Below the pieces are notes generated by a model. It worked only from the letters and a program-made list of their open reading frames with translations, had not been told where the DNA came from and searched no databases. Of a stretch of 64,000 nucleotides of DNA, positions 1 to 64,000 are shown one piece after another. This DNA comes from Mycobacterium spongiae (GTDB taxonomy: Bacteria > Actinomycetota > Actinomycetes > Mycobacteriales > Mycobacteriaceae): contig NZ_CP046600.1 of NCBI RefSeq assembly GCF_018278905.1, forward strand, positions 4,340,001 to 4,404,000. The letters are read 5' to 3'. Numbering within the stretch: position 1 is the stretch's first letter; every line of letters begins with the position of its first letter. The position numbers and the translations under genes were made by a program.

Positions 1-1268
1 GCCAGGCCATCCACTGGCTGGTCCGTTTCCTGGTTCGGCAGGTCGACCGGATCGCGCCGTTTCGGGTCTCGGCGGCCATCGTGGTGGTTCTGCTCGTGGT
101 GCTGACGATCACCCTGCTCAATGGTGTCGTACTGAAGTTCGCGATGAACTCGATGAACGGGACCTTTGCCTCGGTCAACGACGAGATGAGCCCCGATTTC
201 GCACCGCCGACGACCGCATTGCGATCGGGAGGCCCGGAATCGTTGGTGTCGTGGGAGTCGTTGGGCCACCAGGGCCGAATCTTTGTCCAGGCGGGCCCCA
301 CTGTTGCCGACCTCAGCGCGTTCAACGGAACTCCAGCCATCGAGCCGATCCGGGCCTATGCGGGATTGAACTCCGCCAGCGGTATCGCGGCGACCGCGCA
401 GCTGGCCGCGCGCGAGCTGCAGCGCACCGGTGGACTGAACCGCGCCGTCGTTGCGGTCGCGACGACCACCGGCACGGGCTGGATCAACGAGGCGGAAGCC
501 GCGGCGCTGGAGTACATGTACAACGGCAATACCGCGATCGTGGCCATGCAGTACTCGTTCTTGCCCAGCTGGCTGTCGTTTCTGGTGGACAAGGAAAATG
601 CCCGGCACGCGGGGCAGGCGCTTTTCGAGGCGGTTGACGAGCTGATCCGGCAGATGCCGGAATCGAACCGGCCCAAGCTTGTCGTATTCGGCGAGAGCCT
701 GGGTTCTTTCGGCGGAGAGGCGCCGTTCATGAGCCTCAACAACGTTCTCGCCCGCACCGACGGCGCACTGTTCAGCGGACCTACGTTCAACAACACGGTC
801 TGGACCAGCCTGACCGCCAACCGCGATGCGGGTTCACCGGAGTGGCTACCCATCTACGAGGACGGTCACAACGTTCGTTTCGCTGCCCGCGAGGGCGACC
901 TACGGCGTCCGAATGCCCCCTGGGGCAAGCCACGGGTGGTGTATCTGCAACATGCGTCCGACCCGATCCCGTGGTGGCGGCCCGAGCTGTTGTTCAGCCA
1001 GCCGGACTGGCTTAAGGAAAAGCGCGGCTACGACGTCCTACCTCAAACGCGATGGATCCCGGTGGTGACGTTTATCCAAGTCTCGGCGGACATGGCAGTG
1101 GCGGTGCATGTCCCCGACGGGCACGGCCATCGCTACGTCGCTGAAGTCGCCAACGGCTGGGCCGCGGTGCTGTCGCCGCCGGGCTGGACACGGGAGAAGA
1201 CCGAGCGGTTGCGTCCGCTGCTCCATGCCAACGCGAAGCCACCGCGGTCGCCGGAGAATGTCGGCTGA
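1..1268 (+). CDS. Membrane alpha/beta-hydrolase (Rv1069c-like), 3' part only
   Basis: The reading frame is open from the left edge, so the gene starts outside the window. The visible part begins with a hydrophobic segment (about nt 81-150), followed by a soluble domain. The nucleophile-elbow motif G-E-S-L-G-S lies near nt 690-705, with a later H-x-P-D-G-H-G-H stretch (about nt 1106-1130) that could supply the catalytic histidine. This matches the mycobacterial family of membrane-anchored alpha/beta-hydrolases of unknown substrate (Abhydrolase_9 type). It ends 28 bp before the convergent rhodanese gene. In H37Rv, as I recall, two PE_PGRS genes separate these neighbours; here nothing does. Confidence 0.85.
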   Translation, partial: QAIHWLVRFLVRQVDRIAPFRVSAAIVVVLLVVLTITLLNGVVLKFAMNSMNGTFASVNDEMSPDFAPPTTALRSGGPESLVSWESLGHQGRIFVQAGPTVADLSAFNGTPAIEPIRAYAGLNSASGIAATAQLAARELQRTGGLNRAVVAVATTTGTGWINEAEAAALEYMYNGNTAIVAMQYSFLPSWLSFLVDKENARHAGQALFEAVDELIRQMPESNRPKLVVFGESLGSFGGEAPFMSLNNVLARTDGALFSGPTFNNTVWTSLTANRDAGSPEWLPIYEDGHNVRFAAREGDLRRPNAPWGKPRVVYLQHASDPIPWWRPELLFSQPDWLKEKRGYDVLPQTRWIPVVTFIQVSADMAVAVHVPDGHGHRYVAEVANGWAAVLSPPGWTREKTERLRPLLHANAKPPRSPENVG

Positions 1269-1296
1269 GCCGCGCCCTGGGCTTGCCCTGGCCGAT

Positions 1297-1680
1297 CTAC
1301 CGGTTCAGGTCGGCGAGCACTCCGGCGGCTGCCAGCGCGTGGTAGCCACCGACGACGTCGGTGGCGCGGTGCAGCCCGAGGTCGAGCAATGCAGCCGCGG
1401 CGAGGCTGGACGTGTAACCCTCCGAGCAGAGGATCACCCACTCGACGTCGTCCCCGGCGGCCTGCGGTAGCCGCGCGTCGCTCGTCGGGTCGCACCGCCA
1501 CTCCAAGACGTTGCGTTCAATCACCAACGCCCCGGGAACCTCGCCCTCGTGGGCTCGCTGGGCCTGCGGTCGGATATCGACGAGCACGGCGCCGCGCCGC
1601 AGCGCCTCGGGTACTCGGTCGGCGTCAAGGCGTTGATACCGGCCGCGGGCCGCGTCCAATACCTGGTCGATCCGGCTCAT
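1297..1680 (-). CDS. Rhodanese-like sulfurtransferase (Rv1066-like)
   Basis: A 127-residue single-domain rhodanese. The active-site loop is C-S-E-G-Y-T-S with the putative catalytic Cys85, and the domain-opening V-D-I-R-P motif is at residues 34-38. It would carry a persulfide and move sulfane sulfur. The start ATG at 1680 shares one base with the TGA of the upstream cysteine dioxygenase gene, so the two are probably translationally coupled. A longer open frame extends upstream, but the short start gives the expected family length. The pairing suggests cysteine catabolism or sulfur transfer; the exact substrate is not visible. Confidence 0.9.
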   Translation of the reverse strand: MSRIDQVLDAARGRYQRLDADRVPEALRRGAVLVDIRPQAQRAHEGEVPGALVIERNVLEWRCDPTSDARLPQAAGDDVEWVILCSEGYTSSLAAAALLDLGLHRATDVVGGYHALAAAGVLADLNR

Positions 1681-2291
1681 CAAGACCCCTCGGGGTGATC
1701 GGTCAGTTCGGTGCGCTGGCGACGCAGCGTGTTGCGGTCGGTGACCTCGTAGTACGACATTGTGGTCAGCGGCGGCGAATAGGCATGCACGCTCAGTGTC
1801 GGAGGCATGCGGGTCGCGCTCGGGGCCGCGACCTGGACCTGCCGCGGCGCCCACACCACGTCATGGACCCATCCCAGCGGGAACCCGGCCTGATCGCCAG
1901 CGTCGAGGCGCCGGCGTCGTAGCCGCCGCCCGTCCCAGCGGAATTCGTTGAGCGCCCCGGACAGCACCGTCAGCGCTCCCAGCGACTCGCCGTGGTCGTG
2001 CAATTCGGTCGGGTGACCGGGAACCCAGCTGATCAACCAGACGTCGAGTTCATCGTCGCCATGAATACGGGTGAACCAGCGCTCCGTGTCGGGCAACCCG
2101 GCCTCGGGCAGCAGATGGTCGCACCGGCCACTGAGTACGTCGTCGGCGGCTTGATCGGTGGCGTGCAGCAGATCGGGCACGCCCAACCGGGCGCGACCCG
2201 CGGTGGGACCCGAGACGGGCACCGGGCGAGCGTGTGCGGCAAGAGGCTGAGCAAAGGGCTGGGCAAGAGGCTGAGCAAGAGGCATAGCCAC
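1680..2291 (-). CDS. Cysteine dioxygenase type I family protein (Rv1065-like)
   Basis: A 203-residue cupin. The metal-binding H-D-H motif is at residues 98-100 with the third histidine at about 143, and an S-Y-Y motif at 179-181 is typical of bacterial cysteine dioxygenases. The predicted role is oxidation of cysteine or a similar thiol to the sulfinate. The first 18 residues are an A-Q-P-L / A-Q-P-F repeat encoded by a 12-bp tandem DNA repeat (about nt 2245-2283). The second ATG, at 2285, is an alternative start. It is the first gene of a two-gene operon with the rhodanese and is divergent from lpqV. Confidence 0.88.
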   Translation of the reverse strand: MAMPLAQPLAQPFAQPLAAHARPVPVSGPTAGRARLGVPDLLHATDQAADDVLSGRCDHLLPEAGLPDTERWFTRIHGDDELDVWLISWVPGHPTELHDHGESLGALTVLSGALNEFRWDGRRLRRRRLDAGDQAGFPLGWVHDVVWAPRQVQVAAPSATRMPPTLSVHAYSPPLTTMSYYEVTDRNTLRRQRTELTDHPEGS

Positions 2292-2406
2292 GGGGGGACT
2301 CCAGAGCGTGAGACGGATTGGGCAGTTGGCGGCGCGTCAGAGCCGACAACACTCACAAAATCCGAACCACTGCGTCACGACCGACAGTGTTGCATAGATT
2401 GATACC

Positions 2407-2853
2407 GTGCGCTGGTGCCAGCATTGCCCCGTGCTGCGAGGTGTGGTTGTGGTCGCAGCCGGTTTGGCAATCTCGTCGTTGGTCATGGGCGTCGCGGGCT
2501 GCACGCGTGAGGGCACCAGCGGAACGGCCACATCATCGCCGGCGGGCCGGGTGTCCAGCACGCAGTCATCCGACATCGTCGGAATCTCGCCGGCCGGAGT
2601 AACGACCAGCGTGGATGCCCCAGCGGATTCGACCGAGGAAGAGTATTTCCAGGCCTGCCACGCCGCAAGGCTGTGGATGGACGCCCAGCCCAAGACCGGG
2701 GAGTCGCTGCTGGAGCCCTACTTGGCCATGGTTCAGACATCACAGGTAGGTGCCGCGGGCACCTGGAATATCCGGTGGGCGGATCTGACCCCGCCGCGGC
2801 AGGCGGCGGTAATCGTGGCCGCGCGGGCCGCCGTCAACGCCGAATGCGGCTAG
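2407..2853 (+). CDS. lpqV: Lipoprotein LpqV
   Basis: A 148-residue lipoprotein with a basic N-terminus, a hydrophobic stretch and a lipobox V-A-G-C (lipidated Cys32). A Ser/Thr-rich tether (about 35-70) precedes a small cysteine-containing domain. It is the size and position of Rv1064c/LpqV. The GTG at 2407 is used; a GTG at 2429 in another register and internal GTGs make the exact start uncertain. The function is unknown. The 115 bp upstream, shared with the divergent cysteine dioxygenase gene, is comparatively AT-rich and should hold both promoters. Confidence 0.82.
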   Translation: MRWCQHCPVLRGVVVVAAGLAISSLVMGVAGCTREGTSGTATSSPAGRVSSTQSSDIVGISPAGVTTSVDAPADSTEEEYFQACHAARLWMDAQPKTGESLLEPYLAMVQTSQVGAAGTWNIRWADLTPPRQAAVIVAARAAVNAECG

Positions 2854-2956
2854 CTGTCGGCGCAGGACCTTCGAACTGGTGTGCGATTGAGATCAGGGAG
2901 CACAAAAGTGCCGACCGGGTCGAAAATGCGCCGGTTCCACCGAGCAGAATGAAGGG

Positions 2957-4033
2957 ATGTCAGGGCCAGCAGCCATGCGGTCGAGCAAGTCGTCGGCCAC
3001 TCGGGTGGCGTTGGCGCTCGGCAGCGGCGGCGCCCGCGGCTACGCCCACATCGGGGTGATTCAGACGCTGCGTGAGCGCGGTTACGAGATTGTGGGGATC
3101 GCCGGCTCATCCATGGGAGCGGTTGTCGGTGGAGTGCAAGCGGCGGGACGGCTCGACGAACTCGCCGACTGGGCCACGTCCCTGACGCAGCGCACCATCC
3201 TGCGGCTATTGGACCCGTCGATTACTGCGGCCGGCGTGCTGCGGGCCGAGAAGATTCTCGACGCGGTGCGCGACATCGTCGGGCCGGTAGCCATCGAGCA
3301 ACTGCCCATTCCCTATACGGCGGTGGCGACCGACCTTGTGGCGGGCAAGTCGGTGTGGTTTCAGCGCGGCCCCCTCGACGAGGGCATCCGGGCCTCCATC
3401 GCGATACCGGGAGTGATCGCCCCACACGAAGTTGGAGGGCGCCTGCTCGCCGACGGGGGCATCCTGGATCCGCTGCCCATGGCGCCGATCGCCGGGGTGA
3501 GCGCCGACCTGACGATCGCGGTGAGCCTCAACGGCGGTGACGCCGGGACCACCCGCGACGACGAGCCGGGGGTCACCGTCGAGTGGTTGAACCGCATGGT
3601 GCGCAGCACCTCCGCGTTGTTCGATGCCAACACCGCCCGGTCGCTGCTCGACCGTCCCACGGCCCGCGCCGTGCTGAACCGGCTCGGTGCGGCCACCCCG
3701 GACTTGGAGGCCTGGTCGGAAGCCGCAGACGCCGAGCGGGGTCCAGTCAGCCGCGACGAATCGAGTGATGCCGATGTCGCACCCGAAATCCCGAAAATGG
3801 GCAGCTTCGAGGTGATGAATCGGACCATCGACATCGCTCAATCCGCGCTCGCCCGCCACACGTTGGCGGCCTACCCGGCTGACCTGCTCATTGAGGTGCC
3901 GCGCTCAACGTGCCGAAGCCTGGAATTCCATCGAGCGGTGGAAGTGATCGCGGTCGGCCGAGCGCTCGCCACGCAAGCTTTGGACGCCCTCGAAGTCGAC
4001 GATCAACCCACCGCGCCCGCGATCGAGGGGTGA
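2957..4033 (+). CDS. Patatin-like phospholipase (Rv1063c-like)
   Basis: A 358-residue patatin-family lipid hydrolase. The oxyanion-hole glycines (G-S-G-G-A-R-G-Y, residues 22-29), the nucleophile elbow G-S-S-M-G with Ser52, and the D-G-G motif with Asp166 together form the expected Ser-Asp dyad. The C-terminal third is less conserved. No signal peptide is seen, so cytosolic or membrane-peripheral action on acyl lipids is likely. It converges on a second patatin gene with only 12 bp between the stops. ATG 2957 is preceded closely by GAAGGG; ATG 2975 is an alternative. Confidence 0.9.
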   Translation: MSGPAAMRSSKSSATRVALALGSGGARGYAHIGVIQTLRERGYEIVGIAGSSMGAVVGGVQAAGRLDELADWATSLTQRTILRLLDPSITAAGVLRAEKILDAVRDIVGPVAIEQLPIPYTAVATDLVAGKSVWFQRGPLDEGIRASIAIPGVIAPHEVGGRLLADGGILDPLPMAPIAGVSADLTIAVSLNGGDAGTTRDDEPGVTVEWLNRMVRSTSALFDANTARSLLDRPTARAVLNRLGAATPDLEAWSEAADAERGPVSRDESSDADVAPEIPKMGSFEVMNRTIDIAQSALARHTLAAYPADLLIEVPRSTCRSLEFHRAVEVIAVGRALATQALDALEVDDQPTAPAIEG

Positions 4034-4045
4034 TCGAGGCCTGAT

Positions 4046-4927
4046 TTAGGGACCCAGCGCGGCAGCGACCGCCGATGCCTGCCGCCTCCCTTGGTTACGC
4101 CCGGCCACTGCCGCGCCCATGCGGCAGCGCGGGTCCAGCGAATTGGGCCCAAAAGCCGCCAGCGACTCGTCGTCGGCAAACACGGCGAACGCCGTGCCGG
4201 TGAACGCAGCGATCTCGGCGGCCACCCCTGGGCCGAACGGCGATGGCCCGTCCGCGCCAGCGGGCACCATGACCACCGCCGTGTCACAGTCGGTCGCGAC
4301 GCCAAGGTTGACCGAACTGGCCACCCCACCATCGATGTAGCGGCGATCCGCGATGGTCACCGGCGGCCACACGCCCGGCACCGCGCAACTGGCCGCCACC
4401 GCGTCGACGAGTTCGACACCGGAGTCGCGATCAAACACCACCAGTTCGCCAGCGGCGGCGTCGATCGCGGTGAGCCGCAGCGCCCGGTCCGGCCAGTCGT
4501 GTGCGGGCAAGCGCTGGGCGATCACCTCACGGCGCACGGACTCGGGGACTGTTTTGGTTGCCAGCGCCACCGCCCCGATTCGTTGCAGCCGCAGCTGGGT
4601 CCGATCGACGCCACGAGCTAAGCCACGAGTCCGCGGAGCTCGCAAGGCCGCCAGGAAGAGTTCGGAGATGGCATCGATGTCGACGCCCGGGTCCAGCTCC
4701 GCAGTGGTCTGCGCGACTTGCCGCTCGAACAACACGTCGAGGGCACAACCGCTACTGATCTGGGCGGCGACCGCCGCACCGGCGGACGTCCCGACGAGTA
4801 CATCCGCCTCCAGCAGTCGTTGCGCCACGGTCGGCGATTCGTCGGCGATGCCGCACAGAACACCTGTCTCCCAGGCGATTCCCGCGAGTCCGCCGCCGGC
4901 CAATACGAGCGCGCGTCTGGTTTCCAC
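4046..4927 (-). CDS. Patatin-like phospholipase (Rv1062-like)
   Basis: A 293-residue patatin-fold hydrolase with the N-terminal G-G-G-L-A-G glycine loop (11-16), nucleophile motif G-T-S-A-G (Ser48) and catalytic D-G-G (Asp199). It is clearly distinct from its convergent neighbour, which has a different elbow and a longer tail, so the two are diverged paralogues rather than a recent duplication. The expected activity is acyl-ester hydrolysis of phospholipids or glycolipids; the physiological substrate is unknown. Confidence 0.9.
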   Translation of the reverse strand: METRRALVLAGGGLAGIAWETGVLCGIADESPTVAQRLLEADVLVGTSAGAAVAAQISSGCALDVLFERQVAQTTAELDPGVDIDAISELFLAALRAPRTRGLARGVDRTQLRLQRIGAVALATKTVPESVRREVIAQRLPAHDWPDRALRLTAIDAAAGELVVFDRDSGVELVDAVAASCAVPGVWPPVTIADRRYIDGGVASSVNLGVATDCDTAVVMVPAGADGPSPFGPGVAAEIAAFTGTAFAVFADDESLAAFGPNSLDPRCRMGAAVAGRNQGRRQASAVAAALGP

Positions 4928-5005
4928 GTCCAGTCAGTGTGCCAGCCCGCTCACTGACCCTTACGGCCGCGTGCGCGGCGCCTCGGGGGCCGCCGGCCGC
5001 CAGAT

Positions 5006-6853
5006 TCACACCAATGCGATATTGCCGTGCACGGCGCCGCTGATGCTCTTGGCCACCTCGAAGGGGAACTCGACCAGCGCGGTGCCGACCTGTTCGGCGC
5101 CATCGTGGACCGCGTTGATGATCGTCGCCGGATCCCCGGTGAACAGGGACAGCCCGATGTCCCAGGCCGCATATTGCGGCGCCGTGATCAGGTCACGGAC
5201 GTCGACGAATAGCGACGTCGGCAAGTTGGCCGGTCCGACAGGTACTCCGTTCCAACTCACCAGCGTCCAGCCGGCCTCGGGACTACCCTCCACGACGACA
5301 ACGCCGGTGTTGGGCAGCGACTCGGTGAGGACAAGCAATGGATTGGGGTTTTCGACGTTCATCATGACCCCGGTCGAGATCGTGCCTGCGCTGGAGTACG
5401 CGACGGACGTGATATCGCCGCTCGCGGCCACGACCGGGTTAGCCAAGCTGGTGGTATAGATCGTTTCGAGTGCGCCGGTGAAACCGGTGTTGAAAACTAC
5501 CCCGTTGAAGTCGGCGGAGCCGGGGGCCAGCATCGGCAACAGTGGGAATCCGAAGATCCATGCGGCCGGGCTCATCGCAATGAGCAGGCCCGCCGGGCTC
5601 ACTTGCGGGAAGTCCTCGAAAACGCCGGCTTGGATCTCGTTGAGCGCCGGCAATATCTGCGCGGTCAGCCCAGTTGCCATCTCCAACGGCGCAGCGGTCA
5701 TCTGCGTCCTGAGTAACTGCGAGTCGAAGATCGCCGCGTAGGGGCCCTGCGGGCCGAGTACGCCAGCGACAGCCGCCGCCTCTAGAAGGCCCGTTGCATT
5801 GAGCGGAGGCCCGGGCACCGCCGTATTCAACAAGTCTGCGACGTTGGCGTCCGTCTCCCCGTGCCGCACGAAGTCGATGACGATCGTCTGCCCGTTGCCG
5901 GGGATCGCCAGCGAGCCGGTGCCGCCATCGCCGATGAAGAACCCACCGCGACCGAAGGCCCCCGCAAGCCCGTCGCCGGCTGGACCGATCCCACCGGCCC
6001 CGCCCGACGCTCCGTTGCCGAACAACAATGCCTGGCCGCCAAAGCCGCCGGCACCACCGAACGCGCCCGCGACCGCTGTGTCACCGCCGGCGCCACCGAT
6101 GCCGCCGTTGCCCATCAGCAAGCCGCCGTTGCCACCTAGCCCGCCGGTACCGCCGTCGAAGCCGATGCCGCCCGGCCCACCGTTGCCGATGAGCCCGGCG
6201 CTGCCGCCGGCACCGGCAGGCACCGCTCCCACGCCACCGGTGGGGCTGTAGCCGGCGCCCCCATCGCCGAAGAGGAACCCGCCGGCGCCGCCGGCCGGAT
6301 CTGCGGCAGTGCCGGCGGCACCGTTGCCGATCAGATCACGCCCCAGCAGCGCGTTGGTCGGCCCGTTGATGATCGGGTTGACCGTCTCGCCCACCGGGCT
6401 GCTGATCCAGGCTTGGCCGGCGGCGTGAATCGGGCCATAGACCGCCGTCTGGAACCCCTGAGAAACGGCCACACCGATAACGTCGAGCGGATTAGCTCCG
6501 GTGCCAATCAGCGGGAGCACGGCCTGGGCTGGAATACTCACCGCGCCTGCCGCCGCTTGCATGGACGCGGCGGCGGCCGCCTCAGTGCTCACATACGATG
6601 CCGCCGCCGTGCTCAGGATGCGCACAAACTGCTGGTGATACGCCGCCGCCTGCGCAGCCGCCGCCTGATAGCCCTCAGCGTGCGCACCGAACAGCGACGC
6701 GATGGCCACAGACACCTCGTCGGCCGCCGCAGCCGCCACCCGAGTCGTTGACGCAGCCGCCGCCACATTGCCGGCACCCACAACCGAACCGATCCGCGTT
6801 ACATCGGCTGCCGCCGTCTCCAACACATCGGGCACCGCAAGCACAAACGACAT
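5006..6853 (-). CDS. PE_PGRS protein with C-terminal histidine phosphatase (phosphoglycerate mutase-like) domain
   Basis: A 615-residue protein. Residues 1-95 form a PE domain ending in the Y-x-x-x-E secretion motif (Y-V-S-T-E). A linker carries the L-I-G-N-G signature, followed by a short Gly-Ala PGRS tract (about 190-315). From about 325 comes a histidine-phosphatase domain with R-H-G-E (His331), the Arg block S-Q-L-L-R-T and an acidic loop. The block where this fold normally has its second catalytic histidine (S-H-G-G type) reads S-S-A-G near residue 488, so activity is doubtful. It resembles H37Rv PE_PGRS11 in architecture but sits at a different locus. A strong GGAGGTAG ribosome site lies at 6858-6865. 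ESX-5 export to the surface is expected. Confidence 0.9.
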   Translation of the reverse strand: MSFVLAVPDVLETAAADVTRIGSVVGAGNVAAAASTTRVAAAAADEVSVAIASLFGAHAEGYQAAAAQAAAYHQQFVRILSTAAASYVSTEAAAAASMQAAAGAVSIPAQAVLPLIGTGANPLDVIGVAVSQGFQTAVYGPIHAAGQAWISSPVGETVNPIINGPTNALLGRDLIGNGAAGTAADPAGGAGGFLFGDGGAGYSPTGGVGAVPAGAGGSAGLIGNGGPGGIGFDGGTGGLGGNGGLLMGNGGIGGAGGDTAVAGAFGGAGGFGGQALLFGNGASGGAGGIGPAGDGLAGAFGRGGFFIGDGGTGSLAIPGNGQTIVIDFVRHGETDANVADLLNTAVPGPPLNATGLLEAAAVAGVLGPQGPYAAIFDSQLLRTQMTAAPLEMATGLTAQILPALNEIQAGVFEDFPQVSPAGLLIAMSPAAWIFGFPLLPMLAPGSADFNGVVFNTGFTGALETIYTTSLANPVVAASGDITSVAYSSAGTISTGVMMNVENPNPLLVLTESLPNTGVVVVEGSPEAGWTLVSWNGVPVGPANLPTSLFVDVRDLITAPQYAAWDIGLSLFTGDPATIINAVHDGAEQVGTALVEFPFEVAKSISGAVHGNIALV

Positions 6854-6937
6854 CGCCTACCTCCGTGTTATCGCCTCGTAGGCAACACTAGAGCGAAGGT
6901 TCGCCAAAGTCGTGCGTATCGGCAAAGTGAGTCGGCC

Positions 6938-7810
6938 TCACACCGACGGGTGCAGCGCCTCGTCAACCTCGGGCCGCAAATCGGTCCGGCGCAGTTGGTG
7001 CTTGGGCCGGTCGGGTAGCGGCAGACTTGGGGTGATCTGCAGCGCAGCGTCGACATGGACCAACTCCCCGGGCTCGAGCAAGCGCCACCGCGGATCGTCG
7101 TCCATCGGCTCGCTGGCGAACACCACCGAAGGCCGAGAACGCAGGCCTTCCGACCGCGCACCAATGCGCCTGGTCCGCAAGCGGAATTCGCGTTCCCGCG
7201 ACAGCGCGCCGTCACGGCGGTCGAGGATGTAGAGCTCGTGGGCGTCTGGGTAGCGCAGCGCCCATACGTCGGTGGCCGTGCTCAGCACCACGTTGACGGC
7301 ATAGATCGGCACATTCTCCGCAAGCCATGTCACCGCCTCGACCAGACCGGCGGATTCATCACCGGCGTGGGCGCGAATCGAACCGGTGATGAGGGCGAAC
7401 ACTCGCTCGGAGTCAGTTTGCCCCCGCACCAAACCGGCGGTACCAACGGCCCGCAGCCGCTCGTCGAGCGCGTCGGGGTCCCCGAGCGTGCCGTTGTGGG
7501 CAAAGATCCTGTCGTCTTGCAGGAACGGGTGCGTGTTGACCACCGAGTGCGCCCCGGTTGTCGCATAGCGAACGTGGGCGACGAAGGTGGTGCCGGTCAT
7601 GTGGTGGGCCTCGGCAGCGAAGTCGGCGTCGTGCCACGCCGCAATCGGCTGCTTGCGCAGTTCCGGCCTACCTCGGCCGTCGAAGACACCCACGCCGGAG
7701 CCGTCCGGGTTCCTCCTGCTCTGCGCGGCAAGGTTATCCGGGGCATCCAGCAGCCAAAAGGTCGCGGCGACAACATCGGTTCCGGCGTGCAACGCAAAAA
7801 GTCGGCACAT
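6938..7810 (-). CDS. Class II glutamine amidotransferase (Rv1061-like)
   Basis: A 290-residue Ntn-type amidotransferase. ATG 7810 was chosen over the longer frame starting at 7831 because it gives M-C-R-L-F, placing the catalytic cysteine at residue 2 as required after removal of the initiator Met. R-Y-A-T-T-G (glutamine-binding) and H-N-G-T-L-G follow. It belongs to the stand-alone GATase_6/YafJ-type group; glutamine hydrolysis can be predicted but not the ammonia acceptor. It is last in the fadD14 - reductase - amidotransferase run on the minus strand. Confidence 0.88.
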   Translation of the reverse strand: MCRLFALHAGTDVVAATFWLLDAPDNLAAQSRRNPDGSGVGVFDGRGRPELRKQPIAAWHDADFAAEAHHMTGTTFVAHVRYATTGAHSVVNTHPFLQDDRIFAHNGTLGDPDALDERLRAVGTAGLVRGQTDSERVFALITGSIRAHAGDESAGLVEAVTWLAENVPIYAVNVVLSTATDVWALRYPDAHELYILDRRDGALSREREFRLRTRRIGARSEGLRSRPSVVFASEPMDDDPRWRLLEPGELVHVDAALQITPSLPLPDRPKHQLRRTDLRPEVDEALHPSV

Positions 7811-7879
7811 GACGCCGACGGTAACGGCCAACCGGCGCTCACCCCACCAGCTGTGGTGACCGCGACCGCGCGCCGCTGG

Positions 7880-8938
7880 TCAGCGCCTAAGCCCCGGAGC
7901 AGCCCGACCGGTGATCAGCGGCAGATCGAAGAAGGTCTGGATGCCTGCTGGCGCGGCGCACGTAGCCGGGATCGCATTGACACAGTGCGCCGCGGTCGCG
8001 ACTATCCCGGGGTTGCTGACCAATCCGGCTTCCACACTGTCGGGCTGCCAGCCCTTGATAGTGACAAGAGTATCCGGGTTTCCGCGCACTTCGATCTCGT
8101 AGCGCTCCCCGGCCGGCCCGAACGACCAAGGCGGATCCAGATTTTCCGACCCCATCAGCCAGTTCACCGTGATCTGGACGACCACTGTTTCATCCACCAG
8201 CGCCTCCCAGTGGAAACGACGTCCGGCGACCTGTCCAGGCTTGATCACCCCAATGGGCGAGTCGATCGGCGCTGCCGCCACCGCGACTTCCTGCGACGTA
8301 CGGATCTTGGGATCGGCGGCAAAGCCCAATCGGTCAACACACAAACGCACCGACTGGATGAAGCCGCCGTCCAGCAACTTTTGCATCGGTCCGGTCAATG
8401 CGCTGTCCGGCGTGCCACCGAAGCCCATCACATAGCGCAGCACATCGGGCGCTCCGTAGGTACGGAGGTCCGAAAACTCCTCGGCGCGAACGAAAGTCAC
8501 GCCGGTCGACATCACCGACAGTAGTAGCGGGAACAGCTCGGTGACCGCTCCGGGCCCGATGCCGGCGCCGTGCAACGTCGCGTTGCCGGCCTGCGCGGCG
8601 ACCTCCAGCGGGGCCGCCTCCTTCTCACTCGGGTAGAACCAGCCGAGCGGGGTGACCACGTTCTTGCCCGAACGCAGCAGTGCCGCAACCTCGTCGACAC
8701 TGGGCATCAGCGGCGCATAGATCACCGCATCGGCCTGCAGCGCGAGCACCTCGTCGATGTTGTTGGTCGCAATCACGCCCAATGGTGACGTGCCGATGAT
8801 TTCGCCGACGTCTTTGCCGTCTTTGGCCTCAGAATGCACCCAACAGCCGACGAACTCGAGTTCGGGATGCTCGAGCACGCCTTTGATTGCGGCCACACCA
8901 ACCGATCCCGTTGCCCATTGAACTACCCGCAGCGTCAC
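7880..8938 (-). CDS. Dihydrodipicolinate reductase-like NAD(P)-binding protein (Rv1059-like)
   Basis: A 352-residue protein with an N-terminal Rossmann fold (V-V-Q-W-A-T-G-S-V-G, residues 5-14). It resembles the DapB/2,4-diaminopentanoate dehydrogenase superfamily but is far longer than true DapB, and the mycobacterial group has no proven substrate. It starts 30 bp after fadD14 stops, so the two are very probably co-transcribed, suggesting that the reductase works on an acyl or amino substrate linked to the fatty acyl-CoA ligase. Confidence 0.85.
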   Translation of the reverse strand: MTLRVVQWATGSVGVAAIKGVLEHPELEFVGCWVHSEAKDGKDVGEIIGTSPLGVIATNNIDEVLALQADAVIYAPLMPSVDEVAALLRSGKNVVTPLGWFYPSEKEAAPLEVAAQAGNATLHGAGIGPGAVTELFPLLLSVMSTGVTFVRAEEFSDLRTYGAPDVLRYVMGFGGTPDSALTGPMQKLLDGGFIQSVRLCVDRLGFAADPKIRTSQEVAVAAAPIDSPIGVIKPGQVAGRRFHWEALVDETVVVQITVNWLMGSENLDPPWSFGPAGERYEIEVRGNPDTLVTIKGWQPDSVEAGLVSNPGIVATAAHCVNAIPATCAAPAGIQTFFDLPLITGRAAPGLRR

Positions 8939-8968
8939 TGGTCCTCACCTTCCTCGCGAGCGCTCTTG

Positions 8969-10600
8969 TCAACTGCGTTCATCGATGACCCGGTAGTCGC
9001 CGTCGGCGTACCGGGACCGGATGGTCTTCTTGTCGTACTTGCCGACGCTGGTGCGGGGAATCTCGGTCACGAATGTCCATCGTTCGGGCAGCCACCACCG
9101 AACGACCTTGTCCGCGAGAAATGTTCGCAGATCGTTAGCCTCGACGGTGGCCCCTTCTTCGACGACGACAACGGCCAGCGGCCGTTCCTGCCAGCGTTCG
9201 TCGGGAACGCCGACGACCGCAGCCTCGACCACGTCGGGGTGGGCGATGAGGCGATTCTCCAGCTCGACCGAGGAGATCCATTCCCCACCGGACTTGATGA
9301 CGTCTTTGGCGCGATCAGTCAGGGTGATAAAGCCGCGCTCGTCGACGCGGCCGACGTCGCCGGTGCGCAGCCAACCGGAGTCGAACTTGGACTCGTCACG
9401 CCCCCGGTAGTAGGAGCCGGTGATCCAGGGGCCTCGAACTTCCACCTCACCCACCGCTTTGCCGTCATTGGGCAGCACGTGGCCGTCGTCGTCGACGATC
9501 CGCGCTTCGACGCCGCACACCGGTTGGCCCTGGGTCACCCGGTACGCCCAGTGCTGGTCGTCCGGGGTCCCCGGCGGCGGCCACGCCATGGTCGCCAAAG
9601 GCGATGTTTCCGTCATACCCCACAGCTGCCGGATTTGGACGTGGTGCTTGTCTTCAAAAGTCCGCATCAGCGATTCCGGCACCGCCGACCCGCCACAGGC
9701 GACCAGACGCAACGACGACACGTCATGACCAGGATCCTTCTCGAGGTGATGCATGACGTCGTTCCAGATGGTCGGTACCGCACCGGCCAGCGTGGGTCGC
9801 AGGTTCTCCACCATGTGGATCAGCGAGCGAGCATCGAGGTGTCTGTCGGGTAGGACCAAGTCGGCACCTGCCATCAACGCGGCATACGGCAGGCCCCACG
9901 CGTTGGCGTGAAACATCGGGACGATCGGCAGCACCCGATCGGCGGCACCGACCCCGATGCCGTTCGCGGTGCATGTCACCATCGTGTGCAGATAGCTCGA
10001 CCGATGGCTGTACACGACCCCCTTGGGGTTGCCGGTGGTGCCGCTGGTGTAACACATCGCCGCAGCGGTGTTCTCATCGATGTCCGGCCAGTCGAATTCG
10101 GTCGACTCGCCGTCGATCACCTCGGCGTAGCGCAGTACGGCCTTGCCCGATTCTTCCAGCGGTGTCGTGTCGCCCTCTCCGACCGCGATCACCGTGTGCA
10201 CGGTGTCGAGGCTGGCCAACACCGGCGCCAGCAGTCCGGCAAGCGACAGGTCGAGGAGAACGACCCGGTCCTCGGCTTCGTTGGCGACGTAGGCGATTTG
10301 CTCAGGCATAAGCCGGATATTGAGGGTATGCAGCACCGCACCCATCGACGGCACGGCGAGGTAGGCCGTCAAGTGTTCGGTGTTGTTCCACATGAACGTC
10401 GCGACCCGCTCATCTCCGGCGATGCCCAGGCGCCGCAGCGCGTGTGCCAACTGGGCGGCCTGGTGGCCCACCTCCCGATAGCTGCTATGCCGATAGCCAT
10501 CACCCGTCGCGGTAGTGACCGTCCGCAACCCATGGATACCGCAGCCGTGCCGCATGATCGCAGTGATGGTCAGCGGGACTTCCTGCATCGTGCCGTACAT
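8969..10600 (-). CDS. fadD14: Fatty acyl-CoA ligase FadD14
   Basis: A 543-residue ANL-superfamily adenylating enzyme, the same length as I recall for Rv1058/FadD14. The AMP-binding loop Y-T-S-G-T-T-G-N-P-K-G lies at about residues 183-193. W-G-M-T-E-T-S (A5-type motif), G-W-L-R-T-G-D (A7) and the terminal lysine region S-V-G-K-Y-D-K-K are all present, so it should be active. It would convert a medium- or long-chain fatty acid to its CoA thioester. It is first in a probable three-gene run with the Rv1059- and Rv1061-like genes. Confidence 0.93.
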   Translation of the reverse strand: MYGTMQEVPLTITAIMRHGCGIHGLRTVTTATGDGYRHSSYREVGHQAAQLAHALRRLGIAGDERVATFMWNNTEHLTAYLAVPSMGAVLHTLNIRLMPEQIAYVANEAEDRVVLLDLSLAGLLAPVLASLDTVHTVIAVGEGDTTPLEESGKAVLRYAEVIDGESTEFDWPDIDENTAAAMCYTSGTTGNPKGVVYSHRSSYLHTMVTCTANGIGVGAADRVLPIVPMFHANAWGLPYAALMAGADLVLPDRHLDARSLIHMVENLRPTLAGAVPTIWNDVMHHLEKDPGHDVSSLRLVACGGSAVPESLMRTFEDKHHVQIRQLWGMTETSPLATMAWPPPGTPDDQHWAYRVTQGQPVCGVEARIVDDDGHVLPNDGKAVGEVEVRGPWITGSYYRGRDESKFDSGWLRTGDVGRVDERGFITLTDRAKDVIKSGGEWISSVELENRLIAHPDVVEAAVVGVPDERWQERPLAVVVVEEGATVEANDLRTFLADKVVRWWLPERWTFVTEIPRTSVGKYDKKTIRSRYADGDYRVIDERS

Positions 10601-10722
10601 CGATGTACCGCCTTACGGGTCTAGGCGCCCATCACGTCATGGATCCGTCGGCCGAATGCTATCGCCGCACGAAGGCGGGGAGAAACCCGTTCCCCGCCAG
10701 AAGCGCCGTCACGCTGCGTCCG

Positions 10723-11919
10723 CTAGGCGAGCGCGGGTTCGCGCTCCAGCAGTTCAGGCATGACCCAGTCAGCCGAGGTGTCACTCGCGTCCTCCGCGAG
10801 ATCCCCGACCGAATCCAGGGTCGAGGCAACACGTGTAAGGGTGACGGTGCCGGAATAGTCGCCGATGTAGAGATGCTTCCCGTCCGGGCTTTCGACCACA
10901 CACGAGGGGCTCTTGCCGGTGACGGTGCCGATGACGTCGTGGGTGAGCGTGCACAGCACCGTGACGCGATCGCCGCTGACCAGGTAGGCACGGTCGCCGT
11001 CGTCGCTGAGCGTCAGGCGGGTCAGCAGGCCCCCAGTCTCGCCGATCTTGCGCGTGCTGGTGATCGTGTTGGTGCGGGTGTCGATGATGTCGACGGTGGC
11101 AGCAAAATCCGGACCACAGCTGGCGACATAGGCGATGTCGCCATCGGGACTCAGAGCGACGTCGCGGACGGGTGACCCGATCTCAATCGTGGCGGCGACG
11201 CGCAAACCTGGCTGCTCGCCGGTGGCACCCGAGGACTTGGAGCCCTTTCGGCGCTTGCGCGAGCGGCCGCCGCGCCCGGCGTCCTTCTCGGACTGCGCGC
11301 GGGTTGCGACGACGACCAGCTGACCACCCGATGGCCCGTTGGTGCCGACGTACAGACGACCCCCGTCCGGGGAAATCGTCACACACTCGGTCGTGGTGCC
11401 TGGCGAGGTCGCGATCTCGACCACCTCGACCCGCTCCGTCGTGGTGTCCAAGACCGCGACGTCGGCGCAGCGTGCACCATTCCGGCTGGCGTACACGTAT
11501 TTTCCATCCGGGCTCACCGCCAGATCACTGACACTGAGCGCCAATGGATGGCTGTCGATGACCGCGTTGGTGCACGTGTCCACGACGGCGATCGAGTCAT
11601 ATGCCATGGACACGGTGCTGACGTAGGCCCGATTGGTTTCGAGACCGCCCATCGCGATCGCAAACGGCTCGGCGACGTCGGCGATGGTGTCCACGACACG
11701 GCCGGTGTCGGTATCGATGATGGAGAGGCTGTCGGAGCGGTAGTTGGTGACCATCACCCGGCTGCCATCGGGGCTGATGCCAATGCCGCTGATCGGACCG
11801 CTGTTCAGCGGAATCTCAATTTCGACCGGCAAGACCGGTGCACTGCCGAACTCGAAGACCTCGACGTCCCGGACATCCCGGCCACCTCGAGCGGCCCTCT
11901 GGTCGTTAACATCGCTCAT
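10723..11919 (-). CDS. Beta-propeller repeat protein (Rv1057-like)
   Basis: A 398-residue protein made of seven or so YVTN/NHL-like repeats, each containing S-P-D-G or S-D-D-G followed by a valine-rich strand (for example I-S-P-D-G-S-R-V and L-S-P-D-G-D-I-A-Y-V), consistent with a single seven-bladed propeller. A charged lysine/arginine- and serine-rich insertion lies at about 225-245. In M. tuberculosis, Rv1057 is reported to be controlled by TrcR and by the MprAB/SigE envelope-stress circuit; trcRS is in this window. Its function is unknown. The upstream DNA is rich in response-regulator-type repeats, listed separately. Confidence 0.88.
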   Translation of the reverse strand: MSDVNDQRAARGGRDVRDVEVFEFGSAPVLPVEIEIPLNSGPISGIGISPDGSRVMVTNYRSDSLSIIDTDTGRVVDTIADVAEPFAIAMGGLETNRAYVSTVSMAYDSIAVVDTCTNAVIDSHPLALSVSDLAVSPDGKYVYASRNGARCADVAVLDTTTERVEVVEIATSPGTTTECVTISPDGGRLYVGTNGPSGGQLVVVATRAQSEKDAGRGGRSRKRRKGSKSSGATGEQPGLRVAATIEIGSPVRDVALSPDGDIAYVASCGPDFAATVDIIDTRTNTITSTRKIGETGGLLTRLTLSDDGDRAYLVSGDRVTVLCTLTHDVIGTVTGKSPSCVVESPDGKHLYIGDYSGTVTLTRVASTLDSVGDLAEDASDTSADWVMPELLEREPALA

Positions 11920-12009
11920 CCTGGCACCGCCTTTTCTGCATCCCTGTCCCTTGGACCCGCAGGCGGCATCAGCGTCCGCTCCGCCCCGTCCAACCGGGAT
12001 AACCGAATT

Positions 12010-12143
12010 TCGGCGCTAAAAGCGCCGATTTGACTACGACTTGACTGCGTCCCGAGAGAGTCTATCTGTCGAATACCGATCGAATAGCGCCTTAATTACG
12101 CGCTGTTACCCACCTCACAGGGCAAACTCAGGCTCCACTCAGG
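12010..12143 (-). promoter_or_regulatory. Operator array upstream of the beta-propeller gene
   Basis: Within about 225 bp upstream of the start at 11919 lie several 7-bp direct repeats spaced 11 bp centre to centre, the geometry bound by OmpR/PhoB-family regulators. They are ACTCAGG-N4-ACTCAGG (12126-12143) with a looser TCACAGG copy 11 bp before it, TCGAATA-N4-TCGAATA (12069-12086), and TTGACTA-N4-TTGACTG (12030-12047). A perfect hairpin CGGCGCT-AAA-AGCGCCG (12011-12027) sits nearest the gene. The sites are read directly; assignment to TrcR or MprA is inference from H37Rv. Confidence 0.6.
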
Positions 12144-12257
12144 CCGCGGTGGATGAAAATGTGGAGCCAGAATGGCGAGCAAACACGTCTGTACGTCTTT
12201 TACTATGACTTTCTTCCGAGTAGCTAATCAAAGGTGCTCGGGCACGGGACGTGCTCA

Positions 12258-12272
12258 ATAAGAAATTCTTAT
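12258..12272. promoter_or_regulatory. 15-nt perfect AT-rich palindrome
   Basis: ATAAGAA-A-TTCTTAT is a perfect palindrome within an unusually AT-rich island of the 494-bp intergenic region 11920-12413. It lies about 340 bp upstream of the beta-propeller gene start and 144 bp past the end of the DUF427 gene. It could be a regulator site; no binding protein can be named from sequence. Confidence 0.45.
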
Positions 12273-12413
12273 AATCCCGTCCCGAAAGAGGTAAATATCA
12301 CAATCGCGTCCAAGTGCGCGCGTTACGCCGGCACGATTTACCGAGTCGGATGCGAACCTCAGCGCCGCGCCGATCCAATCGTCAACCCGGCTAAGCCCCG
12401 CTAAGCCCCCTCC

Positions 12414-13184
12414 CTAGCCGAAATGGGTACGCGGCCGGGGCAGCGGGACGCCGTCGACGATGATGTCGAGCTTTTCGTTGTAGAACGCCACCAGGCCGGC
12501 GATCGCGGTCACGGCGGGCAACGGGTAGTGGTAGGTCCAGGCGAGATCCGAATGTAGGGCGTCGCCGATGCGCACCGCCCAGTAACCCGAGGTCGTTCCC
12601 TTGTACGGACACAGCGTCTGCGTCGCGGTGGGTTCCAGATGTTCGAAGGCGACATCGCCCGGATCGATGTAGTACCGGGTGGGTAAACCCGTTTCGAATA
12701 ACAGGACGGGCGATCGCGTATCGGCGAGCGGGGTGCCGTCGAGCTCGACTCGCACGTGGCGGTGCGAGCGCAACGCGTCGACCCGCGAATACGGATTGCG
12801 CGGATGGCCGTAGATCGGCTCCTCCTCCTCGAACCAGCGCAGCGGGTTCCATTCGAATCGGACCGTGCCCGAGACGGGGCTGTCCGTGCCGGCATCGAAC
12901 ACCCGCGCAGCCGATCGGAACGTTTGGCCCGCACCGACCAGCGAGTGCAGCCGCGACGGGCCCAGCTGCACCCGCTGCGGGTGGTTCTCGTCGCGCAGGA
13001 ACTCCGCGCGCACATCAGCCAACGGGACGTAGTACTGCGGGTAGTACGGCAGCTCCCAGACATAACGCGCGGCCGTGGTGTCGAACACCAGCTCAGGACC
13101 GAGATAGCCGCGGACTCGCCGCGGAGCTGGCTCGATTCGTCCCCGGGCGGCCGCCATTGCCGGGTAGTCGCGGTCTTCATCCAT
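12414..13184 (-). CDS. DUF427 (NTP_transf_9) domain protein (Rv1056-like)
   Basis: A 256-residue protein from ATG 13184, chosen because it gives the expected length (about 254 in H37Rv) and begins the conserved M-D-E-D-R-D-Y sequence; the open frame runs further upstream. It carries two consecutive DUF427-type halves; the second contains the typical C-P-Y-K-G-T-T-S-G-Y-W and A-F-Y-N-E-K-L-D motifs. The function of this fold is unknown. It is cytosolic, with no signal or membrane segment. Confidence 0.85.
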   Translation of the reverse strand: MDEDRDYPAMAAARGRIEPAPRRVRGYLGPELVFDTTAARYVWELPYYPQYYVPLADVRAEFLRDENHPQRVQLGPSRLHSLVGAGQTFRSAARVFDAGTDSPVSGTVRFEWNPLRWFEEEEPIYGHPRNPYSRVDALRSHRHVRVELDGTPLADTRSPVLLFETGLPTRYYIDPGDVAFEHLEPTATQTLCPYKGTTSGYWAVRIGDALHSDLAWTYHYPLPAVTAIAGLVAFYNEKLDIIVDGVPLPRPRTHFG

Positions 13185-13269
13185 GGGCGATTCCCAAGGT
13201 ATCCGAACTGTCGTGCACGGGCCTAGGCACTGGCTGGCCTCCCGGCACCCGCTGCCGCGTTGTCGCGGC

Positions 13270-14064
13270 TCAGCGCCGCCGATCTCGCACCTTGTAGGTC
13301 GAGGGCCACGACTTGCGGGAGGCATCGCCGGTCAGCGGCGTCCCCATGCCTCCGACCTTCACGTTGTAGGCCTCCTTGCCCGGGCCGACTTCGCGATCGG
13401 CGTGTTCCTGGGCGAGGTAATACAGTTCGTCGATCGTGGCCTCGTCGTAGGCGACGAAAGACGTGCTCCGTACGATGTCGTCGGCCCCGGCGAGCATCCG
13501 GTCGAGCAGGACCCGCGAAACCACGATTACCGCGCCAAACAGCGAGAACGGAATGACCCACGAACAGACGAACGACAGGGGGGTCGTCGCGTCGCGACCC
13601 GTGACGTGATGTCCGAAGAGCTGCTGCGCCAGCGGCGGAATCGCCGCGGACACCGTCATGCCGGCGAACACCGCAATCCAGGCCCAGCTCACCAGCTTGG
13701 TGATGCGATCGAACAACTCGGTCTTGACCACGTCGGGAGGGTGCTCTGCTGCGGCGAACTGACGGACGAAGGGCCTACCGACCAGCTGGCCGACCAGCGC
13801 CACGAGCAGGATCCCGGCGATACTCAGCGACAACAGCCATTGCTGGACAACCGATTCGCCAACCGCAAACGTCACCACGGCCAGTACAAGAAAAGTTGCA
13901 ACAGAACCGACTTCAAGCCAGTGCTCCGAGTGCCCGGCGGTTCGCCCGATCGCGAGCACCGCGACCGCGATCGCCAGCGCGACCACCACGGCCAGGGTGG
14001 CCTGAACATTGCCGATCAGCACCCAGTAGACGATCCACGGCGCAAGGCCAACCAGCATGCCCAC
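13270..14064 (-). CDS. Conserved multi-pass membrane protein
   Basis: A 264-residue hydrophobic protein with about six predicted membrane segments (roughly residues 4-22, 24-40, 50-70, 78-97, 121-145 and 166-186) and a polar C-terminal tail of about 70 residues rich in charged amino acids. I do not recognise the family. It is downstream of, and on the same strand as, the TetR gene (72-bp gap), so it may be part of that regulator's operon. The gap to the DUF427 gene is 85 bp. Confidence 0.7.
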   Translation of the reverse strand: MGMLVGLAPWIVYWVLIGNVQATLAVVVALAIAVAVLAIGRTAGHSEHWLEVGSVATFLVLAVVTFAVGESVVQQWLLSLSIAGILLVALVGQLVGRPFVRQFAAAEHPPDVVKTELFDRITKLVSWAWIAVFAGMTVSAAIPPLAQQLFGHHVTGRDATTPLSFVCSWVIPFSLFGAVIVVSRVLLDRMLAGADDIVRSTSFVAYDEATIDELYYLAQEHADREVGPGKEAYNVKVGGMGTPLTGDASRKSWPSTYKVRDRRR

Positions 14065-14135
14065 GATGGTTCAGTGTATTTCCGATTACGGGCGGTTCGA
14101 CGGCGCCGCGTCAGCAAACAGGCGGACAACGGGAA

Positions 14136-14804
14136 TCAGAAGACAGGCGTTGCGCGCGGCGGCGAGGCGATGATCGCGGGCAGCACAAATGTCCGCGCAT
14201 AGCGACGGACCGTATCGGGGTCGTTTGTTCCCGGAACGACATCCATGAGGAGCGACAGCGCAACAGCGAGGATGTAGTGTCCGACATCAGCGGGTTCCAA
14301 GCCCGGGCGCAATTGGTCACGGAACAGAACGAACACCTGCTCGTAGAGCCCAGCGACCTTGGCGCTCAGGATTGACGAGTTTGCCAGCAAACTCGCGAAC
14401 CCATGTTCGCCACTTGCGGCCAGCAGTATGAGTAGCGGATCACGACTGACGACGGTCGTCACGAACACCAATGATTCGGTGATCAGATTCTCCACGTCGT
14501 CGGTTGGCATCAAGTCCCGCACCACCTGCGCCACATAGCGATCCATCACCTTCACGGCCACCGCGACCACGAGTTCCTCGCGTCCGGCAAAATGCCGGTA
14601 GAGAACGGCCCTGGTCACGCCCGCTTCTCGAGCGACCTCCGCCATGGTCGTCTCCATCCCCCGCTGGGCAAAGCAGGCTTCGGCCGCATCCACCAGCAGC
14701 CGCCGGGCCTGTTCGGGAGTGTTTCCCCCACCGAGCGGCCGGCCGCGCCGACGGGCCAGGTCGCCCCCACTCTTCTCCAAGTTCGTTGACTTTTTAGTTG
14801 ACAT
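14136..14804 (-). CDS. TetR-family transcriptional regulator
   Basis: A 222-residue regulator. The N-terminal helix-turn-helix (about 35-85) includes the typical sequence T-M-A-E-V-A-R-E-A-G-V-T followed by Y-R-H-F-A-G-R-E-E-L. The C-terminal ligand domain is diverged, so no effector can be proposed. ATG 14804 is chosen over the longer frame because it leaves an intergenic space with back-to-back promoters and an inverted repeat. It is divergent from the Coq4-like gene, 27 bp away, which is its most likely target. Confidence 0.9.
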   Translation of the reverse strand: MSTKKSTNLEKSGGDLARRRGRPLGGGNTPEQARRLLVDAAEACFAQRGMETTMAEVAREAGVTRAVLYRHFAGREELVVAVAVKVMDRYVAQVVRDLMPTDDVENLITESLVFVTTVVSRDPLLILLAASGEHGFASLLANSSILSAKVAGLYEQVFVLFRDQLRPGLEPADVGHYILAVALSLLMDVVPGTNDPDTVRRYARTFVLPAIIASPPRATPVF

Positions 14805-14831
14805 CAATCCTATTATGTCTATTATTTGTGG
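14800..14831. promoter_or_regulatory. Overlapping divergent promoters with TetR-type operator
   Basis: The 27 bp between the two start codons are almost pure AT. An inverted repeat GACAT-N10-ATGTC (14800-14819) overlaps the tetR start codon. TATTAT (14820-14825) ends 6 nt before ATG 14832, the spacing of leaderless mycobacterial promoters; on the minus strand CATAAT sits 7 nt before ATG 14804. Both genes may therefore give leaderless mRNAs controlled by one operator. Confidence 0.55.
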
Positions 14832-15644
14832 ATGGACACTCAGCCCACCCAGGCACGGTACGGGCAATTGCGGACCGGGGTTCGGGCGCTAAGCCATGTC
14901 TTCGGGCTCACGTTCAATCACGACCAGGTCTTCGAGGCGGTCGTGGCGTTCGGGTACCCGACACTGCATCGCGCCTTCCGCGAACTCGCCGAACTGCCCG
15001 AAGGACGTCGTCTGCTGACACAGAAACCCGACCTTTTGGCACTACTCGGCAACGATGAGTACCTGGCCAACCTACCGCCGGGCTCACTGGGCGCGGCATA
15101 CCGCGACTTCCTGCGCCAGCACCGCCTGGATGCGGGAGTATTCGACGCTCGGGATGTCATTCAGCCCGTCATCGACCGCAACGGTTGGGACCCGGACTTC
15201 GGTTACATGATCGTGCGGGGGACGGCCCTGCACGACATGTTCCACGTCCTCGGCGGCTACGGACCGGATCTGGGCGGCGAGATCGGCAACTTGGGCTTTC
15301 ACCACGGTCAGCTGGGAAAGTGCCGGACAACCGCGGTCTTCGGGCTGCTTGCGTGTGCAGTGGTGCGCGGCGGCTCTTGGCGGCGTAAACGAGCGTTCTT
15401 CCGCGAGGCCGTGGCGCGAGGACAAGCCGCCCGCAACTTGATGGCGGCCCCTTACGAAGAGCTGCTGGACCAACCGCTGTCTGAGGTGCGCGAGAAGCTC
15501 GGCATCGCAGCATCGCGGACCGCGCATCCGGCGGGGCATTTCTTCACCAGGTGGCAACTGCCTACCCGCGGTAACTCCGCACCCTGTGAGCCGTGGGACT
15601 ACGAGGCGGCCTGGGCACAAGAACCAGCGACGGCCAGCACCTGA
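14832..15644 (+). CDS. Coq4-family protein
   Basis: A 270-residue protein with the full Coq4 signature H-D-x-x-H-x11-E (His134 to Glu150, with G-G-Y-G-P-D-L between). In ubiquinone-making organisms Coq4 binds metal and supports ring decarboxylation and hydroxylation of the quinone precursor. Mycobacteria make menaquinone instead, so the role here must differ; a lipid- or quinone-binding or modifying protein is likely. ATG 14832 is chosen; TTG 14826 in the same frame is less likely. It is probably repressed by the divergent TetR. Confidence 0.85.
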   Translation: MDTQPTQARYGQLRTGVRALSHVFGLTFNHDQVFEAVVAFGYPTLHRAFRELAELPEGRRLLTQKPDLLALLGNDEYLANLPPGSLGAAYRDFLRQHRLDAGVFDARDVIQPVIDRNGWDPDFGYMIVRGTALHDMFHVLGGYGPDLGGEIGNLGFHHGQLGKCRTTAVFGLLACAVVRGGSWRRKRAFFREAVARGQAARNLMAAPYEELLDQPLSEVREKLGIAASRTAHPAGHFFTRWQLPTRGNSAPCEPWDYEAAWAQEPATAST

Positions 15645-15648
15645 CCCG

Positions 15649-15695
15649 TACCCCCAATCGGACTGGAACCGACACTTGACGGATTTTGAGTCTGC
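15649..15695 (-). other. tRNA-like remnant: diverged 3' half of a tRNA
   Basis: Reading the minus strand, 47 nt correspond to the anticodon arm, variable loop, T arm, acceptor 3' strand and discriminator A of the tRNA-Leu gene at 19178-19251. By eye, 39 of 47 positions are identical. The T stem stays fully paired (GTCGG/CCGAT) through compensatory changes. The anticodon position reads TCA, and one anticodon-stem pair is broken. The 5' half does not match a tRNA. It has the same orientation as the intact gene, with a PE_PGRS gene between. The rest of the 240-bp gap around it holds no gene I can see. Confidence 0.65.
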
Positions 15696-15884
15696 AATTC
15701 TGTCCGACCAGGGTTGCTATAACGCGTACGGGTGGCCCAATGTCGCGTTCCAATCACATGGTCTGACATAGGCAAACTACGTCCAACCGACTTTAGATCC
15801 CCCCATCGAGAGTTTGCCCAACATTCCTGCCCGCCTGGCCCGGTCCCAACGTCGACCTCACCGAGATCGATCCACGGATCGAGG

Positions 15885-18509
15885 CTAAGGCTGCCCGTTG
15901 AGCCCGTTTTGGCCGAGCAGCAGCCCGCCGCCGCCGCCGGCGCCCGGGCTGCCGATCACCGCACCGACGCCGGCGTTGCCGCCGTTACCACCCGTGCCGA
16001 ACAACACGGCACCGCCGCCGATGCCGCCGTCCCCACCGCTGGCGGTGCCCTCGCCGCCGGCCCCACCGGCCGCGCCGCTACCCCACAACAGTCCCCCGGC
16101 GCCACCGGCCCCACCGGACCCGCCAGAGGTTGCGGGCGCCACCCCGCCAGACCCGCCAGACCCGCCAGCCCCGCCGAAGCCTATCCAGCCAGCACCCCCA
16201 CCAGCCCCACCACGCCCACCGTCGCCGCTGCCTGACACGTCGCTCGCGCCGGCCCCACCGGACCCGCCGGACCCGAACAGCAGCCCAGCGCCACCACCAG
16301 CCCCACCGTTCCCAGCGGGACCGCCCGACCCGCCGTCCCCGCCTTCCCCGCCGGCCCCGCCGGACCCGAACAGCAGCCCAGCGCTGCCACCGACACCCCC
16401 GACACCCCCGCTGGGGCCCCCTCCGCCGGTCCCGCCGGCCCCGCCCGGGCCGCCGAAGAGACCTGCGCTACCGCCGGCACCACCGGCACCACCCACGGTG
16501 CGGCCGAAGCCACCGGCACCACCATCGCCGCCGCCCGCGCCGACCAGCCCGCCGAGCAAACCACCCGCACCGCCTACACCACCGTCCCCGCCGGTGCCAT
16601 CACCGCTGCCTACTAAGCCACCGGCTCCGCCATGCCCGCCCGCGCCCAGCAGACCGCCAGCGCCGCCGACACCACCGACACCAGCAACCCCGTCCATCGT
16701 CTGCACCCACCCACCGGTGCCGCCCACTCCGCCGCTACCCGATAACCAGCCACCGGCCCCACCAGCCCCACCAGCCCCACCGTCAACGACTAGTGAGCTC
16801 CCCCCGGCCCCACCGGTGCCGCCGGTGCCCCATAACCCGGCCGACCCACCGGCCCCGCCGTTGCTGCCGGTGCCCTCCGCTGCGGACCCACCGGCCCCGC
16901 CATCCCCGAACAGCCACCCACCAGCAGCGCCGTCAGCGCCGCTACCGGCCGCCCCAGGGGTCCCGTTGCCGATCAGCGGGCGCCCGGTCAGGTCCTGGAT
17001 CGGCGCGTTGATCGCGCCCAGCACTTGTTGTTGCAGAGCATGAAGCGGTGAGGTGCTCGCCGGGGCATTGAAACCGTCCAGCCCCAGCAAGAGCCCGCTG
17101 ATTCCCCCGACACCGGTGGCTCCTGGCATGGTGCCGAGCCCGCCCACGCCCGCATTGCCGCCATTGCCGATCCACACCGCGTTGCCCCCGGCCCCACCGT
17201 CACCACCGGTCCCGGCGACACCGGTCCCGCCGATCCCGCCGGTGCCGCCGGCACCGCCGTTACCCAGCAGCAGCCCGGCGGTGCCCCCAGCCCCGCCGAC
17301 GCCACCCACGCCGCCGCCGACACCGATGCCGCCACTCCCGCCGACACCGCCATTGGAGAACGCTAGTCCGCCGTTACCGCCCGCCCCACCAGCACCACCA
17401 GAAATGCCATCCGCGCCAGACACCGCGGCCCCACCTTCCCCGCCGACTCCGCCATCAGCAAAGAACAGACCGGCATTACCCCCAGCGCCACCATCGCCAC
17501 CGCTGGAGTTGCTGGCGCCGCCGTCGCCGCCGGCCCCACCGGCACCAAACAACCCACCGCCGGCACCGAACAACCCACCGGCGTTACCCCCGGCACCACC
17601 GGCGCCCCCGTCATCGCCGCCGAATCCGCCGTCCCCCCCGGCGCCACCCGAGCCACCGAAGAACCCGGCATTACCCCCCGCGCCACCAACACCACCAGTA
17701 ACTCCGCTAGCCCCGCCGTTGCCGCCGTCGCCGCCGCCAGCGCCGACCAACCCCGACATCACGCCCCCGGCCCCGCCAGCACCACCAGCGCCACCGGTGA
17801 CGCCGCGTCCGCCGCCACCACCGAGACCGCCGCCACCGAACAACCCCCCAGCCCCACCAACACCACCAGCCCCACCAACACCATCAGCAGCAGACGCGAC
17901 GCCGCCGACACCACCAGCCCCGCCGTCACCCCACAACCAGCCCCCAGCACCCCCAGCCCCACCAGCCCCAGCAGCACCCGCCGCTGAGTTGCCGCCGGCA
18001 CCGCCGGCACCGCCGATCCCCAACAACCCCGCGGCCCCCCCGGCCCCACCGTTTTGCCCGGCCGCACCCGAGCCACCAGCCCCGCCATTGCCAAGCAGCC
18101 ACCCCCCCGCAGCCCCATTGGCCCCGCTGCCGGGCGCCCCGTTGGCACCGTTGCCAATCAACGCACGCCCAGTCAACGCCACACTCTGCGCATTGACCCC
18201 ATCCAGCAGCTGCTGCAACGGACCAGTGTTGGCCGCCTCCGCGCTTGCATAGGCTCCGCCCGCGGCGCCCAGCGCTTCGACGAACTGATCATGAAACAAC
18301 CCCACCTGCCCGGCGAGCGCCTGATAGGCCTGGCCATGAACGGACAACACCGCCGCGATCGCCGCCGACACCTCATCCTGGGCCGCCGCCACGATCTCGG
18401 TCGTCGACGCCGAAGCCGCCGAATTCGCCGCACCCAGCGACGAACCCAGAGTTGCTATCTCGCTCGCCGCTGCCGCCAACGCCTGCGGTGCCGCACCGAC
18501 CATCGCCAT
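15885..18509 (-). CDS. PE_PGRS family protein with two linker-PGRS blocks
   Basis: An 874-residue protein. ATG 18509 is used because GGAGGTA lies 5 nt upstream; a longer frame to 18620 lacks this. The PE domain (about 1-95) has the Y-A-S-A-E export motif. It is followed by a linker with T-G-R-A-L-I-G-N-G and a long Gly-Gly-X PGRS region, then a second linker (nt about 16950-17075) reading [10 protein letters not shown] then T-G-R-P-L-I-G-N-G, then a second PGRS tract to the end. Some G-N-G-G and L-L-F-G-S-G-G units are nearly identical in DNA, so copy number may vary between strains. It is a cell-surface protein of unknown function. Confidence 0.9.
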
Positions 18510-18789
18510 GTCATACCTCCGCTGGGCAACCGGGGTCGATCGATAAATCATCGACGCATGTTGGTACCGGCGACAAAGTCCGCCGAAACCCCACCCTACG
18601 ATCTCCGAAACCCCTACCACACGCTCTTTTGCGCCATATGTTCATGAGAATTTGCTCGTAGTTGGGGTGAGCCAAGGGCCGCGGGCATGCGCCATGTGCC
18701 ATGCGCCATGCCGGGTACCGCCACAACCCCCAGCAGCCGCGCTGTCGACCATCGGCGAAGCTTTTCCCAGCCATATGAAACCTGACTTC

Positions 18790-19135
18790 TATCAAGCTAG
18801 TGCGCACCTACGTCGTGAATTTGGGCGAGTGCTTCGTCGGGGTCGGGAGGTGGGGTTCGGCTGCAGTCAAGGTCTGACTCCCGGCTTGGATGGCTACAGT
18901 GCGGCATCGGCGAGCGGTCCGGACGAATTTCTTGATGCTCCATCCGGTTTGGTGCTAGACCCAGCGGGATAGGGCCATCGCGGCGAAGACGACAATCAGG
19001 TGTGCGTCGATCGAATCGCGGGTGCGATGGTAGATCGGACGAGCTTGCACGTCGTGTTGAGACATGCGGAAGGCCCTGTCGATGCGCCAAAGCTGGTGGT
19101 AGGAGTCGATGACGAACTGTGCTGACTGCGCGGTG
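18790..19135 (-). pseudogene. Decayed transposase C-terminus (IS4/IS1634-type)
   Basis: The minus strand encodes Y-H-Q-L-W-R-I-D-R-A-F-R-M-S-Q-H-D followed by R-P-I-Y-H and R-D-S-I-D-A-H, the Y-(2)-R-(3)-E-(6)-K region of IS4-superfamily transposases. It then hits a stop at about 18970. A second frame continues W-S-I-K-K-F-V-R-T-A-R-R and T-L-T-A-A-E-P, the usual C-terminus, and a third frame gives D-P-D-E-A-L. The Glu and Lys of the motif are replaced by Asp and Gln. It is a frameshifted, inactive fragment with no visible terminal inverted repeats. Confidence 0.75.
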
Positions 19136-19177
19136 AGGTTAGCGGTGTAGCCCTTCCACCGGACGCAACAACATCGG

Positions 19178-19251
19178 TGCCCCCACTGGGACTCGAACCC
19201 AGACTTGACGGATTTTAAGTCCGCTGCCTCTGCCAATTGGGCTATGGGGGC
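19178..19251 (-). tRNA. tRNA-Leu(UAA), short variable loop
   Basis: A 74-nt cloverleaf. Acceptor stem GCCCCCA/TGGGGGC, anticodon stem GCGGA/TCCGT with loop CTTAAAA (anticodon TAA), T stem CTGGG/CCCAG with TTCGAGT loop, discriminator A. The anticodon reads UUA (Leu), but the variable loop is only about 5 nt (CAAGT) rather than the long arm of normal leucine tRNAs. UUA is a very rare codon in high-GC genomes. CCA is not encoded. Confidence 0.9.
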
Positions 19252-19597
19252 CCGCTGGGCGAATCTAGCGCGCGAACAGTCGTCCCGGGGCACCAACCCC
19301 ATGGCACCCCCGGCATGCGTCTCGGCCACCCCTCACGTATGATCCGCGCGCTGCGCAGCTCATAAGGATGCCGCTCTCCGACAGCAGATTTCACCGCAAT
19401 GTCACCCACCAAGAAGGTGTTACATCTGTCGACGCCAGCGTTAACACGACGTAAACGTATGCCTCCCTAGGGCCTTCCGTCGCGACTCTAGAGCCCTGGC
19501 TGGTTAGCGTTACGCCAACACACAGGGGCTCTTACGCAACTACTCAGCGTCGGCCAGGGGTGACGACGGTCGGCAGGTCTCACACAAGGAGTTATGG
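19252..19597. other. Gene-free leader of the PE-PPE-ESX cluster
   Basis: No coding sequence is convincing here. The 346 bp separate the tRNA-Leu 5' end from the PE start. The sequence becomes less GC-rich after 19380 and must contain the cluster promoter. A clear ribosome site AAGGAG is at 19585-19590. I saw no strong hairpin and could not assign -35/-10 boxes with confidence. Confidence 0.5.
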
Positions 19598-20416
19598 ATG
19601 TCGTTTCTCACCACAGTGCCCGAAGAGTTGCAAGCCGCGGCCACGCAGCTCGGGGCCATCGGGTCCACCATGGCAGCCCAGAACGCTGCCGCGGCGGCTC
19701 CTACATCGGCCATTGCGCCGGCAGCCCTTGACGAGGTGTCGGCGTTGCAGGCGGCGCTGTTCACCGCGTACGGCACCCTGTATCAGGAGGTCAGCGCCGA
19801 GGCTCAGGCCATGCACGAAATGTTCGTGAACACCCTCGGCATCAGTGCTGGCACCTATGGCGCGACCGAGTCCCTCAACTCATCCGCGGCAGCGACACCA
19901 CTCTCCGGTGTGTCAAGCATCATCCAGGGTATGACGAACGCCATCCCGGCGGACATCAACGGCAATCTCGCCAACATCCTCAATATTGGGGCCGGTAACT
20001 GGGCGTCGGCCACGTCGACTCTGGTCGGCCTCGCAGGCGGTGGTCTACTGCCCGCCGAGGAGGCCGCCGAGGGCAGCGCCGCTATCGGCGCCGCCGAAGG
20101 TTTGGGCGAATTGGGTGCCATCGCTGCGGCAGAGGGAGCACTCGGCGCCGGGGCTCCGATCGCGGCCGCCGCGGGTGCGGCAGGCTCGGTCGGCATGTTG
20201 TCGGTGCCGCCCACCTGGGCCGGACCGGCCACCCTGGTCTCCAGCACGACCCCGCTGACGAGCGCGGGCTTGACCGCCGGCGCAGCCAGTGGCGCGCCGG
20301 GGACGTTCATGGGGATGCCGGCGGGGTTGGGTTCTGCCGCACGCAACAGTGCGGGCTTCGGGGCGCCGCGCTACGGCGTCAAGCCCATCGTCATGCCAAA
20401 GCCGACCGCTGTCTAG
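19598..20416 (+). CDS. PE family protein (PE8-like)
   Basis: A 272-residue protein. The PE domain (1-95, starting M-S-F-L-T-T-V-P-E) ends in Y-G-A-T-E, matching the Y-x-x-x-D/E type VII export signal. The C-terminal part is Ala/Gly-rich with an S-V-P-P-T-W motif resembling PPE-SVP proteins and a tail P-R-Y-G-V-K-P-I-V-M-P-K. It is 75 bp upstream of the PPE gene, with which it should form a heterodimer exported by ESX-5. Position and length fit Rv1040c/PE8. Confidence 0.9.
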   Translation: MSFLTTVPEELQAAATQLGAIGSTMAAQNAAAAAPTSAIAPAALDEVSALQAALFTAYGTLYQEVSAEAQAMHEMFVNTLGISAGTYGATESLNSSAAATPLSGVSSIIQGMTNAIPADINGNLANILNIGAGNWASATSTLVGLAGGGLLPAEEAAEGSAAIGAAEGLGELGAIAAAEGALGAGAPIAAAAGAAGSVGMLSVPPTWAGPATLVSSTTPLTSAGLTAGAASGAPGTFMGMPAGLGSAARNSAGFGAPRYGVKPIVMPKPTAV

Positions 20417-20491
20417 GAATCAGGGGCGCAGCAGCGCCATCGACAATCGAAATATTCATCCAAAACTATTCATCAAAAAGAGGGATAAATA

Positions 20492-21682
20492 ATGGATTTT
20501 GGAGCTCTACCCCCTGAGATCAACTCGGCCAGGATGTACGCCGGCGCGGGTGCCGCGCCGATGCTGGCCGCCGCGGGGGCATGGAACGGCCTGGCCGCGG
20601 AGTTGAGCACTACCGCCACCTCCTATGAATCGGTGATCACCCAGCTGACCACCGAATCGTGGATGGGTCCGGCGTCGATGGCCATGGTTGCCGCTGCCCA
20701 GCCCTACCTGGCCTGGCTGGCCTACACGTCGGAATCCGCCGCGCAGGCCGGCGCGCAGGCGATGGCGTCGGCGGCCTCCTATGAGGCGGCGTTCGCGATG
20801 ACGGTGCCACCACCCGAGATCGCCGCCAACCGGGCTCTGCTCGCGGCGCTGGTCGCGACCAACTTCCTCGGCATCAATACGCCGGCCATCATGGCTACCG
20901 AGGCCCACTACCTTGAGATGTGGGCGCAGGACGCCATGGCCATGTACGGCTACGCGGCCTCCTCAGCGGTTGCCGGGGTGCTCAACCCGCTGACGCCGCC
21001 GGCCCCGTCCACCAATCCGGCCGGGGCGGCCGTCCAGGCCGCCGCCGTGGGCCAGGCCGCCGCGGCCGCAACCACACAAGCGGTGGGCCTCGAGGGCCTG
21101 ATCGGCAACCTGTCTGGCGCGGTCATGAGCCTCGCGTCTCCGATCACTTCGGTTGCTGAGGCAACCGGGTTGACCGGAATCATCGCGGACATCGAAGAAC
21201 TGCTCGGGGTGCCGTTCATCGCCAACATCATCAACAGCGGCATCAACACCGCGGCGTGGTATGTCATGGCCGCCATCCCCACCGCGATATTCCTGGGCAA
21301 CACCGTCGGTGTTGCCGCGCCAGTAGAGGCAGCCGAAGCCGCCGTCGGGGGCGCCGCGGGCGTGGCTGCCGCAGCCGGCGCAGCGGGCGCAGGCCTGGCG
21401 GACTCGGTGGCGCCGGCGGGCATTGGGGCCGCTCTGGGCGAGGCCTCGCTGGTCGGCAAGCTGGCCGTGCCGGCGAGCTGGGCTTCGGCCGCCCCCGAGG
21501 CGACAGCCGGCGCGACCGCCGCGGCGGGCAGCGGCTGGACCGTCGCCGAAGAAGCCGCACCGGCTACCGGGGTAGCAGCGATGCCCGCGGGAATGGGTGC
21601 GGCCGCCAAGGGCGCGGGAGTCGGCGCCGGGCCGCGGTACGGGTTCAAGCCCATTGTGATGCCTAAACAGGTCGTCGTGTGA
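20492..21682 (+). CDS. PPE family protein, SVP subgroup (PPE15-like)
   Basis: A 396-residue protein. The PPE domain (about 1-175, M-D-F-G-A-L-P-P-E) has a W-M-G turn in place of W-x-G. The C-terminal SVP-type motif reads L-A-V-P-A-S-W near residue 326. The tail [12 protein letters not shown] is shared with the adjacent PE protein. It is the likely partner of that PE protein and an ESX-5 substrate; it matches Rv1039c/PPE15 in length. The 159 bp after it, before the Esx pair, contain a short open frame described separately. Confidence 0.92.
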
Positions 21683-21717
21683 TGTCGAAAAAAGAGGAGG
21701 ACATGTCACTCGTTTAA
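21682..21717 (+). other. 11-codon micro-ORF with strong ribosome site
   Basis: Overlapping the PPE stop (TGATG), an ATG opens an 11-codon frame. It contains a near-perfect GAGGAGG (21694-21700) followed 2 nt later by an in-frame ATG (21703) encoding only M-S-L-V and stop. M-S-L-V is how some PE proteins begin. It may be a leader peptide before the Esx genes or the stub of a lost PE gene; neither is proven. Confidence 0.35.
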
Positions 21718-21805
21718 GGCCCACAGCTGACCACCAGGTCGTAATGTATCCGCTAGACGGCTACAACCGCGTACATCAGAAGTAAGCAGAACTATCCAGA
21801 AGTAA

Positions 21806-22138
<333 letters not shown>

Positions 22139-22170
22139 CCCACCAGCGTCGAGTCAGGAGGACAACAGCA

Positions 22171-22455
22171 ATGACCATCAATTACCAGTTCGGCGATGTC
22201 GACGCCCATGGCGCGTTGATTCGCGCGCAGGCCGCATCGTTGGAGGCCGAGCACCAGGCCATCGTTCGCGATGTGCTGGCTGCTGGTGACTTTTGGGGCG
22301 GCGCCGGTTCGGTGGCGTGCCAGGAGTTCATCGCCCAGTTGGGTCGCAACTTCGCGGTGATCTACCAGCAGGCCAACGCCCACGGGCAGAAGGTGCAAGC
22401 CGCCGGCAACAACATGGCGAGCACCGACAGCGCCGTCGGCTCCAGCTGGGCCTGA
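22171..22455 (+). CDS. WXG100 protein of the EsxI/Mtb9.9 family
   Basis: A 94-residue WXG100 partner protein starting M-T-I-N-Y-Q-F-G-D-V-D-A-H-G, turn F-W-G-G, ending S-S-W-A. It belongs to the EsxI/L/N/O/V (Mtb9.9) group of ESX-5-secreted T-cell antigens. By position it matches EsxI (Rv1037c). It is translated from the same mRNA as the EsxJ-type gene and is followed by a strong hairpin terminator. Confidence 0.95.
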   Translation: MTINYQFGDVDAHGALIRAQAASLEAEHQAIVRDVLAAGDFWGGAGSVACQEFIAQLGRNFAVIYQQANAHGQKVQAAGNNMASTDSAVGSSWA

Positions 22456-22473
22456 CGCCACACCGTCCCACAG

Positions 22474-22510
22474 CGTGGCCGCACACCGTTTGGTGTGCGG
22501 CCACGTTGTT
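22474..22510 (+). terminator. Rho-independent-type terminator after the Esx pair
   Basis: A perfect 14-bp stem, CGTGGCCGCACACC (22474-22487) with its exact complement (22492-22505) and a 4-nt loop GTTT, is followed by TTGTTGTG. It starts 18 bp after the EsxI stop and should end the PE-PPE-Esx transcript before trcR. The tail is imperfect, as is usual in mycobacteria. Confidence 0.8.
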
Positions 22511-22569
22511 GTGTGCACAGTTGTGCACGGTTCCAGCGAACTCGGCGGCCGTCCGCATGTGAGAACGAT

Positions 22570-23388
22570 ATGAATTCAGCGACACCTGCATGTGTGGATG
22601 ACACAATGCGGGAGCATTCCTGCATGTCGGGTAATGCGCGCAATCAACGTCCGCGCCAGGCCATCCTGGGCAAGCTGCCCAAGATTTTTCGTGCCGATGG
22701 GTCACCGATCCGGGTACTGCTCGTCGACGACGAACCGGCACTGACCAATCTGGTCAAGATGGCGCTGCACTACGAGGGCTGGGAAGTCGAGGTCGCCCAC
22801 GATGGGCGGGAGGCCATAGCCAAGTTCGACAAGGTCGGCCCCGACGTGCTGGTGCTCGATATCATGCTGCCCGACGTCGACGGGATGCAGATCTTGCATC
22901 GCGTCCGGGAATCCGACGCGTACACCCCCACTCTGTTTCTCACCGCACGCGATTCCGTGATGGATCGAGTCACCGGTCTGACCGCGGGCGCCGACGACTA
23001 CATGACAAAGCCGTTCAGCCTCGAGGAACTCGTCGCCCGCCTGCGGGGTTTGCTGCGCCGCTCCAGCCATCTGGCCAAGCCCGCCGACGAGACCCTCGTG
23101 GTCGGAGACCTCAAGCTCGACGGGGCGAGCCGCGAAGTCAACCGCGACGGCACGCTGATCTCCCTCTCGTCGACCGAGTTCGAACTCCTTCGATTCCTGA
23201 TGCGCAACCCACGCCGTGCGCTGAGTCGCACCGAAATCCTCGACCGGGTCTGGAACTATGACTTCTCCGGCCGCACGAGCATCGTCGACCTGTACATCTC
23301 CTATCTCAGGAAGAAAATCGACGCCGACCGAGAGCCCATGATCCATACCGTCCGCGGGATTGGATACATGCTACGGCCACCGGAATGA
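22570..23388 (+). CDS. trcR: Two-component response regulator TrcR
   Basis: A 272-residue OmpR/PhoB-family regulator. In the receiver domain the acidic pair is D-D (53-54), the phosphoacceptor is Asp97 (V-L-D-I-M-L-P-D) and the conserved lysine is Lys147 (M-T-K-P-F). The C-terminal winged helix ends R-G-I-G-Y-M-L-R-P-P-E. The start is uncertain: ATGs at 22570, 22606 and 22624 are in frame, and H37Rv TrcR (about 257 residues) favours one of the later two. A longer frame from 22495 is rejected because it overlaps the terminator hairpin. In M. tuberculosis TrcR represses Rv1057. Confidence 0.92.
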   Translation: MNSATPACVDDTMREHSCMSGNARNQRPRQAILGKLPKIFRADGSPIRVLLVDDEPALTNLVKMALHYEGWEVEVAHDGREAIAKFDKVGPDVLVLDIMLPDVDGMQILHRVRESDAYTPTLFLTARDSVMDRVTGLTAGADDYMTKPFSLEELVARLRGLLRRSSHLAKPADETLVVGDLKLDGASREVNRDGTLISLSSTEFELLRFLMRNPRRALSRTEILDRVWNYDFSGRTSIVDLYISYLRKKIDADREPMIHTVRGIGYMLRPPE

Positions 23389-23395
23389 GCACACT

Positions 23396-24961
23396 GTGAC
23401 GCGCAACCGAGGCATGGCCTGGTCCAAAGCCTGGTCGAAACGGATTTCCCGGTGGCTCCCGACTTCGTTGCGCCGTCGGCTGCTGTTGGGCGTCGTCACC
23501 GTCGTGACCTTGGTACTGGTGGCTGTCGGCTTCGTCTCGGTGCTCAGTCTGCGCGACTACGTCAACGCGATGAACGACGCCGCGCTCGTGGAGTCCCTGC
23601 ACACGATGGACCACTCGTACACGCGGTACCGCACTGGCGCATCCACCGTGCAACATCCCGGCAGTCGATCGGTGTCGGAGGCCGTGCTGGAGTTCACCGG
23701 CCAAACACCGGGAAACCTCATTGCCGTATTGCGAGACGGCGTCGTCATCGGCTCCGCAGTCTTTTCCGAAGACGAGCCACGACCGGCCCCGCCCGACGTC
23801 ATCAGAGCGATCGAGGCAGAGACCTGGGTCGACGACGGCCCAGCACGTGTCGAAGACCTGGGCAGCCTGGGTCCCTACCAGGTGGGTAGCCGCGCCAACG
23901 GATCCGACATGCTCGTCGTCGGGATATCGCTAGGGCTGACCAACGACGTCATCGCCCGCAAGTACATCGCTACCACGGTGCTGGTCGCGGGCGCGCTGCT
24001 GGTCACCGCGGCACTCACGGTAGGGCTGGTCGGCTATGCACTTCGGCCACTACGCCGGGTCGCCGCAACCGCCGCCGAGGTCGCAGGGATGTCGCTCGCG
24101 GATGAGGAGCACCGGATCCACGTGCGGGTGCGGCCAGAGGACACCAACCCTGACAACGAAGTCGGCATCGTCGGGCACACGCTGAATCGATTGCTGGACA
24201 ACGTCGATAGCGCGCTGGCGTATCGTGTCGATGCCGATCTGCGGATGCGCCAATTCATCACCGATGCCAGCCACGAGCTGCGTACCCCGCTCGCCGCGAT
24301 CCAGGGCTACGCAGAACTGACCCGGCAAGACAGTTCGAACCTTCCGCCGACGACCGAATACGCCCTGGCCCGCATCGAGTCCGAAGCGCGCCGGATGACG
24401 TTGCTGGTCGACGAGCTGCTGCTACTCTCCCGCCTGAGTGAAGGGGAAGACCTAGAAACCGAAGACTTCGACCTGACTGATCTGGTCATCAACGCGGTGA
24501 ATGACGCGGCGGTGGCGGCGCCGACCCACGACTGGGTACGCAACCTGCCCAACGAACCCGTGTGGGTCAACGGGGATCATGCGCGGCTCCATCAGCTCGT
24601 CAGCAACCTCCTCACCAACGCCTGCGTGCATACGCCACCCGGGGTGACGGTAACCACCGGAATCACCTGCCACCGCCGCGGCCCCGACGCACCCTACGTG
24701 GAGTTGACGGTTGCCAACGACGGCCCCGAGATCGACCCCGAGGTCCTACCGCACCTCTTCGATCGGTTCGTGCGCGCCAGCACGTCGCGGTCCAATAGGT
24801 CCGGTCATGGACTGGGTTTGGCGATCGTCAACTCAATCGTCAAAGCCCACAACGGATCTGTTGTGGCAGAGTCGGCCGACGGCCAAACGGTGTTTCGGGT
24901 ACGACTCCCGATGATCGTTCAGCCAACGGCCAGACCGCAACCCTCGCCGACGGGATCGTGA
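23396..24961 (+). CDS. trcS: Sensor histidine kinase TrcS
   Basis: A 521-residue membrane kinase from GTG 23396, 7 nt after the trcR stop (ATG 23414 is also possible). A transmembrane helix lies at about 30-50, with a periplasmic sensor loop to about 185, a second helix, and a HAMP linker. The H box D-A-S-H-E-L-R-T-P has phosphoacceptor His293; the N box (N-L-L-T-N-A) and G box (H-G-L-G-L-A-I-V) follow. It is the cognate kinase of TrcR. In H37Rv the kdp genes follow; here the next gene is a convergent ppx. Confidence 0.92.
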   Translation: MTRNRGMAWSKAWSKRISRWLPTSLRRRLLLGVVTVVTLVLVAVGFVSVLSLRDYVNAMNDAALVESLHTMDHSYTRYRTGASTVQHPGSRSVSEAVLEFTGQTPGNLIAVLRDGVVIGSAVFSEDEPRPAPPDVIRAIEAETWVDDGPARVEDLGSLGPYQVGSRANGSDMLVVGISLGLTNDVIARKYIATTVLVAGALLVTAALTVGLVGYALRPLRRVAATAAEVAGMSLADEEHRIHVRVRPEDTNPDNEVGIVGHTLNRLLDNVDSALAYRVDADLRMRQFITDASHELRTPLAAIQGYAELTRQDSSNLPPTTEYALARIESEARRMTLLVDELLLLSRLSEGEDLETEDFDLTDLVINAVNDAAVAAPTHDWVRNLPNEPVWVNGDHARLHQLVSNLLTNACVHTPPGVTVTTGITCHRRGPDAPYVELTVANDGPEIDPEVLPHLFDRFVRASTSRSNRSGHGLGLAIVNSIVKAHNGSVVAESADGQTVFRVRLPMIVQPTARPQPSPTGS

Positions 24962-24984
24962 CAGACGTGCGCCGCCTAAATAAC

Positions 24985-25938
24985 TCAGGCGCCCAGTGAC
25001 AACGCGATACCGTCCAGGATGTCGTGTTCACTGACGATCAACTCATCGATGCCGGCCCGAGCGCGCAGCTCACGCGCCAACTCCTCGACCACGATCGCGC
25101 CACCGCCGATCACGTCGACCCGGCCCTCGTGCATGGGCGGCAGCGCCGCGCGCTGCGTTCGCGTCATACCGATCAGCTGCTCACACACGGCCAGCAGTCT
25201 GCCGCCCGCTACCCGCGAAAGGTGGATTGCCGCAGCATCATACGACGGCAGGTCCTGGGCCAGCGCGGACAGCGTGGTCATCGTCCCGGCCAGCCCGACC
25301 CAGGTCCGAGCCCGCTGCAGCGGCACCACGCGAAGGGCGGGCTCAAGTCGCTCGCGGACCAGCTGGCGCGCCGCGAGGACTTCCTCGGGCGTCGGGGGGT
25401 CGGATCGCAAACAGCGCTCGGTGAGCCGGACGCAGCCGATGTCGGCCGAGTAGCCGGCCACCACTCCCCTTCCCTCCAGCCCCTCGCCCAGCACGATCTC
25501 CGTAGAGCCGCCACCGAGGTCGACGACGACGAAAGGTGCATCGGCGCTGGGTAGTTCGCCGACGGCGCCACGAAACGACAATTCGGCTTCCTCGGTGCCG
25601 GTGATCACCTCGGCCACTGCGCCCGGGATCACAGGGTCCAAGACGTCGGCGGTCATCCCGAAGAAGGCGTCGCGATTGGCCACATCGCGGGCGGCCGAGG
25701 TGGCGACCATCCGCACCCGTTGGACGCCGTGAACCTTCAGAAGTTCCGCGTAATCGGTCAGTGCCGCCCGGGTCCGCGCCATCGCCTCCGCCGCGAACTG
25801 GCCGGTGGCGTCCACCCCCTGGCCCAGACGAACGATCCGCATCTCCCGGTGCACGTCGCGTAGCCGCCCACTCTCGGCGTCGGCTATCAACAAGCGAATC
25901 GAGTTGGTACCACAGTCGATCGCAGCGACCCGGTTCAT
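24985..25938 (-). CDS. ppx2: Exopolyphosphatase Ppx2
   Basis: A 317-residue Ppx/GppA-family enzyme with the sugar-kinase/Hsp70 fold. The phosphate-1 motif A-I-D-C-G-T-N-S-I-R-L is at residues 5-15, and V-V-D-L-G-G-G-S-T-E forms the phosphate-2 motif. It would hydrolyse polyphosphate or (p)ppGpp-type nucleotides. ATG 25938 is selected because it begins M-N-R-V-A-A-I-D-C-G; 47 codons of open frame upstream overlap the preceding gene. It overlaps the DUF501 gene by 4 bp. Confidence 0.92.
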   Translation of the reverse strand: MNRVAAIDCGTNSIRLLIADAESGRLRDVHREMRIVRLGQGVDATGQFAAEAMARTRAALTDYAELLKVHGVQRVRMVATSAARDVANRDAFFGMTADVLDPVIPGAVAEVITGTEEAELSFRGAVGELPSADAPFVVVDLGGGSTEIVLGEGLEGRGVVAGYSADIGCVRLTERCLRSDPPTPEEVLAARQLVRERLEPALRVVPLQRARTWVGLAGTMTTLSALAQDLPSYDAAAIHLSRVAGGRLLAVCEQLIGMTRTQRAALPPMHEGRVDVIGGGAIVVEELARELRARAGIDELIVSEHDILDGIALSLGA

Positions 25939-26438
25939 CGCCACTGCCCAACCACCAGCGTCGCGGACCGTTCGAGCTCGAGGCTCGGTTCGCCGGCCAA
26001 CAACGCCAGCGCCTCGTCGCCGAACGGGTTCACACCGGGGCCCTTGGCCAGTGAATGCGCGATCACAACATGTAAGCACTTGACACGGTCGGGCATGCCG
26101 CCGGCGGAAAACGTTGTGCCCAAAGGTTCAATCGCGTCCCGTTCGGCCAGATACGACTCGTGGGCTCGCCGATAAGCGGCGGCCAATTCCGCATCGTGGC
26201 GCAGTCGCTGGGTCATCTCGCGCATGAGTCCACTGGTTTCCAACCTACTAGCCGCCACCGTGAGCGTCGGATGCGTCAGGTAGTACAACGTCGGAAACGG
26301 GGTGCCGTCAGGAAGTCTCGGCGCGGTCTTGACTACCCCAGGTTCGCCGTTGGGGCAGCGATAAGCGATCTCAAGAACGCCGCGGGGTTGGCGACCGAGC
26401 TGGCGCGCGACCACCTCCAGATCGGCGTGATCAACCAC
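25935..26438 (-). CDS. DUF501 family protein (Rv1025-like)
   Basis: A 167-residue soluble protein of the DUF501 family, with conserved C-P-N-G-E-P-G-V-V-K-T-A-P, P-F-P-T-L-Y-Y-L-T-H-P and S-A-G-G-M-P-D-R-V-K-C-L-H-V motifs. The function is unknown, but the gene is consistently found between ftsB-like and ppx genes in actinobacteria. It overlaps ppx2 by 4 bp and the FtsB-like gene by 8 bp, indicating tight coupling with the eno operon. Confidence 0.9.
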   Translation of the reverse strand: MVDHADLEVVARQLGRQPRGVLEIAYRCPNGEPGVVKTAPRLPDGTPFPTLYYLTHPTLTVAASRLETSGLMREMTQRLRHDAELAAAYRRAHESYLAERDAIEPLGTTFSAGGMPDRVKCLHVVIAHSLAKGPGVNPFGDEALALLAGEPSLELERSATLVVGQWR

Positions 26439-27120
26439 CGGGCGGTACGGGATTCTCCGAAGCCGGCGGCGCCGGATCGGGTGGTCCGGACTCCGGCGCC
26501 GGTGGTGGGATGGCCGCTGGAGGCAGGTGGGGCTCGTCGGCGATCGTGTGCCACAACGAGGTGTACCAGGGCTCGTTCTTGGCCCGGGTGACCTCGTCTG
26601 ACCCCGGTTGTTGCGGCACCGCCGCCGTCGCCGGAAGCTGCACCTGGAACGGGGTTTCCCCGGGCATCACAAAGCCAAGTCGTTCGCGGGCCTGCGCGGC
26701 GATGTACGCCGGGTCAGCGAGCCTGCCCTCCTGCGCCTCGAGTTCGGCGATCTGTTGGCGCAGCGCGGCTTCGGTAGCGGCGAGCTGATCCATTTCGGTG
26801 CGCTGCGCGAAGTAAGTGCGCACTGGTCCCGCGATGGTCAGTGTCAGTACGCATACCACTGCGGCAAGGACCGCCGCGCGCCGCGCGGTGAATCCCAGCC
26901 GCTCCTCGGCCCGCTGCTCGATCGATTCGGAGAACGACCGCTTGATGGGTTCGGTGACGCTGTCCTGGGGTGCGCGCGCCGCGCCACGGCTGGCATGGGG
27001 TGAGGGCGTGGATGGCTTGGAGGCCGGTTTGGTGGAGCGGCGGCCCCGCGTTGAGTCGCCCTTACCCGGGCGCGATGCCGGGGCACGACGCTTCGATTCG
27101 GGCCGGTTCGCTTCGGGCAT
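26431..27120 (-). CDS. FtsB/DivIC septum formation protein (Rv1024-like)
   Basis: A 229-residue bitopic membrane protein. A basic, Pro/Ser-rich cytoplasmic N-terminus (1-85) is followed by one transmembrane helix (about 86-107), an extracytoplasmic coiled coil (about 112-145, L-A-A-T-E-A-A-L-R-Q-Q-I-A-E-L-E), the DivIC A-R-E-R-L-G-F-V-M-P-G-E motif and a Pro-rich tail. It fits an FtsQ-FtsB-FtsL-type division complex partner. ATG 27120 starts 4 bp after the eno stop; the longer frame into eno is rejected. Confidence 0.88.
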   Translation of the reverse strand: MPEANRPESKRRAPASRPGKGDSTRGRRSTKPASKPSTPSPHASRGAARAPQDSVTEPIKRSFSESIEQRAEERLGFTARRAAVLAAVVCVLTLTIAGPVRTYFAQRTEMDQLAATEAALRQQIAELEAQEGRLADPAYIAAQARERLGFVMPGETPFQVQLPATAAVPQQPGSDEVTRAKNEPWYTSLWHTIADEPHLPPAAIPPPAPESGPPDPAPPASENPVPPGG

Positions 27121-27124
27121 CGAC

Positions 27125-29198
<2,074 letters not shown>

Positions 29199-29372
29199 GA
29201 TGCTTCCTATGGCTCCTCGGTTGTTCCCATTTGCCCACTGCGACCACGATCATCGTCGCATGGGTTCGGCAAGCGCCCCACCGCGTTCCAACCTCAGCAC
29301 ACTGAATCTGGCCCGATCTCCCACGTGGACCGATTACCGGGAACCCGTCTAGCGATGATCAATCTATGCTCT

Positions 29373-29410
29373 AAACTATGAATATACTGCTGTCGCAAAC
29401 TATGTTGCGA
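29373..29410. promoter_or_regulatory. Inverted and direct repeats upstream of lpqU
   Basis: In the 312-bp gap 29199-29510, an AT-rich patch holds the inverted repeat TCGCAA-N6-TTGCGA (29393-29410) and two copies of AAACTATG (29373-29380 and 29397-29404), 24 bp apart. This is 175-210 bp upstream of the lpqU start and is the likely promoter/operator region of the lpqU-eno operon. The rest of the gap shows no gene. Confidence 0.4.
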
Positions 29411-29510
29411 TTGCTCAGCACCTAGGGACTCGCAGTTCTGGCAAACATCGGCCGACGAGGTCTCACGGCGCAGTCAACCGGCGGGCGTGCGCTGTGGAGC
29501 CGCTTGCGCG

Positions 29511-30569
29511 TTATCTGCGGCCCTTGCGCTTCGTGGAGCCGCGGGTTGCTTGGGGAATCTCCGCGACCCGGGCCACCGCGACATCAGATGCCCCCATCGA
29601 CCTCGGCACGGCAGCGCCGTCGTGGCTCGGCTCCCCGGAGGGCCAGTAGGTGAGCCACTCCTGCACCGTGATCGCCCCCAGCCCAGTCATATCGAGCTGT
29701 TCGGCAACGCCGCCGCGCGCGACGGCGATGGCCTTCTCGGCCATGCCAACGGTATCCACAAAATCCAAGACTGCCGCCCGTAGCGTGTTTTCCGTATCAC
29801 CATCGGCCGACACGGAAATCGAGGTGATGGCCTCCGGAATCAGGTGAGCGGGTAGACCAGCTTTCTCGACTCGCCGAATCACCTTCTGCGCCAACGCTAA
29901 TGCCGGCTGACCCGTATTCACATCGGCCAACAACGAAGTTTGGGATTTTCGCGACCTTTCCGCCGCCTTGGCTTCCTCCCATTGAGCCAGCTGGTCCTTG
30001 AGCGAAATGGACTCGCCCGCAAGTACTCCCGGAACCCTGTTGGCGAGCTTGCGCATCAAGGTATCGGCGACGTCGTCGATCGTGAACGGCAACTGCGTGG
30101 CATCCTCGGCGATGCGGGCGTGAAACAACACCTGCAGCAACAGATCACCCAGTTCTTCCCGAAGCTCGTCAACATTGCCGCGCTGCACCGCATCCAGCAG
30201 CTCGTAGGTCTCCTCCAGCAGGTACCTGCGCAGCGAATCGTGGGTCTGCTCGCTCTCCCAGGGCCCGTCGGTGCGCAGTGTGTCCATCATCGCGACCGCG
30301 TCGACGAGTCGTTCGCCACGATGTCGATCCGGCGCGGCAATCAACCGGGCTCCCGCGGCCAGTCGGGCGACCACCACGGGGTGGTCCGGGTCCGATGACA
30401 GCAAGACCGGAGCGTCATCTCCAGTATGCGCGGGGTGAGCCGCCGGCAGCGACCACGGCACGGCGATCGGCAGCTCTTCGGTGTATTGCACCTGGCCGCC
30501 AAGCAACTCGATGGCTTCGACGGGCACCAGCGACGGCCGGCGGGGGTCAACCAGGATGACGGTCTTCAC
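29511..30569 (-). CDS. mazG: Nucleoside triphosphate pyrophosphohydrolase MazG
   Basis: A 352-residue MazG, somewhat longer than I recall for H37Rv (about 325). The all-alpha MazG domain (about 115-210) has the metal-binding E-E-T-Y-E and E-E-L-G-D motifs. The N-terminal 100 residues are a mycobacterial extension, and the C-terminal part carries a second, weaker MazG-like region ending in a Lys/Arg tail. It removes pyrophosphate from damaged NTPs/dNTPs. It overlaps mfd by 4 bp, pairing nucleotide-pool cleaning with repair. Confidence 0.92.
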
Positions 30570-33500
30570 GCGTGCCGCTCCTGCACCGGCGTGCTGCGGT
30601 CCGTATCGTCGCGCGTCGGGTTCGAACTCGTCATACCAATATCCTGCTGTGGCACCCCGGCCAGCGCGGTCACCACGTTGGCAACCATCTGGACCAGCTC
30701 GACGTCGCGGATGCGCGGCGCCCCCATTCCCCCGGCCCGCGGGATCGGCACCTGGACGGTGGACGTCGTGGCGCGGTAGCGCGCTCCGGGATACAGTCGC
30801 GCCAGCCGCACCTGCGCGGAATCGACCAGCGTCAGTGGCGAGAGCCGCACACTAGCGGCTGACGACGCCGTCACCTCGGTGATACCGGAAGCGCGGCATA
30901 GCAGCCGCAGCCGCGCCACCGTCACCAACCGCCTTGCCGGTTCGGGCAACGCACCGTAGCGGTCGGTCAGCTCATCCACGACGGCCTGCACAGCCGCATT
31001 GTCGGCGGCGGCCGCCAATCGCCGGTAGCCCTCCAGCCGGAGTCGGTCGCTGCCGATGTAGTCCGTTGGCAGGTGCGCGTCAACCGGCAAGTCGACGCGC
31101 ACATCTTTGGGCTCCTCGGCGGTGATCACAGTCTTGCCGTCGGCGGCGGCTCGATACGCCTCAACGGCCTCGCCCACCAGCCGCACGTACAGGTCGAAAC
31201 CAACCCCGGCGACGTGTCCGGATTGCTCCACCCCGAGGACGTTGCCCGCCCCACGGATCTCCAGGTCCTTCAGCGCGACGGCCATCCCCGCGCCCAGCTC
31301 GTTGTTTTGCGCAATGGTCGCCAACCGGTCGTAGGCGGTTTCGGTCAGCGGCGCCTGCGGCGGGTACAAGAAGTAGGCATACCCGCGCTCGCGACTGCGG
31401 CCGACCCGGCCACGAAGCTGATGTAGCTGCGACAACCCGAAAGTATCGGCGCGCTCAACGATCAACGTGTTGGCGTTGGAAATATCGAGGCCCGTCTCGA
31501 CGATCGTGGTGCACACCAGAATGTCGCATTCACGATTCCAGAACCCCGCCACCGTGCGCTCCAGCAGATCCTCGGGCATCTGACCGTGCGCAACAACAAC
31601 ACGCGCCTCGGGCAGCAAACCGCGTACCCGCGCAGCGGCCTGATCGATGGAGCTGACGCGGTTATGCACATAGAAAGCCTGCCCGTCGCGCAGGAGCTCC
31701 CTGCGTAGCGCGGCGGCCACCTGCTTGTCGTCGTGTGGGCCGACGTACGTCAGCACCGGGTAGCGGTCTTCCGGCGGGGTCAGGATCGTCGACATCTCAC
31801 GAATCCCGGCCAGGCTCATCTCCAGAGTCCGCGGTATCGGGGTAGCACTCATGGTCAACACGTCGACGTGGGTGCGCAGCGATTTGATGTGTTCCTTGTG
31901 CTCGACGCCAAACCGTTGCTCCTCATCGACCACGACGAGGCCCAGGTCTTTCCAGCGCACCCCGGTCTGCAACAGCCGGTGGGTGCCGATCACGACGTCC
32001 ACCGACCCGTCGGCCAGACCATCGGTCACCGCGCGCGACTCGGCGGCGTCAGTAAATCGGGACAGACCCTTGACCGTCACCGGGAACCCGGCCATCCGAT
32101 CGGCGAACGTCTGCAGATGCTGGTCAGCCAGCAAGGTCGTGGGCACCAGTACCGCGACCTGCTTGCCGTCCTGGACCGCCTTGAACGCGGCCCGCACCGC
32201 GATCTCGGTCTTGCCGTAGCCGACGTCACCACAGATCACCCGGTCCATCGGCACCGGCTTCTCCATGTCGGCTTTGACCTCGGTGATCGCCGTCAACTGG
32301 TCCGCAGTCTCGGTGAAACCGAACGCGTCCTCCATCTCGCTCTGCCACGGGGTGTCCGACCCGAAGGCGTGGCCGGCACTAGCCTGCCGCTTGGCGTAGA
32401 GCGCCACGAGCTCACCCGCGATTTCGCGCACCGCCCGGCGCGCTTTTGTCTTGGTGTTCGCCCAGTCGCTGCCACCGAGCCGACTCAGCGCCGGCGCCTG
32501 GCCACCGACATAGCGGGACAGCTGATCCAGTGAATCCATTGGGACGTAAAGTTTGTCGGACTGCTGGCCACTCTTGCTCGCCGCCTTGCTCGACGCGTAC
32601 TCGAGCACGAGATATTCACGGCGGGCTCCACCCACGGTGCGCTCGACCATCTCAACGAACCGTCCAATGCCGTGCTGATCGTGCACCACGAGGTCGCCCG
32701 CCGACAGCGCCAATGGGTCCACGGTGTTGCGTCGCTTGACGGCCAACCGTTTGCCCTCAACGGACGTGGCCCGGCTGCCGGTCAGATCACTTTCCGTGAT
32801 GACCACCAGATTCGCGCCGGGAATGACCACACCGTCGTGCAGCGGACCCTTGAGCACCCCAACCAGCCCCGGCGTGAGACTCGTGGAACCGGCGCCGGCC
32901 GGCGCATCAGGTTCCAGCATGGCCGCAGGGGTATCGGACTCAGCCAGGCGCTCCACCACTCGATGCGCCGTGCCGGCCCCCGGCGCCACCACTGCCGCGT
33001 ACCCCCCGGTCGCGACATGCGCGCGCAGCATCGCGAAAATGCCGTCGATGTCGTGCTGATGACCACGCGCCGAGGGTGCAGGCCGAATGTCCAGCTCCAA
33101 CGCCGACTCGTCGGACAGTTGGCTCAGCGTCCACCAGGGATGGCCGGATTGACTTGCCGCGGTTCGCACCTGGTCCAGTTCGACGAACCCGGATCCGCCC
33201 AGCTGGGCAACGTCGACCGGGGCCTCGCTTTCGGTGCCCATGGCTGCGACCGACCACGACGCTTCCAGGAATTCACGACCGGTCTTGATCAAATCGGCGG
33301 CCCGGGAACGCACCTTTTCCGGATCGCACACCAACACCGGCGTACCCTCGGCGAGCTGATCGGTCAGCAGCGCATGATCGTCGGGCCGCAACACTGGCAG
33401 CAGTGCCTCCATCCCGTCGACCGGGATGCCGGCGGCCAACTTGGCCAGCATGTCCGAAACACTGCCGGTGATCGAGCCCTCGGCCGCGGGATGCTGTTTG

Positions 33501-34288
33501 GCCAGCTCGGCGGCCCGCGCCCGCACGTCATCACTGAGCAACAGTTCACGGCAAGCCACCGCAACCAGGGTGGGAACCTCGATCTCCGGAATCGATCGCT
33601 GGTCGGCGACCGAGAACATCCGCATTTCGGTGATCTCGTCACCCCAGAACTCGACGCGCACCGGGTGCTCGGCAGTGGGAGCGAAGATGTCGAGAATCCC
33701 GCCGCGAACGGCAAACTCGCCCCGCCGGCCGACCATATCCACCCGGGTGTACGCCAGGGCGATCAACCGAGCGATTACCTGCTCGAAGGCAATCTCTTGG
33801 CCGACACGCAACGTGACGGGTTCCTGTTCGCCCAGCCGGGGCGTCATGGGCTGCAGCAGCGAGCGCACGGACGTAACGACCACCCGCAGTGGCGGCCCCA
33901 ACCAGGCTCCGTCGGGATCGGGATCCGGACGGGCCAACCGGCGCAGCACCATCAGCCGCGCTCCGACGGTATCCACCCCGGGTGAGAGCCTTTCGTGCGG
34001 AAGCGTCTCCCACGACGGGAAGGTCGCCACCGCGTCACCGAAGGCCCCCCGCAGTTCCGCGGTCAAGTCATCGGCTTCGTGTCCGGTGGTGGTAACCACC
34101 AGCACCGGACCTTGCTGGGCGAGAGCACTGACGACGAACAGCCGTGCGCTGGCCGGCCCGACGAGTGTCAACTCGTCTGGCCGATTCTCGGCACGCTCGA
34201 TGAGCTGCCGGAACGTCGGCGCGGTCAATGCCAGCTCGACGAGCCCCGCGATCGGGGTATCTGGGCTAGCAGGCCCCGGTGCGGTCAT
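30566..34288 (-). CDS. mfd: Transcription-repair coupling factor Mfd
   Basis: A 1240-residue Mfd. UvrB-like N-terminal modules are followed by the RNA-polymerase-interacting domain (about 510-590) and a RecG-like translocase with Walker A G-D-V-G-Y-G-K-T (about 685-692) and Walker B D-E-E-Q-R-F-G. The [11 protein letters not shown] motif VI and C-terminal TRCF domain follow. It displaces stalled RNA polymerase and recruits UvrA. It lies between a TetR regulator and mazG on the minus strand; in M. tuberculosis that TetR (Rv1019) has been reported to repress both. Confidence 0.96.
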
Positions 34289-34363
34289 GATGCGGCCATT
34301 CTAGGGCGGTGTCGGCCAGGGGATCATTGGCGGATCCCGGCGAATCCCCGGCTGGGAGGGCGC

Positions 34364-34957
34364 CTATTCGTCTTGGAGTCGCGGATCGGCTTCCAGATGC
34401 GTCAGGCCGTTCCAGACCAGGTTGACCAGGTGCGCGGCGACCACTTCCTTCTTCGGCTCCCGTGCATCGAGCCACCATTGCGCCGTCATCGACACCGATC
34501 CGACCAGCGCTTGCGCATACAGCGGGGCGAGGTCGGGGTCTAGGCCGCGCCGGGAGAAGTCACCGGCCAGGATCGAGGCGACCTGGCTTACCGCGTCGTT
34601 GAGCAGGCTGGAATAGGTGCCCGAGCTGATCGAGGCTGGCGAGTCGCGGATCATGATGCGGAATCCGTCGGTGTGTTCCTCCACGTAGGTCAGCAGGGCC
34701 AGCGCCACCCGTTCGACACGCACTCGCGATCTGTTGTTGGTCAGCGACGAGGTGATCCCGTCCAGCAAGGCCGACATCTCGCGGTCGACGACCACCGCGT
34801 AGAGGCCCTCTTTGCCACCGAAGTGCTCATAGACGACCGGTTTGGATACGTTGGCCCGCTGGGCGATCTCCTCGATCGCGGTCCCGTCGTAACCGCGTTC
34901 GGCGAACAACGAACGAGCGATCCCGATGAGTTGGTGGCGGCGCTCGCTACCGGTCAT
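34364..34957 (-). CDS. TetR-family regulator of mfd-mazG (Rv1019-like)
   Basis: A 197-residue regulator from ATG 34957, equal in length to Rv1019; an extra 22 codons upstream (ATG 35023) are also open. The HTH (about 20-60) includes I-E-E-I-A-Q-R-A-N-V-S-K-P-V-V-Y-E-H-F. In M. tuberculosis the orthologue is reported to be an autorepressor that also represses mfd and mazG. The 75-bp gap to mfd is compatible with one transcript. The ligand is unknown. Confidence 0.9.
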   Translation of the reverse strand: MTGSERRHQLIGIARSLFAERGYDGTAIEEIAQRANVSKPVVYEHFGGKEGLYAVVVDREMSALLDGITSSLTNNRSRVRVERVALALLTYVEEHTDGFRIMIRDSPASISSGTYSSLLNDAVSQVASILAGDFSRRGLDPDLAPLYAQALVGSVSMTAQWWLDAREPKKEVVAAHLVNLVWNGLTHLEADPRLQDE

Positions 34958-35205
34958 CCTGGCGCGCGGCGCGCGCGATTCTTTGTCCGGCCTACCATCG
35001 GGCCTTCTGTCGGGCACCGCCACGCCAACAGGGTATCGGTTGCGGTGCCGGACACGCTCGACCCGTCACCCAAAACCGCTGGGCAACCCGTGCGGTGGGA
35101 CCGCCCGATGCGGTGAGGTCACCACTGGCGGGTTCACCGTCTAAAGTCACATATGGTGGCGACAGCCAGCATTGGTCGACCCACTGCCCGCACCAGCGTG
35201 GGCAA

Positions 35206-35277
35206 TCCGTCGTGGTGTAATCGGCAGCACCTCTGATTTTGGTTCAGAAAGTTCAGGTTCGAGTCCTGGCGACGGAG
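35206..35277 (+). tRNA. glnU: tRNA-Gln(UUG)
   Basis: A 72-nt cloverleaf: acceptor TCCGTCG/CGACGGA, anticodon stem TCTGA/TCAGA with loop TTTTGGT (anticodon TTG), T loop TTCGAGT, discriminator G. The T acceptor start and G discriminator are typical of tRNA-Gln. CCA is not encoded. It lies in the gap between the TetR gene and glmU, as in H37Rv; the remainder of that gap (34958-35205 and 35278-35426) shows no gene. Confidence 0.95.
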
Positions 35278-35426
35278 CCCTTGACGGAATCACTCCCTAT
35301 GGACCGGCTCGTTGCCGCGAGCATGCACGAAATGACACTCTTGACGGCGTGTGGTCGATCTGGATAAATACTCCGGCACAGGTGGGAGCCGCGCCCGACT
35401 TGTGCGCCCAGGCCTAAGGAGAGTCG

Positions 35427-36938
35427 ATGACATTTCGCGGTGATACTGCGGTCCTGGTCTTAGCGGCCGGACCGGGCACCCGGATGCGATCGGACACCCC
35501 CAAGGTGTTGCACACCCTCGGTGGACGCAGCATGCTGTCTCATTCCCTGCACACCATGACCAAGCTGGCGCCGCAGCATCTGGTCGTCGTGCTCGGGCAT
35601 GATCACGAGCGCATCCGCCCGCTGGTCGGCGAGCTCGCCGACACTTTGGGTCGCACCATCGATGTGGCGTTGCAGGATCGGCCGCTCGGGACCGGACATG
35701 CGGTGCTCTGCGGACTTTCCGCGCTGCCCGATGCCTACTCCGGGATCGTCGTCGTCGCCGCCGGTGATACTCCGCTGCTGGACGCGGACACCCTCGCCGA
35801 TTTGATCACCACGCACAGCACAACATCGGCTGCGGTGACCGTGCTGACCACCACGCTGAACAATCCCTTCGGCTATGGACGGATCCTGCGCACCCAGGAC
35901 CATGAAGTGATGGCGATCGTGGAACAAACCGACGCCACGCCCTCACAACGCCAGATCCGCGAGGTCAACGCCGGCGTGTACGCCTTCGACATCGCCGCGC
36001 TGCGATCGGCGCTGGGCCGGCTGAGCTCCAACAACGCCCAACAGGAGCTCTACCTCACCGATGTCATCTCGATCCTGCGCAGCGACGGCCAGGTCGTACA
36101 TGCCCGCCACATCGACGACAGCGCCCTGGTGGCCGGCGTCAACAATCGCGTCCAATTGGCCGAACTGGGCGCCGAACTCAACCGCCGCATCGTGGCCGCC
36201 CACCAGCTGGCCGGCGTCACCGTCATCGACCCCGCCAGCACCTGGATCGATGTCGACGTCACTATCGGGCGCGACACGGTCATCCACCCCGGAACCCAGC
36301 TGCTCGGCCGCACCCGGCTGGGCGGTCATTGTGTCGTCGGCCCGGACACCACCCTGACCGACGTCACCGTCGGCGACAATGCCTCCGTCGTGCGCACCCA
36401 CGGCACATCGTCCTCGATCGGTGTCGGCGCCACAGTTGGCCCGTATACATATCTCCGTCCGGGAACGGTATTGGGAAGCGACGGCAAGCTCGGCGCATTC
36501 GTGGAGGCCAAGAACTCGACCATCGGCACCGGCACCAAGGTGCCGCATCTGACCTACGTCGGCGACGCCGACATCGGCGAGCACAGCAATATCGGCGCAT
36601 CCAGCGTGTTCGTCAACTACAACGGCATATCCAAGCAGCGCACCAGCATCGGATCGCACGTGCGCACCGGGTCGGACACCATGTTCGTGGCGCCGGTGAC
36701 AATCGGCGACGGCGCCTACACGGGCGCGGGCACCGTGGTGCGTGAAGACGTCCCACCCGGAGCGCTCGCGGTGTCCGCGGGGCCGCAACGCAACATCGAA
36801 GACTGGGTCCAGCGCCGACGGCCCAACAGCGACGCGGCTCAGGCCGCCGAGAGGGCCTCAGAGAGGGGCTCAGGGAGAGCGTCCGCACAGGAAACCCAGG
36901 AGAGCACCCACAGACCCGGATCCGATCAGACACCGTGA
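35427..36938 (+). CDS. glmU: Bifunctional GlmU (UDP-GlcNAc pyrophosphorylase / GlcN-1-P acetyltransferase)
   Basis: A 503-residue enzyme. The N-terminal uridyltransferase has [11 protein letters not shown] and P-K-V-L (about 12-27). The C-terminal left-handed beta-helix acetyltransferase runs from about 250 with hexapeptide repeats, and V-N-Y-N-G is near 400. The Ser/Arg/Gln-rich tail (about 470-503) is a mycobacterial feature. It makes UDP-N-acetylglucosamine for peptidoglycan and arabinogalactan linker synthesis. AAGGAG lies 6 nt before ATG. It is first gene of a glmU-prsA-arsC-lpqT run. Confidence 0.97.
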
Positions 36939-37029
36939 GTTCGCCTCCCGGCTACCCGGCGACAATTCCCGGCGCTTCGCTTACTACCATGGGTCATCCA
37001 TTTCGATCCCCAACGGCGAGGGCGGCACG

Positions 37030-38010
37030 TTGAGCCACGACTGGACCGATAACCGCAAAAACCTGATGCTCTTCAGTGGCCGCGCCCACCCGGAGCTAGC
37101 CGAGCAGGTAGCCAAAGAACTCGACGTCCACGTCACCGCGCAAACGGCGCGGGAATTCGCCAACGGCGAGATCTTCGTGCGGTTTCACGAATCGGTTCGT
37201 GGCTGTGACGCGTTCGTCCTGCAATCGTGCCCGGCACCAGTGAACACCTGGCTGATAGAGCAGTTGATCATGATCGATGCGCTCAAGCGGGGAAGCGCCA
37301 AGAGGATCACCGCGGTCATGCCGTTCTATCCCTATGCCCGACAGGACAAGAAGCACCGTGGCCGGGAACCGATCTCGGCGCGGTTGGTCGCCGATCTGCT
37401 CAAGACCGCCGGTGCCGACCGGATCGTGACCGTGGATCTGCACACCGACCAGATCCAGGGTTTCTTCGATGGACCCGTCGACCACATGCGAGGCCAGAAT
37501 CTGCTCACCGGCTACATCCGGGACAACTACCCCGACGGCAACATGGTGGTGGTCTCCCCCGACTCGGGCCGGGTGCGCATCGCTGAGAAATGGGCCGATG
37601 CACTCGGCGGCGTTCCGCTGGCCTTCATTCACAAGACCCGTGACCCGCGGGTGCCCAACCAGGTGGTGTCCAACCGCGTCGTCGGTGACGTCGCCGGCCA
37701 TACTTGTGTGCTGATCGATGACATGATCGATACCGGAGGCACCATTGCCGGGGCGGTGCAGCTGCTGAAAGACGACGGCGCCGGCGACGTGATCATCGCG
37801 GCGACCCATGGTGTGCTCTCCGACCCGGCCGCGCAGCGGCTGGCACAATGCGGCGCCCGGGAAGTGATCGTCACCAACACCCTCCCGATCGGCGAACAGA
37901 AGCGCTTCGCTGCGCTTACGGTGCTGTCCATCGCACCGCTCTTGGCCAGCACTATCCGGGCGGTGTTCGAGAACGGCTCGGTGACAGGCCTGTTCGACGG
38001 AGATGCCTAG
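37030..38010 (+). CDS. prsA: Ribose-phosphate pyrophosphokinase (PRPP synthetase)
   Basis: A 326-residue PRPP synthetase starting at TTG 37030, which gives the conserved S-H-D-W-T-D-N-R-K-N-L-M-L-F-S-G N-terminus and the H37Rv length; the open frame upstream overlaps glmU. Motifs include R-Q-D-K-K-H-R-G-R-E-P (flexible loop) and the PRPP-binding L-I-D-D-M-I-D-T-G-G-T. It supplies PRPP for nucleotides, His and Trp, and for decaprenyl-phosphoryl arabinose. The next gene starts directly after its stop. Confidence 0.95.
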   Translation: MSHDWTDNRKNLMLFSGRAHPELAEQVAKELDVHVTAQTAREFANGEIFVRFHESVRGCDAFVLQSCPAPVNTWLIEQLIMIDALKRGSAKRITAVMPFYPYARQDKKHRGREPISARLVADLLKTAGADRIVTVDLHTDQIQGFFDGPVDHMRGQNLLTGYIRDNYPDGNMVVVSPDSGRVRIAEKWADALGGVPLAFIHKTRDPRVPNQVVSNRVVGDVAGHTCVLIDDMIDTGGTIAGAVQLLKDDGAGDVIIAATHGVLSDPAAQRLAQCGAREVIVTNTLPIGEQKRFAALTVLSIAPLLASTIRAVFENGSVTGLFDGDA

Positions 38011-38379
38011 ATGCCGGCCGGCCCGAGCGGCGCGCCGCACGACGCAGTCATCTACCACAACCCGCGCTGCAGCACGTCCCGGAAGACGCTGGATCTATTG
38101 CGGGACAATGGCTTTGATCCCACAGTAATCCAGTATCTCAAGACTCCGCCGACCCGGAGCGAGCTGGCCACCATGATTCGCGATGCCGGAATCACGGCAC
38201 GCGCCGCGGTACGCAAACGCGAACCGTTGTATGACGAACTCAACCTCGCCACCGCGACCGATGACGAGGTGCTCGACGCCATGGCAGAACATCCCATCCT
38301 GATCGAACGGCCATTTGTCGTCACACCGAAAGGCACCCGGCTGGCCAGGCCGGTCGACACTGTCCGCGAGATTCTGTGA
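38011..38379 (+). CDS. ArsC-type arsenate reductase (glutaredoxin-coupled)
   Basis: A 122-residue protein of the ArsC/Spx thioredoxin-fold family with the active-site sequence H-N-P-R-C-S-T-S-R-K-T (Cys20), and R-E-P-L-Y and R-P-F-V-V motifs of the YffB/ArsC branch. It reduces arsenate, or possibly another oxyanion or disulfide. Its ATG abuts the prsA stop with no gap, and its stop overlaps the lpqT GTG (GTGA), so it is embedded in a housekeeping operon. I do not recall it at this place in H37Rv. Confidence 0.9.
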   Translation: MPAGPSGAPHDAVIYHNPRCSTSRKTLDLLRDNGFDPTVIQYLKTPPTRSELATMIRDAGITARAAVRKREPLYDELNLATATDDEVLDAMAEHPILIERPFVVTPKGTRLARPVDTVREIL

Positions 38380-39056
38380 CCCACCCAGCACGCAGCCGGG
38401 TCGCGCAGCAGTTCGCCGCTTGTGCCGCGGTAGCCGCACTGGCGATTCCGACAGCCGCGTGCGCACCGAAATCCCCGGATTTCCAGTCGATCTTGACCAC
38501 GACTTCGACGACGAGCGTCGCCCCGACGACGACGGAAAAGCCCGAACCCATATGGAGCTATCTCGCCAGTGTCGGCGTCGCCGGAAAGCAGGTGGAGCCA
38601 AGCGAGCTGACCGACCTCTCCGTGTCCCTCCCGACGCCACCCGGCTGGTCGACGTACACCAACGAGAACATCACGCCAGAAACGGCGATGATCTCGAAGG
38701 GCGACGACTATCCGACGGCCATGCTGATGGTGTTCATGTTGCGCGGAGAATTCGATATTGCCGAAGCGATCAAACACGGCAACGCCGATGCCCAGCTGTC
38801 CAAGAACTTCAACCAGCTGGACGCCTCGACCGCCGACTTCAACGGCTTTCCGTCGGCGATGGTCGAAGGCAGTTACGACCTCGCCGGTAAGCGGTTGCAT
38901 TCGTTCAACCGGATCGTCATCGCCACCAGCGCGCCGCCCGCCAACCAGCGATACCTGATCCAGCTCACCGTTACCAGCCTGGCCACCGAAGCCTATTCGC
39001 AGTCCGACGACATCGAGGCGATCATCGCCGGATTCAGCGTCTCCGCCAATCACTAA
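38376..39056 (+). CDS. lpqT: Lipoprotein LpqT
   Basis: A 226-residue lipoprotein of the LpqN/LpqT family, the same length as Rv1016c. The signal peptide ends at lipobox T-A-A-C (Cys29), a Thr-rich tether follows (about 40-60), then a soluble domain of about 165 residues with W-S-Y-L and F-P-S-A-M-V-E-G-S-Y-D motifs. LpqN-type proteins are surface-exposed and of unclear function. The GTG start overlaps the arsC stop by 4 bp. Confidence 0.92.
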   Translation: MTHPARSRVAQQFAACAAVAALAIPTAACAPKSPDFQSILTTTSTTSVAPTTTEKPEPIWSYLASVGVAGKQVEPSELTDLSVSLPTPPGWSTYTNENITPETAMISKGDDYPTAMLMVFMLRGEFDIAEAIKHGNADAQLSKNFNQLDASTADFNGFPSAMVEGSYDLAGKRLHSFNRIVIATSAPPANQRYLIQLTVTSLATEAYSQSDDIEAIIAGFSVSANH

Positions 39057-39067
39057 AATGGACACCC

Positions 39068-39949
39068 ATGACCGAATGGACAGCCGCCAACTTGCCGTCG
39101 TTCACCGAGCGCACGGTGATCGTGACCGGCGCCAACAGCGGCCTCGGCGCCGTGACTGCCCGCGAGTTGGCCCGCCGGGAGGCGACAGTCATCGTGGCGG
39201 TGCGCAACACCGCCAAGGGTGAGGCCGCCGCGCAACAGATGCGCGGTGCCACAACTGGCCCGGTCCTGGTACGTGAACTCGACCTGCAGGATCTGTCCTC
39301 GGTGCGGCGGTTCGCCGAACAGGTGGACAGCGTCGACGTCCTGATCAACAACGCCGGCATCATGGCGACGCCGTACGCGTTGACTGCCGACGGTTTTGAG
39401 GGCCAAATCGGCACCAACCACCTTGGTCATTTCGCGCTGACCAACCTGTTGCTGCCGAAGCTCACCGAACGGGTGGTGACGGTGTCCTCGATGTTGCACC
39501 GGATGGGCAGCATCAGTCTTGGCGACCTGAACTGGAAGTCCCGGCAATACCGGCCGTGGCTAGCCTACGGTCAGTCCAAGCTCGCCAATCTGTTGTTCAC
39601 GAGCGAGCTGCAGCGACGTCTCGAGGCCGCGGGTTCGCCGGTGCGGGCGCTGGCGGCTCACCCCGGATACTCGCACACGAACTTGCAAGGGCACTCCGGG
39701 CACAAGTTCCGCGACGCACTCGTGTCGGCAGGCACCCGGGTGGTGTCCACCGACGCCGATTTCGGCGCCCGACAAACCTTGTATGCGGCGTCGATGGATT
39801 TGCCGGGGAACACGTTCGTCGGCCCCAAGTTCGGTTTTGTCGGCCGCACCCAACCGGTTGGCCGCAGCAAACAGGCGCAAAGCGCCCACACTGCCGCCGC
39901 GCTCTGGGAACAGTCAGAGCAGCTCACAGGTACCAAATTTCCCCTCTGA
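39068..39949 (+). CDS. Short-chain dehydrogenase/reductase
   Basis: A 293-residue classical SDR. Cofactor motif T-G-A-N-S-G-L-G (18-25), N-N-A-G-I-M (92-97), and active-site Y-x-x-x-K in Y-G-Q-S-K-L-A-N-L-L. It resembles retinol dehydrogenase/WW-oxidoreductase-like SDRs common in mycobacteria (Rv0068/Rv0439c type). The substrate is unknown. It lies 11 bp after lpqT on the same strand; I do not recall it at this locus in H37Rv, so it may be a lineage-specific insertion or a loss there. Confidence 0.9.
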   Translation: MTEWTAANLPSFTERTVIVTGANSGLGAVTARELARREATVIVAVRNTAKGEAAAQQMRGATTGPVLVRELDLQDLSSVRRFAEQVDSVDVLINNAGIMATPYALTADGFEGQIGTNHLGHFALTNLLLPKLTERVVTVSSMLHRMGSISLGDLNWKSRQYRPWLAYGQSKLANLLFTSELQRRLEAAGSPVRALAAHPGYSHTNLQGHSGHKFRDALVSAGTRVVSTDADFGARQTLYAASMDLPGNTFVGPKFGFVGRTQPVGRSKQAQSAHTAAALWEQSEQLTGTKFPL

Positions 39950-40106
39950 GGTGCTCATGCGCTAACCTGTCGGGCGTCACGGCGAGGGTGGCTGGCGGTT
40001 CGGTGTGCTCCCGAAGTACCTCCGAATGCCCCAGGACACCGTTATCGACGGAGACCGGCGTGTTGTCGCGATCCTGGCCGTGCCCCGATTCACACAGGAG
40101 CGACAC

Positions 40107-40772
40107 ATGGCTAAGTCTTCAGGGTCTTCGGTGGCCAACGAATTGACGGTCACCACGCGTACCAAGACCGGCAAAGGCGCCTCGCGGCGCGCCCGGCGCG
40201 ATGGCAAGATTCCGGCGGTCCTCTACGGTCACGGCGCCGATCCGCAGCATCTTGAGTTGCCCGCACATGACTACGCGGCCGTGCTGCGGCACTCCGGCAC
40301 GAACGCGGTGCTGACCCTCGACATCGGCGGCAAGGAGCAGCTGGCGTTGACCAAGGCGCTTGATATCCACCCAATCCGCCACACCATCCAGCACGCCGAC
40401 CTGCTGGTCGTGCGGCGCGGCGAGAAGGTCGTCGTCGAGGTCAGCGTGGTCGTCGAGGGCGAGGCCGGGCCCGACACTCTGGTCACTCAGGACGCCAGCG
40501 CTATCGAGATCGAGGCTGAGGCGTTGTCGATCCCCGAGCAACTGACCATATCCATCGAGGGTGCCGAGCCAGGCACCCAGGTCACCGCCGGGCAGATCGC
40601 GTTGCCGGCTGGCGTGACCCTCGCTTCCGACCCCGACTTGCTGGTGGTCAACGTGGTGAACGCACCGACCGCGGAAGAACTCGAGGGCGAGGCCGAAGCC
40701 GAGGGCGAGGAAGCTGCCGAGGGAGAGGGCGCAGCGGCCGGCGATGCCGGCGCCGCAGACGAGTCCGAGTAG
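40107..40772 (+). CDS. rplY: 50S ribosomal protein L25 (CTC family)
   Basis: A 221-residue CTC-type L25: an N-terminal L25 domain binding 5S rRNA (about 10-105, with [14 protein letters not shown]) plus a C-terminal beta domain and an acidic Glu/Ala-rich tail (about 190-221). ATG 40107 has AGGAG 6 nt upstream; the open frame extends to 40005 without a ribosome site. It is adjacent to pth, the normal arrangement, with a 12-bp gap. Confidence 0.95.
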
Positions 40773-40784
40773 GCGGCTCAGGAC

Positions 40785-41384
40785 GTGGCCGAACCCGCCC
40801 CCACAACCAGGCGGTGGCCTCATCTGGTGGTCGGCCTGGGCAACCCGGGAGAAAACTACTCCCGGACCCGGCACAACCTCGGATTCATGGTTGCCGACCT
40901 TCTCGCCGCCCGGCTGGGCTCGAAATTCAAGGCGCACAAGCGTTCCGGCGCCGAAGTCGTCGCGGGCCGGCTCGCCGGACATCCGGTGGTATTGGCCAAG
41001 CCACGCTGCTACATGAACGAGTCAGGTCGCCAGTTGGGACCGCTGGCGAAGTTCTACTCGGTGCCCCCCGCCGACATCATCGTTATCCACGACGAGCTCG
41101 ATCTCGAGTTCGGTCGCATCCGGCTCAAGCTGGGCGGCGGCGAGGGCGGCCACAACGGGTTGCGTTCAGTGGCGGCTTCGCTGGGTACCAAAGACTTTCA
41201 GCGGGTACGCATCGGGATCGGCCGGCCGCCTGGACGCAAAGATCCCGCGAAATTCGTGTTGGAGAACTTCACCGCCGCGGAGCGACCCGAGGTCGCCACG
41301 ATCTGCGAGGAGGCTGCCGACGCCGCCGAATTGCTCGTCGACGTGGGACTCGAGCCAGCGCAAAACCGCGTCCACGCCTGGTAG
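40785..41384 (+). CDS. pth: Peptidyl-tRNA hydrolase
   Basis: A 199-residue Pth. [11 protein letters not shown] and the catalytic-histidine segment T-R-H-N-L-G-F lie near residues 15-34, with [10 protein letters not shown] and H-D-E-L-D-L-E-F further on. It recycles tRNA from prematurely released peptidyl-tRNA. The start is GTG 40785. It ends 32 bp before a convergent ccdA-like gene, the boundary of the inserted redox block. Confidence 0.96.
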
Positions 41385-41416
41385 TTCCAGTGCGAGAAAC
41401 ACACCGCGAGGCCCTG

Positions 41417-42298
41417 TCAGCGGGCGCCATCATCGGCCGGCAACGAGCGCTCGCCGCGCCGGCGCACTGCGCCCCACCCGATCGCGATCGCAGTCAGCAC
41501 AACCAGCGCGCCAAGCATTGGCCAAATACCTAGGGCGTCGACATGGCGTGCGAGCCAACCCTGCACTAACCCCGCGGTCCTGACGATCGGGTCATCTGGG
41601 CTGGCGTCGGTGAAGAACAGGCGGATTTCGTAGTAGCCGTAATACACGACGTACAGCCCGGTCAACAAGACGATCGCGCCGGCGATCCTGCTGGCATGCG
41701 GGAGAATTCGGCGAAGGCCGCCCGCCGCAGCGGAGCCAGCAAGGGCAACAACCAGCGCGGCCACCCCGACGGTGATGGCCATTCCGGTGGCATACGCAAG
41801 GAAGGCCACGACACCGGTGAACATTGATCCCCGTTTGAACGTCATGCTGATCACGGCGAGAAAAGGCGCGATCGTGCATGACAGCGAGGCGATGGCGTAG
41901 CCCACGCCGTAGCCGTACATCGAGCGCAGCCGCGCGGTGGGCGTACCCACAAACGCCTTGGGCAGCATCACGGTGAGCGATTTTCCCACCAACAGCCACA
42001 CCCCCAGCGTCACCAGCAGTGCGCCGATGATCACGGTAGCGAACGGCAGGTAGCGCTGCGCGGAGGCGATCAACGGCGAGATCAGCACCCCGAAGATGCC
42101 GAACACCGTGACGAATCCGGCGGACATGGCCACGGTTGCCGCTCCCGCACGGGCCAGCACCACCGCGCGTGACGACTCCTCGTTGCCGCCCGCGATCACC
42201 AAACTCAGATAACCCGGCAGAAAGGCAAAGCCGCACGGATTCAGCGCTGCGACCAACCCCGCCCCGAGAGCGAATCCGATGGCGGTGGTGTCGATCAC
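41417..42298 (-). CDS. CcdA/DsbD-type thiol-disulfide transmembrane reductase
   Basis: A 293-residue protein with about six to seven membrane helices. The two membrane-buried redox cysteines are in A-L-N-P-C-G-F (Cys22) and L-S-C-T-I-A-P (Cys141), the CcdA signature. It would pass electrons from cytosolic thioredoxin/mycoredoxin to the DsbF-like lipoprotein across the membrane. GTG 42298 overlaps the dsbF stop by 4 bp. The frame continues upstream into dsbF but is rejected because the P-C-G-F helix starts here. Confidence 0.92.
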   Translation of the reverse strand: MIDTTAIGFALGAGLVAALNPCGFAFLPGYLSLVIAGGNEESSRAVVLARAGAATVAMSAGFVTVFGIFGVLISPLIASAQRYLPFATVIIGALLVTLGVWLLVGKSLTVMLPKAFVGTPTARLRSMYGYGVGYAIASLSCTIAPFLAVISMTFKRGSMFTGVVAFLAYATGMAITVGVAALVVALAGSAAAGGLRRILPHASRIAGAIVLLTGLYVVYYGYYEIRLFFTDASPDDPIVRTAGLVQGWLARHVDALGIWPMLGALVVLTAIAIGWGAVRRRGERSLPADDGAR

Positions 42299-42843
42299 TG
42301 GTTCGCTAGGGCGGTTACCCGCTCGGTCAGGTCCGCCTCCGACACCCGCCCTTTGACGACGTCGATGCCGCCGTCGGACCGAACGAACGCATACGCGGGT
42401 TGTTGCGTGACGCCGAACTTCGCCCAGACCGACCCATCGGTGTCGGCCAACTGGGTAAATCCGTTCACCGAGTACCTGTCGACGAATTCGCGCATGGCCG
42501 GCACCTGATCCAACCCGCCGACACCGACAAAAGTCACGGTCGGGTGCGAGACCGCGACCTCGCTGACACCGTGCGCTTCGCCCTGACACGTCGGGCACCA
42601 CGGCGCCCAGAACCACAACACCGCCGGCCTGCCCAACAAGCTTTCCCCGCGGAAATCTTGCCCATCAAGGGTTTTGGCGGTGAACTGCAGCTGCACGGGA
42701 ACCGTTCGGGCCATAGGCCCTTGGCCGACGACCCCCGATGCGGTCGGCGACGCCGCTGACGGCTCCGAGTGCGAACCGCACGCGACGAGCACCAGCGCGG
42801 CAACCGCGACGGCGCCCATCGATCGCAGGTAGCTCGCGATCAT
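42295..42843 (-). CDS. dsbF: Thioredoxin-like lipoprotein DsbF
   Basis: A 182-residue TlpA/DsbE-like protein, the length I recall for Rv1677/DsbF. Lipobox L-V-A-C gives lipidated Cys22, and active site W-C-P-T-C (Cys83, Cys86) lies in a thioredoxin fold with cis-Pro in Q-Q-P-A-Y. It acts outside the membrane in disulfide exchange. It overlaps both neighbours by 4 bp, forming a three-gene operon with the peroxiredoxin-like and CcdA-like genes; CcdA is its probable electron donor. Confidence 0.93.
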   Translation of the reverse strand: MIASYLRSMGAVAVAALVLVACGSHSEPSAASPTASGVVGQGPMARTVPVQLQFTAKTLDGQDFRGESLLGRPAVLWFWAPWCPTCQGEAHGVSEVAVSHPTVTFVGVGGLDQVPAMREFVDRYSVNGFTQLADTDGSVWAKFGVTQQPAYAFVRSDGGIDVVKGRVSEADLTERVTALANQ

Positions 42844-43409
42844 CGAGAGCTACCAAGCGAACGCTGGATGTTCAGCAGTTCAGCTACCGACCATTGATCG
42901 TCGGCGTAACGACCATAGTGCACGGCCACCACCGTTCCATCGGGATCGATCAGAAAGTCGGCCGGCAAACCCAAGTGTGTGCTGCCATCGCCCAGCGTGA
43001 CACCGGCCCGGTCGGGATCGTTGCGATGCAACATCGCCGTCCCGCCGCGCATCGCGGCCCACCACGATCGTGGATCGGCCACCGCGCGCAATCCCGTCTC
43101 GACCCCGAATTCGCGGTAGTGCACGCGGTCGGGATCAGCGATCACCGCGAACGGCAGCAAGGTGTGATAGCCCCGCAGCTCCTCGACCGGCGAGTGGAAG
43201 AACACCACCTCGGTGATGCCGGCGTCGGAAACCTCTGGATGCCGGTCGGCGAAACTACGTAGATGCAGATGGCAGATCGGACAGCCTGCGAACCGCCGGA
43301 ACTGCAGATGTGTCCGTCCGGTCGACGCAGGAACCTCCACCGACTGGCCGGTGATGGTCTCGAGGCGCCGTACTGGAACGGCTGCACCGCTGGACAATTG
43401 GGTAGCCAT
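42840..43409 (-). CDS. Peroxiredoxin/AhpC-TSA-like protein (Rv1676-like)
   Basis: A 189-residue thioredoxin-fold protein of the AhpC/TSA-like group with a C-P-I-C motif (Cys43, Cys46) instead of the usual single peroxidatic T-x-x-C. It has no signal peptide, so it is cytosolic. It is likely a thiol peroxidase or disulfide reductase. It is first gene of the operon with dsbF and ccdA, overlapping dsbF by 4 bp. In H37Rv, Rv1676 also precedes dsbF but at another chromosomal site, next to cmr; all three occur in this block. Confidence 0.88.
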   Translation of the reverse strand: MATQLSSGAAVPVRRLETITGQSVEVPASTGRTHLQFRRFAGCPICHLHLRSFADRHPEVSDAGITEVVFFHSPVEELRGYHTLLPFAVIADPDRVHYREFGVETGLRAVADPRSWWAAMRGGTAMLHRNDPDRAGVTLGDGSTHLGLPADFLIDPDGTVVAVHYGRYADDQWSVAELLNIQRSLGSSR

Positions 43410-43547
43410 CGCCCCACCCTACCGACCCAGGGCGCACCCCTGACCGACTGTCTGTCAGCCCGCTGACAGTGTGCGCAACGGCGATCCCAGCCCTGTCACG
43501 GCGCCGACAACACCCAAGCCCCGCACGCTGTGTCACCCTGGTTGCGA

Positions 43548-43573
43548 AGAGGAGCCCCCGAGAGGAGCCCCCG
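43548..43573 (+). repeat. Tandem 13-bp duplication of the ribosome-binding region
   Basis: AGAGGAGCCCCCG is repeated exactly twice (43548-43560 and 43561-43573), directly before the GTG start of the HAD gene. Each copy contains the Shine-Dalgarno-like GAGGAG; only the second is well spaced (6 nt). Confidence 0.85.
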
Positions 43574-44269
43574 GTGGTTCATCGCCCGCACACCGTCGTC
43601 TTCGATGTCGTCGAGACGTTGATGACGTTGGAACCGTTGCGCCGGCGCTTTGTCGAGACGGGTTTGCCTTCCTCCGCGGTAGAGCGGTGGTTTGACCGGA
43701 TGTTGCGCGACGGTATGGCGTTGACGCTTGCCGGTGGCTATCAGCCGTTCCCTACGGTGGCCGAGTCCGCGCTGCGTGTCATTGGCGGCGCTCATATCGG
43801 CGACGACGAGGTGGACTACATTCTCGGCGGCTTGGGGTCGCTGCCGGCTCAACCCGATGCCGAACCGGCGATGAGGCTCCTGGCAGATGCCGGGCTACCG
43901 ATGGTATGCCTGACCAACGGGGCCAGCGAGGCCACCGCGGCATTCCTGGATCGCACCGGGCTCAACCGCTTCGTCGATCGGGTGATCAGCGTGGCCGAAG
44001 TACGGATGTGGAAGCCGGGGCTCGCCGTCTACCAGCACGCCCTGTCACGCATCGGCCGTTCGGGCGACGACGTGGCGTTGGTGGCTGTGCACGCCTTCGA
44101 CTGCCACGGCGCACATGCGGCCGGGCTGACCACGGGCTGGGCCGCGCGATTGGAGAAGCACTACCCGAAGATCTTCACCGCTGCCGATGTGATCGGTGCC
44201 GATCTCGTCGACGTGGTCACTGGGTTGATCGCGCTGCCCGACCGTCGGGCGGCGGCAGATGATCGGTAA
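43574..44269 (+). CDS. HAD-superfamily hydrolase, haloacid dehalogenase type II-like
   Basis: A 231-residue HAD enzyme. Motif I V-F-D-V-V-E-T-L has the nucleophile Asp near residue 9, motif II L-T-N-G-A near 115, motif III lysine M-W-K-P-G, and a motif IV region V-A-V-H-A-F-D-C-H-G-A. This pattern fits L-2-haloacid dehalogenase/phosphatase-like proteins; the substrate is unclear. GTG 43574 follows a duplicated GAGGAG site. It is divergent from the peroxiredoxin-like operon. Confidence 0.85.
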   Translation: MVHRPHTVVFDVVETLMTLEPLRRRFVETGLPSSAVERWFDRMLRDGMALTLAGGYQPFPTVAESALRVIGGAHIGDDEVDYILGGLGSLPAQPDAEPAMRLLADAGLPMVCLTNGASEATAAFLDRTGLNRFVDRVISVAEVRMWKPGLAVYQHALSRIGRSGDDVALVAVHAFDCHGAHAAGLTTGWAARLEKHYPKIFTAADVIGADLVDVVTGLIALPDRRAAADDR

Positions 44270-44335
44270 ACCCCGGGAGTAGTACTGCGAGCTGGACGGC
44301 AGCATGTCACTCGACGAGGAGATCGTCACCAACGG

Positions 44336-44695
44336 TCAGGCGGTCTCACCGCCCTGCACGGCGCGGATCACCCGTGACCACCAGCGCGGCCGCCCGCGGT
44401 CACGTCGACTCGAGAGCATCTCGCTAGCGCGGTCGGGGAACTCACGTGCCACCGCGGCAGCGACCTCGCGCACACTCGGATTGACCAGGGCCACGCCGCC
44501 GACGAACACCGTCGGAACGGTTTCGTCACCACCGGTGACCGCGCGGACACGCTCGGCGGCACCCGGGTCCTTCCAGATGTCGATCTCGGTCGTTGGGATG
44601 CCGCGTCGACGCAGCCCATGACGCAGCTTCACACAGAACGGACATCCCGGCCGCCACAACACCTCGACCCCATCGACATAGCCGGCACGACTCAT
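44336..44695 (-). CDS. Mycoredoxin / glutaredoxin-like protein
   Basis: A 119-residue glutaredoxin-fold protein with active site C-P-F-C (Cys18, Cys21), the T-V-P-T-V-F cis-Pro loop and a G-G-V-A-L glycine pair. The C-terminal 30 residues are basic and include W-W-S-R-V-I. In mycobacteria such proteins use mycothiol. It sits 14 bp downstream of the DUF302 lipoprotein gene, so the two are probably one transcript. Confidence 0.9.
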   Translation of the reverse strand: MSRAGYVDGVEVLWRPGCPFCVKLRHGLRRRGIPTTEIDIWKDPGAAERVRAVTGGDETVPTVFVGGVALVNPSVREVAAAVAREFPDRASEMLSSRRDRGRPRWWSRVIRAVQGGETA

Positions 44696-44709
44696 ATGCT
44701 GCTCCCGGT

Positions 44710-45678
44710 CTACTGTTTCGCCGCGGCTTCGGCGATTGCGTGGACTTCTTGCGATAGCTGCCGTCCGGCATCGCTCAGCGCGGGATCGACCGCGGTGAAC
44801 ATCGGCGCGGGATCGAAGTAGCTGATGTGCGCGGGGCTGCGGCCGTCAGACCACACGTGCACCCGCCCGGGAACCACCGCGGCGATCGCTTGAGTGGCGC
44901 CAAAAAGCGTCGTGCCCATCTGCGGATCACCGACAAAGAAACTGTGCGCACGCTGCGATTGCAGCCCGATCGCCTCCAGGCGAGTTTCCTGGTTCACGTC
45001 GCCGAGGATGGTCATCCCGTGCTCGGCGGCCGCATCATGCAGCGAACCAATCGTTGCTTCGAACGAACCCACCGCATCGACCGTGATGAACGTCGTCTCG
45101 ACCGCGGTTGTTGTCGTTGGGCCGCCGCCGCCCGCCGCGGCTTCGGCAATCGTGCGGATCGCTTGCGATACCTGTTGTCCGCCATCGCCAAGATCCGGAT
45201 CGACGGCCGCGAACTCCGGCGCTGGATCAAAGTAGCTGATGTGCGCTGGACCATCGCCGTCCACCCAGACGCTGACCCGCACCGGAATCACCGCGCCGAT
45301 CGCCTGCGTGGACTCGAAGAATGTCTTGCCGATCTTCGGATTGCCCACAAAGAAACTGTGCGCACCGGGCAATTGCAGTCCGGTAGCCGCCAGCTCGGCG
45401 TCCTGATTGACATCGCCGACGATCATCATCCCGTTGTCGGCGGCCGCCTTGTGCAACGCATCCACCGTCGCCTCGAAATTTTGGCCGGAGGCGTAGCTGA
45501 TGAACGTCGTCGAAACGGCCCGCGGCGCATGTGCCGATTCAGCATCGCCGGCCGCCGCTGCACTCGTTGATTGCCCGGTGCCACCGTCACTTCCGCCGGT
45601 GCAGCCAGCCACCAGGAAAGCGACGACCGCCGCGCCGGCGACGAGCCGGGCGACTACCGGGCGTGATGCGAACGACAT
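44710..45678 (-). CDS. Lipoprotein with two DUF302 domains
   Basis: A 322-residue lipoprotein. Lipobox V-A-G-C gives Cys26; two homologous DUF302 domains follow (about 50-175 and 180-322), each with T-T-F-I, a D-V-N-Q segment, H-S-F-F-V-G-(N/D)-P and H-I-S-Y-F-D-P-A-P. Single DUF302 proteins are common near oxidative or metal-stress genes and their function is unknown. ATG 45678 has GGGAGCAG upstream; the longer frame is rejected because this start begins the signal peptide. It is co-oriented with the mycoredoxin gene and divergent from the CRP-family gene. Confidence 0.88.
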   Translation of the reverse strand: MSFASRPVVARLVAGAAVVAFLVAGCTGGSDGGTGQSTSAAAAGDAESAHAPRAVSTTFISYASGQNFEATVDALHKAAADNGMMIVGDVNQDAELAATGLQLPGAHSFFVGNPKIGKTFFESTQAIGAVIPVRVSVWVDGDGPAHISYFDPAPEFAAVDPDLGDGGQQVSQAIRTIAEAAAGGGGPTTTTAVETTFITVDAVGSFEATIGSLHDAAAEHGMTILGDVNQETRLEAIGLQSQRAHSFFVGDPQMGTTLFGATQAIAAVVPGRVHVWSDGRSPAHISYFDPAPMFTAVDPALSDAGRQLSQEVHAIAEAAAKQ

Positions 45679-45930
45679 AGATGCTGCTCCCTTCGGTATT
45701 CGATGCGGACGACGCTGCGGCAGCGGGAACTGCGGAAGCGACAAGACATCATCGGGGCCAGCCCCGTATCGGTGAACCAGACCATTGGACCATCAGCTCG
45801 GTTGACCTTCGTCGCTCCCTGATGTCGATTCGCTCGGCATCCTTGTGGGGCAGCTAACCACGGACGGGCGCAACTCGGGAACAATTGTCAGCGCGATGAC
45901 AGCATCGCCTCCCTGCCCGGACGGCCTCGG

Positions 45931-45990
45931 AGGTCTGAGCAGGTCTGGGAAAGTCGGGGAAAGTCTGGGAAAGTCGGGGAAGGTCTAGGA
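45931..45990 (+). repeat. 10-bp-periodic repeat in the leader of the CRP-family gene
   Basis: Six consecutive 10-bp units fit the pattern A(A/G)GTC(T/G)GGGA with one or two mismatches in the outer ones; the four central units alternate T and G. It ends 24 bp before the ATG of the regulator gene. One unit per helical turn could place protein sites on one face, or allow slippage. The rest of the 335-bp gap 45679-46013 shows no gene. Confidence 0.75.
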
Positions 45991-46013
45991 GGGCCTAGAG
46001 AGGACCTCGGCGA

Positions 46014-46751
46014 ATGATGTCAGACCGGCCGGTGGGCCCGATCCGACATCTCATGCACGCGGTGAGCGGTGGTCCGCACGCGTCCGAGGCCCAGATGCGC
46101 CACGCCGCGTGGATTGCGCGCTGCGTCGGCCGTGGCGCATCGGCACCACTGCATTCCGATGACCTGTCCGCACTCGCCGGGACACTTCGGGCGGTGGAAT
46201 TCGTTCCTGGGACGGTGGTGTTTTCTGCCGACCATGATGCGAACGGGGTATGGGTTGTCCGGCAGGGCCTGATCGAACTCGCGGTTGGCTCTGGGCGACG
46301 GCGCGCTGTCGTGGATGTTCTTCGCCCCGGCGACGTCGACGGTGACATTCCCCTATTGCTCAACATGCCACTGGCCTATACAGCCCGCGCGTTGACCGAT
46401 TCGACGTGCCTGTTCTTGGACCGGAACGCTTTCGAGCAGCTCCTCGCCACTCATCCGGCCATCTCCCGACGGTGGCTGTCGAGTGTGGCACAACGTGTTT
46501 CGGCCGGCCAAGCCCGGTTGATTGGACTGCTCGGCCGGCCCCTGCCCGCGCAGGTGGCCCAGCTCCTGCTCGACGAGGCCACCGAGATGCGTGTCGAACT
46601 TGCCCAACGGACCCTGGCGGCCATGCTCGGGGCGCAGCGTCCGTCGATCAACAAGATCCTCAAAGAGTTTGAGCGGGATCGGTTGGTCAGTGTCGGATAT
46701 GCCGTCATCGAGATCACCGACCCGGACGGGTTGCGCGCTCGTGCGCAGTGA
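46014..46751 (+). CDS. cmr: CRP/FNR-family regulator (Cmr/Rv1675c-like)
   Basis: A 245-residue regulator. The cyclic-nucleotide-binding-type beta-barrel (about 35-150, with P-G-T-V-V-F and [10 protein letters not shown]) is followed by a dimer helix and a C-terminal winged HTH whose recognition region reads [16 protein letters not shown]. No FNR-type cysteine cluster is present. It is the length of Cmr (Rv1675c), a cAMP-responsive regulator in M. tuberculosis; orthology is inferred. It is placed upstream of the radical SAM gene and divergent from the DUF302 gene. Confidence 0.88.
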
Positions 46752-46859
46752 GGTGTCGGTGGGAACGGGTGGATTGTCCGGCGGCTGACACTTGGCTACC
46801 GCGCCCGAAACGCGCGGTGATGGGGTAGCTGCACGGCCACAAGGAAGTGAGGGCATCGG

Positions 46860-48443
46860 GTGACAACGGTGAAGCGGGACAGCGATGAGGTGTTCGTCGA
46901 ATACACCAAGAGCATCTGCCCGGTGTGCAAGGTGGTGGTGGACGCGCAGGTCAACATCCGCGACGGCAAGGTGTTCCTGCGCAAGCGATGCCATGACCAC
47001 GGCCGTTTCGAGGCCCTGGTTTACGGGGACGCCCAGATGTACATGGATTCCGCCCGCTTCAACAAGCCGGGCACGATCCCGCTGCATTTTCAGACCGAAA
47101 TCCGAGACGGCTGCCCCAGCGACTGCGGGCTGTGCCCCGATCACAAACAGCACGCCTGCCTGGGTCTGATCGAGGTCAACAGCGGCTGCAATCTGGACTG
47201 CCCGATCTGCTTCGCCGACTCCGGTCACCACAGCGACGGATACGCGATCAGCGCGGCCGACTGTGAGCGGATGCTGGACGCCCTCGTGGCGGCCGAGGGC
47301 GAGCCCGAAGTCGTGATGTTCTCCGGCGGCGAACCGACCATTCACAAGCAGATCCTCGATTTCGTCGACGCCGCCCAGGCGCGACCGATCAGGACGGTCG
47401 TCATCAATACCAACGGGATCCGGCTGGCGTCCGACCGGCGCTTCATCGATCAGCTCGCCGAACGCAACCGCCCCGGCCGCCCCGTTCACATCTACCTGCA
47501 GTTCGACGGGCTCGACGAGGGAACCCACCGCCAGCTGCGGGGCCGTGATTTGCGGGAAGTGAAGCAGCGCGCCCTTGACAACTGCGCGGCGGCGACACTC
47601 AGCGTCACTCTGGTCGCGGCTGTGGAGCGGGGCGTGAACGAGCATGAACTCGGTGCCGTTATTCGCCACGGCATGGCAGCACCCGCGGTGCAGTCGGTGG
47701 TGTTTCAGCCGGTCACCCACGCCGGCCGGCATGTGCAGTTCGACCCATTGACCCGGTTGACCAACCCCGACATCATCGCCGGCATTGCCGCACAGCTGCC
47801 GGATTGGTTTGCCGCCAGCGACTTCTTCCCGGTGCCGTGCTGTTTTCCGACCTGCCGATCGATCACCTACCTACTCACCGATGGTGAGCATGCGGTCGCG
47901 ATCCCGCGGCTGCTCGATGTCGAGGATTATCTTGATTACGTCTCCAACCGGGTCATCCCCGATCTAGCGATCCGCGAGGCGCTTGAAAAGCTGTGGTCCG
48001 CCTCCGCGGTGCTGGGCACCGAAGAAACCGCACGACCGCTGGAAAAAGCGGCGCGAGCGCTCAATTGCGCCGACGCGTGCGGCGTCGACCTGCCCGAGGC
48101 GCTGCAGCATCTCACCGATCGGGTTTTTGCGGTCGTGATCCAGGATTTCCAGGATCCATACACCCTCAACGTCAAACAGCTGATGAAGTGCTGCGTGCAG
48201 CAGATCACCCCGGACGGGCGGCTGATCCCGTTCTGCGCATACAACTCGGTCGGATACCGGGAGCAGGTCCGCGAGCAGCTCACCGGCGTTGCGGTGCCCG
48301 ATATTGTGCCTAACGCTGCGCCGCTGGCCGCGATGCTCGCCGACTCACCTCACGGATCCAAGATGGCCGACTCGGACGGCATGCAGCGCAACGGAACTAC
48401 GCGCGATGCCACGAACACCGGACGCCGAGCCGTACGCCAATGA
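46860..48443 (+). CDS. Cysteine-rich radical SAM protein, COG1964 / tetraether-synthase-like
   Basis: A 527-residue radical SAM enzyme. An N-terminal zinc-ribbon or rubredoxin-like motif C-P-V-C (20, 23) with C-H-D-H-G (44) comes first; then a cluster C-P-S-D-C-G-L-C with Cys85, 89, 92 and Cys100; then the SAM-cluster motif C-N-L-D-C-P-I-C (Cys110, 114, 117) and G-G-E-P (156-159). C-terminal cysteines follow at 327, 328, 332, 444, 445 and 459, enough for further Fe-S clusters. This layout is that of COG1964, the group that includes the archaeal tetraether lipid synthase MJ0619/Tes. GTG 46860 has AAGGAAG upstream. It overlaps the methyltransferase gene by 4 bp. The substrate is unknown; lipid C-C coupling is one hypothesis. 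Confidence 0.85.
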   Translation: MTTVKRDSDEVFVEYTKSICPVCKVVVDAQVNIRDGKVFLRKRCHDHGRFEALVYGDAQMYMDSARFNKPGTIPLHFQTEIRDGCPSDCGLCPDHKQHACLGLIEVNSGCNLDCPICFADSGHHSDGYAISAADCERMLDALVAAEGEPEVVMFSGGEPTIHKQILDFVDAAQARPIRTVVINTNGIRLASDRRFIDQLAERNRPGRPVHIYLQFDGLDEGTHRQLRGRDLREVKQRALDNCAAATLSVTLVAAVERGVNEHELGAVIRHGMAAPAVQSVVFQPVTHAGRHVQFDPLTRLTNPDIIAGIAAQLPDWFAASDFFPVPCCFPTCRSITYLLTDGEHAVAIPRLLDVEDYLDYVSNRVIPDLAIREALEKLWSASAVLGTEETARPLEKAARALNCADACGVDLPEALQHLTDRVFAVVIQDFQDPYTLNVKQLMKCCVQQITPDGRLIPFCAYNSVGYREQVREQLTGVAVPDIVPNAAPLAAMLADSPHGSKMADSDGMQRNGTTRDATNTGRRAVRQ

Positions 48444-49246
48444 CCGAGCCAGCCGAGACGATCAAGGCATGCTGCGCCGAGGCGTATTCCCGCGACGTGG
48501 TGGCGCTCCTGCTTGGCGACTCCTATCATCCCGGGGGTGCGGCGTTGACCCGCGAGCTGGCCCGTCGGTTGGGGTTGCGCTCGGCCGGCGAACGCCGGCG
48601 GGTGGCCGACATCGCGTCCGGGATTGGCGCCACGGCCACGCTGCTCGCCAGCGAATACCACGTGACCGTCGACGGCGTCGATATCAGCGAGGTCAACGTG
48701 AACCGCGCCCGAATCGCGGTCGCCGAGAGCGGGCTCAGTCAACACGTACGATTCCACCACGGCGACGCCGAGGAATTGCCGCTGCCCAACAACACGTTTG
48801 ACGCGCTGGTGTGCGAATGCGCGCTCTGCACCTTTCCGGACAAGGACGCCGCAGCCCGCCAGCTCGCGCGAATCCTGCGCCCCGGCGGACTGGCCGGCAT
48901 CACCGACGTCACCGTCACCGACGCCGGCCTCCCGCAGGAGCTGACGACACTCACGGCGTGGGTCGCCTGCATCGCCGACGCACGCTCGATCAGCGACTAC
49001 ACCGACATCCTCGCCAGGGCGGGACTGTCCACCCGGCACGTCGAGTCACACGACGGGAGTCTGTTGGCGATGATCGACCGCGTCGACGCCCGGATTACCG
49101 CTCTGCGCATCATGGCGCCCACCGTTCTCGCCGACAACGACGTGTCACCCGACTCGGTTCTCGCCTTCACCGCACTCGCACGCGAAGCGGTCAAGGCCGG
49201 GCGGATCGGCTACACGCTCATCATCGCGCACAAGGCCGACGCGTAG
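48440..49246 (+). CDS. Class I SAM-dependent methyltransferase, cysteine-rich
   Basis: A 268-residue methyltransferase with Rossmann motif I V-A-D-I-A-S-G-I-G-A-T-A (55-66), acidic loop G-V-D-I-S (79-83) and motif V-C-E-C-A-L-C (124-130). Cys11-Cys12 and Cys125/127/130 give an arrangement loosely like ArsM-type arsenite methyltransferases, although the usual ArsM cysteine pattern is not clearly met. It is translationally coupled to the radical SAM gene (ATGA overlap) and presumably acts in the same pathway. Confidence 0.87.
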   Translation: MTEPAETIKACCAEAYSRDVVALLLGDSYHPGGAALTRELARRLGLRSAGERRRVADIASGIGATATLLASEYHVTVDGVDISEVNVNRARIAVAESGLSQHVRFHHGDAEELPLPNNTFDALVCECALCTFPDKDAAARQLARILRPGGLAGITDVTVTDAGLPQELTTLTAWVACIADARSISDYTDILARAGLSTRHVESHDGSLLAMIDRVDARITALRIMAPTVLADNDVSPDSVLAFTALAREAVKAGRIGYTLIIAHKADA

Positions 49247-49294
49247 CGGCACGCTGATCCGTTTCTGGGGCGGCTGTGAGGCGTCTGTGCGGCG

Positions 49295-50929
49295 CTACGT
49301 GACCAGGGTGACCGAGTTTGCCCGGCGCAGCTTGCCCGACGGCGTTTTCGGTATGGTCCCCGGACCGAGGACGACGACGTTGCGCGGCCGCACATCAACC
49401 TCGGCGACCACCTCGTGAGCTACTTGGTGCTCGATGCGGCGCACCTCGGCGGGATTTTCAAAGTTGTTCGACTCGACGGCGACGGCGAAGGTTTCCCGCG
49501 AGTGACCGGCGTCCAGCCGTACGGCCACCGCACAACCCGGCCGCACACCCTCGACGCGGCCCGCCGCTCGCTCGATGTCGGTCGGGTAGATATTCCTGCC
49601 GGCCATGATGATGACGTCTTTGACGCGACCACATACCACGACGTGACCGTTCTCCATCCGATACCCGAGGTCGCCGGTGTCATACCAGCCGTGCCCATCC
49701 TGGGCCGGCATGAACCCGCCCATCGTGAGGTAGCCGGGGCTGACCGATTCGCCGCGCAGCTCGATCACTCCAACACCCCGCGACGGCAGCACGTTGCCGT
49801 CCTCGTCGACGATGCGTGCCTGGATACCCTGCAACAGCGGCCCGAGCGACGCCAGCCGGCGAGTGTTGCCCTTACTGGCCGGCACCGCACGGCGCAGTGC
49901 GGCCATAAGGTCGGTGTCCACCTCATCGACGACCAAGCCGGCGCCGCATTCGGAGAACGCCACGGCGAGGGTGATCTCGGCCATGCCGTAGGCCGGCAAG
50001 ATTGCCTGCGGCTTCAGCCCGAACGGCGCGCCAGCGTCGCAGAGGTCCTCGACGTCCGCCGGCTCAACTGGCTCGGCGCCGGAAAGTGCGAAGCGCAAGC
50101 TGGACAGGTCGAACTGGCCGGGCTGGGCCTGCTTTCGCAGCCGCTTGGCGAACAGCGAGTACGCAAAGTTGGGCGCAGCCGTCATCGTCCCCTGGTACTT
50201 GTCGATCAGCTTGGCCCACAGCAGCGTGTCCCGCATGAAGTCCATGGGTGTCACCTTGACCAACTCGCCGCCGAAGTACATCGGCACCGTCAGGAACCCG
50301 ATCATGCCCATGTCGTGGAACAGCGGTAGCCAACTGACCATCACGTCGGTTTCTTCGTTGTACTCCGCGCTGATGTACATCGCCTCGAGATTGGCGAAGA
50401 GGTTGCGGTGGGTGATCTGGACTGCCTTCGGCGATCCGGTGGATCCTGACGTCAATTGCATGAGCGCCAGATCGTCCTCCCCGGTCTCGATGGGGTCGAT
50501 CGGGTCCGACGCCAGCAGCTGATCAACGGTCAGCACCGTGATGCCGCGCTCTTCCAGCACTGGCACGGCCGCGAGGAACGGGTCGGAGACGACGACCGCC
50601 TTAGCCTCGATCATGTCGACAACGGTCGTCGTGTCCTCGGCCCACAAAACCAAGTCGGTGCGGGGGGTGGGCTGATGCAGCATGGTCAGGCTGGCGCCGC
50701 GAATCCATAGCCCTTGGGCAGTCGGGGCAATCTCGACCGGGGCGCCGGCCAGCACACCGACCGCGTCGCCGTGACCCACCCCGAGCGCAGCCAACCCACC
50801 GGCAATCCGGCGGGCGCGCTCATGCACCTCGCCCCAGGTGTGTCGGACCGCGGTGTGCGGCTCACCGGTGACCATGCCCTTGGTGCTCTCGCGGGCGTTG
50901 CGGAACATCTTTTGGGTAAACCTGCTCAC
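49295..50929 (-). CDS. pks16: Pks16, fatty-acid adenylating enzyme
   Basis: A 544-residue ANL-superfamily enzyme, identical in length to H37Rv Pks16 (Rv1013). The P-loop [11 protein letters not shown] lies at about 158-168, P-A-Y-G-M-A-E (A5-type) and Y-D-T-G-D-L-G-Y (A7) follow, and the terminal lysine is in [10 protein letters not shown]. Despite the name it is an acyl-AMP or acyl-CoA ligase, of the FAAL-like type, likely loading a lipid onto CoA or a carrier protein. It converges on the methyltransferase gene and marks the far edge of the inserted block. Confidence 0.93.
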
Positions 50930-51189
50930 AGGGACCTCCTCGGTTCCAGCGCTTTCCCCAAGGCCGGGAATCTTATGTTCTACCTGCGCAACGTCACTTC
51001 GCGGCAGGCGCGCGCAAACAGTCGCGCAGCAATTAGGTCTCGAATCGGTGATAGACCGCCGCCGGGCCGTCCGGCGGACGCGGGCATCACCTGCTCTTGC
51101 TCATCGGTAGTCGTCACCGAGAGTTATCTTAAGCATCTCTTAACTAACTGCCAAAACGCTCATGAAATTTGAGGGCGATGTCACAGACG
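50930..51189. promoter_or_regulatory. Promoter region of pks16
   Basis: This 260-bp gap contains no gene I can support. An AT-rich stretch at about 51120-51150 holds an imperfect inverted repeat, AGTTATCTTAAG facing CTTAACTAACT, which is the best operator candidate. The remainder is GC-rich and featureless by eye. ispE, on the same strand, ends at its right border. Confidence 0.4.
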
Positions 51190-52158
51190 CTAGGCATCTG
51201 ATGACGACGACGGAGGCGCGGGCACGACTCGGGCACCGGGAACCGGTCCGGTGGCTACTCGGACCGTGCGGCAGACGCCCGCCCCAGACAGCTGCGCCCC
51301 GACATCGATCGCCGCGGTCGCCGAGGCGCACAAGAAAGCGCAGGTCGGACCCGATCCAGACACGATGCCCGCCAGCGCACCCGCCTCAACGCCGGCACGT
51401 AAGGCACGCCGCAGCGCCGGGTCTAGGCTCACCGCCGCCGCTTGCATTTCGTTGCCCAGCAACGGTGCCAGCTGGTCCGGGTCGCCGGCGGCCAGCGCCG
51501 CCAGAATTGGTCCTGGCTCACCAAGTCGTGGCGGATCTCCGACATCCCGGAGGCGATCAAGCTCGACGAACACCGCGGGGGTGGGCAGCCCACTATCCGC
51601 AAACGCCAGCACCCAGTGAAAGGTGTTTCGCGACAGCACGGTCGCCAGCTCTTCGCCCCGGCCGGTGCCCAGCGCGGTGCCACCATGCAGCGCGAAGGGC
51701 ACGTCGCTGCCAAGCCGCGCGGCGAGCATCCGCAGGTCACGCCGCGGCACGCTGAGCTCCCACAGCGCGTTCATCGCAACCAGAACCGCGGCCGCATCCG
51801 CGCTTCCACCTGCCATCCCACCCGCGACAGGAATGGACTTGTCGATCATGATCGAGACGTCGGGCGCCCGACCTACGTGGTCGGCCATCAGCTCAGCCGC
51901 CTGCCAGGCAAGATTGCGTTCGTCGGTGGGCAGCTGCTCCGCCCCCTCACCGACCAGCTCGAGCGAGAGCACATCAGCATTGCGCACGGTTACCTCGTCG
52001 ACCAGCGAAACCGCATGAAACACCGTGGTCAGCTCGTGATAGCCGTCCTCACGGCAATCACCGACCGCCAGATAGAGGTTGACCTTTCCGGGCACTCGAA
52101 CGGTGACTGACCCGGTTGGCACCCAGAGTTCGGCGGTGTTGCCGTCAGATGCTGACAC
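51190..52158 (-). CDS. ispE: 4-diphosphocytidyl-2-C-methyl-D-erythritol kinase
   Basis: A 322-residue GHMP kinase of the MEP isoprenoid pathway. The N-terminal P-G-K-V-N-L-Y-L motif, the GHMP ATP loop [14 protein letters not shown] and the C-terminal G-S-G-P-T-C-A-F motif are intact. H37Rv IspE (about 306 residues) begins at the internal P-T-G-S-V-T-V (GTG), so the first 12 codons here may be untranslated. It follows ksgA by 9 bp in the rpfB-ksgA-ispE run. Confidence 0.95.
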
Positions 52159-52167
52159 CGAAGCAGA

Positions 52168-54260
<2,093 letters not shown>

Positions 54261-54302
54261 TCAGCAATAACGACAGCAACGACTGGAAGACCTTTTCAGC
54301 TG

Positions 54303-54336
54303 TAAGTCACGAAGCGCGCCCACAGGCTTACGCTTC
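54303..54336 (-). promoter_or_regulatory. Possible alternative hairpins in the rpfB leader
   Basis: Two inverted repeats interlock about 100-130 bp upstream of the rpfB start: GTAAG (54303-54307) with CTTAC (54327-54331), and GAAGCG (54311-54316) with CGCTTC (54331-54336). They cannot both form. In M. tuberculosis the rpfB leader has been reported to attenuate transcription, which makes this worth folding. The remaining 5' gap (54204-54448) has no gene. Confidence 0.4.
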
Positions 54337-54448
54337 GATCACAAGACGGTAACGAACCGGCCACTGTTGGGCAACTCCGGCCCGACCGGGATTGGAGTGA
54401 GCTAGACCGCTCGGCGGCTAGTTGCGGCTAGTGATTGGGGTATCCAGA

Positions 54449-55312
54449 CTAGCCGGGGCCCAGCCGGTACGCGCGGCGGGCATTGTTCGTGGTGATGTGT
54501 GCTAACTCCTCGGGAGGTCGATTGACCAGCTCAGCTAGGGCTCGCACGGTGTAGGGCAAACAGTATGGCTCGTTCGCTGCCCCGCGGTAGGGATGCGGAG
54601 TCAAAAAGGGTGCATCGGTTTCCACCAGAAGCTGCTCCATTGGTATCAGCGGAACGGCGTCTCGTAGGTCGCGGGCGTTGCGGAAACTCACCGTCCCCGA
54701 CAGACTCAGCAACCACCCCGCCGCCACGCAGACACGAGCCATCGCACTATCCGACGAGAAGCAGTGAAAGATCACGGTGTCGGGCGCGCCCTCGGCCCGC
54801 AGCACGTCGAGCACCTCACGATCGGCCTGCCGATTGTGGATCATCAGCGGTTTGCCGGTCCGCTTGGCCAGGTCGATATGCCAGGCGAAGGCTTCCTGCT
54901 GCGTCAACGGCTGCGCGCACCCGTCAAGGCGGCCCGGCCAATACATATCCATTCCGGTCTCACCGACCGCAACCACCCGCGGATGGTTCACCAACCGCTC
55001 GATTTCGACACGAGCAGCATCGGTCAGCGCTCCCGCACGGGTCGGGTGCAACGCCACCGCGGCGTAGACCCGTGGATCCCACTCTGCCGCCGCCGTCACC
55101 CAGCGCGCCGAATCCATGTCGTCGGCGACGGTGACGACCGCGGTCACCCCGACGGCCGCGCCACGATCGACGATGGCGCGCGCTCCATGCGCACCCTCGG
55201 ACTTGGTGGCGCCACAGGCGTCGAGGTGGGTGTGGGCATCGATCAGCGGCGCCAGGGGTTCCGGAGCGGGAGGGGCTTCGCGTTTCGCGCGGCGGTCGGA
55301 GCTCACGCGCAC
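54449..55312 (-). CDS. tatD: TatD-family metal-dependent DNase
   Basis: A 287-residue TIM-barrel hydrolase of the TatD family. Metal ligands include D-A-H-T-H-L-D (about 25-31), G-E-T-G-M-D (Glu near 118), M-I-H-N-R and I-F-H-C-F (histidines) and E-T-D-A-P (Asp). It acts as a 3'-5' exonuclease/DNase. It is divergent from metG. The GTG start at 55312 is uncertain by two codons because a second GTG lies at 55306. Confidence 0.92.
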   Translation of the reverse strand: MRVSSDRRAKREAPPAPEPLAPLIDAHTHLDACGATKSEGAHGARAIVDRGAAVGVTAVVTVADDMDSARWVTAAAEWDPRVYAAVALHPTRAGALTDAARVEIERLVNHPRVVAVGETGMDMYWPGRLDGCAQPLTQQEAFAWHIDLAKRTGKPLMIHNRQADREVLDVLRAEGAPDTVIFHCFSSDSAMARVCVAAGWLLSLSGTVSFRNARDLRDAVPLIPMEQLLVETDAPFLTPHPYRGAANEPYCLPYTVRALAELVNRPPEELAHITTNNARRAYRLGPG

Positions 55313-55381
55313 ACGATAGGTTCACCCGAGCAGAAAGGGCCACAACGGCGCGACGGCTCCCCAACATAGGGTGGAGTTCCG

Positions 55382-56941
55382 ATGAAGCCCTATTACGTCA
55401 CCACCGCAATCGCCTATCCCAACGCTGCGCCCCACGTCGGACATGCCTACGAATACATAGCGACCGACGCGATTGCCCGGTTCAAACGGCTGGACGGCTA
55501 CGACGTGCGCTTCCTGACCGGCACCGACGAACACGGCCTGAAAGTCGCTCAAGCCGCCGCCGCCGCGGACATACCAACCGCGCAACTTGCCCGCCGCAAT
55601 TCAGATGTTTTTCAGCGCATGCAGGAGGCGCTCAATATCTCCTTCGACCGGTTCATCCGCACCACCGACGCCGACCACCACGAAGCATCTCAGGAGATCT
55701 GGCGCCGGATGGAGGCTGCCGGCGATATCTACCTCGACACGTACTCGGGTTGGTATTCGGTGCGCGATGAAAGGTTTTTCGTCGATTCGGAAACCCAGGT
55801 CGTCGACGGGACCAGAGTCGCTGTCGAGACCGGCACGCCGGTGACCTGGACCGAGGAGCGGACCTACTTCTTCCGGCTGTCGGCCTACACCGACAAACTG
55901 CTGGCCCACTACAAAGCCAACCCCGAATTCATCGCACCGGAAGTTCGCCACAACGAGGTGGTGAGCTTCGTTTCCGGCGGGCTCAAAGATTTGTCGGTCT
56001 CGCGCACGTCGTTCGACTGGGGCGTAGCGGTGCCCGGGCATCCCGATCACGTCATGTATGTCTGGGTCGACGCGTTGACCAACTACCTCACCGGGGCGGG
56101 CTTCCCAGACACCGAGTCGGACCTGTTCCGTCGTTACTGGCCGGCCGACTTGCACATGATCGGCAAGGACATCATCAGGTTTCATGCCGTCTACTGGCCG
56201 GCATTCTTGATGTCAGCCGGAATCCCTCTGCCGCGAAAGGTTTTTGCGCACGGTTTCTTGCACAACCGCGGCGAAAAGATGAGCAAGTCGGTGGGCAACA
56301 CCATTGACCCGCTGGCGCTGACAGAAGCCTTCGGCGTGGATCAGGTGCGCTACTTCCTGTTGCGTGAAGTGCCGTTTGGCCAAGACGGCAGCTACAGCAC
56401 CGAGGCCATCACCACCAGGATCAACACCGACTTGGCGAACGAATTGGGCAATCTGGCCCAACGGTCGCTGTCGATGGTGGCCAAGAACCTCGACGGCGTG
56501 GTCCCCGAGCCCGGAGAACTCAACGATGCCGACATGGCACTGCTAGCCGCGGCCGATGGTTTGCTGGAGCGGGTTCGGGCCAATTTCGACGGGCAAGCCA
56601 TGCATCTGGCACTCGAGGCGATCTGGCTCATGCTCGGGGAAGCGAACAAGTACTTTTCGGCGCAGCAGCCATGGGTACTGCGCAAGAGCGAGTCGGAAGC
56701 CGATCACATCAGGTTCCGCACCACTCTCTACGTCACCTGCGAGGTGGTCCGCATCGCTGCGCTGCTGGTGCAGCCGGTCATGCCGGAGTCGGCGGGGAAA
56801 CTGCTGGACTTGCTCGGCCAAGCCCAGGACCAGCGGGCGTTCACCGCCGCAGGCGTGCGGCTGGCTCCCGGCACGGCGCTACCGCCGCCCACCGGCGTGT
56901 TTCCCCGCCACCAGCCCCCTTCCCTCCCCGAAGCCGAGTGA
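55382..56941 (+). CDS. metG: Methionyl-tRNA synthetase
   Basis: A 519-residue class I synthetase, equal to H37Rv MetS. The HIGH box reads H-V-G-H (about 19-22) and the KMSKS box is K-M-S-K-S-V-G-N (299-306). There are few zinc-knuckle cysteines, as in the short actinobacterial form. The last four codons and the stop TGA (56939-56941) lie inside the first copy of a 60-bp tandem repeat. Confidence 0.97.
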
Positions 56942-57156
56942 GCGGAACGAACGCAGTGAGTGACGGGAACGAGGCGAGCAATCAGACCCGAAGCCGAGTG
57001 AGCGGAACGAACGCAGTGAGTGACGGGAACGAGGCGAGCAATCAGACCCGAAGCCGAGTGAGCGGAACGAACGCAGTGAGTGACGGGAACGAGGCGAGCA
57101 ATCAGACCCGAAGCCGAGTGAGCGGAACGAACGCAGTGAGTGACGGGAACGAGGCG
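56927..57156 (+). repeat. 60-bp tandem repeat, 3.8 copies
   Basis: Units start at 56927, 56987, 57047 and 57107; the first three are identical over 60 bp and the fourth is cut at 50 bp. Each begins CCCGAAGCCGAGTG and contains AGTGAGCGGAACGAACGC and AGTGAGTGACGGGAACGA, which are themselves related. A further GTGAGTGACGGGAACG follows at 57161. It supplies the metG stop codon and fills the gap to the cupin gene. Copy number is likely to vary between strains. Confidence 0.97.
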
Positions 57157-57183
57157 CACGGTGAGTGACGGGAACGGTAGGCA

Positions 57184-57642
57184 ATGGCGATGAGCGGGTT
57201 CCCAGAGTGGGCGCGGGAACTTGATCTGGCACCACACCCGGAAGGCGGCTGGTATCGCGAGACCTGGCGCAGCGAACTGACCATAGACCACTCGGCGTTG
57301 CCACCTGAATACAGCGGACCGCGCAGCGCGGGCACCGCGATACTCTTCCTTCTGATGCCAGGCCAAGAATCGGCCTGGCACACCGTCCTCAGCGCCGAGC
57401 TGTGGCTCTATCACCGCGGTGGCACCCTGGTCCTGGAGATCGGTCAGGATCGACACGCTGCCCGCTCCTGTTTGCTGGGAAGCGATATCGTTGCCGGCGA
57501 GCACCCACAGATCGTGGTGCCGCCTGGGCACTGGCAGCGGGCACGTCCGCTCAATGACGAGCCTTGCCTGGTGAGCTGCGTCGTCACCCCCGGATTCGAC
57601 TTCGACGACTTCGCGCTCCTGCGGCAAGCACCCTGCTCGTAG
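57184..57642 (+). CDS. Cupin_5 (DUF985) family protein
   Basis: A 152-residue double-stranded beta-helix protein of the DUF985/YML079-like group: L-A-P-H-P-E-G-G-W-Y-R-E-T at the start, a central F-L-L-M-P-G-Q-E-S-A-W-H and a late V-P-P-G-H-W-Q. The ligand and function are unknown. ATG 57184 or 57190 can be the start; upstream is the 60-bp repeat array, so its promoter or leader is formed by repeat DNA. Confidence 0.87.
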   Translation: MAMSGFPEWARELDLAPHPEGGWYRETWRSELTIDHSALPPEYSGPRSAGTAILFLLMPGQESAWHTVLSAELWLYHRGGTLVLEIGQDRHAARSCLLGSDIVAGEHPQIVVPPGHWQRARPLNDEPCLVSCVVTPGFDFDDFALLRQAPCS

Positions 57643-57700
57643 CCCCTGGACAGCAGCGGGCATCGAACGACGCGGTGCGCGCGGCCCGGTCCGTCCGCGG

Positions 57701-59389
57701 TCACTGCGTATTGACCGAGGATTGCGCGTCGCGCGGAATATCAAGTGTTGCGATGGGGTAGAAGCCCGCGGTGTCGCGCCCGTCGCGCGCCAACTGCATC
57801 GGCGGGTAGTTCATCACGTGGGTCCCGTTGGGTTTGTGCTGCTGCCAGTCGACCGATGCCCGCAGCGTGTAGTGACCGGCCGGCAAGCCCGCCAGATCGA
57901 CGCGCACCGTCTCGGTCGCCGATGCCGGTAGGGGTTGGTCACTGGTCCGATCGCCGGGCTGATCGGGGACCAGAGCCCGCAGGTCCACGGTCGCTGGAAG
58001 CGTTCGGATCACCTGCCCGGCGAAGTCCACCAGCCGGTAACCGGGCACCCATTTCTCCGTGGCAGCCGCGGATCCGTAGTTGGTCCAGGCGACCGAAATC
58101 GCAGCGACTTGGCCATCCAACGATTGCGATCCCGGTCGAGCTTCGACCGAGTACCGATATCCCGCAGTGGCGTTGGCCTGCGCCCACAGCACATACAGCT
58201 CGGGGTCCATGGGTGAGCCTGCACGCTGGTCTGGGAAGTTTCTGCTCGACGTCATCGACACGTGATATTTGATGACATCGTGCAAACCCCTTGCGTAGTA
58301 GGACTCCGGAGATGTTCCGCTTGGCAACCGGCACCACTCGGTAATCACTGGCGCCGTCGCCAGCCGCTGCCGGAGCGTGCCAACCACCACGTCCTTGGTT
58401 TGCACATACTCGGAATCGCTGGCCTCCGCCCAGTTCGGCATCGGCGCCTCGACACCGAGGCAGTCTGAGCGGACACCCACTGGCGCGGACAGTTTCTCCG
58501 TAACGTCATCGGCGAACAACTCCCGCACGATCTCCGGGTTCGCCGGACTCGTCACCAATTGGGTATGCGGGAAGGCGCTGACGTTCGCCGCAATCAGTTG
58601 ATGTATCGACGCTGCGGTGATGTTCTGGTCGCGGAACTGGCTGTAGTACCCCAACCGCGCGACGCTCTCGTCCGGCGCTGGTCCCGGCGCGCCCAGCCTG
58701 TCACGCAAATACGCGACGTGGTTTTCGCTGGAGTCGCCGTATCCCGAAAACTCGAAAACGCTGAGCCGCTCGTCGTTGTCATATCGGCGGCCGAGGGCGG
58801 CGAGCAGCTGCGCGAAATCGTTCAGATAGGTGGGGTCATTGAAGTTCGGTACCACCTGCGTCACCCCGGCCGAGGGACCTTTGGCCGGCCCCGGAAAGCT
58901 GGTACTGGTGCCCGGAACGGCGCGCAACCAATCCGGAATAGCGATATTCGTGTTGTCCGGATAGGAAGCGTGGCAACACGAGCTGTATGCGTCAATCCGA
59001 AGCATTAGCCGCATGCCGCGGTCGGCCAGCCTGGCGAGCGCGTCGTCAATCACGCGGAAATCGAACTTGCGATCGTCCGGAGCATCCGGGGGCAGCGACG
59101 CCGGATCGGCGGGCTGCAATTGCCGCCACGAGACGCGCAAACTCGCGTCGTACGACGCAGGCCAGGCCGGGTAGCGCTGCTGCACGGGTTGGCCTTGCGG
59201 GAAAAGCGGCTCCATGAGGTCTTCGTACTGACCGCGCAGCGGGTTGGATATCTCCTGCACAGTTGATGGAATGGCCGGGCTAACCATCGCGGTCAATGGA
59301 CCAGTGTCGGTCTCGCGGCTACATCCGACGAGCACCAACGCCAGGCACGCGACAACGACCAGCATGTTGCTCTTGATATTCCGAACCAT
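57701..59389 (-). CDS. Large lipoprotein, DUF4832/DUF4874-like (Rv1006-like)
   Basis: A 562-residue secreted lipoprotein. The signal peptide ends at lipobox L-V-G-C (Cys23). The middle (about 45-370) resembles a glycosidase-type TIM barrel, with N-P-L-R-G-Q-Y-E at its start and R-I-D-A-Y-S-S-C-C further on. The C-terminal part (about 400-562) is beta-rich. H37Rv Rv1006 has the same position and a similar length (about 567). The function is unknown; carbohydrate processing at the envelope is a guess. It is convergent with the cupin gene. Confidence 0.82.
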   Translation of the reverse strand: MVRNIKSNMLVVVACLALVLVGCSRETDTGPLTAMVSPAIPSTVQEISNPLRGQYEDLMEPLFPQGQPVQQRYPAWPASYDASLRVSWRQLQPADPASLPPDAPDDRKFDFRVIDDALARLADRGMRLMLRIDAYSSCCHASYPDNTNIAIPDWLRAVPGTSTSFPGPAKGPSAGVTQVVPNFNDPTYLNDFAQLLAALGRRYDNDERLSVFEFSGYGDSSENHVAYLRDRLGAPGPAPDESVARLGYYSQFRDQNITAASIHQLIAANVSAFPHTQLVTSPANPEIVRELFADDVTEKLSAPVGVRSDCLGVEAPMPNWAEASDSEYVQTKDVVVGTLRQRLATAPVITEWCRLPSGTSPESYYARGLHDVIKYHVSMTSSRNFPDQRAGSPMDPELYVLWAQANATAGYRYSVEARPGSQSLDGQVAAISVAWTNYGSAAATEKWVPGYRLVDFAGQVIRTLPATVDLRALVPDQPGDRTSDQPLPASATETVRVDLAGLPAGHYTLRASVDWQQHKPNGTHVMNYPPMQLARDGRDTAGFYPIATLDIPRDAQSSVNTQ

Positions 59390-59609
59390 TCTTCGCTAGG
59401 CCTAGGTGTTCGTCACGGGCGGTTGTGAATTCGCGGGCGCTCGATCGGTGTGTTCCGCCGATGCGCGTGTGGCGTCGGTGGTGATTGTAGTGGCGCAGCC
59501 TGCACGAGCAGTTCGCTGCGCGGACAGCCAGGAAGTGGTACGTCTCGGACGACTCCACCCGACCGGATCCCTGGGGCGGCGTGAAACGGGTCACAGTGGC
59601 GCACCTGGA

Positions 59610-59636
59610 TGTCACACCCGGCGGGTCCGCGGTGTC
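59610..59636 (+). promoter_or_regulatory. Candidate ECF41 promoter upstream of the FAD oxidoreductase
   Basis: TGTCACA (59610-59616), 16 nt, then TGTC (59633-59636) match the reported ECF41 promoter TGTCACA-N16/17-CGTC with one mismatch in the -10 box. It lies about 76 bp upstream of the oxidoreductase start, in the operon that ends with an ECF41 sigma gene, implying autoregulation. The 322-bp gap 59390-59711 holds no other feature apart from a short tandem repeat. Confidence 0.6.
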
Positions 59637-59673
59637 TGAAGGGCATCGGTAACACAGTTGTCCCAGCAGAAGC

Positions 59674-59703
59674 CCGCCAATAGTAGGACCGCCAATAGTA
59701 GGA
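59674..59703 (+). repeat. Tandem 15-bp duplication before the oxidoreductase start
   Basis: CCGCCAATAGTAGGA occurs twice in tandem (59674-59688, 59689-59703). It is directly upstream of ATG 59712, so the second copy contributes to the ribosome-binding region AGGAGTAG. Confidence 0.85.
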
Positions 59704-59711
59704 GTAGTGAC

Positions 59712-60887
59712 ATGACCAACCACCGCACTCGGGTCGTCGTTGTCGGAGGCGGCTACGCCGGCACGATGGCCGCCAACCACCTGCGGCAGCGCTCCGACCT
59801 CGATATCACCCTGGTCAACCCGCGTCCGGTCTTCGTGGAGCGAATCCGGCTGCACCAATTGGCCGCCGGTAGCGGCACCGCGACTGTCGATTACGACACC
59901 CTGCTCGGCGACGGCATCCGACTGGTCGTCGACAGCGCCGAGCGAATCGACACCAGCGCCCGACAGGTACTGCTGACCTCGGGTGACGCGTTGGAATACG
60001 ACTACGTGATCTACGCGGTGGGCAGCACCGCCGCCACGCCCTCGGTGCCGGGCGCGGCCGAGTTCGCCTATTCGGTCGCCGAACTCGAAGGCGCCACCGG
60101 GCTGCGTGATGCCCTCGCGGGTGCGACCCACGATGCGGCCGTGGTCGTGGTCGGTGGCGGGTTGACCGGCATCGAGACAGCCGCCGAGCTGGCCGAGCGG
60201 GGCCGCCGGGTGACCCTGGTCTGCGGCGGAGCGTTGGGTCCGTCGTTGAGCAATCGGGGTCGGCGATCGGTCGCCGGGCAGCTACGCAAACTTGACGTCA
60301 CAGTGCTCGAGTACGTCGCAGTTCGCCGGGTGCACGGCGATGCGGTGATGCTCGCCGATGGCAGAACACTGTCCAGCGCGGTGACGGTGTGGACGGCCGG
60401 ATTCAGCGTGCCCGGGCTGGCCAGCCGCAGCGGGATTCGCACCGACGCCATGGGCCGACTGCTCACCGACGAAACACTGACCAGCCTCAGCGACATGCGG
60501 GTCGTTGCTGCCGGCGACGCCGTCGCACCGTCCGGTGAACCGCTGCGAATGAGCTGCCAAGCCGCTCAGCCGTTGGCCGCGCAGGCTGCTAACACCGTGC
60601 TCAGTCGGATCGCCGAGCAGACGCCCGCGGTGTTGAACCAGGGCTTTGTCGGCCAGTGCATCAGCCTGGGTCGCAGCTACGGCACCTTCCAGCTGGCCCG
60701 CACCGACGACGCTCCAATCAACGTCGCAGCGGGCGGCCGGGCTGCCGCAGCGATCAAGGAGTCGATTTGCAAAGCGACGCTGTGGGCCATTCGGCGCGAG
60801 GCGACCAAACCGGGCGGGTACCGCTGGCGCAAGGGCGGCAAGCGGCCGGCGCAACGACCGGCCGACCGGCAGGTGGCGATCCAATGA
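59712..60887 (+). CDS. FAD-dependent pyridine nucleotide-disulfide oxidoreductase, NDH-2-like
   Basis: A 391-residue flavoprotein with FAD-binding V-V-G-G-G-Y-A-G (10-17), NAD(P)-binding [10 protein letters not shown] in the middle and the C-terminal FAD motif A-A-G-D-A-V-A-P. No redox-active C-x4-C pair is seen, so it is of the NDH-2 / AIF-like type. ATG 59712 is preferred over the longer frame (59658) because of the motif and ribosome site. It overlaps the sigma gene by 4 bp and is a typical partner of ECF41 sigma factors. Confidence 0.9.
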
Positions 60888-61807
60888 CTGTGTCATCCTC
60901 ATCGACCGGCTCATCAGCAGCGGGCGAGCACGCCGAGCGCTTTACCCTGCTACGCCCGCTGCTGTTCACGATCGCCTACGAGATCCTCGGCTCGGCGACC
61001 GAATCAGATGACGTATTGCAGGACAGCTACCTGCGGTGGGAGGCCGTTGACCTGTCATCCGTGCGGGATACCAAGTCCTACCTGGCCCAACTGGTCACCC
61101 GCCAGGCACTCAACGCGCTACGCGCCAGCGCCCGGCGCCGTGAGGAGTATGTGGGCCCGTGGCTACCCGAGCCGCTGCTCCTCGAGGACACGGATCCGTC
61201 AGACGATGTCGTCTTGGCGGAGTCGGTGTCCATGGCAATGCTGGTCCTGCTGGAAACACTGGGCCCAGACGAACGGGCGGTGTTCGTGCTGCGCGAGGTG
61301 TTCGGATTCGACTACGACGCGATTTCGGCGGCGGTCGGCAAGCCGGCACCTACTGTGCGACAGGTCGCGCACCGAGCGCGCGAACACGTCCGGGCACGCC
61401 GGAAACGCGTTGACACGGTGGATCCACACCGCGCCGAGCAGATAACGGCCCAATTCCTGGAAACGGCGGTCAGCGGCGACGTGGACGCACTCATGGCGAT
61501 GCTCGCGCCTGACGCAACCTGGATGGCCGACGGCGGCGGCAAGGTGTCCGCGGCCCGTAGGCCCGTGGTCGGCGCCGAACGGGTGGCCAGGGCCATCGCC
61601 GGACTGATGCGCAAGGCGGGCGCGCAGCTGAACGTCCGAATGGTCACGTGCAACAGCGCTCCCGCGGTCGTGGTCTACCTCGCCGGACACCTCGAAGGGG
61701 TGATCACGCTAGAAATCGTCGAGGACAAGATCACTAATTTCTATGTGATGCGCAACCCCGACAAGCTGGCTGGCCTGACCAGCACATACGAGATCAGCCG
61801 GGGCTAG
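60884..61807 (+). CDS. ECF41-family RNA polymerase sigma factor
   Basis: A 307-residue sigma factor. Sigma-2 (about 20-90) and sigma-4 (about 115-172) are joined by the ECF41 signature W-L-P-E-P (93-97). The C-terminal SnoaL/NTF2-like extension has D-G-G-G-K (216-220) and N-P-D-K-L (291-295), the two motifs described as important for regulating ECF41 activity. There is no anti-sigma gene nearby, as expected for this group. It is translated with the upstream oxidoreductase (ATGA overlap). SigJ of M. tuberculosis belongs to the same class. Confidence 0.93.
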   Translation: MTVSSSSTGSSAAGEHAERFTLLRPLLFTIAYEILGSATESDDVLQDSYLRWEAVDLSSVRDTKSYLAQLVTRQALNALRASARRREEYVGPWLPEPLLLEDTDPSDDVVLAESVSMAMLVLLETLGPDERAVFVLREVFGFDYDAISAAVGKPAPTVRQVAHRAREHVRARRKRVDTVDPHRAEQITAQFLETAVSGDVDALMAMLAPDATWMADGGGKVSAARRPVVGAERVARAIAGLMRKAGAQLNVRMVTCNSAPAVVVYLAGHLEGVITLEIVEDKITNFYVMRNPDKLAGLTSTYEISRG

Positions 61808-61952
61808 TTTGGATGCGAGCCGTCCCCCACTCGTGGGTGGCACCCGTCCCTGTAGGCACCGTTCGGCAACTCTCGAACGTTCTGGATCGGCGAGCCAGAC
61901 CGAACGACACGGCTCGCGCTGCGAAAATCTTGCGTTCTGTCAAGCTAGGGCG

Positions 61953-63230
61953 GTGCGAATCGACCCGCTCGGCGACCTCGGCGCCGCACCACAGGTGTTG
62001 CGGGCCGTCGGCGACGCCACCCGTCGCCTCGATTTGCCCACGCCGGCCGCGCTGACCGGCGACTGGTTCGGGGCATTGGCGGTGATCGCACCGAGCCTGG
62101 CAGTGCAACCTGTGGATGTCAGCACCGCCTTCGCGGTCCACCCGGGCTTGTCACCGTCCAATACGCGGCCGGACTTCCCTGCGATCGGCGGCGGCTGGAT
62201 CGGCTACCTTTCTTACCCGGACCCCGGGGCCGATGGCCGGGGAAACCGGATTCCCGAGGCAGCCGGTGGTTGGACCGACTGCGTGCTGCGCCGCAGTTAT
62301 CACGGACAGTGGTTCTACGAGAGCCTGTCCGGTGCGCCCATGCCGAAATGGCTGGTTGACGCGTTGGGGACGACACCGACAGCGTCCGCCGAACTGGTAT
62401 CGGCTTACCAGATCGACTGGGACGACGCCGACCGTTCCGCACATCACAGCGGGGTGATGGCCTGCCTGGACGCTATCGCCGCTGGCGAGGTCTACCAAGC
62501 GTGTGTGTGCACCCAGCTCGCTGGGACTGTCGCCGGCGCTCCGCTGGACTTCTTCATTGACGGGATCGCCCGTACCTCCCCTGCCCGCGCGGCATTTGTC
62601 GCTGGTCAGTGGGGTGCCGTGGCATCGCTGTCCCCGGAGCTTTTCCTGCGGCGACGTGGTGGCGTGGTGACGTCGAGTCCGATCAAGGGCACCCTGCCGC
62701 TGGACGCTTGGCCGTCGGCGCTACGCGCTTCGCCAAAGGAAGTAGCCGAGAACATCATGATCGTCGACCTGGTCCGCAATGACCTGGGCCGGGTGGCGAT
62801 CACCGGTACGGTGTCAGTGCCCGAGCTGCTGGTTGTGCGCCGTGCGCCCGGTGTCTGGCACCTGGTGTCGACGGTGTCGGCGCGGGTTCCGGTCGAACTG
62901 CCAGTGTCGACCCTGCTGGACGCGGCTTTCCCGCCGGCATCCGTCACCGGTACCCCCAAAATTCGTGCCCGACAACTTATTTCACAATGGGAGCAGCATC
63001 GTCGCGGGATATATTGCGGCACAGTGGGGTTGGCATCCCCGATCGCTGGATGCGAGCTCAATGTTGCGATTCGCACCGTCGAGTTTGACTCGGCCGGCAA
63101 CGCTGTGCTCGGGGTGGGAGGCGGGATCACCGCGGACTCGGACCCTGACGACGAATGGGCCGAATGCCTGCACAAAGCGGCCCCGATCGTGGGGCTTCGG
63201 CCCGCCGCAGCTGCGGCTCGGGTAAGTTAG
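61953..63230 (+). CDS. pabB: Aminodeoxychorismate synthase component I
   Basis: A 425-residue chorismate-binding enzyme from GTG 61953 (open frame from 61809; H37Rv PabB about 458). Conserved blocks S-P-E-L-F-L, S-S-P-I-K-G-T, I-M-I-V-D-L-V-R-N-D-L-G-R-V, S-V-T-G-T-P-K and G-G-G-I-T-A-D-S-D-P are intact. It converts chorismate to 4-amino-4-deoxychorismate for folate synthesis. A 7-bp inverted repeat (61890-61896 / 61911-61917) lies between it and the sigma gene and may be a weak terminator. Confidence 0.92.
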   Translation: MRIDPLGDLGAAPQVLRAVGDATRRLDLPTPAALTGDWFGALAVIAPSLAVQPVDVSTAFAVHPGLSPSNTRPDFPAIGGGWIGYLSYPDPGADGRGNRIPEAAGGWTDCVLRRSYHGQWFYESLSGAPMPKWLVDALGTTPTASAELVSAYQIDWDDADRSAHHSGVMACLDAIAAGEVYQACVCTQLAGTVAGAPLDFFIDGIARTSPARAAFVAGQWGAVASLSPELFLRRRGGVVTSSPIKGTLPLDAWPSALRASPKEVAENIMIVDLVRNDLGRVAITGTVSVPELLVVRRAPGVWHLVSTVSARVPVELPVSTLLDAAFPPASVTGTPKIRARQLISQWEQHRRGIYCGTVGLASPIAGCELNVAIRTVEFDSAGNAVLGVGGGITADSDPDDEWAECLHKAAPIVGLRPAAAAARVS

Positions 63231-63354
63231 GCAGCCAACTCGCAGCAACGTAGGTGCGGTGCAATTTCGCGTAACGCCCACAGGGCGGGCTCAGAGCGCC
63301 TAAGCTCAGGCTATTGGCCTGGGTCAATCACGCATGGACGGGGAGGGTTCGGTT

Positions 63355-64000
63355 ATGAGGATCGGTGTCGTTGGCGTCGCGGCTGCCGCCATGGTGGGCG
63401 GCACGCTCGCGGTTGCGCCGTTGACGTTCAACGGGCCGATGAGGGCGCCGACCGAGGGGACATGCACCCCGGGCCAACAGTGCGATCGGCTGGCCTCGGT
63501 ATTGATGCCGGACCCGACGGGTCCGGCTAGACCAGCCGTGGCTGACCCCGCGGTCCCGACCCCGTTTGAGCCCGCGGCCGAGGAGGTGGCGCCGGCTGTG
63601 GCGCCACGTCTGGCGCCGCGAGCAAGCGCTCCCGCGGCCGCCCGCATCGCGCCCGGGGTTATTGAGCCAGGGGTACGTGCGCCAGTAGTCCCGGAACTAC
63701 CTCCGGCGGCCGCACTGCCCGACGCCGCCTTGCCGCCTCTGCCTGGCGGCGTGCCCGGCCTCGCTTTGCCCGGCGTTCCCGACATCAATGCCCTCGCTGG
63801 CGTTGGCGCCGGCCTCGTTGGCCTACCTAACGGGGTGGCCACGGCCAACGCCGTGATCAACGGCGTCCTCGGCGCGGCAGGCGGCGCGGCGGCCGTCATC
63901 ACTTCGGGAGCGCTCGCGGTCACCTATGTCGTGCTGGCGTACAACGCACTGCAGGATTCGGGCATCCTGCCGGCGGCCAACGCCGCAGCCAGCTCGGTCG
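63355..64000 (+). CDS. Secreted/membrane Ala-Pro-rich protein (Rv1004c-like), 5' part
   Basis: The frame from ATG 63355 stays open to the right edge (215 codons), so the gene is truncated by the window. GGGGAGGG lies 7 nt upstream; ATG 63334 is in frame but less well placed. It begins with a signal-like hydrophobic segment (2-24), then a Pro/Ala-rich region (about 45-130) and an Ala/Gly/Val-rich hydrophobic part (about 145-200). Position next to pabB fits Rv1004c, a protein of unknown function. Confidence 0.75.
   Translation, partial: MRIGVVGVAAAAMVGGTLAVAPLTFNGPMRAPTEGTCTPGQQCDRLASVLMPDPTGPARPAVADPAVPTPFEPAAEEVAPAVAPRLAPRASAPAAARIAPGVIEPGVRAPVVPELPPAAALPDAALPPLPGGVPGLALPGVPDINALAGVGAGLVGLPNGVATANAVINGVLGAAGGAAAVITSGALAVTYVVLAYNALQDSGILPAANAAASSV

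Follow-up and report, generated by a model that had tools for sequence, protein, structure and literature searches.

A radical SAM enzyme of Mycobacterium spongiae with the fold of tetraether lipid synthase very probably represents a distinct family that is usually coupled to a methyltransferase

A radical SAM enzyme (RSAM) encoded in the genome of Mycobacterium spongiae has the fold of Tes, the archaeal tetraether lipid synthase that joins the tails of membrane lipids, and we are confident that it represents a distinct family, which is usually coupled to a SAM-dependent methyltransferase (MTase). Both genes are located on the forward strand of the window, that is the whole stretch of 64,000 nucleotides analysed here, which belongs to a genome assembled as one contig of 5.58 Mb. 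The RSAM gene (46860..48443, GTG start) codes for a protein of 527 amino acids and the MTase gene (48440..49246, ATG start) for a protein of 268 amino acids. The 4-bp overlap between them that had been reported in a preliminary description of this DNA is read as ATGA at positions 48440..48443 of the forward strand, and the two genes are likely translationally coupled through it. No paper on this gene pair was found among the matches listed from the open-access literature.

The RSAM protein matches the Pfam families Radical_SAM (78 bits) and HMPTM zinc ribbon (62 bits). It contains a rubredoxin-type site (Cys20, Cys23, Cys44 and His47), an N-cluster (Cys85, Cys89, Cys92 and His95), the RS cluster (Cys110, Cys114 and Cys117) and eight C-terminal cysteines (327, 328, 332, 403, 407, 444, 445 and 459). 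To compare these residues, we used an alignment of 99 family rows, 7 rows of paralogues and 119 of the best 120 matches to the Tes protein MJ0619. RSAM rows with fewer than 440 aligned residues or of at most 400 amino acids were left out, as was one Tes row of at most 470 amino acids. Because four genomes were entered twice, the number of distinct sequences is 95 for the 99 RSAM rows and 88 for the 92 MTase rows used below. The Tes rows are the top matches of the MJ0619 search, at 52-100% identity, and no crenarchaeal or bacterial Tes was identified among them. The four cysteine groups of the preliminary description are present at the places it gave, and each position that it named, i.e. all those listed above except His95, Cys403 and Cys407, is kept in at least 95 of the 99 family rows, so that the arrangement is not a matter of chance. 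Cys403 and Cys407, which were missing from its list, are conserved in 95 and 98 of the 99 rows, respectively. The complete set of eight C-terminal cysteines is found in 95 of the 99 rows (91 of the 95 distinct sequences), the exceptions being L087 and L133 with seven, L134 with four and L141 with three. Judged by their number, these cysteines would suffice for two [4Fe-4S] clusters. Cys100, which had also been assigned to the N-cluster, is unlikely to be its fourth ligand, since this ligand is a histidine in MJ0619 (PMC9433317) and since Cys100 is retained in all 7 paralogue rows, which lack the N-cluster cysteines. His95 aligns with His83 of MJ0619, and a histidine occupies this position in 119/119 Tes rows and 98/99 family rows.

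Among the 120 homologues listed for RSAM, the closest named relatives are from Mycobacterium (84-86% identity), and another relative is 98% identical. Orthologues from Salinispora and Micromonospora show 74-76% identity. In one database protein (P0016), RSAM is joined to an AraC-type regulator domain, which may reflect a genuine fusion or a misassembly. A 459-amino-acid open reading frame antisense to the RSAM gene (46353-47732, reverse strand) is probably a by-product of the high G+C content.

The kinship with Tes proposed in the preliminary description is partly supported. In the computed comparison, RSAM has the domain order of Tes and shares its whole fold (GDGT-MAS MJ0619, PDB 7TOL and 7TOM). 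The CxxC-x20-CxxH spacing of the rubredoxin-type site is identical, MJ0619 residues C9, C12, C33 and H36 corresponding to Cys20, Cys23, Cys44 and His47, and the N-cluster motif C-x3-C-x2-C with its histidine is also shared (C73, C77, C80 and H83 corresponding to Cys85, Cys89, Cys92 and His95; MJ0619 ligands from PMC9433317). The CxxxCxxC motif of the RS cluster is conserved in both families. Five residues that contact SAM in MJ0619 (Tyr195, Asp199, Arg210, Gln268 and Arg275) are retained in 98-99 of the 99 family rows, whereas a sixth, Ser271, is not and is replaced by threonine in 73 rows. The protein is 32% identical to Tes, and the profile search that the preliminary description had suggested gave 315.1 bits against the Tes model NF045702, below the curated cut-off of 450. 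In a tree of 37 rows the window family forms a separate clade (support 100/99).

Several hallmarks of Tes are absent from the window family. The only C-terminal cysteines common to all Tes rows are 338, 455 and 470 of MJ0619, which correspond to Cys332, Cys444 and Cys459; Tes rows have three to five such cysteines, and the eight-cysteine set that marks 95 of the 99 family rows is found in 0/119. The window family therefore differs from Tes by five additional conserved C-terminal cysteines, as well as by Cys100 and the MTase partner. An insert of approximately 20 residues, which precedes the first cysteine of the C-terminal cluster in Tes, is missing: the spacing between the aligned Asp321 and Cys332 is 31-32 residues in 119/119 Tes rows and 10-11 in 99/99 family rows. 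Met439 and Tyr459 of MJ0619 are present in all 119 Tes rows but in only 2 and 0 of the 99 family rows, respectively, and His440, also present in 119/119 Tes rows, is absent from the window RSAM. Gln428 and Gln448 take the places of Met439 and Tyr459; Met442 and Tyr461 were considered as counterparts and rejected, as the alignment places the two glutamines there. Met439, a labile ligand of the C-cluster, and Tyr459 are both dispensable for the activity of MJ0619 in vitro (PMC9433317), so that their loss indicates a different family and does not prove a different reaction. Taken together, the lack of several Tes hallmarks suggests that the pair probably catalyses chemistry other than the coupling of lipid tails. 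The best family score of the window RSAM was obtained with TrsS, a radical SAM (seleno)protein family (NF045646, 336 bits, with almost the entire model aligned), and this also lies under the cut-off, which is 490. The TrsS family is credited in a review (PMC13188914) to Haft and Tolstoy 2025 (mSystems). TrsS was compared by profile score only; the window RSAM has no in-frame stop and hence shows no sign of selenocysteine.

The coupling to the MTase is a constant feature of the family. In the best 80 of 576 confirmed RSAM-family loci in genome contigs, an MTase homologue is encoded near RSAM in 77, within 400 bp in 76 of them and about 1.1 kb away in L099. Two of the remaining loci, L121 and L127, stop at a contig end, and the third, L118, has an Lgt homologue instead. 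Six of the 120 homologues listed are full RSAM-MTase fusions, those with names coming from M. simiae, M. persicum and Mycobacterium sp. ML4, and a seventh carries only the first 51 MTase residues. On a Haloarcula plasmid the two genes overlap by 1 bp, and a gene for a redoxin-domain protein is close by. Within the genus the orthologue is patchy, being found in 14 of 297 congeneric genomes, the window's included (two copies are partial), and one named mycobacterial copy comes from an M. vanbaalenii JOB5 plasmid.

The MTase matches Methyltransf_25/11 in Pfam, and the best MTase family is that of DVU_1556 (NF045667, 120.4 bits; cut-off 155). While the window protein stays under this cut-off, the MTase of the related pair L133 exceeds it (158.9 bits). 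The score against ArsM (NF008823) is 89.5 bits, with a cut-off of 263. The protein had been called cysteine-rich, and indeed contains Cys11, Cys12, Cys125, Cys127, Cys130 and Cys177. Cys127 and Cys177 are invariant in the 92 MTase rows (88 distinct), which exclude sequences with fewer than 180 aligned residues or outside 200-400 amino acids; Cys11 and Cys12 are kept in 90 and 91 of them. Cys127 and Cys177 align with the ArsM cysteines at NC-VINL and GC-IAGAL, which act as arsenic ligands, so that the MTase shares with ArsM (PDB 5evj) two cysteines of the arsenic-ligand type in addition to an N-terminal cysteine pair. The third ArsM cysteine (SLGCG) is absent from the window MTase, which has an HPGG motif instead. 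The modelled fold is closest to small-molecule methyltransferases, and the 50 matches listed for it include no structure of an arsenite methyltransferase.

Genes for redox proteins are found around the pair. A TlpA/DsbE-type thioredoxin-fold lipoprotein (42295..42843, reverse strand; assigned by Pfam) is represented by relatives around the pair in 13 of the 80 loci, and a close homologue (at least 180 bits) is present in 12/14 pair-positive versus 3/40 pair-negative mycobacteria, a difference that is confounded by kinship, as is the co-occurrence of the AhpC-like gene described below. It overlaps the listed reading frame of a CcdA/DsbD-TM-like membrane protein (41417..42616, reverse strand; DsbD_TM 24.8 bits, cut-off 27.1), the true start of which is therefore probably near 42290. 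CcdA is annotated beside the pair in NZ_CP126902, and CcdA relatives were found near it in 2 of the 80 loci by tblastn with a query cut mid-codon, a count to which we give no weight. The third associated gene codes for an AhpC/TSA-type redox protein (42840..43409, reverse strand), which is related to SelL but scores under the SelL cut-off; a similar protein is encoded on the pair-bearing M. vanbaalenii plasmid. A mycoredoxin-like glutaredoxin (44336..44695, reverse strand) is a neighbour that may be linked to the pair, and the copy of the pair on the plasmid likewise has a glutaredoxin-domain gene in its vicinity. That copy adjoins genes for CcdA, a disulfide oxidoreductase and an Rv1678/Rv1679/Rv1680/Rv1681-family set, while the genes for the glutaredoxin and for a redoxin related to SelL are more distant. 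The same plasmid stretch (L138:937-17369) also encodes a deiodinase-like and an AhpD-like protein, and its second radical SAM protein, which we had considered as ArsS, belongs to the Rv1681 family instead. In M. tuberculosis, Rv1676 (peroxiredoxin-like) and dsbF are arranged divergently to the regulator Cmr (PMC5499769). A gene for a Crp/Fnr-family regulator (46014..46751, forward strand; cNMP_binding, HTH_Crp_2) ends 108 bp upstream of the window RSAM gene and possibly governs the RSAM/MTase locus; Crp relatives occur around the pair in 10 of the 80 loci, eight of them at 54-77% identity. In a census of 149 neighbouring ORFs of at least 80 amino acids from 30 actinobacterial loci (one further ORF of more than 1000 amino acids was left out), the raw counts, which carry no background rate, were 11 for Pyr_redox, 10 for Crp-type proteins, six each for AhpC-TSA/Redoxin/Thioredoxin, MauE, DUF3179 and DUF427, and four for MerR; 113 families occur in this set, and all those named here belong to the 25 most frequent. 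A small membrane protein with a vicinal cysteine pair (CCVGP/CCLGP), MerT-like by eye, is encoded near the pair in four genera (L050:7038-7442, L082:10414-10845, L084:7446-7877 and L089:10521-10916); the L050 copy has no Pfam match.

The pair is located at a variable insertion site. The stretch between a pth-like and a pks16-like gene (41384-49295) measures 7.9 kb in the window and between 43 bp and 10.6 kb in 34 mycobacterial genomes, and of the 14 pair-positive genomes only that of the window has the pair here. A gene at 44710-45744 codes for a lipoprotein-like protein with two DUF302 domains and is present in 9/14 pair-positive versus 1/40 pair-negative genomes. We rejected it as a functional partner: in seven of these genomes (G015, G056, G073, G090, G157, G218 and G221) it lies between the pth-like and pks16-like genes and the pair is elsewhere, so that the association looks like kinship.

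What reaction might the two enzymes carry out? Both the fold and the set of clusters speak for a reaction in which hydrogen is abstracted from an unactivated carbon. The additional C-terminal cysteines, the ArsM-type cysteine pair of the MTase, the single replacement of the MTase by an Lgt homologue and the thiol-redox genes near by jointly suggest a soft nucleophile, perhaps a thiol, as the shared product, to be alkylated by the partner protein. As a tentative proposal, which has a fair amount of doubt attached to it, we hypothesize a two-enzyme, SAM-dependent modification in which RSAM makes a thiol or soft-atom product and the MTase methylates it. The 5'-deoxyadenosyl radical would take a hydrogen from an unreactive carbon of the substrate, and the substrate radical would be caught at an auxiliary Fe-S cluster of RSAM. 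A C-S bond between substrate radical and C-terminal cluster is an observed intermediate of MJ0619 (PMC9433317). The captured substrate would not be joined to another carbon but would leave as a thiol or a related soft-atom product, and the MTase would then methylate the soft atom. Species with fused proteins, such as M. persicum and M. simiae, would house the two steps in one chain, and TlpA/CcdA-type thiol-redox proteins would provide reduced thiols or protect them.

Radical SAM maturases often possess additional auxiliary clusters. It is also possible, if somewhat unlikely, that the pair matures a cofactor, peptide or protein, RSAM altering an unreactive residue or ring and the MTase placing an ordinary methyl group on O, N or C. 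The nearness of the MTase fold to small-molecule methyltransferases and the TlpA/CcdA/MauE-type neighbours are consistent with this, but it leaves the ArsM-type cysteine pair unexplained, and the neighbouring ORFs were called from 80 amino acids upwards. That same cysteine pair, invariant in 92/92 rows, fits an unlikely third reading, in which the enzymes act on organo-arsenic, -selenium or -mercury compounds, for detoxification or to form an organometalloid product, in the style of ArsM with ArsS or ArsL. The MerR genes of the census, two ArsR/SmtB metalloregulators over cut-off near the pair and one MerA over cut-off among four FAD reductases tested fit this reading, yet the third ArsM cysteine is missing, the genome of M. 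spongiae has a separate ArsM-like gene (C1:3094366-3094953; 250 bits, cut-off 263), and the 25 most frequent neighbour families include no arsenic efflux or reductase family. Vicinal-cysteine MerA tails occur in 5 of 39 neighbouring FAD reductases and are lacking in the other 34, and a general mercury operon was dismissed on this count. The preliminary hypothesis of a Tes-like coupling or modification of lipid tails, with the MTase methylating the lipid, is improbable given the missing insert, Met439 and Tyr459 of the 119 Tes rows, the five extra cysteines, a link to PlsY that is limited to one phylum (seven of the 80 loci, from Chloroflexota, have PlsY downstream of the MTase) and Polyketide_cyc2 (cyclase/lipid transport, 5/149 ORFs) as the sole lipid-described family among the 25 most frequent in actinobacterial loci.

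The thiol or soft-atom proposal may be extended to the Lgt homologues, the known reaction of the Lgt family being the alkylation of a thiol. In L118 (L118:7962-10172, Dehalococcoidia), the sole complete locus of the 80 without MTase and the only one with an Lgt homologue near a window-family RSAM, the Lgt gene starts 10 bp after RSAM and its product keeps the asparagine found at position 146 of the E. coli protein. M. spongiae itself encodes a second radical SAM protein with 34% identity to the first, downstream of an Lgt homologue (L002:1459-4210; near 5.19 Mb of C1). This paralogue shares the rubredoxin site and most of the C-terminal cysteines with the window RSAM, whereas the N-cluster cysteines are found in 0/7 paralogue rows and no MTase match was obtained; it scores 189 bits against TrsS and 146 bits against Tes, both under cut-off. 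In 29 of 29 loci tested, which are only part of the paralogue matches (28 distinct places, L045 and L136 being one), paralogue and Lgt homologue are no more than approximately 1 kb apart, the Lgt gene lying upstream and on the same strand in 28, and all 29 Lgt homologues have a cysteine at the E. coli Asn146 position. MSMEG_5408, the second Lgt of M. smegmatis, is described as carrying N146C and presumed to have low Lgt activity (mBio 2026, PMC13251419); we infer that it is of the RSAM-linked type. The paralogue loci thereby connect a mycobacterial Lgt homologue with radical SAM chemistry. One might speculate, although we give this little weight, that these systems form a radical thiolation-capping class, in which a Tes-fold RSAM cleaves an unactivated C-H bond and sacrifices sulfur of an auxiliary cluster to form a thiol, which is alkylated by an interchangeable partner, either an ArsM-like MTase or, in L118 and the Lgt-linked paralogues, an Lgt-type diacylglyceryl transferase. 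If true, Tes would be one member of a fold that shares the capture of alkyl radicals on the C-terminal cluster, with the outcome set by the partner.

The distinction from Tes also bears on lipid geochemistry. In searches scaled to a database size of 1e9, each of five archaeal Tes proteins matches every one of the 99 family rows at E<1e-50 with >20% identity, and 36-98 of the 99, depending on the Tes query, pass E<1e-30 and at least 30% identity; against one Tes, nine of nine Chloroflexota rows listed pass the latter (30.3-33.5% identity). On the basis of similar cut-offs and other Tes queries, published surveys have listed bacterial 'Tes homologues' that might produce branched tetraethers (PMC8941075, PMC11868695). 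There is thus a risk that window-family proteins are taken for Tes under cut-offs of the published kind. The eight C-terminal cysteines, the lack of the insert and of Met439 and Tyr459, and an MTase gene near by would separate them from Tes. With a partner, natural fusions, hosts that are not pathogens and a chemical prediction now given, a widespread and uncharacterised radical enzyme has become testable.
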